From: Halorarum halophilum
GTDB taxonomy: Archaea > Halobacteriota > Halobacteria > Halobacteriales > Haloferacaceae
DNA length: 64,000 nucleotides
Direction of reading: 5' to 3'
Assembly (NCBI RefSeq): GCF_013401515.1
Contig: NZ_CP058529.1
Location: 3,410,001-3,474,000, forward strand
Position numbers and translations under genes: made by a program. How positions within the stretch are numbered: position 1 is the stretch's first letter; each line of letters opens with the position of its first letter. Shown here one piece after another: positions 1 through 64,000 of this stretch. The notes under the pieces are model-generated. The model saw only the letters and a list, made by a program, of their open reading frames with translations, was not told the origin of the DNA and did no database searches.

Positions 1-35
1 CCCGGGAGGCGTTCGACGCGGACATCGGAACCTGA
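1..35 (+). CDS. 3' end of an unidentified gene (partial)
   Basis: A reading frame entering from the left edge reads ...REAFDADIGT and stops at TGA 33-35. The acidic, GC3-rich codon use resembles the tail of a haloarchaeal gene, but only about ten residues are visible and no family can be assigned. It would converge on rpl15e. The remaining bases up to 190 contain only GAGCGAA-like GC-rich words and no gene. Confidence 0.3.
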   Translation, partial: REAFDADIGT

Positions 36-190
36 TGCTCGGGCCCGCAGTCGGCCAACGAGCGAACGAAGCGAGCGGCGTTCCCGGCAGGGGTTCGTTC
101 CGCAGTCGTCGCTGAACGCCCGTCGTAACGATGGAAACGAACAGCCTCGTGGCTGGCGACCCAGAAAACCCGAAAGAAGGTCGAACCAGG

Positions 191-781
191 CTACTTCCCG
201 CCGCGATCGCCGCTCGTTACGGACGGGCGGGTCTTCTCGGCGCCCTTGCCGCGGTTGTTGAGGCCGCGACCCTTCGAACCGGCGTTGGTGAGCCCGCGGA
301 ACGCGCGCCCCTTCTGCGTGTCGTCGCAGATCCAGTTCAGGTCGTCGTCCGACTGGATGGCCGGGTGTTCGGGGTCGATGAGGATCACTTCGAACCACTT
401 CTGCGAGCCGTCCTGGCCCACGGGGTAGGAGGCGAGCACGCGGAGGTTCGGGTACTTCCGCGAGACGCGCTCCTCGCCGATGCGCTGGATGGACTTCCGG
501 CGGCCGATGCGGTTGACGCCCTGTCGCTTCGAGCGGCGGCCCGCCTTGTGGCGCTGCTTTCGCGCCCCGCCCTTGCGGACCGAGACGCGGGTCATGACGA
601 CGCCCTGCTTGGCCTTGTAGCCGAGTTCGCGCGCCTTGTCGAGGCGCGTCGGGCGGTCGATGCGGACGATGGCGCCCTCGCGGCGCCACTCCTGTTTTCG
701 CTGCCACTGCAGCTCCGCCAGCTTCCCGTCGTCCTGGTTCCGCCAGGCTTCCTTGATGTGGGAGTAGAAACTTCGTGCCAT
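191..781 (-). CDS. rpl15e: 50S ribosomal protein L15e (eL15)
   Basis: A 196-residue basic protein beginning MARSFYSHIKEAW, the standard start of archaeal eL15, a structural protein of the large ribosomal subunit with no bacterial homologue. It has the expected length and the central Arg/Lys-rich stretch around VRKGGARKQRHKAGRRSKRQGVN that contacts 23S rRNA. The ATG at 781 was chosen because the additional in-frame residues upstream have no similarity to the family. It stands alone here, with no operon partner on either side. Its strongly positive charge contrasts with the acidic neighbours, as is usual for ribosomal proteins in halophiles. Confidence 0.97.
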   Translation of the reverse strand: MARSFYSHIKEAWRNQDDGKLAELQWQRKQEWRREGAIVRIDRPTRLDKARELGYKAKQGVVMTRVSVRKGGARKQRHKAGRRSKRQGVNRIGRRKSIQRIGEERVSRKYPNLRVLASYPVGQDGSQKWFEVILIDPEHPAIQSDDDLNWICDDTQKGRAFRGLTNAGSKGRGLNNRGKGAEKTRPSVTSGDRGGK

Positions 782-944
782 GGGTGTTCCTGCGGGCGCT
801 TGCGATTCAGGTGCGCGCGACCGACGGCCGCGGCACCCACATTTCGTCCCGGCGTACCGGGTGCCCACTGGCGGCCCACCTGCCAGCGAGTTATCGGGAG
901 TACCGCGGGGGCGCTGTTAAGGACTTCGAAGCGGCGTCGCCGCG

Positions 945-1259
945 TCAGGGCTTCTCAGGGACGTTCGGGCGCTCCGCCGACTCGTTCGGGGGACGCGGCG
1001 GCTCGACGATCCCCAGCGTCGGCAGGAGCGCGATCCAACCCGCGAAGACGAGCACCCCGCCGGCGACCGCGTAGTAGCCGTGTGAACAGCAGTAGTAGCC
1101 GCCGCCGAGCGCGCGGAGCACCTCGCGGCCGCCGTACGCGAGCGAGAGCGTCCCGGCGGTCGCGGCGCCGGCGTGACCGAAGATGTCGGGACGGCGCCCG
1201 ATCAGGGCGGGCGAGAGGAGCGCGGCGAGGAGTAGCAGGGCGGCGTGGAACTCGTTCAT
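945..1259 (-). CDS. small multi-spanning membrane protein, unknown function
   Basis: A 104-residue protein starting MNEFHAALLLLAALLSP, with about three hydrophobic segments (roughly residues 5-20, 30-48 and 60-85). An unusual GGYYCCSHGYYAV patch between the second and third segments carries a Cys-Cys pair and a His and could bind a metal or be redox active; that is inference. The tail is Pro-rich. It is the last gene of the series running leftwards from the ABC transporter, 41 nt beyond the previous small membrane protein, so it may be cotranscribed. No family recognised. Confidence 0.7.
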   Translation of the reverse strand: MNEFHAALLLLAALLSPALIGRRPDIFGHAGAATAGTLSLAYGGREVLRALGGGYYCCSHGYYAVAGGVLVFAGWIALLPTLGIVEPPRPPNESAERPNVPEKP

Positions 1260-1300
1260 GCGTCCGCGGACACGTAATCGGGGTAAAAACGGTTCGGGGT

Positions 1301-1492
1301 TCACCCGAACGGGTTCCAGTCGACGCGGATGACGACGCCCAGGCCGACGAGCGAGACGGCGATGACCGCGAGCGCGAACAGGGTGACGACGCGTGCGGGC
1401 GACCCCGGCGCCTGGAACGGCCACGAGATCCCGAGCAGTACGAGCAGGACGACGTTCATCCCGAACAGTACCTGCCACGCCGTTGCAGTCAC
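1301..1492 (-). CDS. 63-residue two-TM membrane protein
   Basis: A short hydrophobic protein with two predicted membrane helices (about residues 7-25 and 37-56) and a short polar C-terminus. The start is GTG at 1490-1492, only four bases after the stop of the TrmB-type regulator, indicating cotranscription and possibly translational coupling. Its position at the end of an ABC/TrmB operon is the only functional clue. Family not recognised; short haloarchaeal membrane proteins of this kind are common. Confidence 0.68.
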   Translation of the reverse strand: MTATAWQVLFGMNVVLLVLLGISWPFQAPGSPARVVTLFALAVIAVSLVGLGVVIRVDWNPFG

Positions 1493-1496
1493 CGGT

Positions 1497-2567
1497 TCAC
1501 GTCTCCTGGAGGGTTACCCGGACCGCGCGGTAGTCCTCGATGAACGCACCGACGCCGCCGACGCTGACGGTGCCGTCCGGCGTCTCGAGTACGAGTCCGT
1601 TCTCGACGGGGAAGTCGTTCGTCGCCGGTTCGAGGAACCCCTGTCGGACCGCCGTGACGCGGCCGGCGACTTCGCCGTGCCGCTGGGTCTCGACGATCGC
1701 TTCGACCTCGACGCCGGCCATCCGGTGGAGTCGGGCCTGGAAGATGGCGTGCCGGAACGACTCGAACGTCCGGGGCAGTTCGACGGGGTCGGTCACGTGG
1801 ATCTCCGTCGCGGCGGGCCAGAAGGAGCTGATCGAGGCGCTCAACACCGAGCCGGCGAGGTGACCCTGCCGGACGACGACGGCCACCTCGTCGGCGTGCC
1901 GTCCCGAAAACAGGCCGGCGTCGCCGACCATCGCCGCCTCGTTGTCGACGGCCGTGTTCAGCGGCCCCTCCGCGTCCCACTCGCGGACCACCGACGCGAC
2001 CCCGTCGAAGTCCGTGCGGTGGCCGCTGTCGCTGACGAGCAGGAGCACGAACACGCCGCGGTCGTGGGCGTCCGCGAGCGCGCTCCTGATCTCGGGCACG
2101 ACGTTGCCGGGCGCCGAGAGGAACACCTCCTCGGTGGCGTCCTCGACGAGCGTCCGGAGCCGCTTGATCGCCGTCGGCCGGGACTTCACGGTCTCGAACT
2201 CGGCGGTCGCCGGACCGGGTTGCTGGTACCGCGCTTCGAGCGCCGGCGTGACCGCGCCGAGCCGGTCGGTGAGCGCCGGGATGGCCTCCGCGGGCGGCTC
2301 CGCCCGCAGGAGCGTCGGAGTCACGTGGTCGTGGACGCGCACGAGCCCGCGGGCCTCGAGATCCTCTGCGATGTCGTACACGTACCGCTGGGTGACCCCC
2401 GCGGCCTCCGCGACGGTCCGAACGGTCGCCTCCCCTTCCGCGAGCACGGCGAGGTACGCGTCCACCTCCTTGTCGGAGAGGCCGAACAGCTGAAGACGCT
2501 CTCGCAGGGCGTTCTCGCCGACCTCGTCCGTCCCTCCCTCCTCGGACGCGTCCGGGTCAGTCGCCAT
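1497..2567 (-). CDS. TrmB-family sugar-responsive transcriptional regulator
   Basis: A 356-residue protein. Residues ~20-85 form the TrmB winged helix (LFGLSDKEVDAYLAVLAEGE, then EAAGVTQRYVYDIAEDLEARGLV); the rest matches the C-terminal sensor domain of TrmB proteins, with a phospholipase D-like segment (AIKRLRTLVEDATEEVFLSAPG). TrmB proteins bind sugars and control sugar transport or metabolism genes. The ATG at 2567 overlaps the 3' end of the upstream ABC ATPase gene by 11 nt, so the regulator is the downstream member of the transporter operon and probably controls it. A candidate target is the AT-rich inverted repeat at 9003-9020. Longer in-frame starts would run deep into the ATPase gene and lack similarity. 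Confidence 0.88.
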   Translation of the reverse strand: MATDPDASEEGGTDEVGENALRERLQLFGLSDKEVDAYLAVLAEGEATVRTVAEAAGVTQRYVYDIAEDLEARGLVRVHDHVTPTLLRAEPPAEAIPALTDRLGAVTPALEARYQQPGPATAEFETVKSRPTAIKRLRTLVEDATEEVFLSAPGNVVPEIRSALADAHDRGVFVLLLVSDSGHRTDFDGVASVVREWDAEGPLNTAVDNEAAMVGDAGLFSGRHADEVAVVVRQGHLAGSVLSASISSFWPAATEIHVTDPVELPRTFESFRHAIFQARLHRMAGVEVEAIVETQRHGEVAGRVTAVRQGFLEPATNDFPVENGLVLETPDGTVSVGGVGAFIEDYRAVRVTLQET

Positions 2568-3915
2568 GGCTCTCCCCCTCGGGACGGTCGCCAGTCCCGC
2601 CGGTTTCGACGCCGAGGTCCGTGCCGGCGCCGGGGGCGTCCGCGTGGTCGTGATACAGGTGACAGGCGACGGTGTGCTCGCGCGACCGACCGTCGACCGC
2701 CGGCGGGGTCGTCTCGCAGGGGCTCTCGTAGGATTCGGAGAGTGCTTCGGCGGCGGCGTCCCACTCCCCGGAGGCGACGTGGGAGAGGGCATCGTCGATG
2801 CGGTCCCCGTGGGGTGCGGGGAGGTCGGCCAGGCCGGCGGCAGCGAGACGGGCGTCCGCGTCCCCGGTGGCCGCGAGCGCCTCCCGGTCGAGGGTTCGCG
2901 CGTCCACGGCTCCTCGCAGGTCCATGACCCGGTTGTAGGTTTCCTGACCGATATCCGTGTCGGTGGGCGGGACGACCTTCGGACAGCGCGTGTGGAAGCG
3001 ACAGCCCGAGGGCGGGTCGACCGGGTCCGGGATGTCGATGGAGCGCACCGGCGGGTTCCGAACGATCGGGTCCGGGTCGAGATCGGCGGTTGCCCACTTC
3101 AGCACCTCCGTGTAGGGGTGTTTCGGGTCCCGAAGCACCTCGTCCGCCGGTCCCAGCTCGACCAGCTCCCCGAGGTACATGATGCCGACGCGCCCGTCGG
3201 CCTTCTCCGCGAGGTAGCGCGCGTTCGAGAGGTTGTGGCTGATGAACAGGTAGGAGGTCCCGAACTCGTCCTGGAGATCGAGCATGAGGTCCATCATCTC
3301 CACGCGGAGGCTCACGTCGAGCGCGCTCACCGCTTCGTCCGCGAGGATGAGGTCGGGGTTCAACAGCAGCGCCCGGACCAGCGCGACCCGCTGTTTCTCC
3401 CCGCCCGAGAGCTGGTGGGGGTAGCGGTGTGCGTAGTCGTCCGCGGGTTCCATCCCGACCCGTTCGAGGAGGGAGTGGACCCTGGCGCGGCGGTCCGCGA
3501 CCGACAGTTCCGTCTCCCACCGCTTGAGCGGCGCGACGAGGCTGTCGAGGACGGTCTGGTTCGGGTTCAGCGCGGCGCCGGGGTCCTGGTGGACGACCTG
3601 GAGCGACCGACGCATCTCGGCGAACTCGTACTCACCCGAGACGTCGCCGTCGCGGGTCCCCCAGAGGTCCTGACCCCGGTAAGCGACGGTGCCGCCGGTG
3701 GGCCGCTGAACGCCGATCGCGGTCTTCCCGAGCGTCGTCTTCCCGCACCCGGACTCACCGACCAGCGCGACGACGTCGTTCTCGGGAATCTCCAGCGAGA
3801 CGTCGTCGACGGCTCCGACCGTCTCGGGGTCGTCGAACAGCGACTCGAGGAACCCCTGGTCCTTCTCGAACTCGACGGCGACGTCCTCCAGCGTAATCAC
3901 GGGGTCCCCGCTCAT
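2557..3915 (-). CDS. ABC transporter ATP-binding protein, OppF/DppF type
   Basis: A 452-residue cytoplasmic ATPase that would power the importer encoded upstream. Walker A GESGCGKT lies at residues 53-60; the LSGGEKQR signature and ADEAVSALD Walker B follow. The C-terminal oligopeptide-ABC extension is present (PSGCRFHTRCP), but it is interrupted by roughly 100 acidic residues before the terminal Cys-His region, making the protein much longer than the usual 320-350 residues. The gene overlaps its upstream partner by 4 nt (ATGA), a sign of tight coupling. The family is usually called oligopeptide/dipeptide, but members also import oligosaccharides, and the TrmB and GH15 neighbours favour a sugar substrate. 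Confidence 0.95.
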   Translation of the reverse strand: MSGDPVITLEDVAVEFEKDQGFLESLFDDPETVGAVDDVSLEIPENDVVALVGESGCGKTTLGKTAIGVQRPTGGTVAYRGQDLWGTRDGDVSGEYEFAEMRRSLQVVHQDPGAALNPNQTVLDSLVAPLKRWETELSVADRRARVHSLLERVGMEPADDYAHRYPHQLSGGEKQRVALVRALLLNPDLILADEAVSALDVSLRVEMMDLMLDLQDEFGTSYLFISHNLSNARYLAEKADGRVGIMYLGELVELGPADEVLRDPKHPYTEVLKWATADLDPDPIVRNPPVRSIDIPDPVDPPSGCRFHTRCPKVVPPTDTDIGQETYNRVMDLRGAVDARTLDREALAATGDADARLAAAGLADLPAPHGDRIDDALSHVASGEWDAAAEALSESYESPCETTPPAVDGRSREHTVACHLYHDHADAPGAGTDLGVETGGTGDRPEGESHGD

Positions 3916-5003
3916 CGGCCCACCCCCGGACCGCCGTCGGTGGCGGCGTCGGTCGATCCGGACGACCCCGGCGCGTCACTCGACTCGGCCGCATCATCGG
4001 CCAGCGCGAACGGGACCGCCTCGGCGGCGTCCTCCCAGTGGTGACACCGGGCGGTGTGGTTCTCGCCGACCGATCGCGGGTCGGGGTCGACGTTCAGACA
4101 CTCCTCGGTCGAGAGCGGGCACCGCGGCGCGTACGAGCAGCCGGCCGGCGTGTGCACCGGGTCGGGCGCGGAGCCGTCGATGGCGCGCATCGAGTCGAGC
4201 GGCGCGTCGAGGTTCGGCACGGCCGAGAGGAGCGCCCGCGTGTACGGGTGGCTCGCGTCGCGCAGCACCGACCCCGCGGGACCGCGCTCGACGATCTCGA
4301 ACGCGTACAGGACGGCGAGCCTGTCGGCGAGCCCCGCGACCAGCGGAAGGTCGTGCGTGATGAACACGACGCTGAGGTCGTGTTTCTCCTGGATGTCCGA
4401 CAGTAGCGCGAGGATGGAGCGCTGCATCAGCAGGTCCAGCGCCGCCGTCGGCTCGTCCATCACGAGCACGTCGGGTTCGAGCACGAGCGAGAGCGCGATG
4501 AGCGCCCGCTGGCTCATCCCACCCGACAGCTCGTGCGGGTGTGCCGAGAGCACGCGCTCGGGGTCGAGATACAGGTCGGAGAGCAGGTCGCGCGCCCGAT
4601 CCATCCCGACGCCGACGTCGTAGTCGTGGGCCTCGAGCGTCTCGCGGAAGTGGCCCCCGATCTTCATCGTCGGGTTGAACGATGACATCGCACCCTGGAA
4701 CACCATCGCGATCTCCTCCCAGCGGAGCGTGCGCAGCCCCTCCTCGGACAGCGATAGCACGTCGACGGGGTCGCCATCGCGCGGGTAGTAGGTCACCTCG
4801 CCGGCGAGTTCGCCCGGCTCCTCGACGGCGTCGAGCATCGCGGACGCGAGCATCGACTTACCGGAGCCGGACTCCCCGACGATGCCCACGATCTCCTCGC
4901 GGCCGACGTCGAGGTCGACGCCGTTCAGTACGGTCGCGGTACCCCTGTCCATCTCGAAGGAGACGGACGCGTTTCTGATTTCGAGGACGTTGTCGTGGGT
5001 CAT
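3912..5003 (-). CDS. ABC transporter ATP-binding protein, OppD/DppD type
   Basis: A 363-residue ATPase with Walker A GESGSGKS at residues 43-50, the LSGGMSQRALIA signature, Walker B VLVMDEPTAALD and the switch histidine in VVFITHDLP. The C-terminal oligopeptide-transport motif is present as PAGCSYAPRCPLSTEECLN. It would form a heterodimer with the following OppF-type ATPase. ATGA overlap of 4 nt with the downstream gene and overlap with the upstream permease show a single operon. Acidic, low-complexity tail (SSDAPGSSGSTDAATDGG), typical of halophiles. Confidence 0.95.
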   Translation of the reverse strand: MTHDNVLEIRNASVSFEMDRGTATVLNGVDLDVGREEIVGIVGESGSGKSMLASAMLDAVEEPGELAGEVTYYPRDGDPVDVLSLSEEGLRTLRWEEIAMVFQGAMSSFNPTMKIGGHFRETLEAHDYDVGVGMDRARDLLSDLYLDPERVLSAHPHELSGGMSQRALIALSLVLEPDVLVMDEPTAALDLLMQRSILALLSDIQEKHDLSVVFITHDLPLVAGLADRLAVLYAFEIVERGPAGSVLRDASHPYTRALLSAVPNLDAPLDSMRAIDGSAPDPVHTPAGCSYAPRCPLSTEECLNVDPDPRSVGENHTARCHHWEDAAEAVPFALADDAAESSDAPGSSGSTDAATDGGPGVGR

Positions 5004-6121
5004 GGCTCTTCCCTCCTGGCGGGATCGGGTTCCGGGTCGGCCCCCGGTGGCTCGTCGTCCGTCCGGTCGGTCCCGTCCCGATCGACGTTCACGCCGGCCG
5101 GCGCGTCGCTGGTGTGGGACACGTGTCTGGCCCTGACGCGCGGGTTGAACAGCCGGTCGCCCGACTGTGCGAGCAGCGTCAGCGACAGCGACAGCAGGAT
5201 GACGGTCACCATCGGCACCGCGAGCCAGTGGAACGCTGCGGGCGAGGACACCGCCCCGGCCTGCGAGTTCGCGTTGTTCATCATGACGCCCCAGTTGACG
5301 GCGTTGTACGGGAGGACGCCGAGGAAGTACAGCCCGACGGAACCGTAGATGACTGCGCGAGCCTGCTTGACGAAGTTCATCGTGACGTACGGCATCAGGT
5401 TCGGGAGCACGTCACGGCGGAGGACGGTCCCCGTCCCGAGCCCCATCACGCGCGAGGCCTCGACGTACTCGGCCCCCCTGAGCGTGAGCACCTGCGAGCG
5501 GACGGCGCGGGACAGCCCCGCCCAGGCGTTGATCGACAACAACACCCCGATGACGTACGGGTTCCCCTGGAGCGAGTCGGTGAGCGCGCCGGCGAGGACG
5601 ATGATGAGCGGGAGGCCGGGGATGGTGAGCGCCACGTCGACCAGCGTCATCACGACGTCGTCGACGCGCCCGCCCTTGTAGCCGGCAACGGTACCGAGCG
5701 TTGCCCCGACGACGACGGTGAACACGGCGCCGGCGCCGATCATCTTCAGCATGGCGGGCGTCGCGTGGACGACCTGCGAGAGGATGCTGTGGCCCGAAAA
5801 CGTCGTGCCCAGTGGGAACTCGAGCGTCCGGAACGCGCCGACGAGTGCGGGGCCCTGGTTCGGGGACGGCCTGGGAACGATCGTCGGTCCCCACTCGGCG
5901 GCGGAGACCCACGCGACGGTGCCCATCAGGAGGTAGCCCGTCAGGACCGTGACGGCGATGCGGGCGCGCCAGTCGCTCCAGAGGACCCGCCCCGGCGCGA
6001 GCAAGTGCTCCTCGACCCACTCGCGTCGGCGGTCGGCCGCCCCGACCTGTTCGTTCGCGACCGCGTCGAAGTCCGAGACGGTACCCCCGTCCGTTCGCGG
6101 GGAGTCGTCAGTACGACTCAC
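5000..6121 (-). CDS. ABC transporter permease, DppC type
   Basis: A membrane permease of about 373 residues with a hydrophilic N-terminus of ~45 residues, one helix near residue 55, and a five-helix core with the EAA-type loop (EYVEASRVMGLGTGTVLRRDVLPN), which contacts the ATPases. I prefer the GTG at 6121 because GGAGGTGA stands immediately upstream at ribosome-binding distance; another GTG at 6139 would add six residues. The start overlaps the 3' end of the DppB gene by 14 nt and the stop overlaps the OppD ATPase start by 4 nt. Confidence 0.92.
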   Translation of the reverse strand: MSRTDDSPRTDGGTVSDFDAVANEQVGAADRRREWVEEHLLAPGRVLWSDWRARIAVTVLTGYLLMGTVAWVSAAEWGPTIVPRPSPNQGPALVGAFRTLEFPLGTTFSGHSILSQVVHATPAMLKMIGAGAVFTVVVGATLGTVAGYKGGRVDDVVMTLVDVALTIPGLPLIIVLAGALTDSLQGNPYVIGVLLSINAWAGLSRAVRSQVLTLRGAEYVEASRVMGLGTGTVLRRDVLPNLMPYVTMNFVKQARAVIYGSVGLYFLGVLPYNAVNWGVMMNNANSQAGAVSSPAAFHWLAVPMVTVILLSLSLTLLAQSGDRLFNPRVRARHVSHTSDAPAGVNVDRDGTDRTDDEPPGADPEPDPARREEP

Positions 6122-7112
6122 GGTCACCTCCCCCCGCACGCGGGTCGACGATACCGTACGTCAGGTCGGCGATCAGCACGCCGATGGTGACGGCGACGCA
6201 GATGACGATGAACCCGCCCATCATCAGCGGGTAGTCGCGGGCGTCGATGGCGCCGATCAGGTAGTAGCCGAGCCCCGGGTAGCCGAAGATGCGCTCGATG
6301 ATGATGGCGCCGCCGAACACGAAGCCGATGGCGATGAGCAGGCCGGTGTACATGGGCAGGATGGCGTTCCGGGCGACGTACCGCAACGCGATGCGGCGCT
6401 CCGGGAGCCCTCGCAGGCGGGCCACGCGGAGGTAGTCCTCCCCGAGCACGCGGATGCTGTTCGCGCGCATGTCCATCGCCCAGCCACCGAAGCTGTACAG
6501 CGAGATGGCGAGGATCGGGAGTGTACCGTGGTGAACGACGCTGACGACGAACGGGAGGTTCAGCCCCGGCGTCACCTCGGAGGCGTAGTGACCGGTCGTC
6601 GGGAACAGCCCGAACCGGTAGCCGAGGAACGTCAGCGCGACGAGCCCTACGATGAAGTCTGGCGTCGAGTTGGTGACGAGCGAGACGGCCGTCCCGACGT
6701 AGTCGGTCGACGAGCCCTCGCGATACGCCATGAACGCGCCGAGGGTGATCCCGACGACGAACGCGAGCAGCAGCGCACAGGCCATGATGAACACCGTCCA
6801 CGGGATCGCTTTCCCGAGGATGGAGGCGACCGAGTCGTCGTACCAGATGGAGCGGCCGAAGTCGCCCTGGAGGACGTTCACCATGTAGTCGACGTACTGG
6901 ACGTACAGCGGTTCGCCGACGTTCACGTTCGTCTGGGCGGCGATCCGCTGGTTGATCTGCGACTGGGTGAGCGAACCGCCCTGCTGGAGGAGCTGTGCCC
7001 GAAGGTAGTCGGCCGGCCCGCCCGGTAGGAGCCGGACGATACCGAACGACAGCGAGACGACCGCGAAGACGGTGAACACGGATTGGGCGACGCGGCGGAC
7101 GATGTAGCGCAT
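6108..7112 (-). CDS. ABC transporter permease, DppB type
   Basis: A 334-residue integral membrane protein of the binding-protein-dependent transport inner-membrane family. It has an N-terminal helix (SVFTVFAVVSLSFGIVRLLPGGPADYL, the typical DppB opening), an extracytoplasmic loop, and five more helices carrying the EAA loop (RVLGEDYLRVARLRGLPERRIALRYVARN). It pairs with the DppC permease to form the channel. Only 3 nt separate it from the solute-binding protein gene upstream, so it is translated from the same message. Confidence 0.94.
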   Translation of the reverse strand: MRYIVRRVAQSVFTVFAVVSLSFGIVRLLPGGPADYLRAQLLQQGGSLTQSQINQRIAAQTNVNVGEPLYVQYVDYMVNVLQGDFGRSIWYDDSVASILGKAIPWTVFIMACALLLAFVVGITLGAFMAYREGSSTDYVGTAVSLVTNSTPDFIVGLVALTFLGYRFGLFPTTGHYASEVTPGLNLPFVVSVVHHGTLPILAISLYSFGGWAMDMRANSIRVLGEDYLRVARLRGLPERRIALRYVARNAILPMYTGLLIAIGFVFGGAIIIERIFGYPGLGYYLIGAIDARDYPLMMGGFIVICVAVTIGVLIADLTYGIVDPRAGGGDRESY

Positions 7113-7115
7113 CGC

Positions 7116-8969
7116 TCACTCGCGTTTCGCCGTCCAGTCACCGCGACGGGGGAGCCACTCGGTCGGCCAGTACGTCTGTAACTTCTCGCTGTTGCGCGGC
7201 GGGACGTTCCATTCGTCCGAGGTGAGGAACGTCTGTGCCAACTTCTCCATCACCGGGACCGTCGGGAGCGTCTGGTTCGTCACCCACGCGAGTTCCTGGA
7301 TGAGTTCGGCCGCTTCCGCCTCGTCGGCTCGAGAGAGCGCGGAGATCTGTTCGCTCGGCGTGACGGTGCTGGCCCCGTTTCCGTCGCGACTCGGCACCTC
7401 CTCGAACGTCTCCGGGACGTTCCAGTACTCCGTCGCGTCGGAACTCCGGTACATCCAGTCGAAGTGGAAGTACGGGTAGCTCTGGTCGTAGTTGGCCCAC
7501 CCCTGGAGCCCGATGACGAAGTTCCCGTTCGCGTAGTCCTGGCCCCAGTAGGTCGACGACTCCTTGGCGATCAGCTCGGACTCGATGCCGAACTCCTTGA
7601 GTTGTGCGACGATCGTCTCGGCGCCCGCGACCCAGTCGGTGAAGCCGGCCGGTCCCTTGATCGGTGCCTCGAGTGGTTCGCCGGTCTCCGTGTTCGTCCA
7701 GGTTCCGTCCTGCTTCTCGTAGCCCGCGTCCTCGAGCAGCGTCGCCGCGGCGTCCGTCCCCGACTCCCCGAAGCTGTAATCGTCGAAGTCGTCTGCCACC
7801 CCGTCGAGCCAGACGTCCTTCACGTTCCCCGAGAAGGCGCCGGTGAGCCCCGAGGGGATCTCCACGCCGAGCTTGGATTCGGTGCCGGCGGCAGCGTTCG
7901 CCGCGACGTCCTCGCGGTTGACGACGTGGGCCACCGCCTGCCGGACCGCACGCTGGCCGAAGTCGTCGTGCTCGAGGTCGAAGACGAGCCCCATCCCCCA
8001 GTGTCGCGGGATGAGCCCGACGCGCACGGAGTCCGGGAGTTGGTTCAGCTGGTTCTCCGGCATGAACAGGGTCGCCGAGCCGTCCGTCTGACCGTTCTGG
8101 AGCGCGCTCCAGCGCTTCTGGTTCGACTCCAGGTAGCGATACTCCATCTCGGGGAAGTTGATGCTGTCGGCGTCCGGGTGGTCCTCGTACTTCGTCACGA
8201 GGGTCCGCTGGGAGTCGGCGTCCTCCCACTGGAACGGGCCGTTCCCGATCGGTTCGGTGTCCGAGAACTCCTGGAGGTCCGCGATGGCCTCGCTCCTCGC
8301 GTCCTCCGAGGAGGCGGACTCGATGGCGTCGAGGTACTCGCCGTACACGCTCTCCTTCGTGCGGAAGCGCTTGGGCTGGATGAACGCGAGCACGACGTCC
8401 CGGTTCACCTCGCTCTCGAACTCCATCCGGGCCGTCTTGTCGCCGGACGTCGAGACTGCCTCCGAAATGTCGCTCACGTAGTCGGCCAGCGACCCGCCAG
8501 TGTACATGTCCAGTTTCAGCTGGATCTCGAGGTCGCGTGCGGTGACCTCGTCGCCGTCGTGCCACGTGTAGTCGTCCCGCACCGTCAGGTCGATGGCGTC
8601 TCCCGAGAACTCCCAGTCGGAGACCGCGTACCCTTCGTACTCCTGTGAGGAGAGGTTGTAGTACAGCAGGCGGTCGAACATGACGCGGCGCGCCTCCGCG
8701 TCGTTCTTCGAGTTGTAGACGTTGTACTGGGACTCGCTCGGGACCGCCCACTGGGCGACCGTCAGCGCCGAGTCGAGCGGCTTCCCCTCCTGGTTCACCT
8801 CGCCGTCGGTCGACTGTTCGGTCGCTGTGGGTTCGGGCGTCTGTTCCCCGGTGTTCGCGGACTGCCGTCCACCACACCCGGCGAGCCCGGCGATACCTGC
8901 CGCACCGACGGCGCTCAGCAGCCGCCGTCGGCCGGCGTCCACGTCGGCCTGATTGCCATCCGATGACAT
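7116..8969 (-). CDS. ABC transporter solute-binding protein, family 5, Tat lipoprotein
   Basis: A 617-residue extracellular binding protein. The N-terminus has a twin-arginine lipoprotein signal: GRRRLLSAVGAAGIAGLAGC, with lipobox LAGC around residues 29-32, followed by the low-complexity acidic/Thr linker common in haloarchaeal lipoproteins. The mature part shows family-5 features (TVRDDYTWHDGDEVTARDLE, AVRQAVAHVVNREDV). It is the first gene of the operon and would deliver substrate to the permeases. Family 5 binds peptides, nickel chelates or oligosaccharides; the GH15 and TrmB neighbours make a saccharide plausible. Promoter: an AT-rich TATA-like stretch near 8998-9006, ~33 nt upstream. 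Confidence 0.93.
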   Translation of the reverse strand: MSSDGNQADVDAGRRRLLSAVGAAGIAGLAGCGGRQSANTGEQTPEPTATEQSTDGEVNQEGKPLDSALTVAQWAVPSESQYNVYNSKNDAEARRVMFDRLLYYNLSSQEYEGYAVSDWEFSGDAIDLTVRDDYTWHDGDEVTARDLEIQLKLDMYTGGSLADYVSDISEAVSTSGDKTARMEFESEVNRDVVLAFIQPKRFRTKESVYGEYLDAIESASSEDARSEAIADLQEFSDTEPIGNGPFQWEDADSQRTLVTKYEDHPDADSINFPEMEYRYLESNQKRWSALQNGQTDGSATLFMPENQLNQLPDSVRVGLIPRHWGMGLVFDLEHDDFGQRAVRQAVAHVVNREDVAANAAAGTESKLGVEIPSGLTGAFSGNVKDVWLDGVADDFDDYSFGESGTDAAATLLEDAGYEKQDGTWTNTETGEPLEAPIKGPAGFTDWVAGAETIVAQLKEFGIESELIAKESSTYWGQDYANGNFVIGLQGWANYDQSYPYFHFDWMYRSSDATEYWNVPETFEEVPSRDGNGASTVTPSEQISALSRADEAEAAELIQELAWVTNQTLPTVPVMEKLAQTFLTSDEWNVPPRNSEKLQTYWPTEWLPRRGDWTAKRE

Positions 8970-8982
8970 GGTCGTCCCGATG

Positions 8983-9025
8983 TTACTACCATGTACAATA
9001 AAAATTATGGGTGAATAATTACTAC
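8983..9025 (-). promoter_or_regulatory. promoter/operator of the ABC operon
   Basis: The 52-nt gap between the GH15 gene and the solute-binding protein gene is strikingly AT-rich. Read on the minus strand it contains a T-rich TATA element (TTTTTATTG, about 8998-9006) ~33 nt from the ATG, and directly upstream a perfect inverted repeat AATTAT-GGGTGA-ATAATT at 9003-9020. In addition the heptamer TTACTAC (plus strand) occurs at 8983-8989 and 9019-9025, on both sides of the TATA box. These are candidate binding sites, possibly for the TrmB-type regulator. Confidence 0.6.
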
Positions 9026-11019
9026 ATCCTTTTCTCGGGGAGCCCTGCCGGCGTCGACGCTCCTGCCGCCGTCAGCGTCGCGAGCGTCGCGCTCCGAATG
9101 GCATGGGGCCACCCCAGCGGGGTCGCGCTGTCGGGCGTTCCGTCGTCGAAGCGTTGCTCCGGGAGGTAGTCAGCGTCGGTCGAGAGCGGCCCGTCTGGAG
9201 CGACCAGCGCCAGCAGCCGGTGGGAACGGCCGAACCAATCGTTCGCCCGGTCGTCGCCCCGTTCCCTGAGGAGCGTCCCGACCGATGCGGCCGCCCGGGC
9301 GCCCCAGGCCGTCGAGACGGTCCAAACCTTCTCTCGAGCCTGCTCCTGCCGACGCCACGGGTCGCCCTCGTAGCGGACCAGACCGTCGACGGCGTCGGTC
9401 GTCCGGCGGAGCCCCCCGAGCGTGGCCTCGAGATGTATCAGGAGCCGCTCGACGTGCACGTCGTCCACGGCGGCGATGCGGGCGTACTCACGGTAGGCGT
9501 CCGCGAGCGCGAGGGTCGCGGAGTCGAGCCTGTCGTCGACCTCGTCGCGGTCGGTTCTGAGTGCGTACGCACCCCGTTCCGGCACCCAGAGGTCCTCTAT
9601 CGCTTCCGACACACGCCCGGCCGCGTCGCGGGCGCGGTGGGCGTCGGGGTGGTCCGTCGCGGCGACGGCGGCGTACCCCTCGAGGAACGTCGCGGCGGTG
9701 TGGGTGAACCGGCCGTGCATGTCCTCCCACGCGTTCTGACAGCGGACGGGGCGGCCGTCATCGGCCGTGTCCGCGAGCATCGCGTCGACGCCGTCGGCGA
9801 TGGCCTCGTCCACGTCGTCGGCGACCCCGGACGCCGGCCCGTGTTCCCGGTACGCCGCCAGGAACGACAGGACGCTCGCGGTCTGGTCGGCCTGGTAGGC
9901 GTCGCCGCCGCCGTCGGTGAGCCGGTCGTTCGCCCAGCCGGGAGCGAGCGCGCCGTCGCCCGGCCAGACGCGGTGGGGCCAAGTCCCATCCTCGCCCTGG
10001 GCGTCGCAGTACGCCCGGGCGCTCTTCGCGTGCCAGTCGGTCAACCCGAGGTCGAACTCCCGGTCGGCCTCCAGCAGGAACCCGGCGATCTCGGCGTCGT
10101 CGCGGAACCAGGTGTAGCCGTAGCCGCCCGAGTTGGCGTAGAACCGATCGAACTCCGGCCCGGCGATCCGTCGGCCGGCCGTACCCCGGAGGAGCGACAG
10201 CACGCGCAGGTCCGACGCCACGGCCGGGGTCGGGGTCGTGTCGGCCAGTGTGTGCTCGGTCGCGACACTCCGGAGGGCGGTCGGCCCGTCATGCTCGCGC
10301 GCCGCCTCGCGGACGCGAGCGAGCCCCGCCTCCCGGTCACGTCCGGCCGGGAGCGTCGAGAGCGTAACCGCGCCCTCGGTCGGCTCCGCAACCGCGACGA
10401 CCGCGCCGCTCAACACCGCCTCCTCGCCGGACTCGCCGAGGGAAGCGCCCCCATTACGGAGGGCGTCGAAGTTCGGGACGGCCTCGCCGCGAACCTCACG
10501 GAAGCCGTCCGCCGCGGCGATGTAGTCGTGCTCGTGGGCGTGGTACGCCTCCACGGCGTCGCTGTGGTGGAGCTGTGCGACGCGACCCGTCCGCCCGTCG
10601 GGCGCGAACGCGACGGCGGCGACGAGCGGCGCCGCCAGTCCCCGAACGTGCCGGACGTGCGCGTCGCCGTCCCCGAGCGCGAGGTCGAACAGTTCGACCC
10701 GCCCGTTCGGCGTGGCGACCTCGGTGACGACGAGCGCGGTGTCCTCGTGGTACCGCTGGCCGACCGGTTCACACCTATCGTCGTCGAACCATGCCACCCC
10801 GTCATTCGTCTCGATGCCGAACCGGGCGGCGGCGATACCGGCCCGCCGCGAGAACGGGTAGCCGAAGTCCGCGATGGTGCCGTCGGGTTCGACGTGGAGG
10901 AGCCTGTCCCCGTCCGGGTCGCCGGTGAATCGCCCCGCGACGGTGCGCCGTTCGCCGGGGAACCGTGTCGAATCCCCCTCGTGACGACGCGCGTCCTCCA
11001 GGGCGAATCGGAGATGCAT
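9022..11019 (-). CDS. glycoside hydrolase family 15 protein (glucoamylase/trehalase-like)
   Basis: A 665-residue protein with an N-terminal beta-rich domain (to about residue 250) and a C-terminal (alpha/alpha)6 barrel typical of GH15. Recognisable blocks are GGYGYTWFRDDAEIAGFLLEA near 300, WPHRVWPGDG near 355, and QNAWEDMHGRFTHTAA near 428-443, where Glu432 is the likely general acid. GH15 enzymes release glucose from starch, dextrins, trehalose or glucosides. No signal peptide is visible, so it probably acts in the cytoplasm on imported oligosaccharides. TATA-like ATAAAA complement at 11045-11050 lies 28 nt upstream of the ATG, implying a leaderless message. The adjacent ABC importer and TrmB regulator support a sugar catabolic role. 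Confidence 0.9.
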   Translation of the reverse strand: MHLRFALEDARRHEGDSTRFPGERRTVAGRFTGDPDGDRLLHVEPDGTIADFGYPFSRRAGIAAARFGIETNDGVAWFDDDRCEPVGQRYHEDTALVVTEVATPNGRVELFDLALGDGDAHVRHVRGLAAPLVAAVAFAPDGRTGRVAQLHHSDAVEAYHAHEHDYIAAADGFREVRGEAVPNFDALRNGGASLGESGEEAVLSGAVVAVAEPTEGAVTLSTLPAGRDREAGLARVREAAREHDGPTALRSVATEHTLADTTPTPAVASDLRVLSLLRGTAGRRIAGPEFDRFYANSGGYGYTWFRDDAEIAGFLLEADREFDLGLTDWHAKSARAYCDAQGEDGTWPHRVWPGDGALAPGWANDRLTDGGGDAYQADQTASVLSFLAAYREHGPASGVADDVDEAIADGVDAMLADTADDGRPVRCQNAWEDMHGRFTHTAATFLEGYAAVAATDHPDAHRARDAAGRVSEAIEDLWVPERGAYALRTDRDEVDDRLDSATLALADAYREYARIAAVDDVHVERLLIHLEATLGGLRRTTDAVDGLVRYEGDPWRRQEQAREKVWTVSTAWGARAAASVGTLLRERGDDRANDWFGRSHRLLALVAPDGPLSTDADYLPEQRFDDGTPDSATPLGWPHAIRSATLATLTAAGASTPAGLPEKRM

Positions 11020-11241
11020 GGCCGGTGTCGCGAGAGCCTGGGTGATAAAACCGAGCTGTAATAGTCATTCGTTCTTTTTCCGCAGCTGTCGGTCCGGGAC
11101 GACTGCTCCATCCCGTTCCCTCAGGTTCCGGGGCGGCTCGGCTCCCGGTCGTCGGGCAGTTCGGCAAGCGGACTTCGCCGCCGTTTTCGAGGCTTCCCTC
11201 CGATCAGCCGCGGACCTCGCCGTACGTCGTCCGCAGCTTCG

Positions 11242-12159
11242 CTACCGCTCGGCCTCGGTGAACGTCCGCACCGACTCGAACTCCCCGTCGGCGATGGCGT
11301 CGGCGACCGCGTCCGTGTCGACGTCGGGCGTTTCCCGTGGGTACTTCCGCCGGAAGTAGCCGACGAGGTTCGCCACGTCGCGAGCCAGCAGTTCGTCGGC
11401 GTTCTCGTGGTCCGTCTCGACCGACTGTGGCCAGTCGAACACGACGACGCCGTCCTCGCTGACGGCGACGTTGTACTCGCTCATGTCGGCGTGGACGTAG
11501 CCGACCCGGTAGGCCGTGGCCATCTCCCGGAGGACCAGGTCCAGGACGCCGACGACCTGCTCGGACCGGAGTTTCGCGTCGGCGAGCTCAGGTCCGGGGA
11601 GCTTCTCCATCACGATGGCGTGGCGGTTGTGGTCCACCGGGCGGGGGACGGACACCGTCGGGTAGAGGTCCTCCAGCGCGCCGTACTCGCGCTCGGCGGC
11701 CTTCCGGGCGGTGTACTGCCAGGAGACGTGGTGGTGGTCCGCGGTGTAGTCGCGCCCCTTGCGGACCTCCCGGAAGTTCGTGTACCCCTCGCGGTGGAAC
11801 TTCAGCGCGAACGGGCGGTACGACTCGACCTCGTACACGTCCGACTCCTTGCCGACGCCGAGGGGGGCCCCCATCCCAAGCACGGTGTCGCGCTCGGCGA
11901 ACGTCCGGAGCGCCAGCGCGTCGTACCCCTCGAAGGTGAGCTGGTACCCCTCGTACTGGATGGTCTTGCGCCGGATCAGCCCGCGGTCGGCACAGCGGTC
12001 GATGCGGTAGTCGACCTCCTCCTCGGTGATATCGGCGTAGCCGGGGAGCTTCTCGCGGTTCACCCACTCGGAGAAGCGCATCCCCTGCTCGACGCCCGAG
12101 AGGAGGTAGAAGTCCTCGGGTTCGAGCTCCGCCATCACCCCGGCGACGTTCCCGACCAT
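11242..12159 (-). CDS. rio2: RIO2-type serine/threonine protein kinase
   Basis: A 305-residue protein. An N-terminal winged helix (about 1-90, with ITEEEVDYRIDRCADRGLI) precedes the RIO kinase domain. Seen: nucleotide loop GVGKESDVYEV (101-111), catalytic VHADMSEYN (Asp225, Asn230) and metal-binding FDWPQ (Asp242). RIO2 is a conserved ATPase/kinase needed for small-subunit rRNA maturation in archaea and eukaryotes. The promoter TATA-like element (complement of GTAAAAG, 12184-12190) lies 28 nt from the start, supporting the ATG at 12159 and a leaderless transcript. An internal ATG at codon 9 is an alternative. Confidence 0.96.
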   Translation of the reverse strand: MVGNVAGVMAELEPEDFYLLSGVEQGMRFSEWVNREKLPGYADITEEEVDYRIDRCADRGLIRRKTIQYEGYQLTFEGYDALALRTFAERDTVLGMGAPLGVGKESDVYEVESYRPFALKFHREGYTNFREVRKGRDYTADHHHVSWQYTARKAAEREYGALEDLYPTVSVPRPVDHNRHAIVMEKLPGPELADAKLRSEQVVGVLDLVLREMATAYRVGYVHADMSEYNVAVSEDGVVVFDWPQSVETDHENADELLARDVANLVGYFRRKYPRETPDVDTDAVADAIADGEFESVRTFTEAER

Positions 12160-12309
12160 GTCTCGTAGGTGGTGTGGGAGGCGGTAAAAGCGGTCGGTCG
12201 AGGGTCGTCAGTGATGTTGCGGGCAGTGCGACATTTGGTGGGTGCCGGGATGATTCTCCGGAAATCCCCCGCGGGTCTCGGCTCGCGCGGTACACGCTGT
12301 GCTTTACCT

Positions 12310-12560
12310 CGGAGCACGCTCCTCGGACGTCACATTCGCTGGCACTCACGTGACCCTCGGGCGCTCGCTTTGCTCGCACCCTGCGGTGCTTGCGGCCCCG
12401 TGCTTCGCCGAGACCGCGGCCCCTTTCAGTCCCACCCAACTGCACCGCAGCCACACCCTCCCCAGCCGATTGCGCTCCTCGGCTCGCTCCGCTCGCCTAC
12501 GGTGCTCATCCCTCGCGCGACGTGGGCCGCGCACGAGGCGCGGCCGCCGCGCGCCACCCG
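12310..12560. repeat. intergenic repeat, copy A
   Basis: This non-coding stretch between RIO2 and the lipoate ligase gene shares exact words with two other intergenic regions. CCTCCCCAGCCGATTGCG at 12457-12474 recurs inverted at 47297-47314, and CGGCCCCTTTCAGTCCC at 12417-12433 recurs inverted at 34663-34679. CTGCGGTGCTTG at 12381-12392 is also in copy B. It is full of short GCTCGCT-like words and carries no plausible gene. Confidence 0.6.
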
Positions 12561-12623
12561 ATTGATTCCCACTACCACAGCAACACCGAGGAGTCTTTGC
12601 CCAGTGGCGGTCCATCTCTGGAC

Positions 12624-13460
12624 ATGACCGACGGCATCGAACCCGGCCCGCTCGCGGACCGCGACTGGCGCCTGATCCGGGAGGAGGCCCGCCCCGGCCC
12701 GCTGAACATGGCGCTCGACGAGGTGGCCGCCGAGTCGGCCGCCGGGGACGGCCCGCGAACCGTCCGGGTGTACCGGTGGGAGCCGTCCTGCCTCTCGCTC
12801 GGCTACAACCAGGACCCGGAGACCGTCGACTGGGACGGCTGCGCCGACGCGGGCGTGGACGTGACCCGCCGGCAGACTGGCGGCGGCGGCATCTACCACG
12901 ACTACGACGGCGACATCTCCTACTCCATCACCGCCCCGGCCGCCGAACTCCCGGGGGCGCTCCTGGACGCCTACCACCTGCTCTGCGAACCGGTGCTCGA
13001 CGCCTTCCGCCGGCTCGGAGTCGACGCCGACTACGCGAGCGAGGAGCGCGAGGCGATCTACCACCCGGCGTGCTACCTCCGGGGCCTCCACCCCGCCCAC
13101 GACGTGCTCTCGGACGGCGGCGACGGTCGGAAGCTCTCCGGGAACGCCCAGTACCGCCGCGAGGACGCGGTCATCCAGCACGGCTCCGTCACGTACGAAG
13201 CGAAGGCGGCCGAGCACCTCGCGTGCTTCGTCGACCCGGGCGTGTCCGAATCCGAGTTCCGCGACCGCGTGGCGGGCATCGCGGAGCTGACGGACGCCAC
13301 CCGCGCCGAGGCGGTCGGGGCGTTCGAGGACGCCCTCTCCGAGTGGGCCGACGCCGAAGCGGGCGAGTGGACCGACGCGGAACTCGCCCGCGCCGAGGAG
13401 ATCGCCGACGAGAAGTACCGGAGCGACGACTGGGTTCGGCGCGTCCCCGGCGGCCGCTGA
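12624..13460 (+). CDS. lipoate--protein ligase family protein
   Basis: A 278-residue cytoplasmic protein of the biotin/lipoate A/B ligase fold. N-terminal half shows [25 protein letters not shown], the [12 protein letters not shown] substrate loop and GDISYSI, all hallmarks of LplA-type lipoyl transferases; [10 protein letters not shown] carries the conserved lysine. It would attach lipoyl groups to E2 subunits or the glycine cleavage H protein. The ATG at 12624 precedes [18 protein letters not shown]; upstream residues belong to the repeat and are unlike the family. No neighbouring 2-oxoacid dehydrogenase genes are present in the window. Confidence 0.9.
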
Positions 13461-13548
13461 CCGCCCGGCATCGCGTCGGGAGACGGCCCGTCCGCCCCGT
13501 CCCGCCGTTTTCGAAGCGGCTTTGAGGGCCGACCGACCACGCGCTGGT

Positions 13549-14385
13549 ATGACGGAACTTCGCGTCGGCGCACACGAATCGATCGCCGGCGGCGTGTACA
13601 ACGCCGTCGACGACGTCATCGAGGACGGCGGCAACTGCGGACAGATCTTCACCCACTCGCCGCAGGTCTGGAAGCACGGCGAGATCGACGAGGAGGAGGC
13701 CGAGCGCTTCCGGTCGACCGCGGACGAGAACGACGTCGGCCCGTGGGTCATCCACTCGTCGTACCTCGTGAACCTCTGCACGCCGAAGGACGACCTCCGC
13801 GAGAAGTCGGTCGACTCCATGCAGAAGGAGGTCGACGCGGCCGCCGAACTCGGCGTCCCGTACGTGAACGTCCACCTCGGGGCCCACACCGGCGCCGGCG
13901 TCGAGGGCGGGCTGGACAACGCAGCGTCCGCGCTGGAGGAACTCGACGTGCCGGACGGCGTGACCGTGCTCATCGAGTCGGACGCCGGGTCGGGCACGAA
14001 GCTCGGCGGCGACTTCGAGCACCTCGCCGGCGTCCTCGATCGCTGCGACCTCGACCTCGACATCTGCCTCGACACGGCCCACGCGTTCGCGGCCGGCTAC
14101 GACCTCTCGACCGAGGAGGGGGTCGAGGAGACGATCGCCGAACTGGACGAGGTCGTCGGGCTGGAGCACCTGAAGTACGTCCACCTGAACGACTCGAAAC
14201 ACGAGTGCGGGACGAACAAGGACGAGCACGCCCACATCGGCGAGGGGCTCATCGGCGAGGAGGGAATGCGCGCGTTCATCAACCACGAGGACCTGCTCGA
14301 CGTGCCCCTGGTGCTGGAGACGCCCACGGAGGACGGGAAGTCGTTCGCCTGGAACATCCAGCGCGTGAAGGAACTACGAGAGTAG
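13549..14385 (+). CDS. nfo: deoxyribonuclease IV (apurinic endonuclease)
   Basis: A 278-residue TIM-barrel protein of the endonuclease IV family. It opens with [16 protein letters not shown] and has the metal ligand segments [64 protein letters not shown] and LVLETP, providing the three-zinc site that cleaves DNA 5' to abasic sites in base excision repair. The ATG at 13549 gives the family start; nine additional upstream codons (from 13522) are unlikely to be translated. It converges with the histidine kinase gene, 12 nt apart. Confidence 0.96.
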
Positions 14386-14397
14386 ACCGCTCGAAGC

Positions 14398-15669
14398 CTA
14401 CGTCGGGGGGTCGACCACGTCGCGGTCGCCATCCCCGACGTCGGCCGGCCCGTCGGGTTCCCCGGCCACGGTCGTCCGCCCGGCGGCCCGCGGCAGGACG
14501 ACGGTGAACACGCTGCCGGCGGGCCCGGTCTCCGTCAGTTCGACGGTGCCGCGGTACCGTTCGATCAGCGTCCGGACGAGGTAGAGCCCGAGCCCGTGGT
14601 CCGTCCCGCCGTCGTTCGACCGTTCGAACAGGTTCTCACGCTTCCAGTCGGGGACGCCCGGCCCGTCGTCCTCGACGCGGCAGACGACCCAGTCGTCCGA
14701 CTCGCGCGCGGTGACGCGGACGACCGGGTTCTCGCCGTCGTTGTGCTTGACCGCGTTGGTCAGGAGGTTCGAGAACACGCGGCCCGCCAGTTCGTCGGCG
14801 ACCACGGGGAGCGTCTCGGGGACGTCGACCTCGACGGTCGCCGATCCGTGGGCGTCCCGGAGGTCCTGCACCTCGTCGGCGACGACGTCAGCGAGGTCGA
14901 CCGGACCCAGTTCGGCGTCCCCGGTGGTGGCCTCGATGAGCACCCGCACGTCGCGGATGACGAGTTCCATGTTCCGACACTGGCGCTGGACCGTCTCGAG
15001 CCGGTCCAGCGTCTCGTCGTCCAGGTCGTTCTCCTCGACGAGCAGCGTGACGTTGCCCGAGAGGACGTTCACCGTGTTCAGGATCTCGTGTCTGAGGAGG
15101 CCGTTCAGGTAGTCGAACCACTTCTGCTGGTCCTCGGCCATCTCCGCGCGGGTGACCGCCCGCTCGGCGGCGCGTCCGCGCTCGATGGACCGGGCCTCGA
15201 TGATGCCCATGAGGAGTCCGCCCACCCCGCCGACGGCGAACGAGAACCTGCCCCATCCGAACGCGAAGGCGGGGCTCTCCGGCGGCCAGGTGGCCATTAT
15301 CGCGAGGTTGACGCCGAGGAACACCACGATTCCGCCCCCGCACCAGTAGCCGATGCGACGGAATCGCTGCCTCGATATCGAACTGCGCTGGAGCCAGTAC
15401 CCTCCGTAGCCGAACCCGATGGCGAGCGGCACCACGAAGACGACCGCAGTGAGGGTGTCGACGGAGAACAGCGGCGGCGCGCTCTCCCCCTCGATGAACC
15501 ACCTGTCGGCGAGGCTCACGAACAGTACGAGCGCGAGTCCCCCGAGGAGCATCGGGAGGCGGTCCCAGAGCGCGGATCGAGCGGAACCGGTGTCGCTGAG
15601 AGCGGGACGGGCGCCGGTCCCGTCCCCGTCCGTCCGGGACGGACTCCCCGCCCCCTGGGTCGAGTCCAT
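14398..15669 (-). CDS. membrane histidine kinase
   Basis: A 423-residue sensor kinase. After ~35 polar residues come about five hydrophobic segments (residues ~38-165), then a HisKA dimerisation helix with the phospho-acceptor His194 in LLRHEILNTVNVLSG, and an HATPase domain with NLLTNAVKHN (N box), VEDDGPGVP (G1) and HGLGLYLV (G2). No PAS or receiver domain is visible, so signal input is presumably through the membrane part. The ATG at 15669 is favoured over 15699 because a TATA element (complement of CATATACC, 15697-15704) sits ~31 nt upstream. No response regulator is adjacent. Confidence 0.88.
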   Translation of the reverse strand: MDSTQGAGSPSRTDGDGTGARPALSDTGSARSALWDRLPMLLGGLALVLFVSLADRWFIEGESAPPLFSVDTLTAVVFVVPLAIGFGYGGYWLQRSSISRQRFRRIGYWCGGGIVVFLGVNLAIMATWPPESPAFAFGWGRFSFAVGGVGGLLMGIIEARSIERGRAAERAVTRAEMAEDQQKWFDYLNGLLRHEILNTVNVLSGNVTLLVEENDLDDETLDRLETVQRQCRNMELVIRDVRVLIEATTGDAELGPVDLADVVADEVQDLRDAHGSATVEVDVPETLPVVADELAGRVFSNLLTNAVKHNDGENPVVRVTARESDDWVVCRVEDDGPGVPDWKRENLFERSNDGGTDHGLGLYLVRTLIERYRGTVELTETGPAGSVFTVVLPRAAGRTTVAGEPDGPADVGDGDRDVVDPPT

Positions 15670-15696
15670 TAGTGTCGGGACACGGGGTCGTATCGG

Positions 15697-15704
15697 CATA
15701 TACC
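15697..15704 (-). promoter_or_regulatory. TATA box of the membrane histidine kinase gene
   Basis: GGTATATG on the minus strand, centred about 31 nt upstream of the ATG at 15669. It overlaps an alternative in-frame ATG at 15699, arguing that the downstream ATG is the real, leaderless start. Confidence 0.55.
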
Positions 15705-15822
15705 TTCTCGCCCGGTTATCAGCGCTCGAACCCTCGGGCCCCGGGAGCCGATGCAGGCGGAACCGGCCACGGACACAGGTCATCCGGACCTTGATACCGT
15801 TAACCACGGACAGTAACACGAG

Positions 15823-17355
15823 ATGTCGAACCAGTCCCCGGAATCAGACTCATCGGAGTCCGACGCGCCCGAACCGTACGAGAACCTCCTCGACCGCTAT
15901 CGACGGATCGCACACCTCGAGAGCGGCGCCGGCGTCCTCTACTGGGACCAGCAGGTCGTCATGCCCGAAGGCGGCACGCCGGCCCGCGGCAAACAGCTCG
16001 CCGCGCTCTCGGCGACCACCCACGAGAAGCTCACGGACGACGCGATGGCCGACGCCCTCGACGCCGCCCAGGACGCGGACCTCACGGCCGAGCAGGCCGC
16101 GAACGTCCGCGAGATCCGCCGACGACACGACCGGAACCGGAGCGTTCCCGAGTCGCTCGTCGAGGAGCTGACCGAGCACACCTCCAACAGCCAGCGGACC
16201 TGGCAGGAGGCGAAGGCCGAGGACGACTTCGACCGCTTCGCGCCCGCACTCGAACGGCTCCGCGACCTGCAGGTCGAGCGTGCGGAGGCGATCGACCCCG
16301 ACCGCCCCGCCTACGAGGTGATGTACGAGGACGGCGAGCCGTACCTCCCGCTCGAGCGGATGGCGGAGATCTTCGAGGAGCTGAAGGACGCGCTCGTCCC
16401 GCTCATCGAGTGGATCGAGGCCGAGGGCGACGACCTCCCGTCGCCGTTCGTGGCGGCCGGCCCGCACCCCGACGGGAACCAGCGGGCGCTCTCGGACGCC
16501 GTTCTGGAGGTCCTCGGCTACCCGGACGAGCACGGTCGGCTCGACGAGTCGGCGCACCCGTTCACCTCCGGGAACCAGTACGACGCGCGGGTCACGACGC
16601 GGTTCAAGCCGGAGGACCCGATGGACGCGTTCACGGCCACGATCCACGAGTTCGGACACGCGAGCTACGAACTTGGCCTCCCGCGAGACCGGTTCGGCGA
16701 ACCGCTCGGCGCCTCGCTCTCCAGCGGCGTCCACGAGAGCCAGTCGCGCTTCTGGGAGAACCACGTCGGCCGGACGCGGCCGTTCTGGGAGGGCTTCCTC
16801 CCGACCGCGAAGGAGCACCTCGACGGCGTCGACGACGTGACCGTCGACGAGGCGTACGCGGCGGTGAACGCCATCTACCCGGACAACCGCATTCGCGTGG
16901 AGGCGGACGAACTAACCTACCACCTGCACATCATCCTCCGCTGCGAACTCGACCGGGCGTTCGTCGAGGGGGACCTCTCGGTGGACGAACTGCCGGCGGC
17001 GTGGAACCGGAAGATGGAGGAGTACCTCGGCGTCACGCCGGACTCCGACGCGGAGGGCGTCCTCCAGGACATCCACTGGTCGAGCCGGTTCGCGGCCTTC
17101 CAGGGGTACACCATCGGCTCCGTCCTCGCCGCACAGCTGGACCACGCGATGCGGCAGGACATCGACGACGTGGACGCGAAGATCCGCGAGGGCGACCTCG
17201 AGCCCCTCTGGGACTGGATGACCGAGCACGTCCACCGCCACGGCCGGCGGTACCCGACCGACGAACTCGTCGAGGAGGCGACCGGTGAACCCCTGACGGC
17301 CGAGTACTTCGTCGACTACGTCGAGGGGAAGTTCGGCGACCTGTACGGTCTCTGA
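15823..17355 (+). CDS. carboxypeptidase M32 (Taq family)
   Basis: A 510-residue, mainly helical zinc carboxypeptidase. The zinc motif HEFGH is at residues 275-279 (ATIHEFGHASYELG), followed by GVHESQSRFWENHVGR and the IRVEADELTYHLHIILRCELDRAF block that define peptidase family M32. It removes C-terminal residues from peptides in the cytoplasm. A TATA-like TTGATACC near 15792-15799 lies ~28 nt upstream of the ATG, so a leaderless transcript is likely, divergent from the histidine kinase. Length is typical for the family. Confidence 0.96.
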   Translation: MSNQSPESDSSESDAPEPYENLLDRYRRIAHLESGAGVLYWDQQVVMPEGGTPARGKQLAALSATTHEKLTDDAMADALDAAQDADLTAEQAANVREIRRRHDRNRSVPESLVEELTEHTSNSQRTWQEAKAEDDFDRFAPALERLRDLQVERAEAIDPDRPAYEVMYEDGEPYLPLERMAEIFEELKDALVPLIEWIEAEGDDLPSPFVAAGPHPDGNQRALSDAVLEVLGYPDEHGRLDESAHPFTSGNQYDARVTTRFKPEDPMDAFTATIHEFGHASYELGLPRDRFGEPLGASLSSGVHESQSRFWENHVGRTRPFWEGFLPTAKEHLDGVDDVTVDEAYAAVNAIYPDNRIRVEADELTYHLHIILRCELDRAFVEGDLSVDELPAAWNRKMEEYLGVTPDSDAEGVLQDIHWSSRFAAFQGYTIGSVLAAQLDHAMRQDIDDVDAKIREGDLEPLWDWMTEHVHRHGRRYPTDELVEEATGEPLTAEYFVDYVEGKFGDLYGL

Positions 17356-17555
17356 GCCGGGGCTGGACCCGACCGCTCGCGGAGGGGCTCGACCGTCCTT
17401 CCTGCTCGGTTCCGTACCGAAACGCGTCTCGAATCGTTTCGGCCGGTGACGTTCCGAAACCGAACCGTACCGCCCGTCCATCGAAAACCGAACGAGGACG
17501 GCGGGGAGCCCACCGCTTTCTTGCGATTTCACACCCTCGCACGCCGCCCGAAGGA

Positions 17556-17563
17556 CTATATAC
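17556..17563 (+). promoter_or_regulatory. TATA box of the 62-residue zinc finger gene
   Basis: CTATATAC centred about 27 nt upstream of the ATG at 17587. It decides between that ATG and the out-of-frame ATG at 17583, and indicates a leaderless message. Confidence 0.65.
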
Positions 17564-17586
17564 TGCCATGTCATAGCGTACCATGT

Positions 17587-17775
17587 ATGGCGTCGGCACC
17601 GAGCACCGACGACGATCTGTTCGACCAGTTCCTGACCACCCGCGGCCACGACACCGGCCCGACAGAGTGGGAGGAGTCGTATAACAAGAAACAGTGTCCG
17701 GACTGCGGCGGCCTTCACGAGGAGGCCGCAACGTCGTGCTCGGTCTGCGGCTGGCGACCCGACCCCGACCGGTAG
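17587..17775 (+). CDS. small zinc finger protein (HVO_0416-like)
   Basis: A 62-residue protein with an acidic N-terminal half (DDDLFDQFLTTRGHDTGPTEW) and a single zinc ribbon formed by CPDCGG and CSVCGW. The layout agrees with the haloarchaeal small zinc finger family named after HVO_0416; the family name is recalled, not checked. Proteins of this size are frequent in haloarchaea and may act in protein or nucleic acid contacts. A strong TATA box at 17556-17563 supports the start. It stands alone, 88 nt before the helicase gene. Confidence 0.8.
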   Translation: MASAPSTDDDLFDQFLTTRGHDTGPTEWEESYNKKQCPDCGGLHEEAATSCSVCGWRPDPDR

Positions 17776-17863
17776 CACGCCCGGTTCGAACCGCTTTTTC
17801 GCCCGATTTCGCGCCGAGCGAAAGCCACGTCGCTTATGAGGTGCGGGGGCCAGTACGTGGACG

Positions 17864-19720
17864 ATGAGCGACCCCACGGTTACCCGACTGTTCGGCGGTC
17901 CGGGCAGCGGGAAGACGACGGCGCTGCTCGACCGCGTCGAGACCCTCATCGAGGAGGAGGGCGCGGAGGTCCGCGACATCCTCGTGGTCTCGTACACTCG
18001 GGCGGCCGCCGCGGAGATCCGCGAACGCCTCGCAGAGCGGCTGGACACGACGCCTCGACACCTCCAGGGCAACGTGTCGACCATGCACGCGAAGGCGTAC
18101 GAACTGCTGAACCTCTCGCGGGGCGACGTGGTCTCGGAGTCGGACAAGGAGGAGTTCTGCGAGGACTACGGCGTCGAGTTCGAGGACGAGTACTCCGGCG
18201 CCGGGCGACGGACCGCCCGCTCGACGACGCTCGGCAACAAGGTCATCGCCACCTCCCAGTGGCTCCAGCGGACCCACCGCGACGTTGCCGACTGGTACGA
18301 CGTCCCGTTCCAGTGGGACGTCGAGGAGGTCCGCCTCCCGCCGGAGATCGACCCGAACGCCCAGGAGGGGAACAAGTACACGCCGACGTGGCCGGGCGAC
18401 GACGACCGGCTGGACGTCCCCAACGCCATCCGGGCGTGGCGGACGTACAAGGGCGACAACGACCTCGTCGGGTTCGCGGACATGCTCGAGCGCGTGAAGC
18501 AGCGTTCGCTCATCCCGAGCGTCGACTACCTGATCATCGACGAGTTCCAGGACATCACGACCCTCCAGTACGAGGTGTACGAGGAGTGGCGCCCGCACGT
18601 CGAGAAGGTGCTGATCGCCGGCGACGACGACCAGGTCGTGTACGCCTGGCAGGGCGCCGACCCCGACCTGCTGCTCGACACCCACGTCGACGAGGACGAG
18701 GTGCTGCCGAACTCCTACCGGCTCCCCTCCGAGATTCTCACCGTAGTCAACCGCGAGATCCGTCACATCGAGAAGCGCCAGGAGAAGGACCTGAGGCCCC
18801 GGAAGGAGGGCGGCGCCGTCGAGGCGATCGAGTCGCCCTCGATGCTCGATCTCGTCCGGAACGTCCGCCACACCGTCCAGCAGACCGACGAGACGATCAT
18901 GGTGCTGTTCCGGGCGCGCTACCAGATGTTCCAGTTCATCGACGAGTTCATCACCGAGGGCATCCCCTTCTCGTGTCTCACCGACCAGCGGATGTGGACC
19001 GACCGGCTCACCGACTACGTCCGCGCGATCGAGGCGATCGAGAACGACGAGGCGCTCACGGTGCTGCAGGCCCGGCGGCTCGCCGACATCCTCCAGGACT
19101 CCGCGTTCGGCTCGAACGAGCGCGACGACCTGTACGACTTCCTCGACGACGTGGAGGAGACCGCCGACGAGGACGACCTCGCGGAGATCCCCCTCTCGCC
19201 CGACGACGTGACCGACTTCGTCCCGTTCATGCCCGACGGCGTGAGCGCGGGCGACATGGCCCGGAAGATCACCTCCTTCCAGCGCAAGTCGGTGAAGGCG
19301 TACTTCCGCGGCGACTACGCGAAGATGGACCCGTCCCGCGTCCGCCTCGGCACTATCCACTCCGCGAAGGGTCGCGAGGCCGACCACGTGTTCGTCAACA
19401 CCGATCTGACCGAGAAGGTCGTCGAGCAGATGGCCGCCCAGGTCCGCCAGCAGGAGATCGAGGTCGACGGGCTGGCCCCGGGCGAGGAGTTCACCAAGAC
19501 GACGAACCCGGTGCCCATCCTCACCGACAACGAGCGCCGCGTGTTCTACGTCGGCATGTCCCGCGCCCGGGAGCGACTCGTCCTGATGGAGAACCTCGTC
19601 GGCGGCGCGCCGACGCTCCCCGTCAGCGTGATACTCCACAACGAGCTCCGGGACGAACCGCCACAGGAACTCGTCGAGGAGGTCGTCGCGGAACTCGACG
19701 CCCCCGAGCCCGAAGCCTGA
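17864..19720 (+). CDS. UvrD/Rep-like superfamily 1 DNA helicase
   Basis: A 618-residue helicase. Motif I GGPGSGKTTALL is at residues 11-22, motif Ia VVSYTRAAAAEIRERL, motif II LIIDEFQDIT, motif III AGDDDQVVYAWQGA, motif IV LPNSYRLPSEIL, motif V GTIHSAKGREADHVFV and motif VI VFYVGMSRARERLVLM. It is shorter than bacterial UvrD (~720) and lacks much of domain 2B. The role is probably 3'-5' unwinding in DNA repair; substrate not known. A TATA-like CTTATGA (17835-17841) lies ~28 nt upstream. Three nt separate its stop from the M24 peptidase gene, so the two are cotranscribed. Confidence 0.92.
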   Translation: MSDPTVTRLFGGPGSGKTTALLDRVETLIEEEGAEVRDILVVSYTRAAAAEIRERLAERLDTTPRHLQGNVSTMHAKAYELLNLSRGDVVSESDKEEFCEDYGVEFEDEYSGAGRRTARSTTLGNKVIATSQWLQRTHRDVADWYDVPFQWDVEEVRLPPEIDPNAQEGNKYTPTWPGDDDRLDVPNAIRAWRTYKGDNDLVGFADMLERVKQRSLIPSVDYLIIDEFQDITTLQYEVYEEWRPHVEKVLIAGDDDQVVYAWQGADPDLLLDTHVDEDEVLPNSYRLPSEILTVVNREIRHIEKRQEKDLRPRKEGGAVEAIESPSMLDLVRNVRHTVQQTDETIMVLFRARYQMFQFIDEFITEGIPFSCLTDQRMWTDRLTDYVRAIEAIENDEALTVLQARRLADILQDSAFGSNERDDLYDFLDDVEETADEDDLAEIPLSPDDVTDFVPFMPDGVSAGDMARKITSFQRKSVKAYFRGDYAKMDPSRVRLGTIHSAKGREADHVFVNTDLTEKVVEQMAAQVRQQEIEVDGLAPGEEFTKTTNPVPILTDNERRVFYVGMSRARERLVLMENLVGGAPTLPVSVILHNELRDEPPQELVEEVVAELDAPEPEA

Positions 19721-19723
19721 GCC

Positions 19724-20926
19724 GTGCGCGACGCCGACGACTCCGGCGGGCACGACCGTCACGAGGGCTCGCTCGACGTCGACGACCCGCTCGACACCGA
19801 CTACGGCTTCCTCGACGCGGAACTCCGCCGGCGCAACGCGGCCGCGTTCGTCCACGTCGGCGACCGCTTCGACGACGACCTGCGCTACTTGACGCGCTTT
19901 TCCGGCCCCGATCGCGCCTACGCGTTCGTCTATCGGCGGGGGACAGCGACGCTCTGCGCGCCGGCGCTGTTCGACGAGCAGGCCGAGCGCGAGTTCCCGG
20001 GTGCCGACGTCGTGACCGCGAACCGGGCCGACCCGGCCGGACTGCGTGCCGCGGCCGTCCTCGACGCTGCGGGCGCGGAGGAGGGAGGAACCGTCCTCGT
20101 CCCCCAGCACGTCCCGCACGACGCCGCGGTGTACCTCGAACGGGCCGGCTACGAACTCGAATCCACCGACGCCGTCGCAGGGGCCAGACAGGTCAAGACC
20201 GACGCCGAGGTGGACCGGCTCCGTCGGGTCCAGCGCGCCGCCGTCCGCGGGATGGCTCGCGCGGAAGCGGTGCTGTACGAGGCCGAGGTCGACGGCGACG
20301 AGGTGGTCTGGAACGGCGGGCCGCTCTCGACCGAGCGACTGCGTCGACAGGTGAACGGGGTCCTCGCGGCCCACGGCGTCCGCGACGCTGGCAACACCGT
20401 CGTCGGCTGTGGACCCACCGCGGCCGACCTCCACTTCACCGGCCTCGACGCGATCCGCCCGGGCGAGACGGTCCTGCTCGACATCTCGCCCCGCGGTCCC
20501 GACGGCTACTACGGCGACATCACGCGGACGTTCGCGGTCGACCCCGACGGCGGCTGGGAGCGGCGCGCGTACGTCGCCGTCGAGGCGGCACGCGAGGCCG
20601 CGCTCGCGGAACTGGGCGCCGGCGTGCCGGCCTCCACGGTCAACGAGGAGGCGTCCGCGGAGCTCGCGGCGTACGGGTTCCGGGTCGACTCCGACGAGGT
20701 GGGCTTCACCCACTCGGTCGGCCACGGCGTCGGCGTCTCGCTCCACGAGGGGCCGTCGCTGACGGCCGACGAGGAGCTGGAGGCCGGGAACGTCGTCACG
20801 ATCGAGCCGGGCGTGTACGACCCCGAGCACGGGGGCGTCAGGCTGGAGGACCTCGCGCTGGTGACCGAGGACGGCTACGAACTGCTGGGCGAGTACCCGT
20901 TCGGGCTGGTGCCGCGCGAGCGCTAG
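19724..20926 (+). CDS. M24 family metallopeptidase (Xaa-Pro aminopeptidase-like)
   Basis: A 400-residue protein with an N-terminal creatinase-like domain (to ~160) and a C-terminal pita-bread peptidase domain. All five metal ligands can be located: two Asp in [20 protein letters not shown], His in [15 protein letters not shown], Glu in VTIEPGVYD and Glu in VRLEDLALV. It likely removes N-terminal residues next to proline. Start is GTG at 19724, three bases after the helicase stop; no closer ATG preserves the N-terminal domain. Its stop overlaps the stop of the convergent gene by 4 nt. Confidence 0.92.
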
Positions 20927-21321
20927 TTCTCCGACTCGGTCCGGGGCGCGTCGGGCTCGCGTTCGGACTCCGTCGTTCGCTCGACGGTCGTCACGTCGTC
21001 AGCGTCCACGTTGCCCGCGTCCAGGTCGATCGCTTCGCCGTCGCCCGACTCGTCGTCGACCTTGGGGGCGCCCCCGTTCGACTCCTTCCCGCCCTCCGTC
21101 CCGACGGCGGTGCTGACTGCCTTCTCAGCCGCCTTTCCGGGGATGTCGCCGGGAGTCGTGAGCCGCTGCGGGAGGTACACCATCAGCGCGGCGACGACGA
21201 GGAACGCCGCGCCGACGAGCGCCTGCCCGCCGGCGGCCTGCTGGAGGCCGTAGAGGGCGACCGGGATGGCGAACACCAGGCTCGCGGCGAGCCCGAGCTG
21301 GTCGAGGATGCCGAGTGCCAC
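20923..21321 (-). CDS. small membrane protein with acidic tail, unknown function
   Basis: A 132-residue protein with two hydrophobic helices (about residues 5-25 and 33-52) followed by a long acidic, Ser/Thr/Asp/Glu-rich cytoplasmic or external tail. It resembles a conserved haloarchaeal domain of unknown function (possibly DUF7533, from memory). Its 3' end overlaps the M24 peptidase gene by 4 nt on the opposite strand. No operon partner. Confidence 0.8.
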   Translation of the reverse strand: MALGILDQLGLAASLVFAIPVALYGLQQAAGGQALVGAAFLVVAALMVYLPQRLTTPGDIPGKAAEKAVSTAVGTEGGKESNGGAPKVDDESGDGEAIDLDAGNVDADDVTTVERTTESEREPDAPRTESEN

Positions 21322-21421
21322 GGGCGGGCTACGGACGGCGACGACAAAACGAGTTCGTCTCGCGTCGGCGGTCGGTTTTTCCCCGTCGTGCCACGACTTT
21401 CCGCCGAAAACTCGGTTCGCC

Positions 21422-21456
21422 TCACGGGCGTCCGGCTTACTTCACGGGCGTCCGGC
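21422..21456. repeat. 15-bp direct repeat
   Basis: TCACGGGCGTCCGGC occurs at 21422-21436 and 21442-21456 (20-bp period), just beyond the 3' end of the DUF502 gene. Its role is unknown. Confidence 0.8.
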
Positions 21457-21468
21457 CCGCTTCCCGAG

Positions 21469-22107
21469 CTACTGCGCCATCGGCTCGGGAAGCTCCTCCG
21501 GGTTCTCGATGGAGAGGCCGGTGGTGACGATGAGCCGGAGGCCGCGAGAGACGCTCATGTCGAGTTCGACGAGCTCCTCGTCGGGGAGCATCGCCAGTTT
21601 CCCGGCGGTCGGGTTCGGGCTGTGCGGGAAGAACACGACGGACAGGTCCTCGTCGGTCCGCTCGCTGACCCGCCGCGGGGCGCGGTTCGTCACGAACCCG
21701 AGGGCGTACACCCCACGGCGGGGGTACTCCGCGACGACGACCCGGTCGTAGCTGTCGCCGGACGTCGACAGCGACTCGCTCACCTGGCGGACGCCGAAGT
21801 AGACGGTCCGGACGACCGGGAGCAGGCCGACGCCGCGCTCGAAGCCGCCGAACAGCCGCCGCCCGGCCTCGTTGGAGGCGACGAAGCCGACGGCCGTGAT
21901 CGAGAGCGCCAGCGTCACGGCGGCGAGCGCCTGTGCGAGCGGCTCGCTTCCGACGTACTCGGCGAGCCGCGTCGCCCGGATCGGCCCGGTGAGGACGCCC
22001 GTGAGCCAGTCGACCGCGACGTCGAGCACGAACAACGTGACCGCGAGCGGCGCGACGAGCAGGAGCCCGGTGACGAAACTCGCCCGGAGGCGGTCGAGAG
22101 GGTTCAT
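21469..22107 (-). CDS. DUF502 family membrane protein
   Basis: A 212-residue protein with two membrane segments near residues 8-30 and 50-80 and a conserved soluble part (GLLPVVRTVYFGVRQVSESL, VVVAEYPRRGVYALGFVTN, VFFPHSPNPTAGKLAMLPDEELVELDMSVSRGLRLIVTTGL). This matches DUF502, a widespread uncharacterised family. The ATG at 22107 starts MNPLDRLRASFVTGLL, the common opening; the nine upstream codons are not similar. It is divergent from riboflavin synthase. Confidence 0.92.
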   Translation of the reverse strand: MNPLDRLRASFVTGLLLVAPLAVTLFVLDVAVDWLTGVLTGPIRATRLAEYVGSEPLAQALAAVTLALSITAVGFVASNEAGRRLFGGFERGVGLLPVVRTVYFGVRQVSESLSTSGDSYDRVVVAEYPRRGVYALGFVTNRAPRRVSERTDEDLSVVFFPHSPNPTAGKLAMLPDEELVELDMSVSRGLRLIVTTGLSIENPEELPEPMAQ

Positions 22108-22193
22108 GCACCCGGGTGGGGAACCGGGGACCAAAAACCACGCGTCCTAACGGGTCCGGAACGCTTTCCACTTCCGGGAGGCAACTCCCGAGC

Positions 22194-22844
22194 ATGTTCA
22201 CCGGCATCGTGGAGACGACGGGCGAGGTCCTCGCCCGGGAGGAGACGGAGGACGGCGTGCGTCTCCGGGTCGGCGTCGACGGCTTCGACGATCTCCACCA
22301 CGGGCAGTCGATCAGCGTGAGCGGCGTCTGTCTCACGGTCGAGGCGTTCGGCGAGGACGGCGCGGACGGGGGCGGGGGCTGGTTCGAGACGTTCCTCGCG
22401 GCCGAGACGGTCGCGAAGACGTACCTCGGGGAACTGCGCGAGGGCGACGCGGTGAACCTGGAACGCGCGCTCGCCGCGGACGGCAGGTTCGACGGCCACG
22501 TCGTCCAGGGCCACGTCGACACGACGACCCGGGTGACGGCCGTCGAGGAGGTCGGCGAGGACTGGCGCTTCTCGTTCGCGCTGCCGCCCGAGTACGCGAA
22601 GTACGTCGTCGACAAGGGCTCGGTGACGCTCGACGGCATCTCGCTGACGGTCGCGGACCGCCGGCCGGACGAGTTCGACGTCGCCGTCATCCCGGCGACC
22701 TACGACCTGACGAACCTCTCGGGGAAGGATCCCGGCGACCCGGTGCACCTGGAGGTCGACGTGGTGGCGAAGTACGTGGAGAACATGCTGGAGGGGTACG
22801 CGGAGTCGACCTCGCCCGGAATCGACGACCTGACCGCCGAGTAG
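22194..22844 (+). CDS. ribE: riboflavin synthase (alpha chain type)
   Basis: A 216-residue protein made of two lumazine-binding repeats, the first opening MFTGIVETTGEV and the second opening with the FDGHVVQGHVDTTTRV motif. It dismutates two 6,7-dimethyl-8-ribityllumazine molecules to riboflavin. The protein has the bacterial-type architecture found in haloarchaea rather than the distinct archaeal RibC of methanogens. SVSGVCLTV and VTLDGISLTV are the paired substrate motifs. GGGAGG about 18 nt before the ATG could be a weak ribosome-binding site. No other rib gene is adjacent. Confidence 0.96.
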   Translation: MFTGIVETTGEVLAREETEDGVRLRVGVDGFDDLHHGQSISVSGVCLTVEAFGEDGADGGGGWFETFLAAETVAKTYLGELREGDAVNLERALAADGRFDGHVVQGHVDTTTRVTAVEEVGEDWRFSFALPPEYAKYVVDKGSVTLDGISLTVADRRPDEFDVAVIPATYDLTNLSGKDPGDPVHLEVDVVAKYVENMLEGYAESTSPGIDDLTAE

Positions 22845-22922
22845 CGCGACGGCGTCGTAGGACGCGGCGGCGCGTCGAAACCGCGACGACGCGGTTCGGG
22901 GGTTCGGTCGTCCCGACCGCCC

Positions 22923-23837
22923 TCAACTCGCCAGCGTCACGCCGATCGCACCGACGACGACGACGCTCGCACCCGCCGCCAGTCGCCAGGTGACGCGCTC
23001 CAGGTCGTCGCTGACGAACAACATGGAGAGGAGGATGACGAGCAGCGGGCTCGCCTGCACCAACGGGACGACTACCGAGACGGGTTCGAGCGTCAGCGCG
23101 CCGTAGTAGACGAGCAGGAACGAGGTGTTGGCGAGTCCGGCGCCGACCATCCACGGGAGCTCGGTTCGTCGGAAGTCGCTCGGCCGCGGCAGCCCGCGTT
23201 TCCACGCGAGGTACAGGGCGAACGCGAGCGCCGCGCTGACCGTCTTGACGAGCAACCCCGACAGGATGGACGTCCCCTCCGCGAACCCCAGTTTGGCGAA
23301 CGTCGGCTCGATGCCGAAGAGGAACGCCGCGGCGAGCGGCAGCGCGAGCGCGGCGTACCCGCCCTCCGACTCCCCGTCGTTCGACCGGCCGTGTTCGTAG
23401 GAGATCAATGCGACGCCGACGACGATACACACCATCGCGAGCAGGTGGCGGGGGCCGACCGTCTCGCCGATGACGAGCACCGCGACGAGCGTGGCGTGGA
23501 GCGGCTGGGAGGCTTTGATCGGTTCGGCCCTGCTCGAGCCGATTCGTTTGATGGACTCGTAGTAGAACGCCCGCGCCGCCATCGTTCCGACCAACCCGGC
23601 GGCGGCGAACGCCGCGAACGACCGGAGCGTCAACGTCCGAAGGGGACGTTCCAGGACCAACGTCAGGGGGACGAGGACCACGACGTTGACCGCCAGGACG
23701 ACGAGCAACGCATCCGCCGACCGGCTCGTGACCGTCCCGTACCGCACCGTCAGCGACTGTACTGCCAGGAGCGCCGCTCCCAGGACCGCGAGCAGCACAC
23801 CCGGGGAGAGCACCTCCCCAACCTGTATCGGTATCAC
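22923..23837 (-). CDS. EamA/DMT family transporter
   Basis: A 304-residue protein with ten predicted membrane helices in two five-helix EamA repeats, the usual drug/metabolite transporter organisation. The second half contains EPTFAKLGFAEGTSILSGLLVK and PVSVVVPLVQASPLLVILLSML, conserved family segments. Substrate unknown; such proteins export amino acids or other metabolites. The start is GTG at 23837; a second GTG about eight codons further in is an alternative. No coupled neighbour; the 290 nt upstream to the tRNA gene contain no gene I can support. Confidence 0.88.
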   Translation of the reverse strand: MIPIQVGEVLSPGVLLAVLGAALLAVQSLTVRYGTVTSRSADALLVVLAVNVVVLVPLTLVLERPLRTLTLRSFAAFAAAGLVGTMAARAFYYESIKRIGSSRAEPIKASQPLHATLVAVLVIGETVGPRHLLAMVCIVVGVALISYEHGRSNDGESEGGYAALALPLAAAFLFGIEPTFAKLGFAEGTSILSGLLVKTVSAALAFALYLAWKRGLPRPSDFRRTELPWMVGAGLANTSFLLVYYGALTLEPVSVVVPLVQASPLLVILLSMLFVSDDLERVTWRLAAGASVVVVGAIGVTLAS

Positions 23838-24127
23838 TGTTTCACGTGCACCAGCCGCGTACTGCGCCGCCCGGTTCGCCCTCCCGTTCTCACTCGCTCA
23901 GGCGGGGCCAGCACCTTGTCGTCGTCGGACTCGGCAATCGGGACTCCCCGATCGCCCCGATTCAGTGTCGAACTCTATTACGGTGTCTCAGGAGTCGGAG
24001 TACTCGTCTCCATTCTCTCACTGCTCGTCCTCCGCCGTCGACGCGAGGCTCGTCGAGTCGGTCCTGTTCGATCGGTTCGTCTCGTTCGCCTCGCTACGCG
24101 GTGCTCACAGTGTTGTTCGCGGAGAAA

Positions 24128-24208
24128 CGCCAGGACAGGGATTTGAACCCTGGATCCCAAGGGGAACACGCTTTCCAGGCGTGCGCCTTACCACTCGGCC
24201 ATCCTGGC
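24128..24208 (-). tRNA. tRNA-Ser (anticodon GGA)
   Basis: Folding on the minus strand gives acceptor stem GCCAGGA/TCCTGGC with discriminator G, a D arm, anticodon stem CACGC/GCGTG with loop CTGGAAA (anticodon GGA, reading UCC and UCU), a long variable arm (TTCCCCTTGGGAT) typical of class II serine tRNAs, and T arm CAGGG-TTCAAAT-CCCTG. No intron, CCA not encoded. A TTAAAAC element about 28 nt upstream (24230-24237) would be the promoter. Confidence 0.96.
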
Positions 24209-24235
24209 TCGGTCGAACCTACCGCGGTGCGAGTT

Positions 24236-24442
24236 TTAAGCCTGTCCCTTCCCCGTCAGGCGGTGTTCGGTCGCATACGCCACGCCGGCGACGACGCTGC
24301 CGAGCAGCAGTGACACGCTCACCAGCCCGAAGAACCCGACCGGCAGCGAGATCTGGAACACCACCGCGCCCTGCGCGAGCACGAGGAAGGCGAGCGCCCC
24401 GACGACACCCCAGAGGAGCGCCGACTTCCGCCGGGGGCTCAT
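24236..24442 (-). CDS. 68-residue two-TM membrane protein
   Basis: A small protein starting MSPRRKSALLWGVVGALAFLV with two hydrophobic segments (about 8-28 and 36-58) and basic residues at both ends, implying both termini are cytoplasmic. The pattern is typical of haloarchaeal short membrane proteins; family not identified. Its stop overlaps the promoter of tRNA-Ser. Its start codon lies inside the left arm of the terminal inverted repeat at 24441-24458. Confidence 0.72.
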   Translation of the reverse strand: MSPRRKSALLWGVVGALAFLVLAQGAVVFQISLPVGFFGLVSVSLLLGSVVAGVAYATEHRLTGKGQA

Positions 24443-24550
24443 AGTAGCAGTTGCAAGTTTCTACTCAACACTATCACTCCTTCTGCTGCCGAGGACGTGA
24501 GATGGCCAACTGTGGCGGTGGGCGTCACGAGGACTTGCAACTGCTTCTAT
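24441..24550. repeat. 110-bp element with 18-bp terminal inverted repeats
   Basis: The left arm ATAGTAGCAGTTGCAAGT (24441-24458) and right arm ACTTGCAACTGCTTCTAT (24533-24550) are inverted copies matching at 17 of 18 positions, with 13 consecutive matches. In addition CTATCACTCC occurs at 24471-24480 and again at 24547-24556, where it covers the ridA stop. The element fills the gap between ridA and the small membrane protein gene. It could be a MITE remnant or an RNA hairpin; no coding content is seen. Confidence 0.65.
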
Positions 24551-24930
24551 CACTCCAGCGCGACGACCGCCTCGATCTCCACGCCGACGCCCTTCGGGAG
24601 GGCGCCGGCCTGGACCGCCGAGCGGGCCGGGGGCTCCTCCTCGAAGTACGTCGCGTACGTCTCGTTCATCTCCTCGAAGTCGTCGATGTCCGCGAGGAAC
24701 ACCGTCGTCTTCAGCACGTCCGAGGCGTCCGCTCCCTCCTCCGCGAGGATGGCGAGGAGGTTGTCCAGCGCCAGTTCGGTCTGCTCCGCGATAGGGGCGT
24801 CGTCCAGCAGGTCGCCGTCCGGCGTGAGGGGGATCTGCCCCGCCGTGAACATGACGTCACCGTTTGTCGTCGCCTGGCTGTACGCGCCGACCGCGGCCGG
24901 CGCTTCGTCGGTGGACACAACGCGCTTCAT
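24550..24930 (-). CDS. ridA: RidA family enamine/imine deaminase
   Basis: A 126-residue protein of the YjgF/YER057c/UK114 family, which forms trimers and hydrolyses reactive 2-aminoacrylate and related imines released by PLP enzymes such as threonine/serine dehydratase. Signatures seen: AVGAYSQAT, FTAGQIPLTPDG, VLKTTVFLADIDDF and ARSAVQAGALPKGVGVEIEAVV, including the conserved Arg of the active site. The ATG at 24930 lies ~26 nt downstream of TTTAAGG, fitting a leaderless transcript; earlier in-frame codons are unrelated. Threonine ammonia-lyase, whose product RidA processes, is 1 kb away. Confidence 0.95.
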   Translation of the reverse strand: MKRVVSTDEAPAAVGAYSQATTNGDVMFTAGQIPLTPDGDLLDDAPIAEQTELALDNLLAILAEEGADASDVLKTTVFLADIDDFEEMNETYATYFEEEPPARSAVQAGALPKGVGVEIEAVVALE

Positions 24931-24952
24931 ACCGGTGTGTGGAACCGGACCG

Positions 24953-24961
24953 GCCTTAAAT
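24953..24961. promoter_or_regulatory. shared bidirectional TATA box for ridA and the 24983 gene
   Basis: CCTTAAATC on the plus strand reads as a TATA-like box in both directions (CTTAAA / TTTAAG). Its centre near 24957 is ~26 nt from the ridA ATG (24930, minus) and ~26 nt from the ATG at 24983 (plus). Only 52 nt separate the two starts and no second TATA candidate was noticed in the gap. Confidence 0.6.
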
Positions 24962-24982
24962 CGCCGTGCCCTGGGGTCGGGT

Positions 24983-25921
24983 ATGCGACTCCGCCGTGCC
25001 GCGGCGCTTCTCGCGCTCTCGACAGTCGTCGGCGTCGCGTTCACCCTCCTCGGGTTCGCGTCCGCCGCCCTGCTCGACCGTGTTCGGGACGGCCTTCGGT
25101 GTGCGAAGCGAGGCGCACGGGACGTCCCGCTCTCGCCGCTGACCGCGGGGTGGCGCGTCGGCCGCAACTGGCCCGAACGGGCCGGCGTCACCACCGACAC
25201 GGAGCCGGCTGGAGAGACGGGTGACTCGAGCCGACATTCGGTCGTCGGCGAGATGGACGACCTCGCCGCGTACGCGCGCCCCGGCTTCGACCCGGCCCGC
25301 GTCGCGCCCCTCGTCCGCGAGTTCTACGAGCGGACGGCCGAGTTCGACATGGAGTACGACGTCCGCTGGCACGCCCCGTTCCGCCTCGGCGCCGCGCTCG
25401 CCTCCCCTCTCACGGCTCGACTCCGGCAACTGAACCTCCCCGGGCGGTCCACGACCGGCGGGCGCCTGCACAGTCGATTCGTCGAGGTACGCCCGGAGAC
25501 CGACCCGCGCGATGGCGCGCGGGCCTGGGTCCGGACCGACGACGAGGGGCGGGCCGTCTTCGTGGCCGTCTACGCGAGCCACGTCCGGGACGGCGAGCGG
25601 TTCGTCAACATCGCGGTCCCGCTCCCGTTCGGGAACCTCTCCACGGTGCTCCGGATCGACCACCACGAGGACCCCGACCGTCGGTCGCCCGGCGACGGCG
25701 GAACGGGCGTCCGCCTCCACACCGACGGCTCCGGCGACCCGGGGTTGTACCTCCGGACGCCGGTCGGGGCGTTCGAACTCCCGATGGACCAGGCGTTCAC
25801 GGTTGGGGTCGCCCCGGGGGACGAGGGCGCCGACCTCCTCGCCGCCCACGAGATGTGGCTTCTCGGTCGGCAGTTCCTCACCGTTCGTTACCGGCTCTTC
25901 GCGAACGCGTCGGGGTCGTAG
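24983..25921 (+). CDS. conserved hypothetical protein with N-terminal membrane anchor
   Basis: A 312-residue protein. Residues ~5-30 (AAALLALSTVVGVAFTLLGF) form a single hydrophobic segment, either signal peptide or anchor, followed by a variable linker to about residue 90 and a globular domain with HAPFRLGAALASPLTARLRQLNLP, FVAVYASHVRDGERFVNIAVPLPFGNLSTVLRI and AHEMWLLGRQFLTVRYRL. I do not recognise the family. The ATG at 24983 is supported by the shared TATA box at 24953-24961; a downstream ATG near 25252 would remove the anchor. Confidence 0.75.
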   Translation: MRLRRAAALLALSTVVGVAFTLLGFASAALLDRVRDGLRCAKRGARDVPLSPLTAGWRVGRNWPERAGVTTDTEPAGETGDSSRHSVVGEMDDLAAYARPGFDPARVAPLVREFYERTAEFDMEYDVRWHAPFRLGAALASPLTARLRQLNLPGRSTTGGRLHSRFVEVRPETDPRDGARAWVRTDDEGRAVFVAVYASHVRDGERFVNIAVPLPFGNLSTVLRIDHHEDPDRRSPGDGGTGVRLHTDGSGDPGLYLRTPVGAFELPMDQAFTVGVAPGDEGADLLAAHEMWLLGRQFLTVRYRLFANASGS

Positions 25922-25959
25922 CGAACGACGGACAGACGTCGGGGGCGGTCGCCGAGACC

Positions 25960-27171
25960 CTACGCGAGCACGTCGACCTCGTAGCCGTGCGCCTCGAGGG
26001 ACGCGACGATCTCCGCGGCGTGTTCGTCGCCGTGCGTCTCGAGGTCGATCTCGACCTCCGCCGCGTTGACGGCGATGTCCCGAGAGGTGCGGTCGTGCCG
26101 GATGGCGAAGATGTTCGCCTGCGCCCCCGCGATGACCTCGACGAGCTTCTCCAGGGCGCCCGGCCGGTCCTTCAACTCCGTGCGGATCTTCAGGTAGCGA
26201 CCCATCTCGACGAGCCCGCGCATCACAACCGTCGTCATGGTGTTCATGTCGATGTTGCCGCCGGAGAGGAGCGGGACGACGGTCTCCCCCTCCTCGTAGT
26301 CGAACGCCCGTCCGAGCGTCGCCGCCAGCGGGACGGCGCCGGCGCCCTCGACGAGCGTCTTCGACCGCTCCAGGAGCTTCGTGACCGCCACGGCGATCTC
26401 CTCGTCGCTCACGGTCACCACCTCGTCGACGCGCTCACGGATGACCGGGAACGTCCGCTCCCCCGCCGTGCGCACTGCGATGCCGTCCGCGATGGTGTCG
26501 ACGCTCTCCAGTTCCTGCAGGCTCCCCTTGGAGAGCGAGTCGGCGACCGAGGAGGCGCCCTCTGCCTGCACGCCAATCACCCGTACGTCGTCCAGCCGCC
26601 CCTTCAGCGCCGTGGCGACGCCGGCGATGAGGCCGCCGCCGCCGATGGGGACGACGACGGTGTCGACCTCGGGGCACTGTTCGGCGATCTCGAGGCCGAT
26701 CGTCCCCTGCCCGGCCATCACCAGCTCGTCGTCGAACGCGTGGACGTACGTGCGGTCCTCCTCGACCTCGATCTCGTGGGCGCGGGCCTGGGCCTCGCTG
26801 TAGTCGACGCCGTGGAGCACCACGTCGCCGCCGTAGCGCCGCGTCGCGGACACCTTCGAGATCGGCGCGTACTTCGGCATCACGATGGTCGAGGGGACGC
26901 CCGCCCGCGTCGCCGCGAGCGCGACGCCCTGGGCGTGGTTGCCCGCCGAGGCGGTGACGACGCCGCGCTCGGTCTCCGCCGCCGAGAGGGTCGCGACGCG
27001 GTTCGTCGCGCCGCGGATCTTGAACGACCCGGTGCGCTGGAACGTCTCCAGTTTCAGGTGGACCGCCGCGCCGGTCGCCTCCGAGAAGGTGTGCGAGTAC
27101 TCGAGGGGTGTGCGACGGGCGACCTGGTCCACCCGGTCGCGGGCGGCGAGAACGTCCTCCAGCGAGAGCAT
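25960..27171 (-). CDS. ilvA: threonine ammonia-lyase (threonine dehydratase)
   Basis: A 403-residue PLP enzyme that deaminates threonine to 2-oxobutanoate, the first step of isoleucine synthesis or of threonine breakdown. The PLP lysine is Lys51 in TGSFKIRGA; SAGNHAQGVA binds the substrate carboxylate and IGGGGLIAGVA the cofactor phosphate. The C-terminal ~75 residues form one ACT domain (ELKDRPGALEKLVEVIAGAQANIFAIRHDR), as in short catabolic/regulatory forms. It stands alone; the upstream 190 nt contain an AT-rich TATA region at 27270-27280 that may also serve this gene. Confidence 0.95.
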   Translation of the reverse strand: MLSLEDVLAARDRVDQVARRTPLEYSHTFSEATGAAVHLKLETFQRTGSFKIRGATNRVATLSAAETERGVVTASAGNHAQGVALAATRAGVPSTIVMPKYAPISKVSATRRYGGDVVLHGVDYSEAQARAHEIEVEEDRTYVHAFDDELVMAGQGTIGLEIAEQCPEVDTVVVPIGGGGLIAGVATALKGRLDDVRVIGVQAEGASSVADSLSKGSLQELESVDTIADGIAVRTAGERTFPVIRERVDEVVTVSDEEIAVAVTKLLERSKTLVEGAGAVPLAATLGRAFDYEEGETVVPLLSGGNIDMNTMTTVVMRGLVEMGRYLKIRTELKDRPGALEKLVEVIAGAQANIFAIRHDRTSRDIAVNAAEVEIDLETHGDEHAAEIVASLEAHGYEVDVLA

Positions 27172-27269
27172 ACCAGGGGTCGGGGGCGTCGCTGGTTAGT
27201 CGTTACGTCCGAAGGGGAAAGTGGGGAAATGCACGCGTGTGACGTGCAGGTGATGGCAGGCCCCCCAGG

Positions 27270-27280
27270 TATAAAAATAT
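27270..27280 (+). promoter_or_regulatory. strong TATA box in the ilvA upstream region
   Basis: TATAAAAATAT is the most AT-rich promoter-like element in this part of the window. In the plus direction it would start transcription near 27299, at the GTG of a 29-codon reading frame; in the minus direction it would give ilvA a leader of about 75 nt. Both uses are possible. Confidence 0.5.
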
Positions 27281-27298
27281 GAGTCACGCGGAGCGGAA

Positions 27299-27388
27299 GT
27301 GAAACCGCAAGACTGCGGCGTGAAAGACTGGCCGTATGACGCCCGCACGCCGCCCGTCGCCCGCTTCAACCTGACGGCAGCGTTCTGA
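27299..27388 (+). CDS. possible 29-residue leaderless microprotein
   Basis: GTG at 27299, 26 nt downstream of the centre of TATAAAAATAT, opens a frame of 29 residues starting MKPQDCGVKDWPYDARTPP and ending TAAF before TGA 27386-27388. The spacing is exactly that of leaderless haloarchaeal genes. It overlaps the tail of the opposite-strand gene by 23 nt. The peptide contains one Cys and a WPYDARTPP segment; no family known. The same promoter could instead make a small non-coding RNA. Confidence 0.35.
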   Translation: MKPQDCGVKDWPYDARTPPVARFNLTAAF

Positions 27389-27917
27389 TCCGGACGGAGT
27401 GCTCTGCGAGGGCCGTGCGTACTCGGTCCCGGAACGCTCCCTCGCCGGGCCAGTCGGCGCTCGCACCGAGCCGCCCCGGGTCGCCGACGTACACCGCCGC
27501 CTCCTCGATCGGGGATGCCTCCCTGCTCGTCCCCGAACCGTCGTTTACGGCGTCCCCCGAACGACCGGCGGTGGAACGCCCGCCGACCTCGTTGGTGTCG
27601 TCGGTCGGACGTCGACGGGTTCCCACGCTCCCCTCGTCGACGACGGGAACCGTCACCCGAACGTAGAGGCCGGTCTCGACCCCCTCGTAGGCGTCGAGCG
27701 CGTCGACCTCGTCGGTCCGGAGCAGGCGACCGGCGACCGTGGGGCCGGCCATGTTACCCCGCTCGTCGCCGTCGCCGTCGGGGGGAGCGAGCGTCGGGTA
27801 CTCCCCGTCCAAGACGCGGAGGCCCTCGAGAACGGCGGGGCCGACGAACACTAACGAGTCGACGATCGTCCGGACCGTCTCTGGGTTCGTCAGCGTCCCG
27901 TACACGAACACGTCCAT
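27366..27917 (-). CDS. gamma-glutamylcyclotransferase-like (AIG2/GGCT fold) protein
   Basis: A 183-residue protein opening MDVFVYGTLTNPETV, the YGTL(N) substrate loop that defines the GGCT/AIG2-like fold, followed by GRLLRTDEVDALDAYEGVETGLYVR with the conserved acidic residue of the active site. The C-terminal half contains a long acidic, low-complexity insertion before VYVGDPGRL. True activity is uncertain, as the fold covers cyclotransferases and uncharacterised proteins. The ATG at 27917 was chosen because the family motif begins there. Confidence 0.85.
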   Translation of the reverse strand: MDVFVYGTLTNPETVRTIVDSLVFVGPAVLEGLRVLDGEYPTLAPPDGDGDERGNMAGPTVAGRLLRTDEVDALDAYEGVETGLYVRVTVPVVDEGSVGTRRRPTDDTNEVGGRSTAGRSGDAVNDGSGTSREASPIEEAAVYVGDPGRLGASADWPGEGAFRDRVRTALAEHSVRIRTLPSG

Positions 27918-28043
27918 GTCGGTTCCACCCCTCGGAGGGGGAAGGCGCTTTCGCCGGCACGGCCCGGTGTTCCCCGGCACTGGCCGACTGTCGGGGATCC
28001 TGCCCTCGGAATCGGTCGGACCCGGCGAGCGAGAAAGCGGTCG

Positions 28044-28196
28044 CTAGGATCGGTCCCGTCCGTCGGTCAGTACGTCCACGTACTCGGGGCTGTCGCAGTT
28101 CCCGCACCGCCGCCTGAACGCTATCGTCTCCCCGTCGACGAGCCGTCCCACCCGGGTCTCTCCACACGACTGACAACGGACTGTTCGTATGTTCAA
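28044..28196 (-). CDS. 50-residue zinc ribbon protein
   Basis: Two CxxC knuckles, RCQSCGE (Cys8, Cys11) and RRCGNCDSPEY (Cys31, Cys34), are separated by a basic linker GRLVDGETIAFRR, a typical one-domain zinc ribbon of haloarchaeal microproteins. The only plausible start is TTG at 28194-28196 (MNIRTVRCQSC). A TATA-like CTTAAG about 32 nt upstream supports a leaderless transcript. The charge and length suggest a nucleic acid or protein interaction module. It lies 126 nt upstream of the GGCT-like gene on the same strand and could be cotranscribed. Confidence 0.6.
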   Translation of the reverse strand: MNIRTVRCQSCGETRVGRLVDGETIAFRRRCGNCDSPEYVDVLTDGRDRS

Positions 28197-28623
28197 TCTT
28201 ACTGGGAGACTGTCCGTCGTCGGCTTAAGCCAACCATCTAAAGAATTAGGGTAGCCCCAACGCCGGCCGACCGATTCGTGTCACGTTCGGCGGGGGCGTT
28301 TCCGGATTCGACGCCCGCGAACCGCCGCACTCGCACGGTGACGCGCGGACTGAGCTGACTGGGCGGCGTCCGGAGGTGAGTGCTCTCACTGGCCTGGCCG
28401 GATCTGGCGAAAAAGACGGTCCGCACCGCGGCACGGACGGCCGATGTCGTCACTGCCGAGTTCGCTCCCGTGGCCGTCGTCTCCCTCATCCCGACGGACC
28501 GTCAGCTCGCATTCGCTACACGGAGCGGGACGAACGAACCGCCGAGTTGGTGGCTGCTCGCCGGAGCCTCGGCTCGACGGGATGGGGCGGCGAAAAAACG
28601 GACGGCCGGTGGCCCGGGGACTG
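28197..28623. other. 427-nt gap without a supported gene
   Basis: Reading frames are present on both strands but none has family similarity or a clear start. On the minus strand one frame contains PCSECELTVR and a later Cys, and another contains CECGG, both lacking starts; these may be decayed small zinc finger genes. The promoter of the 50-residue zinc ribbon gene is at its left end. Confidence 0.4.
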
Positions 28624-28857
28624 CTATCGACGTCGGAGCAGTTCGCGGCCGATCAGGCCGACGGCGACGCCCGCGACGAACGCGCGGGCCCCGTCGCGGC
28701 GACGACGTGCGGCGTACTCCTCGGGGAAGTTCTCCTCCAGGAGGTCGAACAGTCGGTCGCCCATCTCCTCTCGGAGCATCTCGCTTCGCTGTCCGGCTTC
28801 CGAACGGACACGGTCTGCAACCTCGCGGCGCTGCTCAGGGGTTATGTTGAGACCCAT
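28624..28857 (-). CDS. small conserved hypothetical protein with C-terminal hydrophobic segment
   Basis: A 77-residue protein: an amphipathic charged helix region (TPEQRREVADRVRSEAGQRSEML...LEENFPEEYAARRRRDGAR) followed by a hydrophobic stretch AFVAGVAVGLIGRELL and a terminal Arg cluster. The pattern suggests peripheral or tail-anchored membrane attachment. The ATG at 28857 is preferred since GGATATCC lies ~32 nt upstream; an earlier ATG at 28935 would include unrelated sequence. Family not recognised. Confidence 0.65.
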   Translation of the reverse strand: MGLNITPEQRREVADRVRSEAGQRSEMLREEMGDRLFDLLEENFPEEYAARRRRDGARAFVAGVAVGLIGRELLRRR

Positions 28858-29143
28858 ACTTCCCAGTTGGTGCGCTGGACGGATATCCTTTGTTGCCGTA
28901 GCGTCAGCGAACGGTACAGTGGTCGGGAAGCCCATCTTAACGTGTGGTTATCGAACGGGAGACCGCGTACGTAGGCGTTTATCGCCCGTGACGGACGGGG
29001 AACGACGATGCTAACGTCGACGTAGAGGCCGTCAAAACGGGGGTTCTCACAGTGCTCGACGGTCCGCCGGGCTGAGATGCGGTCGTTCGGTCACGGTCCA
29101 GACTTCGCCGCTAGGCCCGAAAAGAAAAAATCGAGTGCTGGCT

Positions 29144-30280
29144 CTACCGCTCCTCGATCGGGATCCACTCCGCGTCCTTCTCGCCGACGTAGCGGGAGCG
29201 CGGCCGGATGAGCCGATTGTCCTCGAACTGCTCCAGCACGTGGGCGATCCAGCCGCCGACGCGGCTGATCGCGAAGATCGGGGTGTACACGTCGATGGGG
29301 ATGCCCATCTGGTAGTACGTCGAGGCCGAGTAGAAGTCGACGTTCGGCGCGAGACCCTTCTCCTCCTGCATGTACGCCTCGATGGCGGCCGACATCTCGT
29401 ACCACCTCGTGTCGCCTGCCGCCTCGCCGAGCTCCTCGGAGCGCTCGCCGAGGATCTTGGCGCGCGGGTCCTTCACGTTGTACACGCGGTGGCCGAAGCC
29501 CGCGACGCGGCGGTCCTCCTCGAGCGCCTGCTTCACCCACTCAGTGGGCTCCTGGTTTGCGTCGTCGACCTCCTTCAGCATCCGCATCACGTTGGCGTTC
29601 GCGCCGCCGTGGAGGCTCCCCGAGAGGGTACCGATCGCCGAGGTGACCGAGGAGTGGAGCTCCGCGAGCGTCGAGGCGGTGACCATCGCCGAGAACGTCG
29701 AGGCGTTCAGGCCGTGGTCGGCGTGGAGCACGAGCGCCTGGTCGAACACGTCCGCGAGCACGTCATCGGGCTCCTCGTCGTTCAGCATGTAGAGGAAGTT
29801 CGCGGCGTGGTCGAGGTCCTCGCGCGGCTCGACCGGCTCGTCGCCGTCACGGATGCGGGCGAAGGCGGCGAGGGCGGTCGGCATCTTCGCGGTGATGCGT
29901 CGGCCCTTCCGGATGTTCGCGTCGTGGTCCGTCGGGTCCGCGTCCGTGTCGGGGTCGTGAGCCGACATGGAGGACGTGACGGTGCGGAGCGCCGCCATCG
30001 GCTCCTCGTCGGCCTCGGCGAGCCGCCGGACGGTCTCCAGCACGTCGTCCGACAACCGGCGCTCGGCGGCCATCGAGTCGGAGAACTCGGCGAGCTCCGA
30101 CTCGGTCGGGAGTTCGCCGTACCAGAGCAGGTAGAGCGTCTCCTCGTAGGACGCGTGCTCGGCGAGGTCCTCGATGGCGTACCCCCGGTAGACGAGCTTC
30201 CCCGCGTCCCCGTCGATGAAGCTCAGACCGGATTCGGCGACGACCACGCCCTCCAGCCCGCGCTTGAGTTCGTCGGACAT
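29144..30280 (-). CDS. citZ: citrate synthase
   Basis: A 378-residue enzyme condensing oxaloacetate and acetyl-CoA, the entry step of the TCA cycle. It begins with the archaeal form KRGLEGVVVAESGLSFIDGDAGKLVYRGYAIEDLA. Catalytic segments are LHADHGLNASTFSAM (His in HADHG), SGSLHGGANANVM (His of LHGG) and VAGFGHRVYNVKDPRAKIL, with VDFYSASTYYQMGIP carrying the catalytic Asp. Length fits the short archaeal/Gram-positive type. It is monocistronic, 99 nt from the TFB gene. Confidence 0.97.
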   Translation of the reverse strand: MSDELKRGLEGVVVAESGLSFIDGDAGKLVYRGYAIEDLAEHASYEETLYLLWYGELPTESELAEFSDSMAAERRLSDDVLETVRRLAEADEEPMAALRTVTSSMSAHDPDTDADPTDHDANIRKGRRITAKMPTALAAFARIRDGDEPVEPREDLDHAANFLYMLNDEEPDDVLADVFDQALVLHADHGLNASTFSAMVTASTLAELHSSVTSAIGTLSGSLHGGANANVMRMLKEVDDANQEPTEWVKQALEEDRRVAGFGHRVYNVKDPRAKILGERSEELGEAAGDTRWYEMSAAIEAYMQEEKGLAPNVDFYSASTYYQMGIPIDVYTPIFAISRVGGWIAHVLEQFEDNRLIRPRSRYVGEKDAEWIPIEER

Positions 30281-30379
30281 GCTTCGAGGTTCCCAGTGCC
30301 GGCCGAAAAGCGTTATCTTTCGGGAAGAACGGCCATCTCGCCCGCCTTGGGTGGCCGGTCCTCGTCGTTCGCGGTCGGC

Positions 30380-31390
30380 TCAGGCCGTCGACCCCGCGCC
30401 GTCGCCGAAGCCGCGGGCGTCGTCGCGGGCCTGGAGCAGCTCCTGGTACCGGTTCCGGATGGTGACCTCGCTCATGTCGGTGACCTCGCTGACCTCCTTC
30501 TGGGTGAGGTCCTCGTTCGTGAGGATGCCGGCGGCGTAGATGGCGGCCGCGGCGAGGCCGACCGGCGACTTGCCGGAGTGGACGTTCGACCGCTTGGCGG
30601 TCTCCAGCAGGTCGCGGGCCTGACGCTCGGTCTCGTCGCTCACGCCGAGGTCCGAGGCGAACCGAGGGACGTACTCGGCCGGGTCGGCCGGCTCGATCTC
30701 CAGGCTCAGTTCGCGGACCAGGTAGCGGTAGGCGCGCTCGAACGTCTCCTCGTCGACGCGGGAGACCCGTGCCACCTCGTCGATGGAGCGCGGGACGTTC
30801 GCCATCCGCGCGGCGGCGTGGAGGCTGGCCGTGGCGATGCCCTCGATGGAGCGCCCCGGCAGCATGTCCTTCTCCAGCGCGCGGCGGTAGATGACCGAGG
30901 CGGTCTCGCGGACGTTCTTCGGCAGGCCGAGTGCCGAGGCCATCCGCTCGATCTCGCCGAGCGCCTGCTTCAGGTTCCGGTCCTGGTGGTCGGTGGTGCG
31001 GAGCCGCTCGTTCCAGGTGCGGAGCCGCGACATGCGCCGTCGCTGGCTGCCCGACAGCTGGTTGCCGTAGGCGTCCTTGTCCTGCCAGCCGATGTTGGTC
31101 GAGAGCCCCTTGTCGTGCATCATGTTCGTCGTCGGCGCGCCGACGCGGGACTTTTCGTCCTTCTCGGCGGCGTCGAACGCGCGCCACTCCGGCCCGCGGT
31201 CCACGGAGTCCTCGTCGACGACGAGGCCGCAGTCGCGACACACTGTCTCGCCGTGCGCGTCGTCGACTTCGAGGTGGCCGCCGCACTCCGGACAGCGCTC
31301 CTGCTCGTCCGCCGCGGCTTCCGTTTCTCGTTCACGTTCGTTCTCGCTGTGCTCCGTCTCGGCCCGTTTGAAGTGTCGTGCGTTGCTCAT
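30380..31390 (-). CDS. tfb: transcription initiation factor IIB (TFB)
   Basis: A 336-residue basal factor that bridges TBP-bound promoter DNA and RNA polymerase. The N-terminal zinc ribbon uses Cys33, Cys36, Cys51 and Cys54 (CPECGG / CRDCG), preceded by a 30-residue charged extension. The B-finger and linker (WRAFDAAEKDEKSRVGAPTT) follow, then two cyclin folds (about residues 140-225 and 235-320) with recognition helix sequence TQKEVSEVTDMSEVTIRNRYQEL. Haloarchaea carry several TFBs; this cannot be assigned to a specific paralogue. A T-rich TTTTTAAG box is ~75-80 nt upstream, suggesting a leadered transcript. Confidence 0.97.
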   Translation of the reverse strand: MSNARHFKRAETEHSENERERETEAAADEQERCPECGGHLEVDDAHGETVCRDCGLVVDEDSVDRGPEWRAFDAAEKDEKSRVGAPTTNMMHDKGLSTNIGWQDKDAYGNQLSGSQRRRMSRLRTWNERLRTTDHQDRNLKQALGEIERMASALGLPKNVRETASVIYRRALEKDMLPGRSIEGIATASLHAAARMANVPRSIDEVARVSRVDEETFERAYRYLVRELSLEIEPADPAEYVPRFASDLGVSDETERQARDLLETAKRSNVHSGKSPVGLAAAAIYAAGILTNEDLTQKEVSEVTDMSEVTIRNRYQELLQARDDARGFGDGAGSTA

Positions 31391-31707
31391 TGGAGGGAGG
31401 ATAACCCGGCACTAACCCCCGTGCCCGGGTACTTACTTCACTTTGAGTTAACGGACTCGGACTTAAAAACCTGTCGCAGAAATCAATGTCGGGGGCGGTC
31501 GCTCAGGAACCAGATATCAGCAGGTACAGAAGCTCTCCGGCCTTACTGAAGCAGTGGCGTTCGACTGGGATTCCTCGGTCGGAACGTCGGTCGACGAATA
31601 ATGACACTTTCGGTCCGGACCGATCCCGTTCGCCGACACGAACCGCGGGCTGGGGAGTGTCCTGATTGGGGCTGTCCGGAGCGGCCGGAGAATCGGATTC
31701 GCCTCGC
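31391..31707. other. 317-nt gap: TFB promoter region
   Basis: The right neighbourhood of the TFB start contains TTTTTAAG (minus strand, ~31465-31472) and GTTAAC-like sequence, likely its promoter. No gene is supported in the remainder up to the hotdog thioesterase stop. Confidence 0.5.
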
Positions 31708-32142
31708 TTACACTCCGTCCTCGGGCGAGTCCCCGCCCCAGGCGCCGCCGTCCTCGCCGCCGCCGGTCTTGAACGTCCCGCGGGCGTCCGCGACGTGGGT
31801 CCCGTCCGCGCCCTCGACCCGGACGTCTGCGGTGGCGACCGACCGGCCGTCGCGGACGACCTCTGCCTCGGCCCGAAGGTCGGTTGTCGCTGGCGCGAGG
31901 TAGTCGATCCGCATGTCCACCGTCGGCGTGGGCTTGTGGTGCAGGGAGATGACCGCAGCGCCGCCGACGGTGTCGGCGAGCGCGTAGGTGACGCCGCCGT
32001 GGGCGATCTCCCGGCCGGGCACCGAGGAGTGCTCCTCCCGGAGCGGGAGTTCCGCGACGGCGTGCCCGTCGGCGGCCTCCACCACGTCGATGTCGAGGAG
32101 GTCGGCGAACGGCATCCCGTTGAGCAGGTCGGCGACGGTCAC
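31708..32142 (-). CDS. hotdog-fold thioesterase (PaaI-like)
   Basis: A 144-residue protein of the PaaI/4HBT group. The motif EIAHGGVTYALADTVGGAAVI includes the His-Gly-Gly and Asp of the hotdog active site; TVDMRIDYLAPA is the conserved central strand. Such enzymes hydrolyse acyl-CoA thioesters, often of aromatic or short-chain acids. The C-terminus is short and acidic. It lies 94 nt downstream of ubaA on the same strand but is not clearly coupled. Confidence 0.9.
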   Translation of the reverse strand: MTVADLLNGMPFADLLDIDVVEAADGHAVAELPLREEHSSVPGREIAHGGVTYALADTVGGAAVISLHHKPTPTVDMRIDYLAPATTDLRAEAEVVRDGRSVATADVRVEGADGTHVADARGTFKTGGGEDGGAWGGDSPEDGV

Positions 32143-32236
32143 GCCCGGATCTCCCCCGCGCCTGCGGTTCGAGGTGATGGACTCGTCGCCGCCGTCGCCG
32201 TCGCTCCTCCGACGCGTCCCATCGACCGCACGTCGT

Positions 32237-33082
32237 TCACGCCTCGCCCCCGATCCCGCAGCCCCCGGCGTACTCGACGCCCTCGATGGAGTCGATGGGG
32301 TCCTCGCCGCACACGGGGCAGTCCGGGTTCCGCCGGTAGGGGACCGTCTCGAACGTCATGGCCATCGCGTCGTAGAACAGGAGGCGACCCTCAAGGACCT
32401 CCATGGCGTCGCCCACGTCGACCGTCCCGTCCCCGGCGAGCAGGAGCTTCAGGGCCTCGGTCGCCTGGATGCAGCCGACGGTGCCGGGGAGCACGCCGAG
32501 CACGCCCGTCGTCGCGCAGTCGGGCACCTCGCCCGGTTCGGGCGCCTCGGGGAACAGACAGCGGTAGCAGGGGCCGTCCGGGACGAGCGTCGTCACCTGG
32601 CCCTCGAACTTGTAGATGGCGCCGTGGGCGACGGGCGTCCCGTCGAGCCGCGCCACGTCGTTGAGGAGGTAGCGCGTCCGGAAGTTGTCCGAGGCGTCGA
32701 GCACCACGTCGTAGTCGGCGACGAGGTCGGCCGCGTTCTCCGGTTCGACCCGGACCTCGTACGTCTCAACGTCGACGTCCGGGTTCAGATCCGCGACGTA
32801 CTCGGCGGCCGACTCGGCCTTCTGCCGGCCGACGTCGGCGTCGGCGTGGACGATCTGGCGCTGGAGGTTCGACCGTTCGACGACGTCGTCGTCGGCGATG
32901 CCGAGCCGTCCGACGCCGGCGGCCGAGAGGTACTGGATGGCCGGCGAGCCCAGTCCCCCCGCGCCGACGACCAGCACCGAGCCGTCGAGGAGCGCCGCCT
33001 GGCCCGCCGGACCCACCTCGTCGAGGATGATGTGCCGCGAGTAGCGGTCGAGCTGGGTGGCGTCGAGTGCGAGTCCGCTCAT
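32237..33082 (-). CDS. ubaA: E1-like ubiquitin/SAMP-activating enzyme (UbaA/MoeB/ThiF family)
   Basis: A 281-residue adenylyltransferase. It has the nucleotide motif VVGAGGLGS (38-46), the DDDVVERSNLQRQ loop, zinc cysteines in CYRC (172-175) and CPVCG near the C-terminus, and the candidate catalytic cysteine Cys189 in DCATTGVLG, matching the active-site position known for Haloferax UbaA. In haloarchaea this single E1 activates SAMP proteins for protein modification, tRNA thiolation and molybdopterin synthesis. The ATG at 33082 (MSGLALDATQLDRYSRH) is the family start. Confidence 0.94.
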   Translation of the reverse strand: MSGLALDATQLDRYSRHIILDEVGPAGQAALLDGSVLVVGAGGLGSPAIQYLSAAGVGRLGIADDDVVERSNLQRQIVHADADVGRQKAESAAEYVADLNPDVDVETYEVRVEPENAADLVADYDVVLDASDNFRTRYLLNDVARLDGTPVAHGAIYKFEGQVTTLVPDGPCYRCLFPEAPEPGEVPDCATTGVLGVLPGTVGCIQATEALKLLLAGDGTVDVGDAMEVLEGRLLFYDAMAMTFETVPYRRNPDCPVCGEDPIDSIEGVEYAGGCGIGGEA

Positions 33083-33272
33083 GGCCGCTCCTACCCGTCC
33101 GGGGGACATAAGCGCCCTGCCGGCCTACCCCGGAATTCGACGACCGACCGGCGCCGACCGGAATCGAGCGACGGCCCACCCTCTCGGAATCGGGCGGCGC
33201 TCCGACGGAAACCGCCGGCCCGTCGTTCGCCGTTCTCGGGGGCTTATGGACGCGGCGCCCGTTCGCCCGAAC

Positions 33273-34283
33273 ATGGCCGACAACCGACGGTACCACCTCG
33301 CGAAGCGGCCCGAGGGAACGCCCGACGAGGACACCTTCGACCTCCGGGAGGTCGAGCGTCCCGACCCGGACCCGGGACAGGCGCTCGTCCGCCTGCTGTA
33401 CCTCTCCGTCGACCCGTACATGCGCGACCGGATGCGCGCCGGCGAATCGTACGCCCAGCCGTGGGAGGTGGGCGGGCCGCTGTACGGCGGCGCCGTCGCG
33501 GAGGTCGTCGACTCGAACGGGACGAAGTTCTCGGAGGGCCAGACGGTCGTCGGTAACCTCCCGTGGGCCGAGTACGCGGCCGCGGCCGCCTCGGAGCTCA
33601 CCTCGGTCGACACGGACGAGCTCCCCGTCTCGACCGCCCTCGGCGTGCTGGGGATGCCCGGTCGGACCGCCTACTTCGGCGTCCGCGAGGTCGTCGAACC
33701 CCGGGCTGACGACTGGATGGTCGTCTCCGGCGCGGCGGGCGCCGTGGGATCGGTCGCGGGCCAGCTCGGCGAGCTCCAGGGCGCGAACGTCGTCGGCGTC
33801 GCCGGGAGCGACGAGAAGATCGACTGGCTCACCGAGGAGCTGGGTTTCTCCGCCGGCATCAACTACAAGGAGGAGGACGTCCGCGAGCGCCTCGGCGAAC
33901 TGACGGACGGCGTGGACGCCTACTACGACAACGTCGGCGGCCCGGTCACGGACGCGACCTTCTCGCACCTGAACGTCGACGCCCGCGTCGGTATCTGTGG
34001 ACAGATCGCGCTGTACAACGAGGAGGAGCGGCCGACGGGGCCGCGGAAGCTCGGCAAACTCATCGAGACCCGCGCCCGCGTCGAGGGCCTGCTCGTCGGC
34101 GACTTCGCCCCGCGGTTCCGCGAGGCGACCGAACACCTGGGCGAACTCGTCGGAAGCGGGAAGATCGGGTACCGGGAGACCGTTACCGAGGGACTTGAGA
34201 ACGCTCCGGACGCGTTCCTCGGGCTGTTCGAGGGCGAGAACGTCGGCAAGCAGGTCGTGAACGTCGGCGATTCGTCGCGGTAG
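33273..34283 (+). CDS. NADP-dependent oxidoreductase (MDR family, leukotriene B4 dehydrogenase-like)
   Basis: A 336-residue zinc-independent medium-chain reductase. Segments LYLSVDPYMRDRM, LGMPGRTAYFGV, VVSGAAGAVGSVAGQLGELQGANVVGVAGSDEK (NADP-binding AxxGxxG) and VDAYYDNVGGPVTDAT are diagnostic of the prostaglandin reductase/curcumin reductase branch, which reduces C=C double bonds of enones. The ATG at 33273 is favoured because CTTATGG (33243-33249) sits ~27 nt upstream; the ATG within that box (33246) would add nine residues. It is monocistronic and followed by intergenic repeat B. Confidence 0.92.
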   Translation: MADNRRYHLAKRPEGTPDEDTFDLREVERPDPDPGQALVRLLYLSVDPYMRDRMRAGESYAQPWEVGGPLYGGAVAEVVDSNGTKFSEGQTVVGNLPWAEYAAAAASELTSVDTDELPVSTALGVLGMPGRTAYFGVREVVEPRADDWMVVSGAAGAVGSVAGQLGELQGANVVGVAGSDEKIDWLTEELGFSAGINYKEEDVRERLGELTDGVDAYYDNVGGPVTDATFSHLNVDARVGICGQIALYNEEERPTGPRKLGKLIETRARVEGLLVGDFAPRFREATEHLGELVGSGKIGYRETVTEGLENAPDAFLGLFEGENVGKQVVNVGDSSR

Positions 34284-34384
34284 GCGTCATTCGCTCAGCG
34301 AGTGCTCCATGCATCGTGGGCGCGAACGGGGAACACGACCGCGGAAGCCCCCGCGGCTGTCGGCTCGGTGCGGCCGCTGCGCTC

Positions 34385-34780
34385 CTCGTGCTCACTCGCT
34401 TGCCCGTTCGCACTGCGGTGCTTGTCGGTCCGCGCCAACGCCGACAGCCACGGCCCCTTCCATTCCCACCCTGCCGTGTTCCCAGCCGAGCGCGGCAGGC
34501 CCGACTACCGAACGCGCACGCCGTCGGTAGTCCGCTGTTTCGCTGGCAGGCCGACGGTCGGCGGGATGCGTGCGGGCGCATCGCGAGCGCCGAAGCCGCG
34601 AGCCGCGCCCGCCGGGGAGGCGTGGGGACAGACCTCGACGCTCGCCGACCGTCCAACGGGGCGGGACTGAAAGGGGCCGGATTCTGCGCGAACCCCGACG
34701 AAGCAAGCACCGCAGCGCGACCGGAGGGAGCGCGAGGAGCGCAGCGAGGCGCGGGAGCGCAGAAGACGGGGGCTTTCGAG
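34385..34780. repeat. intergenic repeat, copy B (two inverted parts)
   Basis: The 540-nt gap before the F420 oxidoreductase gene contains CTGCGGTGCTTG at 34413-34424 and its inverted copy CAAGCACCGCAG at 34704-34715, plus GGGACTGAAAGGGGCCG at 34663-34679 (exact inverse of 12417-12433) with a degenerate counterpart GGCCCCTTCCATTCCCACC in the left half. So the region is built from two inverted arms around ~200 bp. GCGAGGAGCGCAGCGAGG-like words are abundant. No gene is supported. Confidence 0.6.
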
Positions 34781-34824
34781 GCGTTCGACGCGGTACAGTC
34801 TACGAAGTTGTACTCGTAAACGAC

Positions 34825-35493
34825 TCAGGAAAACCGGACGCCCAGATCGTGCATGCTCTCGTTGTTCATCGCCACGTTCACCAGCAGCGGCGTGAGCGAC
34901 TCCACCTCCGGCGCGTTCGCCAGCCCGCCGGCCGAGAGCGCTCGCAGCCCCTCGATCTCCTCGGCGAGCCGCGACACCGTCGCCGTCGCGTCCGCGTCGT
35001 CGCCGATGACGAGCGTGTCGATCCCGAGATCCAGATCGAGATTCGCCAGCCGTCCGGCCGCGAGGTTGTGGAACGCGCCGACGACCGGAACCCCGTCCGG
35101 GACCGACTCCCGGACCAGCGCCGTCACGCTCCCTGCGCTCGGCGGGTGGTAGTGGAGGCCGTCGTCGTCGCGCTTCATGCCCGCGGCGGGGGTGACGACC
35201 ACGTCGTCCCCGTCCAGCACGTCGGCGACCGCCTCGACGGTGTCGGCGACGTGGTACGGCGGGACCGAGAGCACGACCACGTCAGCGCGGTCCGCCGCCA
35301 TCCCGTTCTCGAACCCCTTCACCGTCGCCTCGCCGCCGGCGGCCTTGACGGCCTCGACGTACGATTCGGCGGCAGCGCGGGCCTTCTCCGGGTCGCGCGA
35401 GCCGACGAGCAGTTCGTGGTCGGTGTCGCGGCCCCACCGGAGGGCCAGCCCCTCGCCGATGTCGCCGGTGCCGCCGAGTAACGCGATTCGCAT
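34825..35493 (-). CDS. npdG: NADPH-dependent F420 reductase
   Basis: A 222-residue Rossmann protein starting MRIALLGGTGDIGEGLALRWG, with the TGDIGEG nucleotide loop, LVGSRDPEKA for NADP selectivity and the VVLSVPPYHVADT and VGAFHNLAAGRL segments of F420H2:NADP+ oxidoreductase. It shuttles hydride between coenzyme F420 and NADP. Haloarchaea contain F420 and this protein. It is of normal length and stands alone; no leader elements were noted. Confidence 0.94.
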   Translation of the reverse strand: MRIALLGGTGDIGEGLALRWGRDTDHELLVGSRDPEKARAAAESYVEAVKAAGGEATVKGFENGMAADRADVVVLSVPPYHVADTVEAVADVLDGDDVVVTPAAGMKRDDDGLHYHPPSAGSVTALVRESVPDGVPVVGAFHNLAAGRLANLDLDLGIDTLVIGDDADATATVSRLAEEIEGLRALSAGGLANAPEVESLTPLLVNVAMNNESMHDLGVRFS

Positions 35494-35556
35494 AGGAGGT
35501 GGTGCGTACGGCCGGGCGGTAAGCGTTGCGTGACCGGACGCGTCTGCCGGCCGGAC

Positions 35557-35748
35557 TCACGCGCCGTCGTCGCGACCGTGAACGTACACGAGCCAGTAGG
35601 CGAGCACCGGCGCGACGACCAGCATCGGCCCGACGGCGAGCAGTTGCGTGAACGGGTCCGGCGGGCCGAACTGCGCGGCCAGCGCGAGCGTCAGGATGTC
35701 GAGCAGCGCGACGAACGTCAGGAAGCGCAGCAGCCGGGTCCGCTCCAT
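35557..35748 (-). CDS. 63-residue two-TM membrane protein
   Basis: A small protein (MERTRLLRFLTFVALLDILTL...) with two hydrophobic helices at about 6-25 and 33-55 and an acidic end. It starts 2 nt after the stop of the HAD hydrolase gene, so the two are cotranscribed. No family recognised. Confidence 0.72.
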   Translation of the reverse strand: MERTRLLRFLTFVALLDILTLALAAQFGPPDPFTQLLAVGPMLVVAPVLAYWLVYVHGRDDGA

Positions 35749-35750
35749 CG

Positions 35751-36617
35751 TCAGTCCAGCAGGTCGGGGAGATCGTTCACGCTGTCGATCACCGCGGTCG
35801 CGCCCACCTCAGCGTACTTCGCTCGACCGTCGTCGCCCGTCAGGCCCCCGGTCAGGACGCCGACGCCGAAGTAGGCCCGTTCTTCGTCGGCGACAGCGGC
35901 GTTAACTGCCGTCCGCACGTCGTCCAGCGTGTCGCCGACGAACGCGACCCTGCCGGCCCCCAGCCGTTCGGCCAGGGTGACGAGCGCCCGCGGGTGGGGT
36001 TTCCCCTCGGCCCAGTCGTCCATGGTGAAGCGGTGCTCGTCGGGGAGGTCGAGTCCGGCACGGTCGAGCGCGATGTCGGCCTCGTCGCTCGGGCGCCCGG
36101 TGACGACGCCCAGCTCGTAGCGGTCGCGGAGCGTCTCGATGGTCTCGGGCGTGACGATGACCGGCTCGTCGTTGACGAACCCGGTCGCCTCGAACGGCGG
36201 CTCCCCGCCCTCCAGGTCGCGGTAGAGGTCGGCGCCGAGGTAGAGCGCCTGGAACGTGTCCCGGAGGCGGTCCGAGTCCCACTCGCCCTCCACGGCGTCG
36301 GCCTCCTCGTCGCCGAGCTCGCTCCGAACGACCGCCCGCGCCCCGTCCAGCCCCCCGCTGCGATCCGCGATCTCGTCGGTGAACGACGCGACGTCGGCAT
36401 CCAGCCCGCGCTCGCGGGCCAGGACGAACAGCGCGACTGCGTCGGTGAGTTCCCAGTCGTTGTTGAAGCCGCCGGCGTCCTTGAACGGCTGGAGGTCGGC
36501 CTTCGGGAGCGTGTCGCCGTGGATTCGCTCGACCGACTCGACGACCGCTCGCCGGTAGGAGTCCGCGACGTCGACGAGCACGCCGTCCACGTCGAGCACG
36601 ACCGCGTCCACTCGCAT
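35751..36617 (-). CDS. HAD superfamily hydrolase (TIGR01548-like)
   Basis: A 288-residue phosphatase-like protein. HAD motif I is [12 protein letters not shown] (residues 6-17, nucleophile Asp9), motif II lies in [11 protein letters not shown], motif III is the Lys of GKPHPRAL and motif IV is [13 protein letters not shown]. Overall length and the N-terminal helical cap agree with the HAD-IA group seen in haloarchaea and cyanobacteria and recalled as TIGR01548. The substrate is unknown. It is followed closely by a small membrane protein gene and lies 23 nt beyond the UPF0146 gene, so the three may form an operon. Confidence 0.9.
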
Positions 36618-36640
36618 ACCCGGAGGGGCGGACCCGCTCC

Positions 36641-37201
36641 CTATGTGCGTTCCGAATCGGGGTCGTGCTCGTCGACCGGCGCCCGGGATTCGACCGGTTC
36701 GCGGTCCTGTCTGTCGTCGGTGTCGTCAGCCTGGTCAGTGCCGTCGGTGTCGGTGACGCCGTCGGCGTCGCCAGTGCTGATGGTTCCGTCGGTTTCGGGG
36801 CCGCGCGCGACGTACAGCGTCTCGCCGCCGTCGAGCGTTATCGGATGGGTCGCCACCGCCGGCGGGTCGCCGCCGAGCGTGGTGAAGAGGCAGTCGGCGT
36901 CGACGCGGCGCGCGACCGCGAGGGTGGGTCGGTGGAGTTCCGTCGGGAGGTTCAGGCCGTAGATCGCGTCGGCGCGGTAGTGGTCGCCGGGATCGTCGCG
37001 GCGGCTCGCCTCGACCACGTCGTCGCGGACGAACCGAACTCCAGCCGGGGTCTCGCGGTCGTGAACGTCGGTCGCCGTCACGGACCGGTCGCGCGCTGCG
37101 AGGGCGGCGGCGACCTCGGGACGACGGCCGACGCCCACCTCGCACACGGTGTGGTAACGCGCGAGTAATTCGACGACGGCACCACGGCGGTTCTGCGACA
37201 C
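36641..37201 (-). CDS. UPF0146 family protein
   Basis: A 186-residue protein, or 196 if it starts at the ATG 37231. The conserved core ([78 protein letters not shown]) resembles a Rossmann methyltransferase fold and matches archaeal UPF0146; function is unknown. GTG at 37201 is preferred because ACTTATG (37229-37235 on the minus strand) lies about 31 nt upstream and overlaps the ATG at 37231. The acidic tail of ~45 residues is low complexity. Confidence 0.82.
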
Positions 37202-37210
37202 GGTCGGGAA

Positions 37211-37235
37211 ACTTATGCCGGGGCCACTCATAAGT
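37211..37235. promoter_or_regulatory. inverted TATA pair between UPF0146 and amzA
   Basis: ACTTATG (37211-37217) and CATAAGT (37229-37235) form a perfect inverted repeat separated by 11 nt. The left half is ~28 nt upstream of the amzA ATG (37242), the right half ~31 nt upstream of the UPF0146 GTG (37201). Each half is therefore a TATA box for one of two divergent leaderless genes, and the two promoters overlap back to back. Confidence 0.65.
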
Positions 37236-37241
37236 GCCTTC

Positions 37242-37763
37242 ATGCTCGTCGACATCGTGCCCGTCGGGGACGTCTCCGCGAAGGAGAAACGGGAGGCCTC
37301 GGCGGCGCTCCGCTCCGTGTACGACTGCGAGGTGTCCGTGCACGACGAGCAGGCGATTCCCGAGGGTGCGTACGACCGCAGTCGGAACCAGTACCGCGCG
37401 GAGCAGTTCATCGAACTCGTCTCCCGCGTCGGCGACGGAGCGAAGAACATCGGCATCACGCCGGAGGACCTCTACTACCGCCGGCGGAACTACGTATTCG
37501 GGTTGGCCTACCTCAACGGCAACGGCTCCGTCATCTCTACCTACCGCCTCCAGACGTCCTCTGACGGCGGCATCTCGACGAAGCCCTCCGGCGAGGTGTT
37601 CGCCGACCGCGTCCGCAAGGAGATCGTCCACGAGATCGGGCACACGCTCGGGCTCGAGCACTGCGACAACAGCAAGTGCGTGATGAGCTTCTCCCCCACG
37701 GTCCGCGAGGTCGACGTGAAGGAGGAGAACCTCTGTGGTACCTGCTCGCGGAGCGTCCGCTGA
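37242..37763 (+). CDS. amzA: archaemetzincin (zinc metalloprotease)
   Basis: A 173-residue protease. The full archaemetzincin signature is present: HEIGH at 130-134, then His140, Cys141, Cys146, and CxxC at 165-168, with the Met-turn in CVMSF. The histidines bind the catalytic zinc and the cysteines a second, structural zinc. Archaemetzincins are widespread in archaea, with only weak peptidase activity shown for a few members. The ATG at 37242 fits a leaderless transcript from CTTATG at 37212-37217. Confidence 0.95.
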   Translation: MLVDIVPVGDVSAKEKREASAALRSVYDCEVSVHDEQAIPEGAYDRSRNQYRAEQFIELVSRVGDGAKNIGITPEDLYYRRRNYVFGLAYLNGNGSVISTYRLQTSSDGGISTKPSGEVFADRVRKEIVHEIGHTLGLEHCDNSKCVMSFSPTVREVDVKEENLCGTCSRSVR

Positions 37764-37839
37764 GCCGGATTGGATAGGTCGCTACTGTTTCTGATAAACT
37801 GACGGGAACGTTGAGGTAACCCTGCCCGATTCAGGGGGT

Positions 37840-39045
37840 ATGAACTCGTTGGCGGGGGACGACGCCATCGCGTCTCCGGAGCGGAGCGTGCCGCTCCACG
37901 AACTGGTCCTCGACGCGTCCACCTCGTTGATGAGCGCCGAACTGGACGAGGTCGACGCGAAACTCGACTGGACGCTCGCGGTGTTCAGCGAGGCGCTCGG
38001 GGCGGACCGGTCGTACGTGTTCCAGCGGACGGGCGACGGCTTCGCGCTCACGCACGGCTGGCGGGCGGACGGCGTGGTCGCCCCCTGGCGCAAGCGACTC
38101 CACCCGGAGGAGTTCGCGTGGCTCCACGACCGGCTGGATCGGTTCGAGAACGTCGCCGTCCGGACGGCCGACCTGGGGGACGACGAAGAGGCCACCCGGC
38201 GGACGTTCCGGGAGACGGGGGTCGAGTCGATGGTCGCGGTCCCGCTCGTCGCCGACTGGCGGTTCGAGGGGTACCTCGCGTTCGACACGGTCGAGGAGCC
38301 CCGGCGCTGGACCGAGGAGGAGCTGTCGCGCCTCCGAACCGTCGGCGACGTGGTGGCCCACTCGTTCGCGCGGGTGGACCGGGAGAGCGCGCTCCGCCGG
38401 CAGAACGAGCGGCTCGAGACGTTCGCGAGCGTCGTCTCGCACGACCTCCGGAACCCGCTCAACGTCGTCACCGGTTCGCTCGATCTCATCGCGACCGATG
38501 CGGCCGACGGGAACGGGGAGCACCTCGCCAGGGCGGAGCGGGCCGCGGGCAGGATGGAGGACATCATCGACCGGATGCTCACGCTCGCCCGGCAGGGCGC
38601 GGACATCGGTGAGACGGAGTCGATTCCGCTCGCGACCGTCGCCGAGCGGGCCTGGAGCACCGTCAGGACCGTCGACGCGACGATCGAGATCGAGAGGGAG
38701 TCGCTCGGCACCGTCGAGACCGACGCCGAGCGGCTCCGCGAGGCGTTCGAGAACCTGTTCCGGAACGCGGTCGAGCACGGGGGCGACGACGTCTCGGTTC
38801 GGGTCTCGCCGCTGGACGCGGCGCCGGGGTTCTTCGTCGCGGACGACGGTCCCGGAATCCCGACCGACTGCCGAGAGTCGCTGTTCGAGTACGGCGTCTC
38901 CTCCGAGCGCGCGGGGACCGGCTTCGGGCTCGCCATCGTCCGTCGGATCGTCGAGGCCCACGGCTGGAAGGTCGGCGTCGCGGACGCCGCAGACGGCGGC
39001 GCCCGCATCGAGGTTGCGTACGCACAGGCGCCGCCCGAGGCGTGA
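37840..39045 (+). CDS. GAF-domain histidine kinase
   Basis: A 401-residue soluble sensor kinase. Residues ~20-185 form a GAF domain (DWTLAVFSEALGADRSYVF, VPLVADWRFEGYLAFDTVEEPRRWTEEE). A HisKA domain follows with His201 in SVVSHDLRNPLNVVTGSLDLI, then the HATPase domain with NLFRNAVEHG, VADDGPGIP and GTGFGLAIVRRI. No membrane segment, so it probably senses an intracellular ligand or redox signal. No response regulator is adjacent, which is common for haloarchaeal kinases. Confidence 0.92.
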   Translation: MNSLAGDDAIASPERSVPLHELVLDASTSLMSAELDEVDAKLDWTLAVFSEALGADRSYVFQRTGDGFALTHGWRADGVVAPWRKRLHPEEFAWLHDRLDRFENVAVRTADLGDDEEATRRTFRETGVESMVAVPLVADWRFEGYLAFDTVEEPRRWTEEELSRLRTVGDVVAHSFARVDRESALRRQNERLETFASVVSHDLRNPLNVVTGSLDLIATDAADGNGEHLARAERAAGRMEDIIDRMLTLARQGADIGETESIPLATVAERAWSTVRTVDATIEIERESLGTVETDAERLREAFENLFRNAVEHGGDDVSVRVSPLDAAPGFFVADDGPGIPTDCRESLFEYGVSSERAGTGFGLAIVRRIVEAHGWKVGVADAADGGARIEVAYAQAPPEA

Positions 39046-39114
39046 GCGCCGCCGGCGCATCGCCCGTTGCTGGCGAGTAGCTATTTGTCGCTCGCGGTCC
39101 AACACCCAACCGTC

Positions 39115-39570
39115 ATGTCCAACGATCGCGTCATCGAACTGCTCCGGAAGGCGTACGGCGACGAGATGGAGACGGTGATGAACTACCAGGCGAACGCCAT
39201 CGTCCTCGAGGGCGTGAGCGCCGAGGAGATCAAGGAGAGCCTCTCGGCGGACATCCAGGAGGAACTGGGGCACGCCGAGCAGATCGGCCAGCGCTTGCGC
39301 CAGTTGCAGGCCCGGCCGCCCGGGTCGGCGGAGTTCACGGCGAACCAGCACAGCCTCCAGCCGCCCGCGGACTCGACGGACGTGCTGTCGGTCATCAACG
39401 GCGTGCTCGACGCCGAGGAGGACGCCATCTCGACGTACAAGTCGCTCATCGACGCCGCCGAGGAGGCGAACGACCCCGTGAGCGAGGACCTCGCGGTGAC
39501 GGTGCTCGCCGACGAGGAGGCCCACCGGGCGGAGTTCCGCGGCTTCAAGAAGGAGTACGGGAGCGATTAG
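39115..39570 (+). CDS. ferritin-like domain protein
   Basis: A 151-residue four-helix-bundle protein. Carboxylate/His ligands typical of diiron ferritin-like folds are visible in DEMETVMNYQANAIV, ADIQEELGHAEQIGQRL, DAEEDAISTYKSL and LADEEAHRAEFRGF, i.e. the ExxH pattern twice. It may store or oxidise iron or act in oxidative stress, like Dps/bacterioferritin relatives in haloarchaea; exact activity uncertain. The ATG at 39115 is ~31 nt downstream of TATTTG, compatible with a leaderless transcript. Confidence 0.88.
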   Translation: MSNDRVIELLRKAYGDEMETVMNYQANAIVLEGVSAEEIKESLSADIQEELGHAEQIGQRLRQLQARPPGSAEFTANQHSLQPPADSTDVLSVINGVLDAEEDAISTYKSLIDAAEEANDPVSEDLAVTVLADEEAHRAEFRGFKKEYGSD

Positions 39571-39839
39571 CCGGATCCGAACGGGCGAGTAGCTCGTCCG
39601 AACTCCCGGTGTAGGGTCGGAAAGACGGAGTGGTAGTCGCGTCCGCGAACGTCGTTTCCCCGTTCGATCCTCCCCCTGCCCCCGACCGGCCGGTCGGCCG
39701 AACGTCGCAGCTCCGATGCCGGACGCATCGTGAGGGGAACCTGCCGGCTGGCTGCGGTGCCCCGCCTCCGTTCACGCCGACTGTCGAACGAGATTTGTGC
39801 TAGTTGTTAACACACTCGGTGTCGTAGATGCACGTGGCC

Positions 39840-40043
39840 ATGACCGTCCACAAGGAAGTCACCATCACGGCGACGAGTCCCGAATCGTGGGAGGAGGCGG
39901 CGCTGAGCGCCGTCGAGCGAACCGAGTCGAGCGTCGAACACATCCAGTGGGCCGTGGTACAGGATCAGTCGATCCAGCTCGGGTCGCCCGAGGAACCGCA
40001 GTTCAGGACGAAGGTGAAGATCGGGTTCGAAGTCGAGGAGTGA
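39840..40043 (+). CDS. dodecin (flavin-binding protein)
   Basis: A 67-residue protein beginning MTVHKEVTITATSPESWEEAALSAVERTESSVEHIQWAVVQDQ, the typical beta-alpha-beta-beta dodecin pattern, including the Trp (in QWAVV) that stacks on the flavin. Dodecins form hollow 12-mers that bind riboflavin or FMN in halophiles and buffer free flavin. The ATG at 39840 is preferred over 39828 because a TTAACA box is ~31 nt upstream. It stands between the ferritin-like gene and the convergent ABCE1 gene. Confidence 0.93.
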   Translation: MTVHKEVTITATSPESWEEAALSAVERTESSVEHIQWAVVQDQSIQLGSPEEPQFRTKVKIGFEVEE

Positions 40044-40074
40044 TGCCGGGGAATCTCGGACTCCCCGTTCGGAC

Positions 40075-41904
40075 TCAGACCGAGTAGTAGTACTCGCCCT
40101 CGCGCTTCTGTTCGCGATCGAGCTGCGAGTCCGGCTTGTTGATCCGGGGGCGGCCCGTGCGCTCGTCGCGCCGGAACGTGATGTCCAGGTCCGCGAGGAA
40201 GTCGTTCATCCCTTCGCGCATCTCCTGGGGCGGGCTGGCGTGCCCGTGTTCGGCCGGCTCGCCGTCGAACACTATCAGGCGGTCCGCGAGGAGGTCGACC
40301 ATGTAGATGTCGTGGTCGATGACCATCACCGTCGCGTCGTGGTTCTCGGCGTAGCGCCGGATGGCCGTCGTGGCCTGCACGCGCTGTTCCACGTCGAGGT
40401 GGGCCGACGGTTCGTCGAGCACGTAGAGGTCCGCGTCCTCCGAGAGGCAGGCGGCGATGGCGACGCGCTGGCGCTCGCCCCCGGAGAGGTCAGTCAGGTT
40501 CTGCTCCATGATGGGGTCGAGCTGGAGCGGGCGCGCGACCTCGGTGTCCCAGTAGGAGGAGCCGAACTGGTCGGTGATGGACGCGAGGAACGCGTCGACG
40601 CGCATCGGCTGGTCGATGTCGATGTACTGGGGCTTGTAGGCGATGTCCAGCCGGAAGTCCAGTTCGCCCTCGTCGGGTTCGAGGCCCCCGGCAAACATCT
40701 TCGCCAACGTCGACTTCCCGATGCCGTTGGGGCCGACGATGCCCAGCACCTCGGACTCGAAGATCGTCCCACTGTCCACCTCGAGCGAGAACTCGCCCTC
40801 GCCGTACGACTTCCGGAGGTCCGGGTACTCGACGAGCGGCCGCCCCGACACGGACTCGCGGGGCGCGTGCTCCTCGAACGTGATGGCGTTCGGCCGGATG
40901 CGCATGTTCTCGTTGTCGAGGTACCCCTTGAGGTACTCGTTGATGCCGTTCCGGACCGACTTGGGGTCGGTGACGACGCCGTACGCCCCGGGTTGACCGT
41001 AGGTGACGTGGAGCGTGTCCGCCAGCAGGTCGAGGATGGCCAGGTCGTGCTCGACGACCATCATCGAGCGCTCGCCGTCCTCGGCCAGCTCCCGGATGAG
41101 GCGCGCGGCGGTCATCCGCTGGCCGATGTCGAGGTACGGCGTGATCTCGTCGAGGAAGTAGAAGTCCACGTCCCGCGCGAGCGTCGCTGCGAGCGCGACC
41201 CGCTGGAGTTCCCCGCCGGAGATGGAGTCGATGTCCTGGTCCATCACCGGCGCGATGTTCAGCCGCTCGATGAGGTAGTCCAGTTCGCCCCGCTCGTCGG
41301 TCACCTCCAGCAGCTCTCGGGTGTTGCCGTCGAACTGCTTCGGGATCTGGTCGACGTACTGGGGCTTGCGGGCGACGGTCACCTCGCCCTCGATGACCTT
41401 CTCGACGTAGTTCTGGAGCTCCGTCCCGCGGAAACGGTCGAGGACGGCGTCCCAGTTCGCCTCCTCGTCGTGGCGGCCCAGGTTCGGCGTCAGCTCCCCG
41501 GAGAGCATCTTCACGGCGGTCGACTTCCCGATGCCGTTCGGGCCGAGGATGCCCGTCACCGAGCCGGCTTCCGGCACCGGCAGGCCGTACAGCGCGAACG
41601 CGTTGTCACCGTAGCGGTGAACCGGATCGTTCTCCAGTTCCGAGGGGAGGTTGATGATCTCGATGGCGTCGAACGGGCACTTCTCGACGCAGATGCCGCA
41701 CGTCTCGCCCAGGCAGATCTCCTCGGAGATCCACACCTGGTCGGGCGCGCCGTCGTAGGGCTCGTTCTCCTCGTAGTGCTCGTCGCGGGTGACGATGCAG
41801 TCCTTCCCCGTGCGGTTCGGCGGGCAGAAGTTCGCGCACTCGTAGTTGCAGCGGTCGGGCTGGCACCTGTCGAGGTCGACGACCGCGATGCTGTCGTCGG
41901 CCAT
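40075..41904 (-). CDS. ribosome recycling ATPase ABCE1 (RLI)
   Basis: A 609-residue twin-ABC ATPase. The N-terminus has two [4Fe-4S] clusters: CQPDRCNYECANFCPPNRTGKDC and CLGETCGICVEKCPF. Two nucleotide-binding domains follow with GPNGIGKST Walker A motifs, signatures SGGELQRVAL and SGGERQRVAI, and Walker B FYFLDEITPYLD and LYVLDEPSAHLD; a hinge ends the protein. ABCE1 splits ribosomes after termination in archaea and eukaryotes. The ATG is 1 nt after the stop of the EMC6-like gene, so both are on one message. The length is normal. Confidence 0.97.
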   Translation of the reverse strand: MADDSIAVVDLDRCQPDRCNYECANFCPPNRTGKDCIVTRDEHYEENEPYDGAPDQVWISEEICLGETCGICVEKCPFDAIEIINLPSELENDPVHRYGDNAFALYGLPVPEAGSVTGILGPNGIGKSTAVKMLSGELTPNLGRHDEEANWDAVLDRFRGTELQNYVEKVIEGEVTVARKPQYVDQIPKQFDGNTRELLEVTDERGELDYLIERLNIAPVMDQDIDSISGGELQRVALAATLARDVDFYFLDEITPYLDIGQRMTAARLIRELAEDGERSMMVVEHDLAILDLLADTLHVTYGQPGAYGVVTDPKSVRNGINEYLKGYLDNENMRIRPNAITFEEHAPRESVSGRPLVEYPDLRKSYGEGEFSLEVDSGTIFESEVLGIVGPNGIGKSTLAKMFAGGLEPDEGELDFRLDIAYKPQYIDIDQPMRVDAFLASITDQFGSSYWDTEVARPLQLDPIMEQNLTDLSGGERQRVAIAACLSEDADLYVLDEPSAHLDVEQRVQATTAIRRYAENHDATVMVIDHDIYMVDLLADRLIVFDGEPAEHGHASPPQEMREGMNDFLADLDITFRRDERTGRPRINKPDSQLDREQKREGEYYYSV

Positions 41905-41905
41905 G

Positions 41906-42226
41906 TCAGGCCGACTCGGCGAGGGTGGTCGACAGCAGTACGCCGTACGAGATGAACCAGAGGGTGAACGTCATGAACCCGACGTAGAGGTTGTCCTTCA
42001 TGCCGAAATCCTCCACGGCGACGCCGAGAACCTTCAACAGCGGGTACTCGACGAACAGGAACGCGGCGAGGACGAGCAGCGGCATCGTCTCCGTCGCCGT
42101 CTCAGGCGAGAGCCCGAAGACGGACGCGGAGACGAACGCCGCGGCGATCCCCGCCAGACACGCGACGGTGGTGACCGCCACCCCACGCCTGTGGTCCGAC
42201 AGCCCGGAGGCGGTTTCCGTACTCAT
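41906..42226 (-). CDS. EMC6-like membrane protein
   Basis: A 106-residue protein with three predicted helices (about residues 16-36, 48-65 and 80-102). The end DFGMKDNLYVGFMTFTLWFISYGVLLSTTL and the size resemble archaeal homologues of EMC6, a subunit of the ER membrane insertase; the assignment is by pattern recall. Its gene precedes ABCE1 with 1 nt between stop and start, so it is the first gene of a two-gene operon. A TATA-like CCTTTTG is ~28 nt upstream of the ATG at 42226. Confidence 0.8.
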   Translation of the reverse strand: MSTETASGLSDHRRGVAVTTVACLAGIAAAFVSASVFGLSPETATETMPLLVLAAFLFVEYPLLKVLGVAVEDFGMKDNLYVGFMTFTLWFISYGVLLSTTLAESA

Positions 42227-42438
42227 ACTCCGAACTCCGACAGCCGGCGACAAAAGGGGTTCGCTTGTCGGGTCCGACAGGGACGGTTCGACCGGGTCAC
42301 TCCGGACACGAACGTCGTTCGAGTCGTGGATCACTGGTTCGGCGTGCGGACCGTCGGATCACTACTCGACCGGAACCGTAGTGTTTCGATTCGCAATCCG
42401 TCAACCTTTATGCCGATGCACTGTTTCGAATCGTAACG

Positions 42439-42717
42439 ATGGTTGCTACGGAAGAGGAGAGTCTCGACGACCTGCCGCCCAGCGCCAAACTCGTGTTCAA
42501 GGTACTGGAGTACAACGGCCCCCAGACGCAGAAGGGCATCGTGCAGGAGTCGATGCTCTCGGCCCGCACGGTCCGGTACGCGCTCGAACGGCTGGAGAAC
42601 ATCGGCATCGTCGACGAGGACGTCTACTTCGCCGACGCGCGACAGAACCTCTACCAGCTCAACGGCCCGAAGACGGCTGACGCCGACTGCGGTCAGGAAG
42701 CCTGCACCGCCGAATAA
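42439..42717 (+). CDS. MarR/TrmB-like winged helix regulator
   Basis: A 92-residue one-domain DNA-binding protein: LPPSAKLVFKVLEYNGPQTQKGIVQESMLSARTVRYALERLENIGIV is an archaeal winged helix, followed by the wing (DEDVYFADARQNLYQL) and a tail with a Cys pair (DCGQEAC) that may bind metal or respond to redox state. The gene stands alone with a well-placed TTTATG box at 42407-42412, 30 nt upstream of the ATG, so it is leaderless. Target genes are not known. Confidence 0.88.
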   Translation: MVATEEESLDDLPPSAKLVFKVLEYNGPQTQKGIVQESMLSARTVRYALERLENIGIVDEDVYFADARQNLYQLNGPKTADADCGQEACTAE

Positions 42718-42964
42718 CCGACGGAGTTCTTTCGGCCGACCCGCCACCGACATCACCGAATCTCGAGCCGAAGGTTCAAACGGGAAGCCGGGACCAGCGC
42801 CTCCGTGCGCTGACCCACACCGCGTGCCGCCCAGCGAAACTCCCGGGACCGGCGGCGCGCGGAGCGACGGGTTCCCGGGTGTTCGCCATCGTTCCACCTC
42901 TCGACCTCCCGTCCCGTCTCCACTCTCCCTCCGACTCGGCGACGCACTCCGTCGTCGATGCGCC

Positions 42965-44380
42965 TCAGAGCGCGTTCTCGACCGACGTCGCCACGGACCG
43001 TGCCTTCTCCGCCAGCGGTTCCGACACCTGCCCGGCGTCGACGGCGGCGTCGAGTTCGTCGTCGTCGACGCGCTCGACTCGCCCGTCGCCGTGCTTCACA
43101 ACGTCGACGTGGAGGTCCACGTAGCGGACGGTCTCCGGGAACACCTCGACTGGGGTGCAGACGTTCACGTAGGTTCCCTTCCGGTCGCCGTCGGCGTCCC
43201 GGTACACCGTCGGGTACCACCACCGCCCCTCGCGGAACGCCGTGAGCGCGACGTCGCCTGCCTCGCGCCGGGCGTCCAGCGCGTCGTAGGTCCCGCCGGC
43301 GCTCATCTCCCGTCGAACCGAGACGGTTCCGTCGGCCGATCGCTCGGTCACCTCGCCACGGCCGAGGGTGATGAGCCTGCCGTCCGGCTTCCCGTGGCCG
43401 ATGCCGATCGAGTCCCCCTCCACGGGTCCGAACTGGTCGGCCACGACCGAGAACGGGAACCCGGAGTCGACGTCCGCGTCCGCGCCGTCGAACGAGCAGA
43501 GCGCCTCCGCGAAGTCGACGCCCGCGCTGGCCGCCGCGGAGGCGGCCTTCGTCCGGTGGTGGCCGGGCATCGTCTCGGTCACGGCCCGCCGCTCCGCGTC
43601 GAGGGCGAACCTGGATTCGCGGCCGAACCAGACCCACGCCCCGTCGGTCGGCGCGGCGACCCGTCCCGGTTCGCCCTCGGGTTCGTCGAGCACCGGGTCC
43701 AGCGCCCGGGCGCGCTCGGTCGCCCGTTCGAGCGCGTCGGCCAGCGCGTCCATGTCCGCGTCGCGGGCGTCGCGCGACCACTCGATTCCCCAGCCGTCCG
43801 GCGTGTCGGTCCCGAGGAGATCGGTCATCCCGACGAGTTCGCGGGCGGCCGCGTCGTCGCCGCCGGCGACCCGCGTCCCGTCGCGGCCGGGTACGAGCGT
43901 CGCGAGCCCCGCCATCGCCCGGATTCGCGTCGCCAGCTTCGGCCTGCCGTCGGCCCACGGCGCTCGCGGCTCGACCACCTGCACCCGGAAGACGTCGTCC
44001 TCGCCGACGTAGCCGTCGGCGTCGTCGAACGGGAGGTATCCCTCGGCCTCGCCGAGGTCGAGCACGGCGCCGCCGCCGAACGTCTCGGTCACGCGGCCGT
44101 CGAACACCGCGCCGCGCGGTGCAGGGTCGCGCCACGCGAACGCGTCGACGCCGACGTCACGGAGGAGATGGGTGGCGGACTCCACCGCGTCCGTGTCGCC
44201 GTCGACGCCGACGCCCTGCCTGTCGTCGGTCGTCTCGACGGCGACGTCGTGGTCCGCCGTCGGCAGCTCCTCGTCGAACCGTCGGCGGATGGGCGGGGAC
44301 GCCTGGACGACCTCGTGTTCGGCCTCCAGCAGTAGCCCCGTCAGAGCGGTCGCGTAGATGCCGCGAACGCGGGCCCTCAT
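42965..44380 (-). CDS. probable ribonuclease FAU-1 (RNase E/G-like, DUF402)
   Basis: A 471-residue protein beginning MRARVRGIYATALTGLLLE. The N-terminal half contains an S1-like region (GAVFDGRVTETFGGGAVLDLGEAEGYLP), as in bacterial RNase E/G and archaeal FAU-1, which binds AU-rich RNA and can cut pre-5S rRNA; the C-terminal half is a DUF402 domain (REGRWWYPTVYRDADGDRKGTYVNVCTPVEVFPETVRYVDLHVDVV). The ATG at 44380 overlaps the preceding gene's stop by 4 nt (ATGA). Longer upstream starts would enter that gene. Confidence 0.9.
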   Translation of the reverse strand: MRARVRGIYATALTGLLLEAEHEVVQASPPIRRRFDEELPTADHDVAVETTDDRQGVGVDGDTDAVESATHLLRDVGVDAFAWRDPAPRGAVFDGRVTETFGGGAVLDLGEAEGYLPFDDADGYVGEDDVFRVQVVEPRAPWADGRPKLATRIRAMAGLATLVPGRDGTRVAGGDDAAARELVGMTDLLGTDTPDGWGIEWSRDARDADMDALADALERATERARALDPVLDEPEGEPGRVAAPTDGAWVWFGRESRFALDAERRAVTETMPGHHRTKAASAAASAGVDFAEALCSFDGADADVDSGFPFSVVADQFGPVEGDSIGIGHGKPDGRLITLGRGEVTERSADGTVSVRREMSAGGTYDALDARREAGDVALTAFREGRWWYPTVYRDADGDRKGTYVNVCTPVEVFPETVRYVDLHVDVVKHGDGRVERVDDDELDAAVDAGQVSEPLAEKARSVATSVENAL

Positions 44381-44754
44381 TCGAGCGCGTCGGTCGTCCG
44401 GGCGAACCGCACCCGGTCGTGGACGGTCGCCCCGAGCGTCAGTTCCACGACGTCGTCGTTCAGGACGCGGCCCCCTTCGACGTAGACGCCCCACGAGTCG
44501 AACCGGAGGTACCCCCTGAGGTCGGCGGCGTGTGTGTACGTGTCCAGATACTCGACGCCGTGCTCCTGGATCGAATCGTCGCTGTGGGCGACGTCCATGT
44601 CGGAGTAGTACGTCCCGCCGTCGGCGAAGAACGCCTCGAGCGCCGCGGCGTCCTCCCGGACGGCCTCGGCGACGAGGTCCGACGCCTCCTCGAGGTCGTC
44701 GGTGTCGAGGCCGACCTCGCGGAGCGCGGCCTGCGTGCGCGGGTCGAAGTGCAT
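44377..44754 (-). CDS. conserved haloarchaeal protein, unknown function
   Basis: A 125-residue acidic protein (MHFDPRTQAALREVGLDTDDLEEA...), ending in VELTLGATVHDRVRFART. No transmembrane or metal motif. It overlaps the FAU-1 gene by ATGA, so it is probably translated together with it and may have a role in RNA metabolism; that is inferred from position only. A family name such as DUF7532 comes to mind but was not verified. Confidence 0.8.
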   Translation of the reverse strand: MHFDPRTQAALREVGLDTDDLEEASDLVAEAVREDAAALEAFFADGGTYYSDMDVAHSDDSIQEHGVEYLDTYTHAADLRGYLRFDSWGVYVEGGRVLNDDVVELTLGATVHDRVRFARTTDALE

Positions 44755-44842
44755 ACGCGACTCAACGACGGCAGGGGATTTGAACGGTGTGACTCGACTA
44801 TTGGCGGCAAGAACTTAGAGGGGCGAGGCCGACTTCCCGCCC

Positions 44843-45877
44843 ATGACGATCAAGGAGCGTACGGACCCGGTCGAGGAGGCCGACGACGGCTCCGCGGACC
44901 TGTACGACATCGCCACGTGGCAGGAGCGGAGCTCCCTGGACGGCCTCTCGGTCGCGATCTATCGGCTCCTCTCGGCGTCGGCTCGGTGGGGACTCATCCT
45001 CCTCGCCTTCCTGTTGCTCGTCGGGATCGGCGGGTTCTCGGCGCTCACCGACCCCGCCATCGGCGTCCTGACCGTGCTCTCTGCGGTCCCGGCGCTCGGA
45101 CTGGCCGCGTACGTCTACAAGTCCGATATCACCACGAACGAGCCCGTGACGATACTCGTCGCGACGTTCCTGCTCGGGGTGCTCACCGCGAACTTCGCGG
45201 CGGTGCTCAACAGCTTCGCCCGGCCGGCGTTCGAGGCGCTTGGATTTCTCGGCACCGTGCTGTTCTTCTTCCTCATCGTCGGCCCCGTCGAGGAGACGGT
45301 GAAGCTGCTCGCCGTCCGACTGTACGCGTACACGGACGACAGCTTCGACGCGGTGCTCGACGGCGCCGTGTACGGCGCGATGGCGGGGCTCGGCTTCGCG
45401 TTCATCGAGAACGCGCTGTACATCACACAGGGGATCGGGGTCGCGCCTGGCGAACTCGACCTGGGGCTCGGCCTCATCGGACTCGGCGGCGGCATCACGG
45501 CGACCCGCGCGCTGGCGGGACCGGGCCACGTCATCTACTCGGCGTTCGCGGGTTACTACCTCGGACTGGCGAAGTTCAACCCGGAACACCGCGGCCCGAT
45601 CGTCATCAAGGGGCTGCTCATCGCGACGGCGATCCACGCCACCTACAACTCGACGGTGGGGATCGGCGCGGGGCTGTTCGGACTGCTGTTCCAGACGCTC
45701 GGCATCCCGACGTTCGGCGGGCTGCTCGCCTACTTCGCGTACGTCATCCTGTACGACGGGTTCTTCGGGCTACTGCTGTTCCGGAAGATCCGGCGGTACC
45801 GGGTCGCCTACCGCAGTGCACACGAGGGGGGGAGGGGGGAGCCGACTACCTCCGAGCTGGCGGAGTTCGACTCCTGA
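44843..45877 (+). CDS. PrsW family intramembrane metalloprotease
   Basis: A 344-residue membrane protein with ~8 helices. The PrsW motifs are visible: EETVK at 150-154, FAFIEN at 185-190, His229 in GPGHVIYSAF and AIHATYN with His265/Asn269. Bacterial PrsW cleaves anti-sigma factors within the membrane; archaeal targets are unknown. The N-terminal ~45 residues are acidic and soluble. It stands alone and is convergent with sepF. Confidence 0.93.
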   Translation: MTIKERTDPVEEADDGSADLYDIATWQERSSLDGLSVAIYRLLSASARWGLILLAFLLLVGIGGFSALTDPAIGVLTVLSAVPALGLAAYVYKSDITTNEPVTILVATFLLGVLTANFAAVLNSFARPAFEALGFLGTVLFFFLIVGPVEETVKLLAVRLYAYTDDSFDAVLDGAVYGAMAGLGFAFIENALYITQGIGVAPGELDLGLGLIGLGGGITATRALAGPGHVIYSAFAGYYLGLAKFNPEHRGPIVIKGLLIATAIHATYNSTVGIGAGLFGLLFQTLGIPTFGGLLAYFAYVILYDGFFGLLLFRKIRRYRVAYRSAHEGGRGEPTTSELAEFDS

Positions 45878-45928
45878 TTCGACGGGAACGAACGATTTCG
45901 GGTCGGATTCGGGCGTCCGGCGTCGTGT

Positions 45929-46285
45929 TCAGACGTTCAGTTTCTCGCGGGAGACGGTCACGCCGGTCGGCGTGAGGATGAGCTGGTCGTCGCCCTTCTG
46001 GACGATGTCGCCGTCGACCTCGCTCGCGACCTGGCGGAGTTCGTCGATGATGGACTCGACCGTGCGGTCCGAGGTCGAGTGACGGGTGATGTCCGCGATG
46101 ACGAAGTCGCCGTCGTAGACGGCGTCCTTGATGTCGATGACGTCGCTCTGGTCGGCGATCTCGGCGATGTGGACCTGCATCCCGGCCCCGCCGCGGGCGT
46201 TCTCGAAGTCGTTCAGGTCGAGTTCGACGTAGTCCTCGGAGCTGTGGGTCCCCCCGCCGCCGAGGATCTTGCTCATGATGCCCAT
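45929..46285 (-). CDS. sepF: cell division protein SepF
   Basis: A 118-residue protein opening MGIMSKILGGG, an amphipathic membrane-binding helix, followed by the SepF/DUF552 core (YVELDLNDFENARGGAGMQVHIAEIADQSDVIDIKDAVYDGDFVIADITRHS...DGDIVQKGDDQLILTPTGV). In haloarchaea SepF anchors FtsZ2 to the membrane at the division site. The first ATG (46285) is preferred over codon 4, because the MG-MSKILG start is typical and TTAAAC lies ~25-28 nt upstream. Confidence 0.95.
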   Translation of the reverse strand: MGIMSKILGGGGTHSSEDYVELDLNDFENARGGAGMQVHIAEIADQSDVIDIKDAVYDGDFVIADITRHSTSDRTVESIIDELRQVASEVDGDIVQKGDDQLILTPTGVTVSREKLNV

Positions 46286-46501
46286 GGGCGAGTAATTGTG
46301 GTTGTACGTTTAAGTCCTTGCGTCAGACGGGCGAGTGACGCGTGGAGGAGCGTGAACACGTCGCCCTCGGGGCATCTCTCTCGGACAAGGTGGGTGGAGC
46401 CGGCGACGCCCGGACGACGCCTCCCGACGTCCAAGCGGCGAGGAACGCCCTCGGGTGCCGGGTCCCGCGCCTTTTTGCGGCCCGACGCGTCACCACCACC
46501 A

Positions 46502-47203
46502 ATGACGTTCAGCATCTGCGTGCGGGAGGAGTACACGGACGAGGAGGGGGAGCGGCAGGTCCGCTTCGGGGTGGCGGTGACGACGCGGCTCCCGGGCGTC
46601 GGCACGCTGTGCCCGTTCGCCTCGGAGAGCGGTGCGGTCGCGACCCAGTCGCTCGTGAACGTGGAACTCGGCCGGAAGGGCGTGAGCTACCTCGACGACG
46701 GGCTGGCGGTCGAGGACGCGCTCGAATCGCTGCTGAACGCGGACGAGGGGCGGGGCCAGCGCCAGCTTCACGGGGTCGACGCCGAGGGGACGTTCACGTT
46801 CTCGGGCGAGGAGTGCAACGACTGGTACGGACACGTCGAGGGAGAGAACTTCACCGTCGCCGGTAACCTCCTCACGGGCGAGTCCGTCGTCGACGCGGTG
46901 GCCGCGGCCTACGAGTCGGACGCGTACGGCGAGGCCCCGCTCGCCGAGCGCCTCGTCGACGCGCTGGAGGCGGGCCAGGAGGAGGGCGGCGACAAGCGCG
47001 AGGACCTCCCGGTCCAGTCGGCCGCGCTGAAGGTCACGACCACGGAGGACCGGGAGTGGGAGGCGTACCACGACGACCTCCGCGTGGACGCATCGGAGAC
47101 GCCCATCGCCGACCTTCGTGAGACGTTCGAGGAGGCGAGGCGCGGCCAGGAACTCGTCCTGGCACGGTACGACGAGGAGGACGGGGACGACGGGGACGAG
47201 TGA
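46502..47203 (+). CDS. DUF1028 domain-containing protein (Ntn-hydrolase-like)
   Basis: A 233-residue protein starting MTFSICVREEY. The DUF1028 pattern is clear: FGVAVTTRLPGVGTLCPFASESGAVATQSLVN, RQLHGVDAEGTFTFSGEECNDWYGHVEGENFTVAGNLLTG. The fold resembles Ntn hydrolases (proteasome subunits), but activity is unknown; in this protein the segment before SICV is just MTF. The transcript is probably leaderless, with CTTTTTG about 28 nt upstream. It is followed by intergenic repeat C. Confidence 0.92.
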   Translation: MTFSICVREEYTDEEGERQVRFGVAVTTRLPGVGTLCPFASESGAVATQSLVNVELGRKGVSYLDDGLAVEDALESLLNADEGRGQRQLHGVDAEGTFTFSGEECNDWYGHVEGENFTVAGNLLTGESVVDAVAAAYESDAYGEAPLAERLVDALEAGQEEGGDKREDLPVQSAALKVTTTEDREWEAYHDDLRVDASETPIADLRETFEEARRGQELVLARYDEEDGDDGDE

Positions 47204-47204
47204 A

Positions 47205-47340
47205 ATGCGGTGGCACGCGTGACCGCGAGCGCCTCCGGCGCGAGCACCGACGCGCGCGAGGGGTGAGAAGCGCAGCGAGCGCCAGCGAGCGAGCATCGCA
47301 ATCGGCTGGGGAGGACTGTGGCTTTCATCACGCCCAGCAG
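47205..47340. repeat. intergenic repeat, copy C
   Basis: CGCAATCGGCTGGGGAGG (47297-47314) is the exact inverse of 12457-12474 in copy A, and the flanks also correspond (CGCGCGAGGGGTGAG at ~47250 against CGCGCGAGGGATGAG, inverted, near 12505-12520; TGTGGCT after the core in both). It occupies the gap between the DUF1028 gene and the PUA gene. No gene is supported here. Confidence 0.65.
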
Positions 47341-47439
47341 TAGCGGTCTGCGTTCCCACACGGACGGAGTTCGATAGCCCAGGATAGATGGCCTATCGAC
47401 GAAATACGAACGGGAAGGATACCCGGACGCCCGTCGAAC

Positions 47440-47919
47440 TCAAATAGAGAACTCGTACAGGTCGTCGCCGACGTGGTGCAGCGACTTCACGACCTTCCCC
47501 GAGTCGCCGACCATCTCCGAACCGTCCACGAGCGCGCGCCCGACCCCGAGCGCCTTCCCGTGGGTCTCCTCGGCGATGACGACGAGGTCGCCCTCGGAGA
47601 TGCTCTCGTCGGCCTCGGTGATGCCCGGGCGCATCACGTCGGCGCCGTCCGAGACGAACGAGATGGCGCCCGCGTCCACGGTCACCACGCCGCGCTCGGG
47701 CGGGTGCTCGTTCGCGCCGCGAACCGTGACGAACGGCTCGTCCTCGTAGTAGAGGACGTCGGGATCGCCGTCGACCAGCACGAGGTCGAACGGCGAGTCG
47801 GTCAGCTCGACCAGCTCGAACGCGTCGGCATCGAGGTCGATCCCCAGCTGGTCCCCGAGCGTGTCCTCGATCTCCGAGACGGCGTCGCTCCGCAGGTGGT
47901 GTCGGGATTTCACGTCCAT
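47440..47919 (-). CDS. PUA domain RNA-binding protein
   Basis: A 159-residue protein: an N-terminal pre-PUA part (KSRHHLRSDAVSEIEDTLGDQLGIDLDADAFELVEL) and a C-terminal PUA domain (VVTVDAGAISFVSDGADVMRPGITEADESISEGDLVVIAEETHGKALGVGRAL). It is similar in build to the MCT-1/Tma20-like archaeal proteins that bind ribosomal or transfer RNA. ATG at 47919 chosen from similarity (MDVKSRHHLRSD). Gene stands alone. Confidence 0.9.
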   Translation of the reverse strand: MDVKSRHHLRSDAVSEIEDTLGDQLGIDLDADAFELVELTDSPFDLVLVDGDPDVLYYEDEPFVTVRGANEHPPERGVVTVDAGAISFVSDGADVMRPGITEADESISEGDLVVIAEETHGKALGVGRALVDGSEMVGDSGKVVKSLHHVGDDLYEFSI

Positions 47920-48064
47920 ACGCTGGGTGTCCGCACGTGTCGGGGATAAATCGCCCGCTCCGCCCGGCGGGACCCGGTCACTCTGACAGTCCGCCCGTCG
48001 GACACGCGGACTGTCACTCGATCGCACGAAAACCGCTAAGTCCTCCGACGTTGCACGTGTGACC

Positions 48065-48400
48065 ATGTGGGGCGCCCGGCCCAACCGGGACGGACAGTCG
48101 GTGATCTGTATCGCCTGTGGCGACTCCCTCTCGCGTCGACAGGCGCGCGAGTACGACAAGGAGGGCGATCGCTGGGACCGGCAGGGAAAGGAGTTCGAGT
48201 ACCTCTGCAAGTCGTGTCACCGGGAGCAGTGCCACCAGCCGCGGGGCGACCTCGAATCGCTGCTGCTCGACCTGGAGGCCGAGCGGGACGGCCACCTCGA
48301 CGCGGAGGGGTTCCTCCGCGCGTACAGCGACGCCGTTCGCGAGCGATACGGGACGGTGGAACCCGACGCCGAGCGTGACACCGACTCCGGGCGGGACTGA
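48065..48400 (+). CDS. small zinc finger protein (DUF7562-like)
   Basis: A 111-residue protein with a four-Cys zinc site (CIACG and CKSC, with HREQCHQPR after it) and a C-terminal acidic helix. The layout MWGARPN...VICIACGDSLSRRQAREYDKEGDRWDRQGKEFEYLCKSCHRE is conserved among haloarchaea; DUF7562 is recalled, not checked. The ATG at 48065 is ~28 nt downstream of CTAAGT; GTG at 48059 is an alternative. Function unknown. Confidence 0.82.
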   Translation: MWGARPNRDGQSVICIACGDSLSRRQAREYDKEGDRWDRQGKEFEYLCKSCHREQCHQPRGDLESLLLDLEAERDGHLDAEGFLRAYSDAVRERYGTVEPDAERDTDSGRD

Positions 48401-48592
48401 ACAGTCGCGCCGACCACCGACTACGCCACCGTCCTCCGAATCCGAATCGCCCGCGCCAGTTCGTTCGAGGGATAGCACGTACGCCACTGGCGACTCGTCC
48501 GCGGGTTCGCCCACGGTGTACGTGGTCTCCGTTCGGACGTCGAGCACGCCGTCCCCGAAACGCCTACCTACCACTCCCCCGTAGCCGCCGTC

Positions 48593-49927
48593 ATGACTGA
48601 CGCTTCTAGCGACGAGGACGAACAGGCGGCCGCGGGCACCGCCGAGGGACAGGGTCCCGTCCGGATCACCGAGGACCTCGCCGGCCACCTCCAGGACAAG
48701 CGCGAGGAGCTGTTCGAGGAGTTCGAGATCCGCGACGCCTTCCCGCCCGAGGTGAAACGGGAGGCGAAGGACCGGACGGAGGACGTGATCGAGGAGATCC
48801 GGTCCGAGGTCGACGAGCGACGGGACCTCCGGGACCTGACGACCTGGACGACCGATCCGATCGACGCGCAGGACTTCGACGACGCCATCTCCATCGAGGA
48901 GCACGACGAGGAGTACCGGCTCTGGGTCCACATCGCCGACGTCTCCCACTACGTCCACCCCGAGTCGACGATGTGGGAGGAGGCGGTCAAACGCTGTAAC
49001 ACGGTGTACCTGCCCGCCTACACCATTCACATGCTCCCGCCGGTGCTCGCGGAGACGGTCTGCTCGCTCGTCCCGAACGAGGACCGCCTCGCCCACACCG
49101 TCGAGATGCGCCTCGACAAGGAGACGCTCTCGTTCGAGGAGCTGGACATCTACAAGTCGGTCATCAACTCCGACGAGCGGCTCACCTACTCGCAGTGCGA
49201 GGAGCGACTGGACGACCCCGACCTCCCGCTCCACGAGGAGAACGTCCTCGCCTACGAGGTGGCCGACCGGATGCACGAGCAGCGGAAGGCCGACGGCTCG
49301 CTCGTCCTCAACCCCAGCCGGGACCGCGCGCACACCATCATCGAGGAGTGCATGCTGAAGGCGAACAAGGCGGTCACCCACGAACTGATGTGGAACCGCG
49401 GGGTCGAGGCGATGTACCGCGTCCACCCCCAGCCGACACCCGACCAGTGGAACGAGGCGCTCCGGGAGATCCAGGAGACGGAGGGCGTCTCCATCCCGGG
49501 CGACTCGTGGGACGACCCGCGGAAGGCCGTCAACGCCGCGCTGGAGGAGGCACCGGGGCGCGCGCTCAACAAGATCCAGCGGGCCGTGCTGAAGGTGATG
49601 CCCCGCGCGAAGTACATGAACGACCCGTTCGGGGGCCACCACGCGCTCAACTTCGACATCTACGGCCACTTCACCTCGCCCATCCGTCGACTGTCGGACC
49701 TCATCAACCACTGGATCGTCCACACGAACGACGTGCCGGAGGACCTCGTGGAACTGTGCGACCGGGCGTCGGACAAGCAGAAGGACGGCGAGACGGTCGA
49801 ACGGCTGTACAAGCAGTTCATGCAGGAGGTCGGACTCGACCCCTACGCGGTGAACAACCGCGGGCTCGAGGTCGTCGAGGACCCCGAGGACGCGACCCAC
49901 GAGACGCCCGAGACGGTACCCAAGTAA
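48593..49927 (+). CDS. ribonuclease R/RNB family exoribonuclease
   Basis: A 444-residue RNB-domain enzyme. Catalytic Asp residues lie in TTDPIDAQDFDDAISIEE, and the domain continues with LWVHIADVSHYV, PAYTIHMLPPVLAETVCSLVPNEDRLAHTVEM, GHFTSPIRRLSDLINHWIVH. It is much shorter than bacterial RNase R, lacking cold-shock and S1 domains, as is typical for haloarchaeal homologues; it degrades RNA 3' to 5'. Start is ATG 48593 (MTDASSDEDEQ). No tight neighbours. Confidence 0.95.
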   Translation: MTDASSDEDEQAAAGTAEGQGPVRITEDLAGHLQDKREELFEEFEIRDAFPPEVKREAKDRTEDVIEEIRSEVDERRDLRDLTTWTTDPIDAQDFDDAISIEEHDEEYRLWVHIADVSHYVHPESTMWEEAVKRCNTVYLPAYTIHMLPPVLAETVCSLVPNEDRLAHTVEMRLDKETLSFEELDIYKSVINSDERLTYSQCEERLDDPDLPLHEENVLAYEVADRMHEQRKADGSLVLNPSRDRAHTIIEECMLKANKAVTHELMWNRGVEAMYRVHPQPTPDQWNEALREIQETEGVSIPGDSWDDPRKAVNAALEEAPGRALNKIQRAVLKVMPRAKYMNDPFGGHHALNFDIYGHFTSPIRRLSDLINHWIVHTNDVPEDLVELCDRASDKQKDGETVERLYKQFMQEVGLDPYAVNNRGLEVVEDPEDATHETPETVPK

Positions 49928-49998
49928 CGCGGTCCGACGGGTCGTCCGTCGTCGGGACGGAGCGAAGACACATCACCGAGGCGCACGAACGTACGGGC

Positions 49999-50475
49999 AT
50001 GACCCTGAACGTCGAGGTGCCCGACCCGCCGTCGTTACGCGGCCCCCAGTCGCGCGAGGACTACGACGCCGTCGTGGAACCCGACGACGACCCGGGCGAC
50101 GACTACCGCCGGGGGGAACTCGAGACGATCCTCCGGAACGGCGCCTGGACGGACGCATTCCGGGAGTGGGCGGACGGGACGGGACTCGCGGAGAGGGAGT
50201 TCCGGACGGTCGTTCGGCTCGAACTGATCGATCGGTTCGACTTCTACTGGGACCCGTCTGAGGACGAGGTCGGCTACCGTGCGCCGGAGTTCTCCGACGA
50301 GGAACGCGGGGAGTTCGAGCGCGACGAGGATCTCGTCGAGGACGAACTCGACACGCTCGGCCGGGTCGTCTCCGAGATGCTCGAGAACGAATATCTCCCC
50401 CGAGACGACGAGAGGTGGGGGTTCTTCGCCGACGAGGAACGCGAGGACGAGTACGAGTTCCGGGACGAGGAGTAG
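49999..50475 (+). CDS. conserved acidic hypothetical protein
   Basis: A 158-residue, very acidic protein (MTLNVEVPDPPSLRGPQSREDYD...), with helical segments around ETILRNGAWTDAFREWADGTGL and ELIDRFDFYWDPSEDEVGYRAPEFSDEERGEF. No motif or family recognised. It starts 71 nt after the RNB gene in the same direction and may be cotranscribed. The codon bias matches its neighbours, and the other frames do not form a better gene. Confidence 0.75.
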   Translation: MTLNVEVPDPPSLRGPQSREDYDAVVEPDDDPGDDYRRGELETILRNGAWTDAFREWADGTGLAEREFRTVVRLELIDRFDFYWDPSEDEVGYRAPEFSDEERGEFERDEDLVEDELDTLGRVVSEMLENEYLPRDDERWGFFADEEREDEYEFRDEE

Positions 50476-50586
50476 CCGGGACCGACGGTCGTCCATCGAT
50501 CGGACGAGGGCGCAACCCGCAGGCGCCGGACCCGAACCGAGGGCGGGGCGCTCGGGGACCGTTCGCCTCCTCTCCCCCGTTCCTGA

Positions 50587-50766
50587 CTACTCCGTGGCTA
50601 TCGCGACGAGGTACGTGCGTCCGCCCCTGCGTTCCAGGTGGATGTCGCAGTCGTTGCGGTCGGCGAAGGCCTGGACCTCCGAGGAGGTGGCCTCGGTCAC
50701 GTCGATGCTCGCGCGCGTCGGGCTCTCGACGGCGATACGCTCGGGTGCGGTGACGGTCGCGCTCAT
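50587..50766 (-). CDS. 59-residue conserved-looking small protein
   Basis: A reading frame of 59 residues starting MSATVTAPERIAVESPTRASID and ending RTYLVAIATE. It has good haloarchaeal codon use, a beta-alpha-beta pattern (IAVESPTRASIDV, SSEVQAFADRNDCDIHLE, RTYLVAIA) and one Cys. A TATA-like TTACAAG (minus strand, 50793-50799) lies 30 nt upstream of the ATG, so it is likely a leaderless gene. Family not recognised. It is convergent with the previous gene. Confidence 0.65.
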   Translation of the reverse strand: MSATVTAPERIAVESPTRASIDVTEATSSEVQAFADRNDCDIHLERRGGRTYLVAIATE

Positions 50767-51088
50767 ACCCGTCCCAGGAGGGGACGGGACTTGTAAGTCG
50801 GCCTAGCGGAGTGAAAGTGAAAGTGAAGGAGAGCGTCGGGGTCCCGGTTTCGAGTCCGTGGCGGCATCGTAGAACGCGGACCCACCGATGCGGACTCCGC
50901 TTCGGCGACCGAGCGGAGGTCGGACTACCCGTTTGGACCTAATTGTTCCCGTCGACACGGCGTTCCCAGAACTCCCGATCCCGTTACTACCGATGTACTG
51001 CGACGGCGACCGTGTCGTCCCCAACTGCAAGACTACGTTCTACGGCTCACCACGTCTCGAACCGAGAACTGTCCGTTCAACCGCGCCG
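50767..51088. other. 322-nt gap without supported gene
   Basis: The left end holds the promoter of the 59-residue gene and a triple GTGAAA-like repeat at 50811-50828. Short frames exist on both strands, but none has similarity or a promoter, and base composition is lower in GC than the surrounding genes. Confidence 0.4.
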
Positions 51089-51370
51089 TCACTCGATCGT
51101 GGAGTGATTCCGTGACGCCTCGCCCGCCTCCGGCAGTTCCTCGACGGCGACGGCGCCGGAACTCCTCGCGACGACCTTGTAGCCGCAGTATGTGAACTCA
51201 ACGCTCCCCTCACGGCTGGTCCCGCTATCGCCGGCGTCGTCGAACAGCGCGTCCAGCGCGTCCGGATCGATGTAGTCGTTCAGCGGTTCGCCGAGATGCG
51301 TCGGTCGGACGCCTTCCCGTTCGGCGACCCGTTCGACGACTTCGGCGCTTAACGGGATGCCCTGACTCAT
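51089..51370 (-). CDS. HalOD1 output domain protein
   Basis: A 93-residue single-domain protein. SAEVVERVAEREGVRPTHLGEPLNDYIDPDALDALF followed by VEFTYCGYKVVARSSGAVAVEE fits the HalOD1 output domain (PF18545), found in haloarchaea both alone and fused to signalling receivers. Its function is unknown; it may be an output module for two-component signalling. Its C-terminal ~15 residues are variable. No operon partner. Confidence 0.88.
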   Translation of the reverse strand: MSQGIPLSAEVVERVAEREGVRPTHLGEPLNDYIDPDALDALFDDAGDSGTSREGSVEFTYCGYKVVARSSGAVAVEELPEAGEASRNHSTIE

Positions 51371-51519
51371 ACCGGGATAAGGCGTTAGAGTAGTGTAAGC
51401 ATTATCGTAGCGATTACGAGTGCTTCTTTGGAGCGACAGGAGGGACGTTCATTCAAACGAATCCGGGGAAGACCGAGAGCCCATCACGGGGGGAGAACGA
51501 GGCGAGTGCACTCGAACGC

Positions 51520-51858
51520 TCATTCGGGGTCCGCCCGTCGACCCTCCGACTCGTCGGGACTCTCGACGACGCTGATGTAGGTCTCGTCGTCCCGCCACAG
51601 TTCGACCGCCACGCCGTCCCCCGAAATGGTTACGGTCGTTCTCGGGGTCGAGTTTCTGTGGAAGAGGTCGTTCAGCGCCTCGTGGTCGATGTCGTCGAAG
51701 AGGGCGAAGTGGGATCGCTCGAGGTCCTGCCCCATGCTGTCCTGAATGGCGTCGAGTATCGCGTCCGTAAGGGGCGCGTTCGGATCCGCCACATAAGTTT
51801 CCCGTACACTACCAATCTCGGAAGTCGGCTCCTCCATCACGTGGGAGTAACGCGTCAC
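51520..51858 (-). CDS. HalOD1 output domain protein (divergent)
   Basis: A 112-residue protein with the HalOD1 pattern (LTDAILDAIQDSMGQDLERSHFALFDDIDHEALNDLF then VTISGDGVAVELWRDDETYISV). The GTG at 51858 is chosen because TTAATAT (minus strand, 51881-51887) lies ~26 nt upstream, giving a leaderless start; the ATG at 51837 is the alternative. It is the second HalOD1 gene within 800 nt and, like the first, stands alone. Confidence 0.8.
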   Translation of the reverse strand: MTRYSHVMEEPTSEIGSVRETYVADPNAPLTDAILDAIQDSMGQDLERSHFALFDDIDHEALNDLFHRNSTPRTTVTISGDGVAVELWRDDETYISVVESPDESEGRRADPE

Positions 51859-51933
51859 CTACCCAAACTCGTCGGGCTCGATATTAACGGGGTTTATGAG
51901 TAGCCGGTCGTTTTCCGTGTCGGACTCGACCTA

Positions 51934-52605
51934 TCAGTCTTCAGTTTCTGGGCCCTCGTCCGTGTCGATCACCAGCGAGTTCCGGATGAGGTTTGTGGAA
52001 CCCCTCCGGAGTCGCTGGGACACCGCGTTCGAGGAGATGCCGAGTTCGTCACCAAGTTCCTTGATCGAGCTGTCGCGCGGAACCTCGAAGTAGCCTGTCT
52101 CGAGTGCTGTGACCAGCGCGTCGCGCTGTTCGGGGGTCAGTCCGAACTCGCGTTGGCGAGGCGTAGTCGGCTGGTGGAGGTTCGTGACCTCGAACTGGCG
52201 ACCCTGCTCCGCGAAGTGGTCCCGGAACGACGAGACCTGCTCGTGCTTCGCGAACCGGATCCGGAGTCTCCAGTCAGCGGCCTGGGCGGTGGCTTCCAGG
52301 ATGATGGCGTGCTGGTCGATCATCACCGTGATCAGGTCGAGGACCTCGTCGGACCACTCGACCTTGTACAACACCTCCTCCCCCGCCTCTTCGATGACAC
52401 CGACGGTATCGATGGTCGGGTCGTCCTTCATCGCGTCGTAGAATGCATCCAACTCGCTGCCCGACGCCCAGAGGAACGGGAGCGCCCACTCGGGGCTGTG
52501 CGACGCCACCCGTTCGGCCTCGACCGTCACGTCGGGTCTCGCTGTCAGGGCGTGCGACAGGGTGAACGACTCGGCAGGGACAGTCATCTCGACGACGACG
52601 CTCAT
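51934..52605 (-). CDS. bacterio-opsin activator-type HTH regulator
   Basis: A 223-residue transcriptional regulator of the haloarchaeal Bat/HTH_10 family. The N-terminal ~150 residues form the bacterioopsin-activator GAF/HTH-associated domain; the C-terminal HTH is LTPEQRDALVTALETGYFEVPRDSSIKELGDELGISSNAVSQRLRRGSTNLI. Members regulate varied genes; no receiver or PAS domain is present here. The start ATG 52605 (MSVVVEMTVPAESF) is typical for the family. Confidence 0.93.
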   Translation of the reverse strand: MSVVVEMTVPAESFTLSHALTARPDVTVEAERVASHSPEWALPFLWASGSELDAFYDAMKDDPTIDTVGVIEEAGEEVLYKVEWSDEVLDLITVMIDQHAIILEATAQAADWRLRIRFAKHEQVSSFRDHFAEQGRQFEVTNLHQPTTPRQREFGLTPEQRDALVTALETGYFEVPRDSSIKELGDELGISSNAVSQRLRRGSTNLIRNSLVIDTDEGPETED

Positions 52606-52716
52606 GGGGTGAACAGAGTACGGGCGGAATTAACGTTCTCGGCGGCGGTCCCCGAGCACCGGGAGGAAGCGCCCGCTCGGCGGTGAACGTGTCTTCGAGA
52701 GAAGACGGAACGGGAG

Positions 52717-52788
52717 TGGACTCGCTGGGATTTGAACCCAGGGCCTCTTCCTTGCGAAGGAAGCGATCTACCGCTGATCTACGAGCCC
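52717..52788 (-). tRNA. tRNA-Ala (anticodon CGC)
   Basis: On the minus strand: acceptor GGGCTCG/CGAGTCC (one G-T pair) with discriminator A, D arm GATC-AGCGGTA-GATC, anticodon stem CTTCC/GGAAG with loop TTCGCAA (anticodon CGC, reading GCG), variable loop AGGCC, T arm CTGGG-TTCAAAT-CCCAG. Total length 72, no intron, CCA not encoded. Confidence 0.96.
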
Positions 52789-52852
52789 GCACCCGAAGTA
52801 ACCGCCGGCGCTCACTTGAGGGTTCCGTTTCACCGTCCGGGTCGGGGGTCGT

Positions 52853-53476
52853 TCACACGCGTAACAGCCGGAGCCGTCCCGCGACTAGCCCGAGAACCGT
52901 CCCGACGAAATGCGCGACCAGCGCGCTCCCGGCTGGGCTGAACGCGAGCGTCAGTCCGGCGGCGGCGACCGCCACGACGGCCGCGGCGACCCGCGGTGGG
53001 ACGGACACCCGCTCGAGCAGCGCGGCGGAGGCGGGGTTCGCGACGAGGACGTAGCCGACCAGCGCGAAGGCGGCCCCGCTGGCGCCGAGCACCGCCACCG
53101 ACCGGCCGAGGAGTCCGCCGACCCACACCTGCGCGACGCCCGCGAGCACCCCGGTGACGAGGAAGAAGCCGTGGAAGCGAAAGCGGGTGGTTCGCCGAGC
53201 GACGAGGCTCCCGGCGACCGCGACGACGACCGCGTTCGCGAGCAGGTGGCCGGGGCCGGCGTGCGCGTACACGCTCGTCAGGAGGCCCCACGGCGGGGAG
53301 AGGATCGGCGGCGCGAGGACGAACAACCCGGCGAGTCCGACGAGCGTTCCGGCCCAGGTGAGCACCGAGACGACGAGCATCGCCGCGAGCGTCTCGAGGA
53401 CCGGGCTCCCACGCCGGGCCGACCGGCGATCGGCCGTCCCGCCGTCGGCGACCTTGGTCGCGTAGTCGGCGGTCAC
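52853..53476 (-). CDS. rhomboid family intramembrane serine protease
   Basis: A 207-residue membrane protein with about six helices. Rhomboid features: HLLAN at 77-81 (oxyanion side), nucleophile Ser133 in GASGA, and His189 in ALVAHFVGTVLG forming the Ser-His dyad. The start is GTG at 53476 with a T-rich box ~27 nt upstream, indicating a leaderless transcript. Substrate unknown; haloarchaeal rhomboids have been linked to glycosylation and motility of the cell surface. Confidence 0.9.
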   Translation of the reverse strand: MTADYATKVADGGTADRRSARRGSPVLETLAAMLVVSVLTWAGTLVGLAGLFVLAPPILSPPWGLLTSVYAHAGPGHLLANAVVVAVAGSLVARRTTRFRFHGFFLVTGVLAGVAQVWVGGLLGRSVAVLGASGAAFALVGYVLVANPASAALLERVSVPPRVAAAVVAVAAAGLTLAFSPAGSALVAHFVGTVLGLVAGRLRLLRV

Positions 53477-53623
53477 GTGTGTACCCTCCGCGTCGGGGAC
53501 GAAAAAACACGCCCCCGGCGACCGGGAGCGCCCCGTCCCTCGTGGAGTCGCGTGATTCGCCGGCGTCGCGACTCGGCGGTCGAAAGAGTGAGAAGCGTGG
53601 TGGCGTGGGTGCGCCTTAGCGTG

Positions 53624-53938
53624 TCAGTCTTCGAGGACGATCTCGATGCTGACGTCGTTCGGCACCTGAATCCGCATCAGCTGTCGGAGCGCGCGTTCGT
53701 CGGCGTCGATGTCGATGAGGCGCTTGTGGACGCGCATCTCCCAGTGCTCCCACGTGGCGGTGCCCTCACCGTCGGGGGACTTCCGGGACGGAACCTCCAG
53801 CGTCTTCGTCGGGAGCGGGATCGGCCCCGACAGCGCGACGCCGGTCTTGTCCGCGATCTCCCGGACGTCGTCACAGATGTTGTCCAGGTCCTCGGGGCTC
53901 GTACCCGCGAGTCGGACGCGCGCCTGCTGGCCCGGCAT
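53624..53938 (-). CDS. rpsJ: 30S ribosomal protein S10 (uS10)
   Basis: A 104-residue small-subunit protein with the conserved [72 protein letters not shown] core. The loop residues around GPIPLPTK reach into the head of the 30S subunit. It follows the EF-1 alpha gene with no gap (stop 53939-53941, ATG 53936-53938), an arrangement conserved in archaea and giving balanced expression of translation factors. Length is as expected. Confidence 0.97.
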
Positions 53939-55207
53939 CTATCGTGCGTTGACGCTGAGTACCTTGCCGGCCGCGATGGTCTGACCCATGTCGCGGATGG
54001 CGAAGCTACCAAGCTCCGGAATCTCGCTCGACGGCTCGATGCTGAGCGGCTTCTGCGGGCGCACGGTGACGACCGCGGCGTCGCCGGACTTGATGAAGTC
54101 CGGGTTCTCCTCGGCGACCTCGCCCGAGGCCGGGTCGAGCTTCTGGTCGAGCGACTCGATGGTACACGCGACCTGCGCCGTGTGGGCGTGGAAGACCGGC
54201 GTGTAGCCCGCTGTGATGACCGACGGGTGCTGCATCACGACGACCTGGGCCTGGAACGTCTCGGCGACCGTCGGCGGGTTCTCGGCCGGGCCGCAGACGT
54301 CGCCGCGGCGGATGTCGTCCTTGCCGACGCCGCGGACGTTGAACCCAACGTTGTCGCCGGGGCCCGCGTAGTCGACCTCCTCGTGGTGCATCTCGATCGT
54401 CTTCACTTCCCCGCCCACGTCGGACGGCTGGAAGGAGACGTTGTCGCCGGAGCGCATCTCGCCGGTCTCGAGGCGGCCGACCGGCACGGTACCGATTCCC
54501 GAGATGGTGTAGACGTCCTGGATCGGCAGGCGGAGCGGCGCGTCCGTCGGCGGCTCCGTCTCCGGCAGGTTGTTCAGGGCGTCGAGGAGGATCTCGCCGT
54601 CGTACCAGGACGTGTTGTCCGAGCGCTCGGCGATGTTGTCGCCCTCGAAGGCGGAGATCGGGATGAACGAGGCGTCCTCGGTGCCGAAGCGGACCTGCTT
54701 GAGGAGCTGCTTGACCTCGTCGACGACGTCCGTGTAGGTGTCCTCGGAGTAGTCGACGACGTCCATCTTGTTGACCGCGACGATGAGCTCGTTGATGCCC
54801 AGCGTGCGGGCCAGGAACACGTGCTCGCGGGTCTGGGGCGCGACGCCGTCGTCGGCCGCGACGACGAGCACCGCGTTGTCGGCCTGCGAGGCGCCCGTGA
54901 TCATGTTCTTCACGAAGTCACGGTGGCCCGGGCAGTCGACGATGGTGAAGTAGTAGTCGTCGGTGTCGAACTCCTGGTGGGCGATGTCGATGGTGACACC
55001 GCGCTCTCGCTCCTCCGCCAGGTTGTCCATGACGTAGGCGAACTCGAATCCGCCCTTGCCCTTCTCCTCGGCTTCCTCTCGGTACTGCTCGATTACGTGC
55101 TCGGGGACGCTCCCTGTCTCGAAGAGGAGGCGACCCACGAGCGTGGACTTCCCGTGGTCGACGTGGCCGATGATGGCCAGGTTCTGGTGGGGTTTGTCTT
55201 GGCTCAT
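53939..55207 (-). CDS. tuf: translation elongation factor EF-1 alpha (EF-Tu)
   Basis: A 422-residue GTPase that brings aminoacyl-tRNA to the ribosome. G motifs: GHVDHGKST (G1), the DIAHQEFDT region (G2/G3 with DCPGHRDF), NKMD (G4) and SAF (G5). Domains 2 and 3 follow with [16 protein letters not shown] and [16 protein letters not shown]. Start is ATG 55207 ([19 protein letters not shown]); the preceding in-frame residues are unrelated. The 301-nt upstream region contains a TTTTAC box at ~55261-55267 and presumably a short leader. Immediately followed by rpsJ. Confidence 0.98.
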
Positions 55208-55508
55208 TGTGGAATCACGCGCTAAGGCGCTCTGTGGGGATTCGTTGGTCTGAACGCCGTAAAACGATTTCGATACGCGACACGGCACGTCGCGGCCGCG
55301 TCTGGCGGTTTTTCGTGTGTCTGTTTCTCGTGTGTTCGGTTGCCACGGAATCAGTTCGACTACCGTCCCGTTCCCGACGTTCGTTCGTCGGCCGGACGAA
55401 TCGATATCGACTCGACACCGAGTTGGACCGGGAGGGCCGGGGAGACGCAAAGGTACCCGCCTTGGTACCCCGTTCCGAGAGCGACCTCCGGGACATGACT
55501 CGTGAGGC
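55208..55508. other. 301-nt gap: promoter region of the EF-1 alpha operon
   Basis: On the minus strand TTTTAC at ~55261-55267 lies about 55 nt upstream of the ATG, implying a 25-35-nt leader. The rest has no gene, and frames seen here continue into neighbouring shadows. Confidence 0.5.
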
Positions 55509-56486
55509 CTATCCCAGCCGTCCGACGTCCGAGAGCACCGCGCTGGCGGTCTCCTCGCCGCCGGCTCCCGCGCCGGAGATCGCCAGCCCGCCGGAGAACT
55601 CCGCGTCGATCTCGACGATGTTCCTCGTGCCCGACACGGCGAGGGTGCCGTTCTCCGGAACCAGCCGCGGTCCGACGCGAACGCCTTCGCGGGTCGCCTC
55701 GCCGATGAGCCTGACCGTCCGCCCGTCGTTGACCGCGAGTTCCAGCGCGCCACCGGTGACGTTCCGGATGCCGTCCACGTCGGCGTCGGCGAGGGTGAGT
55801 TCCCGCTCCCGGAGCTCCTCGACGGAGTCGCAGTCGGCCTCCCGGAGGACGTTCGAGAGGATGACGCACTTCAGCGCCGCGTCGGTCCCCTCGACGTCGA
55901 AGGACGGGTCCGCCTCGGCGACGCCGAGGTCTTGGGCCTCCGCGAGGACGTGGTCGTAGTCGAGCCCCTCGGCGGCCATCCGCGAGAGCACGAAGTTCGC
56001 CGTCCCGTTGAGGACGCCGCGGACGGCCCGCACCCGTTCGGGGCCGAGGTCGTCGATGGTCGCGAGGGCCGGAATGGCCCCGCCGACGGTCGCCTCGAAC
56101 AGCACCTCGCCCTCGCTCTCCGCTTCGAGCGCGCGCACGTCGGCGAACCGCTCCGCGACGGGGCCTTTGTTCGCGAGCACGACGTCCCTGTCCCGTTCGA
56201 GGGCGGTCCGGACGTGCGAGAACCCCGGCTCCGCGTCGCCGAGCGTCGTCGGCGTCGCCTCCACGAGCACGTCGTACTCGGCGGTCAGCGCGTCGGTCGG
56301 GTCGGCGTCGCCGAGCGCCCCGCCCTCCGCCTTGTCCGCGAGCGCCGCGGTAACGTCCACGCCGTCGGGGGCGACGGCGGCCGAGGTCGAGTCGGCCAGC
56401 GCGGTGACGGTGTAGCCGTATTCGGCCGCAAGCTCCGCCACCGAACGGCCGACCGCGCCGGCGCCGAGGACGGCGAGCCGCGTCAT
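55509..56486 (-). CDS. hom: homoserine dehydrogenase
   Basis: A 325-residue NAD(P)-dependent enzyme reducing aspartate semialdehyde to homoserine for threonine and methionine synthesis. The Rossmann start is [19 protein letters not shown], and the catalytic part includes [35 protein letters not shown] and a substrate-binding Lys near KGPVAE. Short type, without a C-terminal ACT domain; a regulatory ACT protein is encoded just upstream, overlapping by 4 nt (56483-56486). The two probably act together in feedback control. Confidence 0.94.
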
Positions 56487-57133
56487 TGGCTCCCCTCCAT
56501 CGGCTCGATGACGTGGATCCCCTTGTCGTCGGCGACCGACCGGACCGTCTCCAGCACGTCGGTCGTCTCCCCCTGCCGCGTCCGGAGGCGGAGGCGGGCG
56601 CTCGACTGCTCGTCGCTCCCGGCGCCGGCGGGTGCGGAGAGTTCCAGGTCGGCGACGGTCGCGTTCGTGCAGTCCGCGAGTCGACGGAGCGTGTCGGAGA
56701 GGTCGGTGTCGATGAGGTGCCCGACGAGCACGACGGTCACCTCGGCGCCGAACTCCTCGGCGCCCGCGCGGATGACGTTCACGCCGTTCTCCCTGAGCGC
56801 GTCGAGGATGGTCTCGAATCGGTCCGGCGGGCACTCGACGTCGACGGCCACGGGGATCCGACCGCGGGGGGTGATGTTCCCCCGCTCGTGGAACACCGAC
56901 AGGAGGTTGCCGCCGTTCTCCGCGATTGGCTTCAGCGCCGCGAGCAACTGACCGGGCTCGTCGACGAGTTCGATGCGGACGGTGTGCGCGACCGGGGTGT
57001 CGCCGCCGTCGGTCCGCGGGCTCTCGACGCCGGTCCGGGAATTCTCGTCGGTGGCGGGGTTCCCTCCGCCGGTTCGGGTCGCGGGCACTGACGGCGGGCG
57101 CTCGTCGGGGGCGGACGCCGGGTCGGAGGGCAT
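56483..57133 (-). CDS. ACT domain amino acid-binding protein
   Basis: A 216-residue protein: ~48 low-complexity N-terminal residues, then two ACT-like parts. The first is TVRIELVDEPGQLLAALKPIAENGGNLLSVFHERGNITPRGRIPVAVDVE; the second starts near VTVVLVGHLIDTDLSDTLRRLA. ACT domains bind amino acids. Its gene overlaps the start of hom by 4 nt, so it is likely a regulatory subunit for homoserine dehydrogenase or sensor of threonine/methionine. A possible 44-codon upstream frame ends right before its ATG. Confidence 0.88.
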   Translation of the reverse strand: MPSDPASAPDERPPSVPATRTGGGNPATDENSRTGVESPRTDGGDTPVAHTVRIELVDEPGQLLAALKPIAENGGNLLSVFHERGNITPRGRIPVAVDVECPPDRFETILDALRENGVNVIRAGAEEFGAEVTVVLVGHLIDTDLSDTLRRLADCTNATVADLELSAPAGAGSDEQSSARLRLRTRQGETTDVLETVRSVADDKGIHVIEPMEGSQ

Positions 57134-57480
57134 CTACCTCGCCCCCCGGGAAGCGTCCGACCGTCCGATTCCGGCGACGGCGCACGACCCGATAATCCCT
57201 GTCGACGTGCGGGGCTGGTGGGATCGTTCGCAGCCGTCGCGCCGACCGTGGGTCGTGCCACTTGGCATGCTCACTCCCTGGGGATGGGGAGGTGATAAGT
57301 CTTCTACGGTGGCGAGGTTTGCCGTCGCGTCCGACGACGGTCGCGCCCTGGGACCGTTCACACCCGGATGGGAGCGCGTTCACCAGCCGAACGCGGTCCC
57401 TCACAGCGACCGCTCGGTACCGGCCGGGTCGTGGACGTTCCCCACGGGGAGGGACGACTCGCTCGATACGGAACGGCCGT
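57134..57480. other. 347-nt gap upstream of ACT-hom operon, with possible leader ORF
   Basis: A TATA-like CTTATC on the minus strand (57294-57299) lies 28 nt from an ATG at 57266-57268 that opens a 44-codon frame (MPSGTTHGRRDGCERSHQ...) ending in TAG directly before the ACT gene ATG. This could be a leaderless upstream ORF, or the message simply has a leader. The frame has three or four Thr and two adjacent Ile codons but no striking run. Nothing else was recognised. Confidence 0.35.
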
Positions 57481-57927
57481 CTACCGGAGATCCCTTCTCG
57501 CACAAGTTGCCGAGGACGGACAGAGGTCCGAAAACTCGGTCGTCCCTCGAACGCTCCCCGGGACGCACTCCCGATCGACCTCCTCGTACCCACGCTGTCG
57601 GAAGAACTCCGACGCGGTCGTGGTCAACAGGTACAGCGTCTCCACCCCGTTCGCTCGTGCGTGGTCCTCCAGCGCGTCACACAGCGTCCTCCCGTAGCCC
57701 TGCCCCCGGTTCGATTCCCTGACGACGACCGACCGAAGGAGTCCGTTCGGACCGTAGATCTCGACGCCTCCGACGCCGATCCACTCCGCGTCGGCGTACG
57801 CGAGGAGGAAGCACTCCGGCTTCGCCCGCACGTCCTCGGACGGGAGGTCGTTGGCTTCCAGCAGGGCCTCGACGCGGTCGAGGTTCGCCACGTCCGCCTT
57901 CCGGAGGGTTATCGATTCGTCGGTCAT
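57481..57927 (-). CDS. arsN2: arsenic resistance N-acetyltransferase ArsN2-like
   Basis: A 148-residue GNAT acetyltransferase. LLEANDLPSEDV, the coenzyme A loop RESNRGQGYGRTLCDALE and the C-terminal FFRQRGYEEVDRECVPGSVRGTTEFSDLCPSSATC fit the ArsN2-type group often found in ars clusters, which are thought to acetylate organoarsenicals. Here it lies in the same direction 84 nt after the ArsR-ArsM operon genes, supporting this assignment. Start ATG 57927 gives MTDESITLRKADVANLD. Whether it acts on arsenicals is inferred from similarity and context. Confidence 0.85.
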   Translation of the reverse strand: MTDESITLRKADVANLDRVEALLEANDLPSEDVRAKPECFLLAYADAEWIGVGGVEIYGPNGLLRSVVVRESNRGQGYGRTLCDALEDHARANGVETLYLLTTTASEFFRQRGYEEVDRECVPGSVRGTTEFSDLCPSSATCARRDLR

Positions 57928-58011
57928 GCTGTCCCGTCGACCTCCCGTATCGACCGGCGGTATCGGTGCCCATGCCGAACGCCGCGTCGATTCGCCGTCT
58001 CGAACGGACGG

Positions 58012-58317
58012 CTAGCTCGGGTCATCGGTGGGGTGCTGAGCGACGGTGATCCGGACCTCCCCTCCGAGGTCGAACGTGAGCGCCCGGCACTCGTGGACGC
58101 AGCGGACGAGTCGATGGGCCCGTCGCACGCCGACGAGTAGACCGACGACGGCGGCGAGCATCGCGGCGCCGGCCAATGGCTGGCTTCCGACCCAGAGCAG
58201 GATCGGAATCGCGGCTATCGTGGCGTAGCTCACGAGGATGCTCCGCCACGTGGGTCGTCTGTGCCAGGTGTCCCGGTCGAGGGTCAGTCTTCCCGGCGAA
58301 TCAGGCGGCCTGTACAT
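58012..58317 (-). CDS. two-TM membrane protein of the ars operon, unknown function
   Basis: A 101-residue protein: basic N-terminus (MYRPPDSPGRLTLDRDTWHRRPTWRSILVSY), two membrane helices (about 27-45 and 49-63) and a C-terminal soluble part with HRLVRCVHECRALTFDLGGEV, containing Cys-x3-Cys beside His residues. The Cys/His cluster could bind arsenic or another thiophilic ligand; this is inference. Its start is 3 nt after the stop of the 27-codon frame, and GGAGGTGG inside that frame's end may serve as its ribosome-binding site. I do not recognise the family. Confidence 0.72.
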   Translation of the reverse strand: MYRPPDSPGRLTLDRDTWHRRPTWRSILVSYATIAAIPILLWVGSQPLAGAAMLAAVVGLLVGVRRAHRLVRCVHECRALTFDLGGEVRITVAQHPTDDPS

Positions 58318-58320
58318 GGG

Positions 58321-58404
58321 TTAGTCGCCACCTCCGCCGGCGACCATCGTGGCTGAATCGTTCGATGCGGTCGGCAACAGCGTGTTCTCGTCGAATGGGG
58401 TCAT
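58321..58404 (-). CDS. 27-residue micropeptide of the ars operon
   Basis: Between arsM and the membrane protein gene, ATG at 58402-58404 opens a 27-codon frame beginning MTPFDENTLLP and ending TMVAGGGGD, stop 58321-58323. AGGAGGACC stands 5-6 nt before the ATG, an almost perfect Shine-Dalgarno, rare in a genome dominated by leaderless starts. The frame begins 17 nt after the arsM stop. No Cys is present. It may be a functional small peptide, a translational coupler for the following gene, or a remnant. No family recognised. Confidence 0.5.
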   Translation of the reverse strand: MTPFDENTLLPTASNDSATMVAGGGGD

Positions 58405-58421
58405 GCGCGTTGGTCCTCCTG

Positions 58422-59255
58422 TTACAGTTGCTGCCCCGTCGCTGGCTTCTCCCCCTCGATCGTCGCCGCGACGATGTAGTCGCTCAGATCGCGCTCGTCG
58501 TCCCACTCACTGACAAACGATTCGCTGTCCGCGTTCGGTTCGACGGACGCGTCCGCGAACCCGGCGTCGGTCAGCATCGATTCGAGCGCGGGAATCGACG
58601 ATGCACCGGCGATACAGGCGGCCACCGACGACGGGTCCGCCCGCACCTCGGCCGGTAGCTCGGCGGTCGACACGACGTCCGAGATGGCGAGGCGTCCGCC
58701 CGGCCGAAGGACGCGATACGCCTCGCGGAACACCCGTCGTTTGTCCGGGGAGAGGTTGATCACGCAGTTCGAGATGATGACGTCCACAGACTCGTCGGCG
58801 ACCGGAAGGTGTTCGATCTCGCCGAGGCGGAACTCGACGTTCGTCGCGTCGTTCGTTTCGACGTTCGCGCGGGCCTTCTCGACCATCTCCGGTGTCATAT
58901 CGACGCCGACGACACGACCGGCCGGTCCGACTTCCCGCGCCGCGAGGAAGCAGTCGAACCCGCCGCCGGACCCCAGATCGAGGACGGTGTCACCCTCCTC
59001 GAGGCTGGCGATCGCGGTCGGATTGCCGCAGCCGAGCCCCAAGTTCGCGCCCGCGCCGACGGCGTCGAGGTCGTCGTCCGAGTAGCCGAGTTCGCGCGAC
59101 TGCTCGGCGGCCGCCTCGTTCCCGGACCCGGAGTCGCCACAACAGGTCGACGACTCCGCAGCGATGCCACCGTACCGTTCGCGCACGGCGGTGCGCTGTT
59201 CCGTGGCGTCGGGAGGCGTCCCATCCGCGTCCGTAGTGGGGGTGTTCTCAGTCAT
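58422..59255 (-). CDS. arsM: arsenite S-adenosylmethionine methyltransferase ArsM
   Basis: A 277-residue methyltransferase that methylates As(III) to mono-, di- and trimethyl forms. The SAM motif VLDLGSGGGFDCF is at 91-103. Cysteines typical for ArsM are present: CC at 38-39, Cys76 in GLGCGNP, Cys164 in IISNCVINLSPDK and Cys214 in AACIAGASS. Residues 220-277 are the C-terminal ArsM domain. The start (59255) overlaps the end of the arsR gene by 8 nt. Second gene of the operon. Confidence 0.95.
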   Translation of the reverse strand: MTENTPTTDADGTPPDATEQRTAVRERYGGIAAESSTCCGDSGSGNEAAAEQSRELGYSDDDLDAVGAGANLGLGCGNPTAIASLEEGDTVLDLGSGGGFDCFLAAREVGPAGRVVGVDMTPEMVEKARANVETNDATNVEFRLGEIEHLPVADESVDVIISNCVINLSPDKRRVFREAYRVLRPGGRLAISDVVSTAELPAEVRADPSSVAACIAGASSIPALESMLTDAGFADASVEPNADSESFVSEWDDERDLSDYIVAATIEGEKPATGQQL

Positions 59256-59622
59256 CGTCCAGTGACCTGGTGTCGTCGACGACGCGGAGGAGCCGTTCCG
59301 CGCGCGGCGTCGCGGTGTAGTACCGCCAACGGCCCTCCTTTCGCCGTTCGACCAGCCCGGCGCTGAAGAGCCGCGAGAGCGCCTGACTGATCGCTCCCTG
59401 GCTCACACCGAGCGCCGGTTCCAGTTCGCAGACGCACACGCCCTCGTCGCTCGAAGCGATGAGCCGGAGCGCCTCGTACCGGGTATCGTTCCCGAGCGTG
59501 GCGAGCGTCCGGACGTCGGCGGCGACCTCCCGTTCGGTTAGCGAGTGGCTCCCGGAACAGCAGGCGGTCGCCTCCGGATCCTGTGCGTCGACCGGTTCGG
59601 CGCCCGAGTTCTGCCCTCTCAT
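59248..59622 (-). CDS. arsR: ArsR-type arsenic-responsive repressor
   Basis: A 124-residue winged helix protein. Metal-binding cysteines are CC at 21-22 near the N-terminus and Cys63/Cys65 in EGVCVCELEPALGVSQGAISQALSRL, the classic ELCVCDL-type site next to the recognition helix. As(III) binding would release the repressor from DNA. It is the first gene of the ars operon and starts ~16 nt downstream of a perfect inverted repeat (59638-59655), which also covers its TATA box; it is thus probably autoregulated. Leaderless start at ATG 59622. Confidence 0.94.
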   Translation of the reverse strand: MRGQNSGAEPVDAQDPEATACCSGSHSLTEREVAADVRTLATLGNDTRYEALRLIASSDEGVCVCELEPALGVSQGAISQALSRLFSAGLVERRKEGRWRYYTATPRAERLLRVVDDTRSLDDD

Positions 59623-59637
59623 TTTAGCACATCCTAA

Positions 59638-59657
59638 TATTAGCGTCCGCTAATATA
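59638..59657 (-). promoter_or_regulatory. ArsR operator and promoter
   Basis: TATTAGCG-TC-CGCTAATA (59638-59655) is a perfect 8-2-8 inverted repeat. On the minus strand TATATTAG (59651-59657 and adjacent) is the TATA box, ~32 nt upstream of the arsR ATG. Binding of a dimeric ArsR would block TBP/TFB access, giving repression in the absence of arsenic. Confidence 0.75.
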
Positions 59658-59859
59658 GCAGTTTCGGACGTCTCCTCCGACGAGAGGTACTCACGACTGT
59701 TCGACGAGGTGCTCCGACGAGAGGAGAGGGTACGCTGGCAGACCTACCGACCGCACGTAACACGCGGAAAGCCGTGATGTGCGAAGAACTAGCCGTGGAG
59801 TTGGAACCGGCGAAACGAGAGAAGTGGAAGAAGAACGCTACCGGTGGGGCCTCGACGGC

Positions 59860-62052
59860 CTAGATGTAGTCGATCGCCTGGGGCAGTTCCAGCTTCATGC
59901 CCTTCCGCTCGCGGATCTCCATGATCTTCTCGCGCTGGAGGTTGTCCACCAGCACGCGGAAGCCGGCGTTCTCGGTGTTCCACGAGGCGCGACCCTCGGT
60001 CGCGCTGCGGATGTCGCTGGAGAAGCCGATCATCTCCTCGACGGGCGCGATGCCCTCGATGACCATGAGGTCGCCCTCCTGGTACATGTCGTCGACGCGG
60101 CCGCGGCGGCCCTGGATCTCGCCGGAGGCGTCGCCCATGTGCTGGTTCGGAACGTCGATGCGGACGTTCTGGATGGGTTCGAGGAGCCGCACCTCGGCGT
60201 CGATCAGCGCGCGGTGGACCGCGTTGCGGACCGCGGGGATGACCTGCGCCGGGCCGCGGTGGATGGTGTCCTCGTGCAGCCGGGCGTCGTGGAGTCGGAG
60301 CAGCGACCCCTGGACCGGCTCGGCGGCGAGCGGGCCGTCGTCGAGCGCCTCGTCGAGGCCCTCGATGACGAGTTCCATCGTCTCGTTCAGGTGCTGGATA
60401 CCCTTCGTGTCGTCGACGAGGATGTTCGTCCCGTGGATGTGCTCGACGTTCTGGGACGTGTCCTTGTCCATGCCGGCCGCCTGGAGCGCCTCGCGGCGTT
60501 CGAGCTCGGGCATGTCCATCGAGATCTCGCCGAGCTGGATGTCGTCGACGATGTCCTGGGCCATCGGCTCGACCGTGATGTAGAACTTGTTGTGTCGGTT
60601 CGGCGAGACGCCCTCGACCTCGCGGGAGGCCTCCTGCGGCTGCTCGCGGAAGACGACGATGGGCTCACCGGTCGTGACCGGGATGCCCTGGTTCTTCTGG
60701 ATGCGCTGGGTGATGACCTCGAGGTGGAGTTCGCCCTGCCCGGAGATGAGGTGCTCGCCGGTGTCCTCGTTGATCTCCACGCGGATGGTCGGGTCCTCCT
60801 TGGCGACCTGCTGGAGCGTCTGGATGAGCTTCGGCAGGTCGTCCATGTTCTGCGCCTCGACGGACTTCGTGATGACCGGCTCGGAGATGTGCTCGATCGA
60901 CTCGAACGGCGTCATCTCCACGTCGGAGACCGTGGAGCCCGCGATGGCGTCCTTCAGGCCGGTGACGGCCGCGATGTTCCCCGCTGGGACGCCGCGGTCG
61001 AGCTCCTCGCGCTCGCCGCCCATGTAGATCCCGACCGACTGGATGCGGTTCCGGCCCGCCGTCCCGGAGACGAACAGCTCCTGACCCTTCTTCAGGGTGC
61101 CGGAGAAGACGCGGCCGGTCGCGATCTCGCCGGCGTGCGGGTCCATCCCGATGTCGGTACACATGAAGACGATGTCGCCTTCGCGGTTCACCGTCCGCAT
61201 GTCCTCGGCGATCTCGGACTCGTCGTCGCCGCGCCAGATGCGCGGGACGCGGAACGGCTGGGCCGTGAGCGGGTTCGGGAAGTGCTCGGCGACCATGTCG
61301 AGCACGACGTTCGAGAGCGGGGTGCGCTCGTGGAGCTCGTCGCGCTCGTCGTTCTGCTCCATGTCGATGATGTCGCCGAAGGAGATCCCCGTCGCCTCCA
61401 TCGACGGCATGGAGACACCCCACTTGTACAGCGCGGAGCCGAACGCGACGGTCCCCTCCTCGACGGAGACGGACCAGTCCTCGGTGATGTCGTCCATCTC
61501 CTCGGTCATCCCGCGGATGAGCTCGTTGACGTCGCCGATGACGTCCATGAGCCGCTGCTGCATCTCCTGGGGCCCCTCCTGGAGCTCGTTGATGAGGCGG
61601 TCGACCTTGTTGATGAACAGCGCTGGCTTGACGCCCTCGCGGAGCGCCTGGCGCAGCACCGTCTCTGTCTGGGGCATCGCGCCCTCGACGGCGTCGACGA
61701 CCACGAGCGCGCCGTCGACGGCGCGCATCGCGCGCGTCACGTCGCCGCCGAAGTCGACGTGGCCGGGTGTGTCGATGAGGTTGATGAGGTGGTTCCGCCC
61801 CTCGTACTCGTGGGTCATCGAGACGTTCGCCGCGTCGATGGTGATGCCCCGTTCCTGCTCGTCCTCCTCGGTGTCCATCGCGAGCTGTTCGCCCGCGGTC
61901 TCGTCCGAGATCATGCCGGCGCCGGCGAGAAGGTTGTCCGAGAGAGTCGTCTTACCGTGGTCCACGTGAGCCGCGATGGCGATGTTCCGGATGTGCTCCG
62001 GCTCGTCCATCAGGGTCTCACATTCCTGTACGATTTTCTTTCGTCGGCCCAT
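59860..62052 (-). CDS. fusA: translation elongation factor EF-2
   Basis: A 730-residue GTPase that drives translocation. G1 [10 protein letters not shown], switch with [11 protein letters not shown]3 DTPGHVDF and G4 NKVDRL; then domains II-V. The diphthamide target histidine is His598 in TIHRGPAQ, as in archaeal/eukaryotic EF-2, and the end ([12 protein letters not shown]) is typical. Monocistronic; the start ATG 62052 gives [33 protein letters not shown]. Convergent gene absent; arsR promoter region is downstream. Confidence 0.98.
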
Positions 62053-62178
62053 TACAGGCCGCTACTTGACGCCCGGTCAAAAGGGTAGTGCTTTGCCGCC
62101 GCCGAAAGCGCCGTCTGCGGGCGTCTCCCGCCGCGTGTCAACTGTTCCCGCACGTATCCGGTGACGCCGCGTGGACGG

Positions 62179-62469
62179 TCACCCGTCGTCGGGGACGTGT
62201 TCGGCCAGCGCCCCCGTGCTCTCACGACGGGACGCTGTCACCCGGCCGGTCCCGTCGACCACTACGGTACAGCCGTGATAGCGGAACCGCACCCGGAGGC
62301 CGTTGCCAGTCCGGGACCGAACGAGCGAGTCGAGGGCGTCCGGGTCGACCGTATCGTACAGTTGTGGTGATATATCGGTCGGCGAAACGTCGGTTTCGTC
62401 CGCGACCGCCTCGACGACCGTCCCGGTGATACCACGATTATCGGCACTGTCTGCGGCCATCTGGACCAT
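62179..62469 (-). CDS. HalOD1 output domain protein
   Basis: A 96-residue protein with TVVEAVADETDVSPTDISPQLYDTVDPDALDSLV then LRVRFRYHGCTVVVDGTGRVTAS, the HalOD1 layout. A TATA box (minus strand, TAATATATG complement at 62495-62503) lies ~29 nt upstream of ATG 62469, supporting this start; an internal ATG three codons on is possible. It stands alone, like the other two HalOD1 genes in the window. Confidence 0.86.
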   Translation of the reverse strand: MVQMAADSADNRGITGTVVEAVADETDVSPTDISPQLYDTVDPDALDSLVRSRTGNGLRVRFRYHGCTVVVDGTGRVTASRRESTGALAEHVPDDG

Positions 62470-62494
62470 CGTCGGTACTTCACGGGACTCGCGC

Positions 62495-62503
62495 TAATAT
62501 ATG
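62495..62503 (-). promoter_or_regulatory. TATA box of the third HalOD1 gene
   Basis: CATATATTA on the minus strand, ~29 nt upstream of the ATG at 62469, fits a leaderless promoter. Confidence 0.65.
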
Positions 62504-62593
62504 TCGTGGAATGGATAATTTGCGGCGGCAGTTTAAGTTCACCCGAAGATTGTCCGGCGGGAGGGATGATTCCAGTCCGACGACGCGAAACGA

Positions 62594-63070
62594 TCAGGCC
62601 TCGACCGTGATCTCCGTTCCGGAGTGGTTGAACACCCGCTCGTACCGACTCTTCACGATCTCCGTGTTGACGATCTGGATCCCGAGCTCGTTCAGTTCGT
62701 CACACGCGGTCTCGGCGTGCTCCTGAGAGGGACAGACCACCTCGACGGTGACGTTCTCGTCGTCGGTCAGCAGTTCGGTCACCGAGACGACGTTCTCCAC
62801 GCCGATCGCGTTCTGGAGCGTGGCCTCCCTGTCATCCGACGTGATGGTACCGACGATGAGGAGGTGCCGGTCGAACCCGGCCTTCTCGTAGTCGACGAGC
62901 GGCGCGTACCCCTCGATGACGCCCTCCTCCTCGAGGTTCTTTATCCGGGACGCGACGGCGCTCGCGGAGAGGCCGACCCGCTCGCCGATCGACTCCGTGG
63001 TGGCATTGCGAGCGTCGCTCTGGAGGGACTGGAGGATGCCCATGTCGACTCCGTCGAGGTCGTAACTCAT
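62594..63070 (-). CDS. Lrp/AsnC family transcriptional regulator
   Basis: A 158-residue regulator. The N-terminal HTH (VDMGILQSLQSDARNATTESIGERVGLSASAVASRIKNLEEEGVIEGYAPLVD) is characteristic, and the C-terminal RAM ligand-binding domain covers about 65-140 (HLLIVGTITSDDREATLQNAIGVENVVSVTELLTDDENVTVEVVC). It may bind an amino acid or other small ligand as an octamer. ATG 63070 (MSYDLDGVDMG) is the typical start. No adjacent coupled target. Confidence 0.93.
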   Translation of the reverse strand: MSYDLDGVDMGILQSLQSDARNATTESIGERVGLSASAVASRIKNLEEEGVIEGYAPLVDYEKAGFDRHLLIVGTITSDDREATLQNAIGVENVVSVTELLTDDENVTVEVVCPSQEHAETACDELNELGIQIVNTEIVKSRYERVFNHSGTEITVEA

Positions 63071-63193
63071 CCCTAGAGGTTCGTGGCCGACGTATATGAC
63101 GCTTTCAGGGCGTCGAGCCGAAACGACTGCCCCGGGGAGCGATTCCGGACCGGCACAAGAGTCAACTCGGCTCGGCGCTTGATATCCGTTCAC

Positions 63194-63967
63194 ATGGATG
63201 TACGACTGCGGGGGGACGGCCCGATCGACCCGTTTCTCGGGGCCGCGTCGCTCTTCGAGACGGAACTCGACCTCGACCTCCCGGTCGAGGTCCGGGTTCG
63301 CGAGGACCCGGAGGAGCGGACCTGGGCGGGCCACTACGACGACCGGCACGTGCTCAACATCTCGCGGAAGGCCGCGACGAGCGCGATGGCCCGCGAACTC
63401 GCGCTCCACGAGTTCGCCCACATGGCCCGGTACGAGGAGGAACACCCGTCGCACGTCCAGTCGACCGAGGAGGCGCTGTTCCTCGCGCTCTCCGGCCGGT
63501 CGGTCGAGCGCCGGAAGCTCTCCCACTGCTACCAGATCGCCAACCACATGAAGGACATCTACGCCGACGACATCACGCTCACGGTGGGGCCCTCCGGGAA
63601 GCTCGTCACCTTCTTCGAGTCCCAGCTCGCCGCGGCGGTCGCCGACCGCCCGCGCGAGCACCACCACCCCGACTCGCGGCTGCTCACCGGCGCGACCGAC
63701 CCCGACATCACCGTCGTCAACGCCGCGTTCGCATTGGCGATGTGCGAGCGACACGACCTCGTCGGCCGGTCGCACCGGCTGTACGACCTGGCCCACGCGG
63801 CCGCGGACGACGCCCCGGCGGTGGACCTCGGGGCGTTCAAGCGGCTGTTCCGCTCGCTCGCGGCGGACCCATCGGCCTCGGAGTACCGGAAGCAACTGGT
63901 CGACGCCGCCCGACTGTACGCGGTGGACGCGGGCGGCACGAGCGACGGGCCGGCCGCGGCGGACTGA
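63194..63967 (+). CDS. HEFAH putative metalloprotein (DUF5781-like)
   Basis: A 257-residue protein with a zinc-metalloprotease-like HEFAH (residues ~75-79 in LALHEFAHMARYEEEHPSHVQSTEEALFLAL), a downstream Glu in EEA as possible third ligand, and an otherwise uncharacterised helical C-terminal half. This agrees with a haloarchaeal family recalled as DUF5781. Proteolytic activity is not demonstrated. The ATG at 63194 gives MDVRLRGDGPIDPFLGAASLFE; in-frame residues upstream are unrelated. No coupled neighbours before the window end. Confidence 0.82.
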   Translation: MDVRLRGDGPIDPFLGAASLFETELDLDLPVEVRVREDPEERTWAGHYDDRHVLNISRKAATSAMARELALHEFAHMARYEEEHPSHVQSTEEALFLALSGRSVERRKLSHCYQIANHMKDIYADDITLTVGPSGKLVTFFESQLAAAVADRPREHHHPDSRLLTGATDPDITVVNAAFALAMCERHDLVGRSHRLYDLAHAAADDAPAVDLGAFKRLFRSLAADPSASEYRKQLVDAARLYAVDAGGTSDGPAAAD

Positions 63968-64000
63968 TCACGGAGTTCGACCGACCATTGAGTTCGACCG

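Follow-up and report, generated by a model that had tools for sequence, protein, structure and literature searches.

A short unconserved reading frame between arsM and a membrane protein gene of a haloarchaeal arsenic operon as a possible translational bridge

The window analysed here is the whole 64,000-nucleotide stretch of the Halorarum halophilum genome (contig NZ_CP058529.1, positions 3,410,001 to 3,474,000 of the forward strand), and coordinates are counted from its first letter. Its minus strand carries an arsenic operon in the order arsR-arsM-(27 codons)-MP-arsN2, where MP is a membrane protein, with the following features:

59637..59656, no strand: perfect palindrome ATATTAGC-N4-GCTAATAT, with 8-bp arms and a 4-bp spacer, read from the sequence
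59248..59622, minus strand: arsR, ArsR/SmtB-type regulator (NCBIfam NF033788, 2.1e-19, above cut-off)
58422..59255, minus strand: arsM, arsenite methyltransferase, 277 aa (NF008823, 4.7e-106, above cut-off)
58415..58420, minus strand: AGGAGG Shine-Dalgarno (SD) match, 10 nt upstream of the ATG at 58404
58321..58404, minus strand: 27-codon frame MTPFDENTLLPTASNDSATMVAGGGGD between arsM and MP, with its ATG at 58404 and a TAA ending at 58321; unique to this genome
58328..58335, minus strand: GGAGGTGG, within the 3' end of the 27-codon frame, ending 10 nt upstream of the MP start
58012..58317, minus strand: MP, 101-aa membrane protein, no Pfam or NCBIfam family
57924..58025, minus strand: 33-codon frame MTRASRPFETANRRGVRHGHRYRRSIREVDGTA, with its ATG at -14 within the end of MP, ending on the arsN2 start (ATGA)
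57481..57927, minus strand: arsN2, arsenic resistance N-acetyltransferase (NF040501, 8e-46, above cut-off)

ArsM scores 354 bits against NF008823 (cut-off 263), and the profile covers residues 17-272 of what is a full-length protein. The arsM and arsR genes overlap by 8 nt, and the palindrome, which lies 14 nt upstream of the arsR ATG, is probably an ArsR operator that overlaps the promoter. A profile search with MP found the arsR-(arsM)-MP-arsN2 operon in many Halobacteria of several families. In five loci (L098, L101, L161, L162 and L174) the operon has no arsM and reads arsR-MP-arsN2, with MP still beside arsR and arsN2.

The spacer between arsM and MP is 104 nt long. AGGAGG begins one base after the arsM TAA (58424-58422), the 27-codon frame starts 17 nt past this stop, and the frame runs into MP as TAA-CCC-ATG. 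The original prediction of a 27-codon frame with a well-placed SD between the two genes is correct in both sequence and coordinates (AGGAGG 10 nt before the ATG). The 3-nt gap at the MP end is within the roughly 10 nt over which termination-reinitiation is expected, and the 17-nt gap at the arsM end exceeds it. The 3' end of 16S rRNA, GGATCACCTCCT, is present at four genome sites, so AGGAGG is able to pair and the SD match is genuine. Measured from the 8-nt motif, SD spacing is 7 nt for the start of the 27-codon frame and 10 nt for MP, as compared with the 5 +/- 2 nt reported for SDs that serve re-initiation in Haloferax volcanii (PMC3986360). The further suggestion that GGAGGTGG supplies an SD for MP is less well supported, as it is poorly spaced for that role.

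Gene starts, taken from a simple home-made caller applied to the window and to a sample of 20 stretches, rarely carry an SD of this strength. Six-mer SDs precede just 2-4% of starts located downstream of a gap or of a divergent gene, in line with most starts looking SD-less, while among overlapping or closely following starts 12.5% have a 6-mer and 35% a 5-mer SD, frequencies consistent with published haloarchaeal data. For a frame of 20 or more codons with AGGAGG ahead of its ATG, the expected number is 0.015 in the sense strand of the window's co-directional gaps and 0.10 when all gaps and both strands are taken. The combination of SD and 27-codon frame is uncommon but not decisive, because it was chosen post hoc. 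An RNA structure in the spacer was rejected, since the region is less structured than its shuffles (z = +1.6). Reading the 104-nt sequence revealed no AT-rich element of a separate MP promoter, and a sigma-70-type promoter scan of the spacer, whose model does not cover archaeal promoters, gave no match.

The 27-codon frame is not the gene for a conserved peptide. A search for homologues of MTPFDENTLLPTASNDSATMVAGGGGD among 170 genomes of the family returned only the query itself, the rest being noise (best E 0.22), and neither plasmid records nor the arsM-MP spacers of about 40 arsR-(arsM)-MP operons contain a related peptide; the functional small peptide of the original prediction is not supported by these searches. 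Nor is there codon-level conservation in relatives, the comparison that this prediction had suggested. In G103, the closest relative by sequence (ArsM 74% identical), parts of the spacer can still be aligned, but SD and ATG have both been lost and the frame is broken by indels whose lengths are not divisible by three. A frame broken in this way in a close relative is the outcome that the original prediction had named as refuting it, and it speaks against a conserved peptide.

While the peptide is not conserved, an open path from arsM towards MP recurs. The three species of the genus that we compared each have a different frame in this direction: the 27-codon frame in H. halophilum, an unrelated 41/42-codon frame in G103 that opens at the arsM stop codon and closes 3 nt short of MP, and in G102 a GTG-start frame that overlaps the arsM stop and stays open in-frame into MP. 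Tight paths were found in 8 of 21 non-redundant long arsM-MP spacers as compared with 3.0 in first-order Markov shuffles (P about 0.003), a tally from which near-duplicate loci were removed by hand and in which the 27-codon frame itself, starting at +17 and therefore outside the tight window, is not counted as a path; P values, here and below, are optimistic because the loci are related. In the pair L213/L214, adjacent indels of 2 nt and 1 nt cancel and a frame from -4 to -1 survives, and in L179/L215 a 32-codon frame closing 3 nt upstream of MP has stayed open despite substitutions.

Translational coupling in H. volcanii works only at overlaps or very short gaps, falling to roughly half at 13-14 nt and to almost none at 22-23 nt (PMC10666635), and in this organism no recruitment of ribosomes is known for SDs that lie outside coding frames. 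Coupling could therefore not cross the 104-nt spacer directly, and, going by the same gap data, coupling from arsM would already be weak at 17 nt. We propose, with a probability of about 45%, that the 27-codon frame is a bridge whose sequence is indifferent. Some of the ribosomes leaving arsM would restart at its ATG, aided by the SD just past the arsM stop, read through its 27 codons and stop 3 nt short of the MP ATG. Efficient termination-reinitiation at this 3-nt junction would then allow MP to be translated despite the long spacer, with the MTPFDENTLLPTASNDSATMVAGGGGD peptide as a by-product. The geometry of the frame, the absence of peptide conservation and the repeated appearance of unrelated bridging frames within the operon are observed; translation of the frame and a dependence of MP on it are inferred. 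The unstructured state of the region is a further point in favour of a bridge. The coupling device put forward in the original prediction accordingly keeps part of its ground: the stop 3 nt from the MP start and the unrelated frames that bridge the spacer in relatives above shuffle level speak for it, while the start at +17, the poor spacing of GGAGGTGG and the genome-wide frequency of bridging frames speak against it.

This frequency is also an argument for an accident, in which a GC-rich spacer happens to contain an open frame and an AGGAGG, neither the frame nor its peptide has a function, and MP is translated by independent internal initiation. Across 362 co-directional gaps (1.66 Mb sampled) we counted 27 bridging frames as compared with 26.3 in shuffles, and with loose windows 42 as compared with 40.4. 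A general bridge-frame mechanism across this genome is rejected by these counts. At shuffle level, the probability that a given gap contains a bridging frame is roughly 7-12%, which makes an accidental frame almost as likely as a bridge. The loss of SD, ATG and frame in the closest relative is consistent with an accident, as is the lack of any bridge in many relatives with arsM-MP spacers of 31-163 nt. The lengths of these spacers show no bias towards multiples of three, unlike those between MP and arsN2, and codon usage in the 27-codon frame is weaker than in real genes (its codon score of 4.7 exceeds 96% of intergenic frames but falls below 94% of real gene segments). An accident accounts less readily for an SD and frame expected 0.015 times in the sense gaps of the window, for arsM-MP paths above shuffle level among relatives, or for a stop exactly 3 nt before MP that is also found in G103, L179 and L215. 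Taken together, we consider an accident to have a probability not far short of even.

The recurring 3-nt distance could instead mean that the frame is a relic, namely what is left of the 3' end of an arsM that was formerly longer, stopped immediately upstream of MP and has since acquired an earlier stop. A stop 3 nt before the MP ATG is found in 9 of 41 loci, whether it ends a short frame or arsM itself, as in L163, L210 and L211. A relic is nevertheless improbable, as MTPFDENTLLPTASNDSATMVAGGGGD is unlike the C-termini of ArsM proteins, which are short and variable, and arsM is full length here. Least probable of all is a genuine lineage-specific micropeptide functioning in arsenic resistance, for although the SD is well placed, the codon score is in the top 4% of intergenic frames and the composition (zero Arg/Lys, four acidic residues) resembles that of haloarchaeal proteins, the peptide has no homologue in any search, is not conserved within the genus, and contains no cysteine for arsenic binding and no hydrophobic segment (highest 15-residue mean 0.47).

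The evidence for a bridge is stronger in the next spacer of the operon, between MP and arsN2, than in the arsM-MP spacer. A translation path, defined as a bridging frame or an in-frame extension of ArsN2, is present in 19 of 19 non-redundant loci with MP-arsN2 spacers longer than 6 nt, as compared with 12.8 expected when length is left free (P = 0.0002). Of the 10 different spacer lengths from 20 nt upwards, 9 are multiples of three (84, 81, 99, 111, 126, 57, 48, 30 and 27), and the sole exception, 59, has an in-frame ArsN2 extension instead. The ATG of the 33-codon frame is made by a conserved Asp codon of MP and a following codon that begins with G. The rare GAT encodes this Asp in 17 of the 23 non-redundant loci, whereas codon usage in the same ars genes would predict 3.1 (values transcribed by hand, with a frequency floor of 0.02, and the GAT frequency set to 0.10 in L158, which has just two other Asp codons). 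A neighbouring MP Asp shows normal usage, with GAT in 4 loci as compared with 2.4 expected, and three of these four make another start at the same place. A change from GAT to GAC would be synonymous in MP and would remove the bridge ATG and nothing else.

While the position and reading frame of the MTRASRPFETANRRGVRHGHRYRRSIREVDGTA frame are kept across haloarchaeal families, its amino acids are not conserved past the first residues (z 0.9). These results suggest that the start and the reading frame are under selection and the peptide is not, which is what a bridge predicts for this spacer. We also considered read-through of the MP stop into arsN2, since the two genes share a frame and frame 0 has some protein-level likeness (z 2.8), but rejected it because stops interrupt frame 0 in L209 and L212, where the shifted frame stays open. 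In L165 the MP stop comes five codons early, yet the bridge frame, whose ATG lies in what used to be the MP tail, still runs unbroken to the arsN2 start.

Extending the bridge reading to both spacers, haloarchaeal ars operons may keep ribosomes on the mRNA by means of short unconserved frames, with the start and frame between MP and arsN2 under selection and their peptide not, and with the 27-codon frame as a younger, lineage-specific example. We advance this wider proposal tentatively, at odds somewhat under even. Termination-reinitiation is known at overlapping gene pairs in H. volcanii and E. coli (PMC6728339, PMC10666635). The frames described here resemble these cases in the close spacing of stop and start (3 nt, and -14/-4 for the 33-codon frame), in the haloarchaeal host and in an SD that is helpful but not decisive; however, the known cases couple two real genes, whereas here the link would be a short unconserved frame that starts at +17. 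Short ORFs that deliver ribosomes are also known, including the mycobacterial MIRU units (reviewed in PMC12548453), and as in those ORFs the role would come from translating the frame and not from the peptide. MIRUs are intergenic insertions that preserve a -4 junction. In contrast to MIRUs, the 27-codon frame is archaeal, is not a dispersed repeat (it has a single protein-level match in its own genome), and frames at the same place differ between species. An archaeal operon that delivers ribosomes by means of unconserved frames would be a variant. De novo initiation in haloarchaea relies little, if at all, on SDs, and gaps of more than about 20 nt defeat coupling. Short frames that carry ribosomes would be one answer to how genes are translated after operon spacers of 50-130 nt. 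If this is true, many 'micropeptide' calls would be bridges without a functional product.

In its curated genes the operon is like other ars operons with ArsM and ArsN2, with arsR, arsM and arsN2 all recognised by curated models, and it differs from them in the extra conserved CxxxC membrane protein, which has no Pfam or NCBIfam family. MP has no match in Pfam, NCBIfam or solved structures, and appears to be a widespread, uncurated candidate arsenic-resistance membrane protein. Members of the family are ~96 aa long, compared with 101 aa here, and the predicted model (mean pLDDT 76) combines a two-helix hairpin, with helices at residues 24-45 and 47-77, and a beta hairpin. Two cysteines, C73 and C77, are invariant and form the CxxxC motif, and a C-terminal Cys is frequent; C73 and C77 could bind As(III). 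In the Natrinema record NZ_CP082248 MP is unannotated. In L179 the arsN2 downstream of MP is apparently only a short C-terminal remnant, and in Halorussus halophilus MP adjoins a permease gene.
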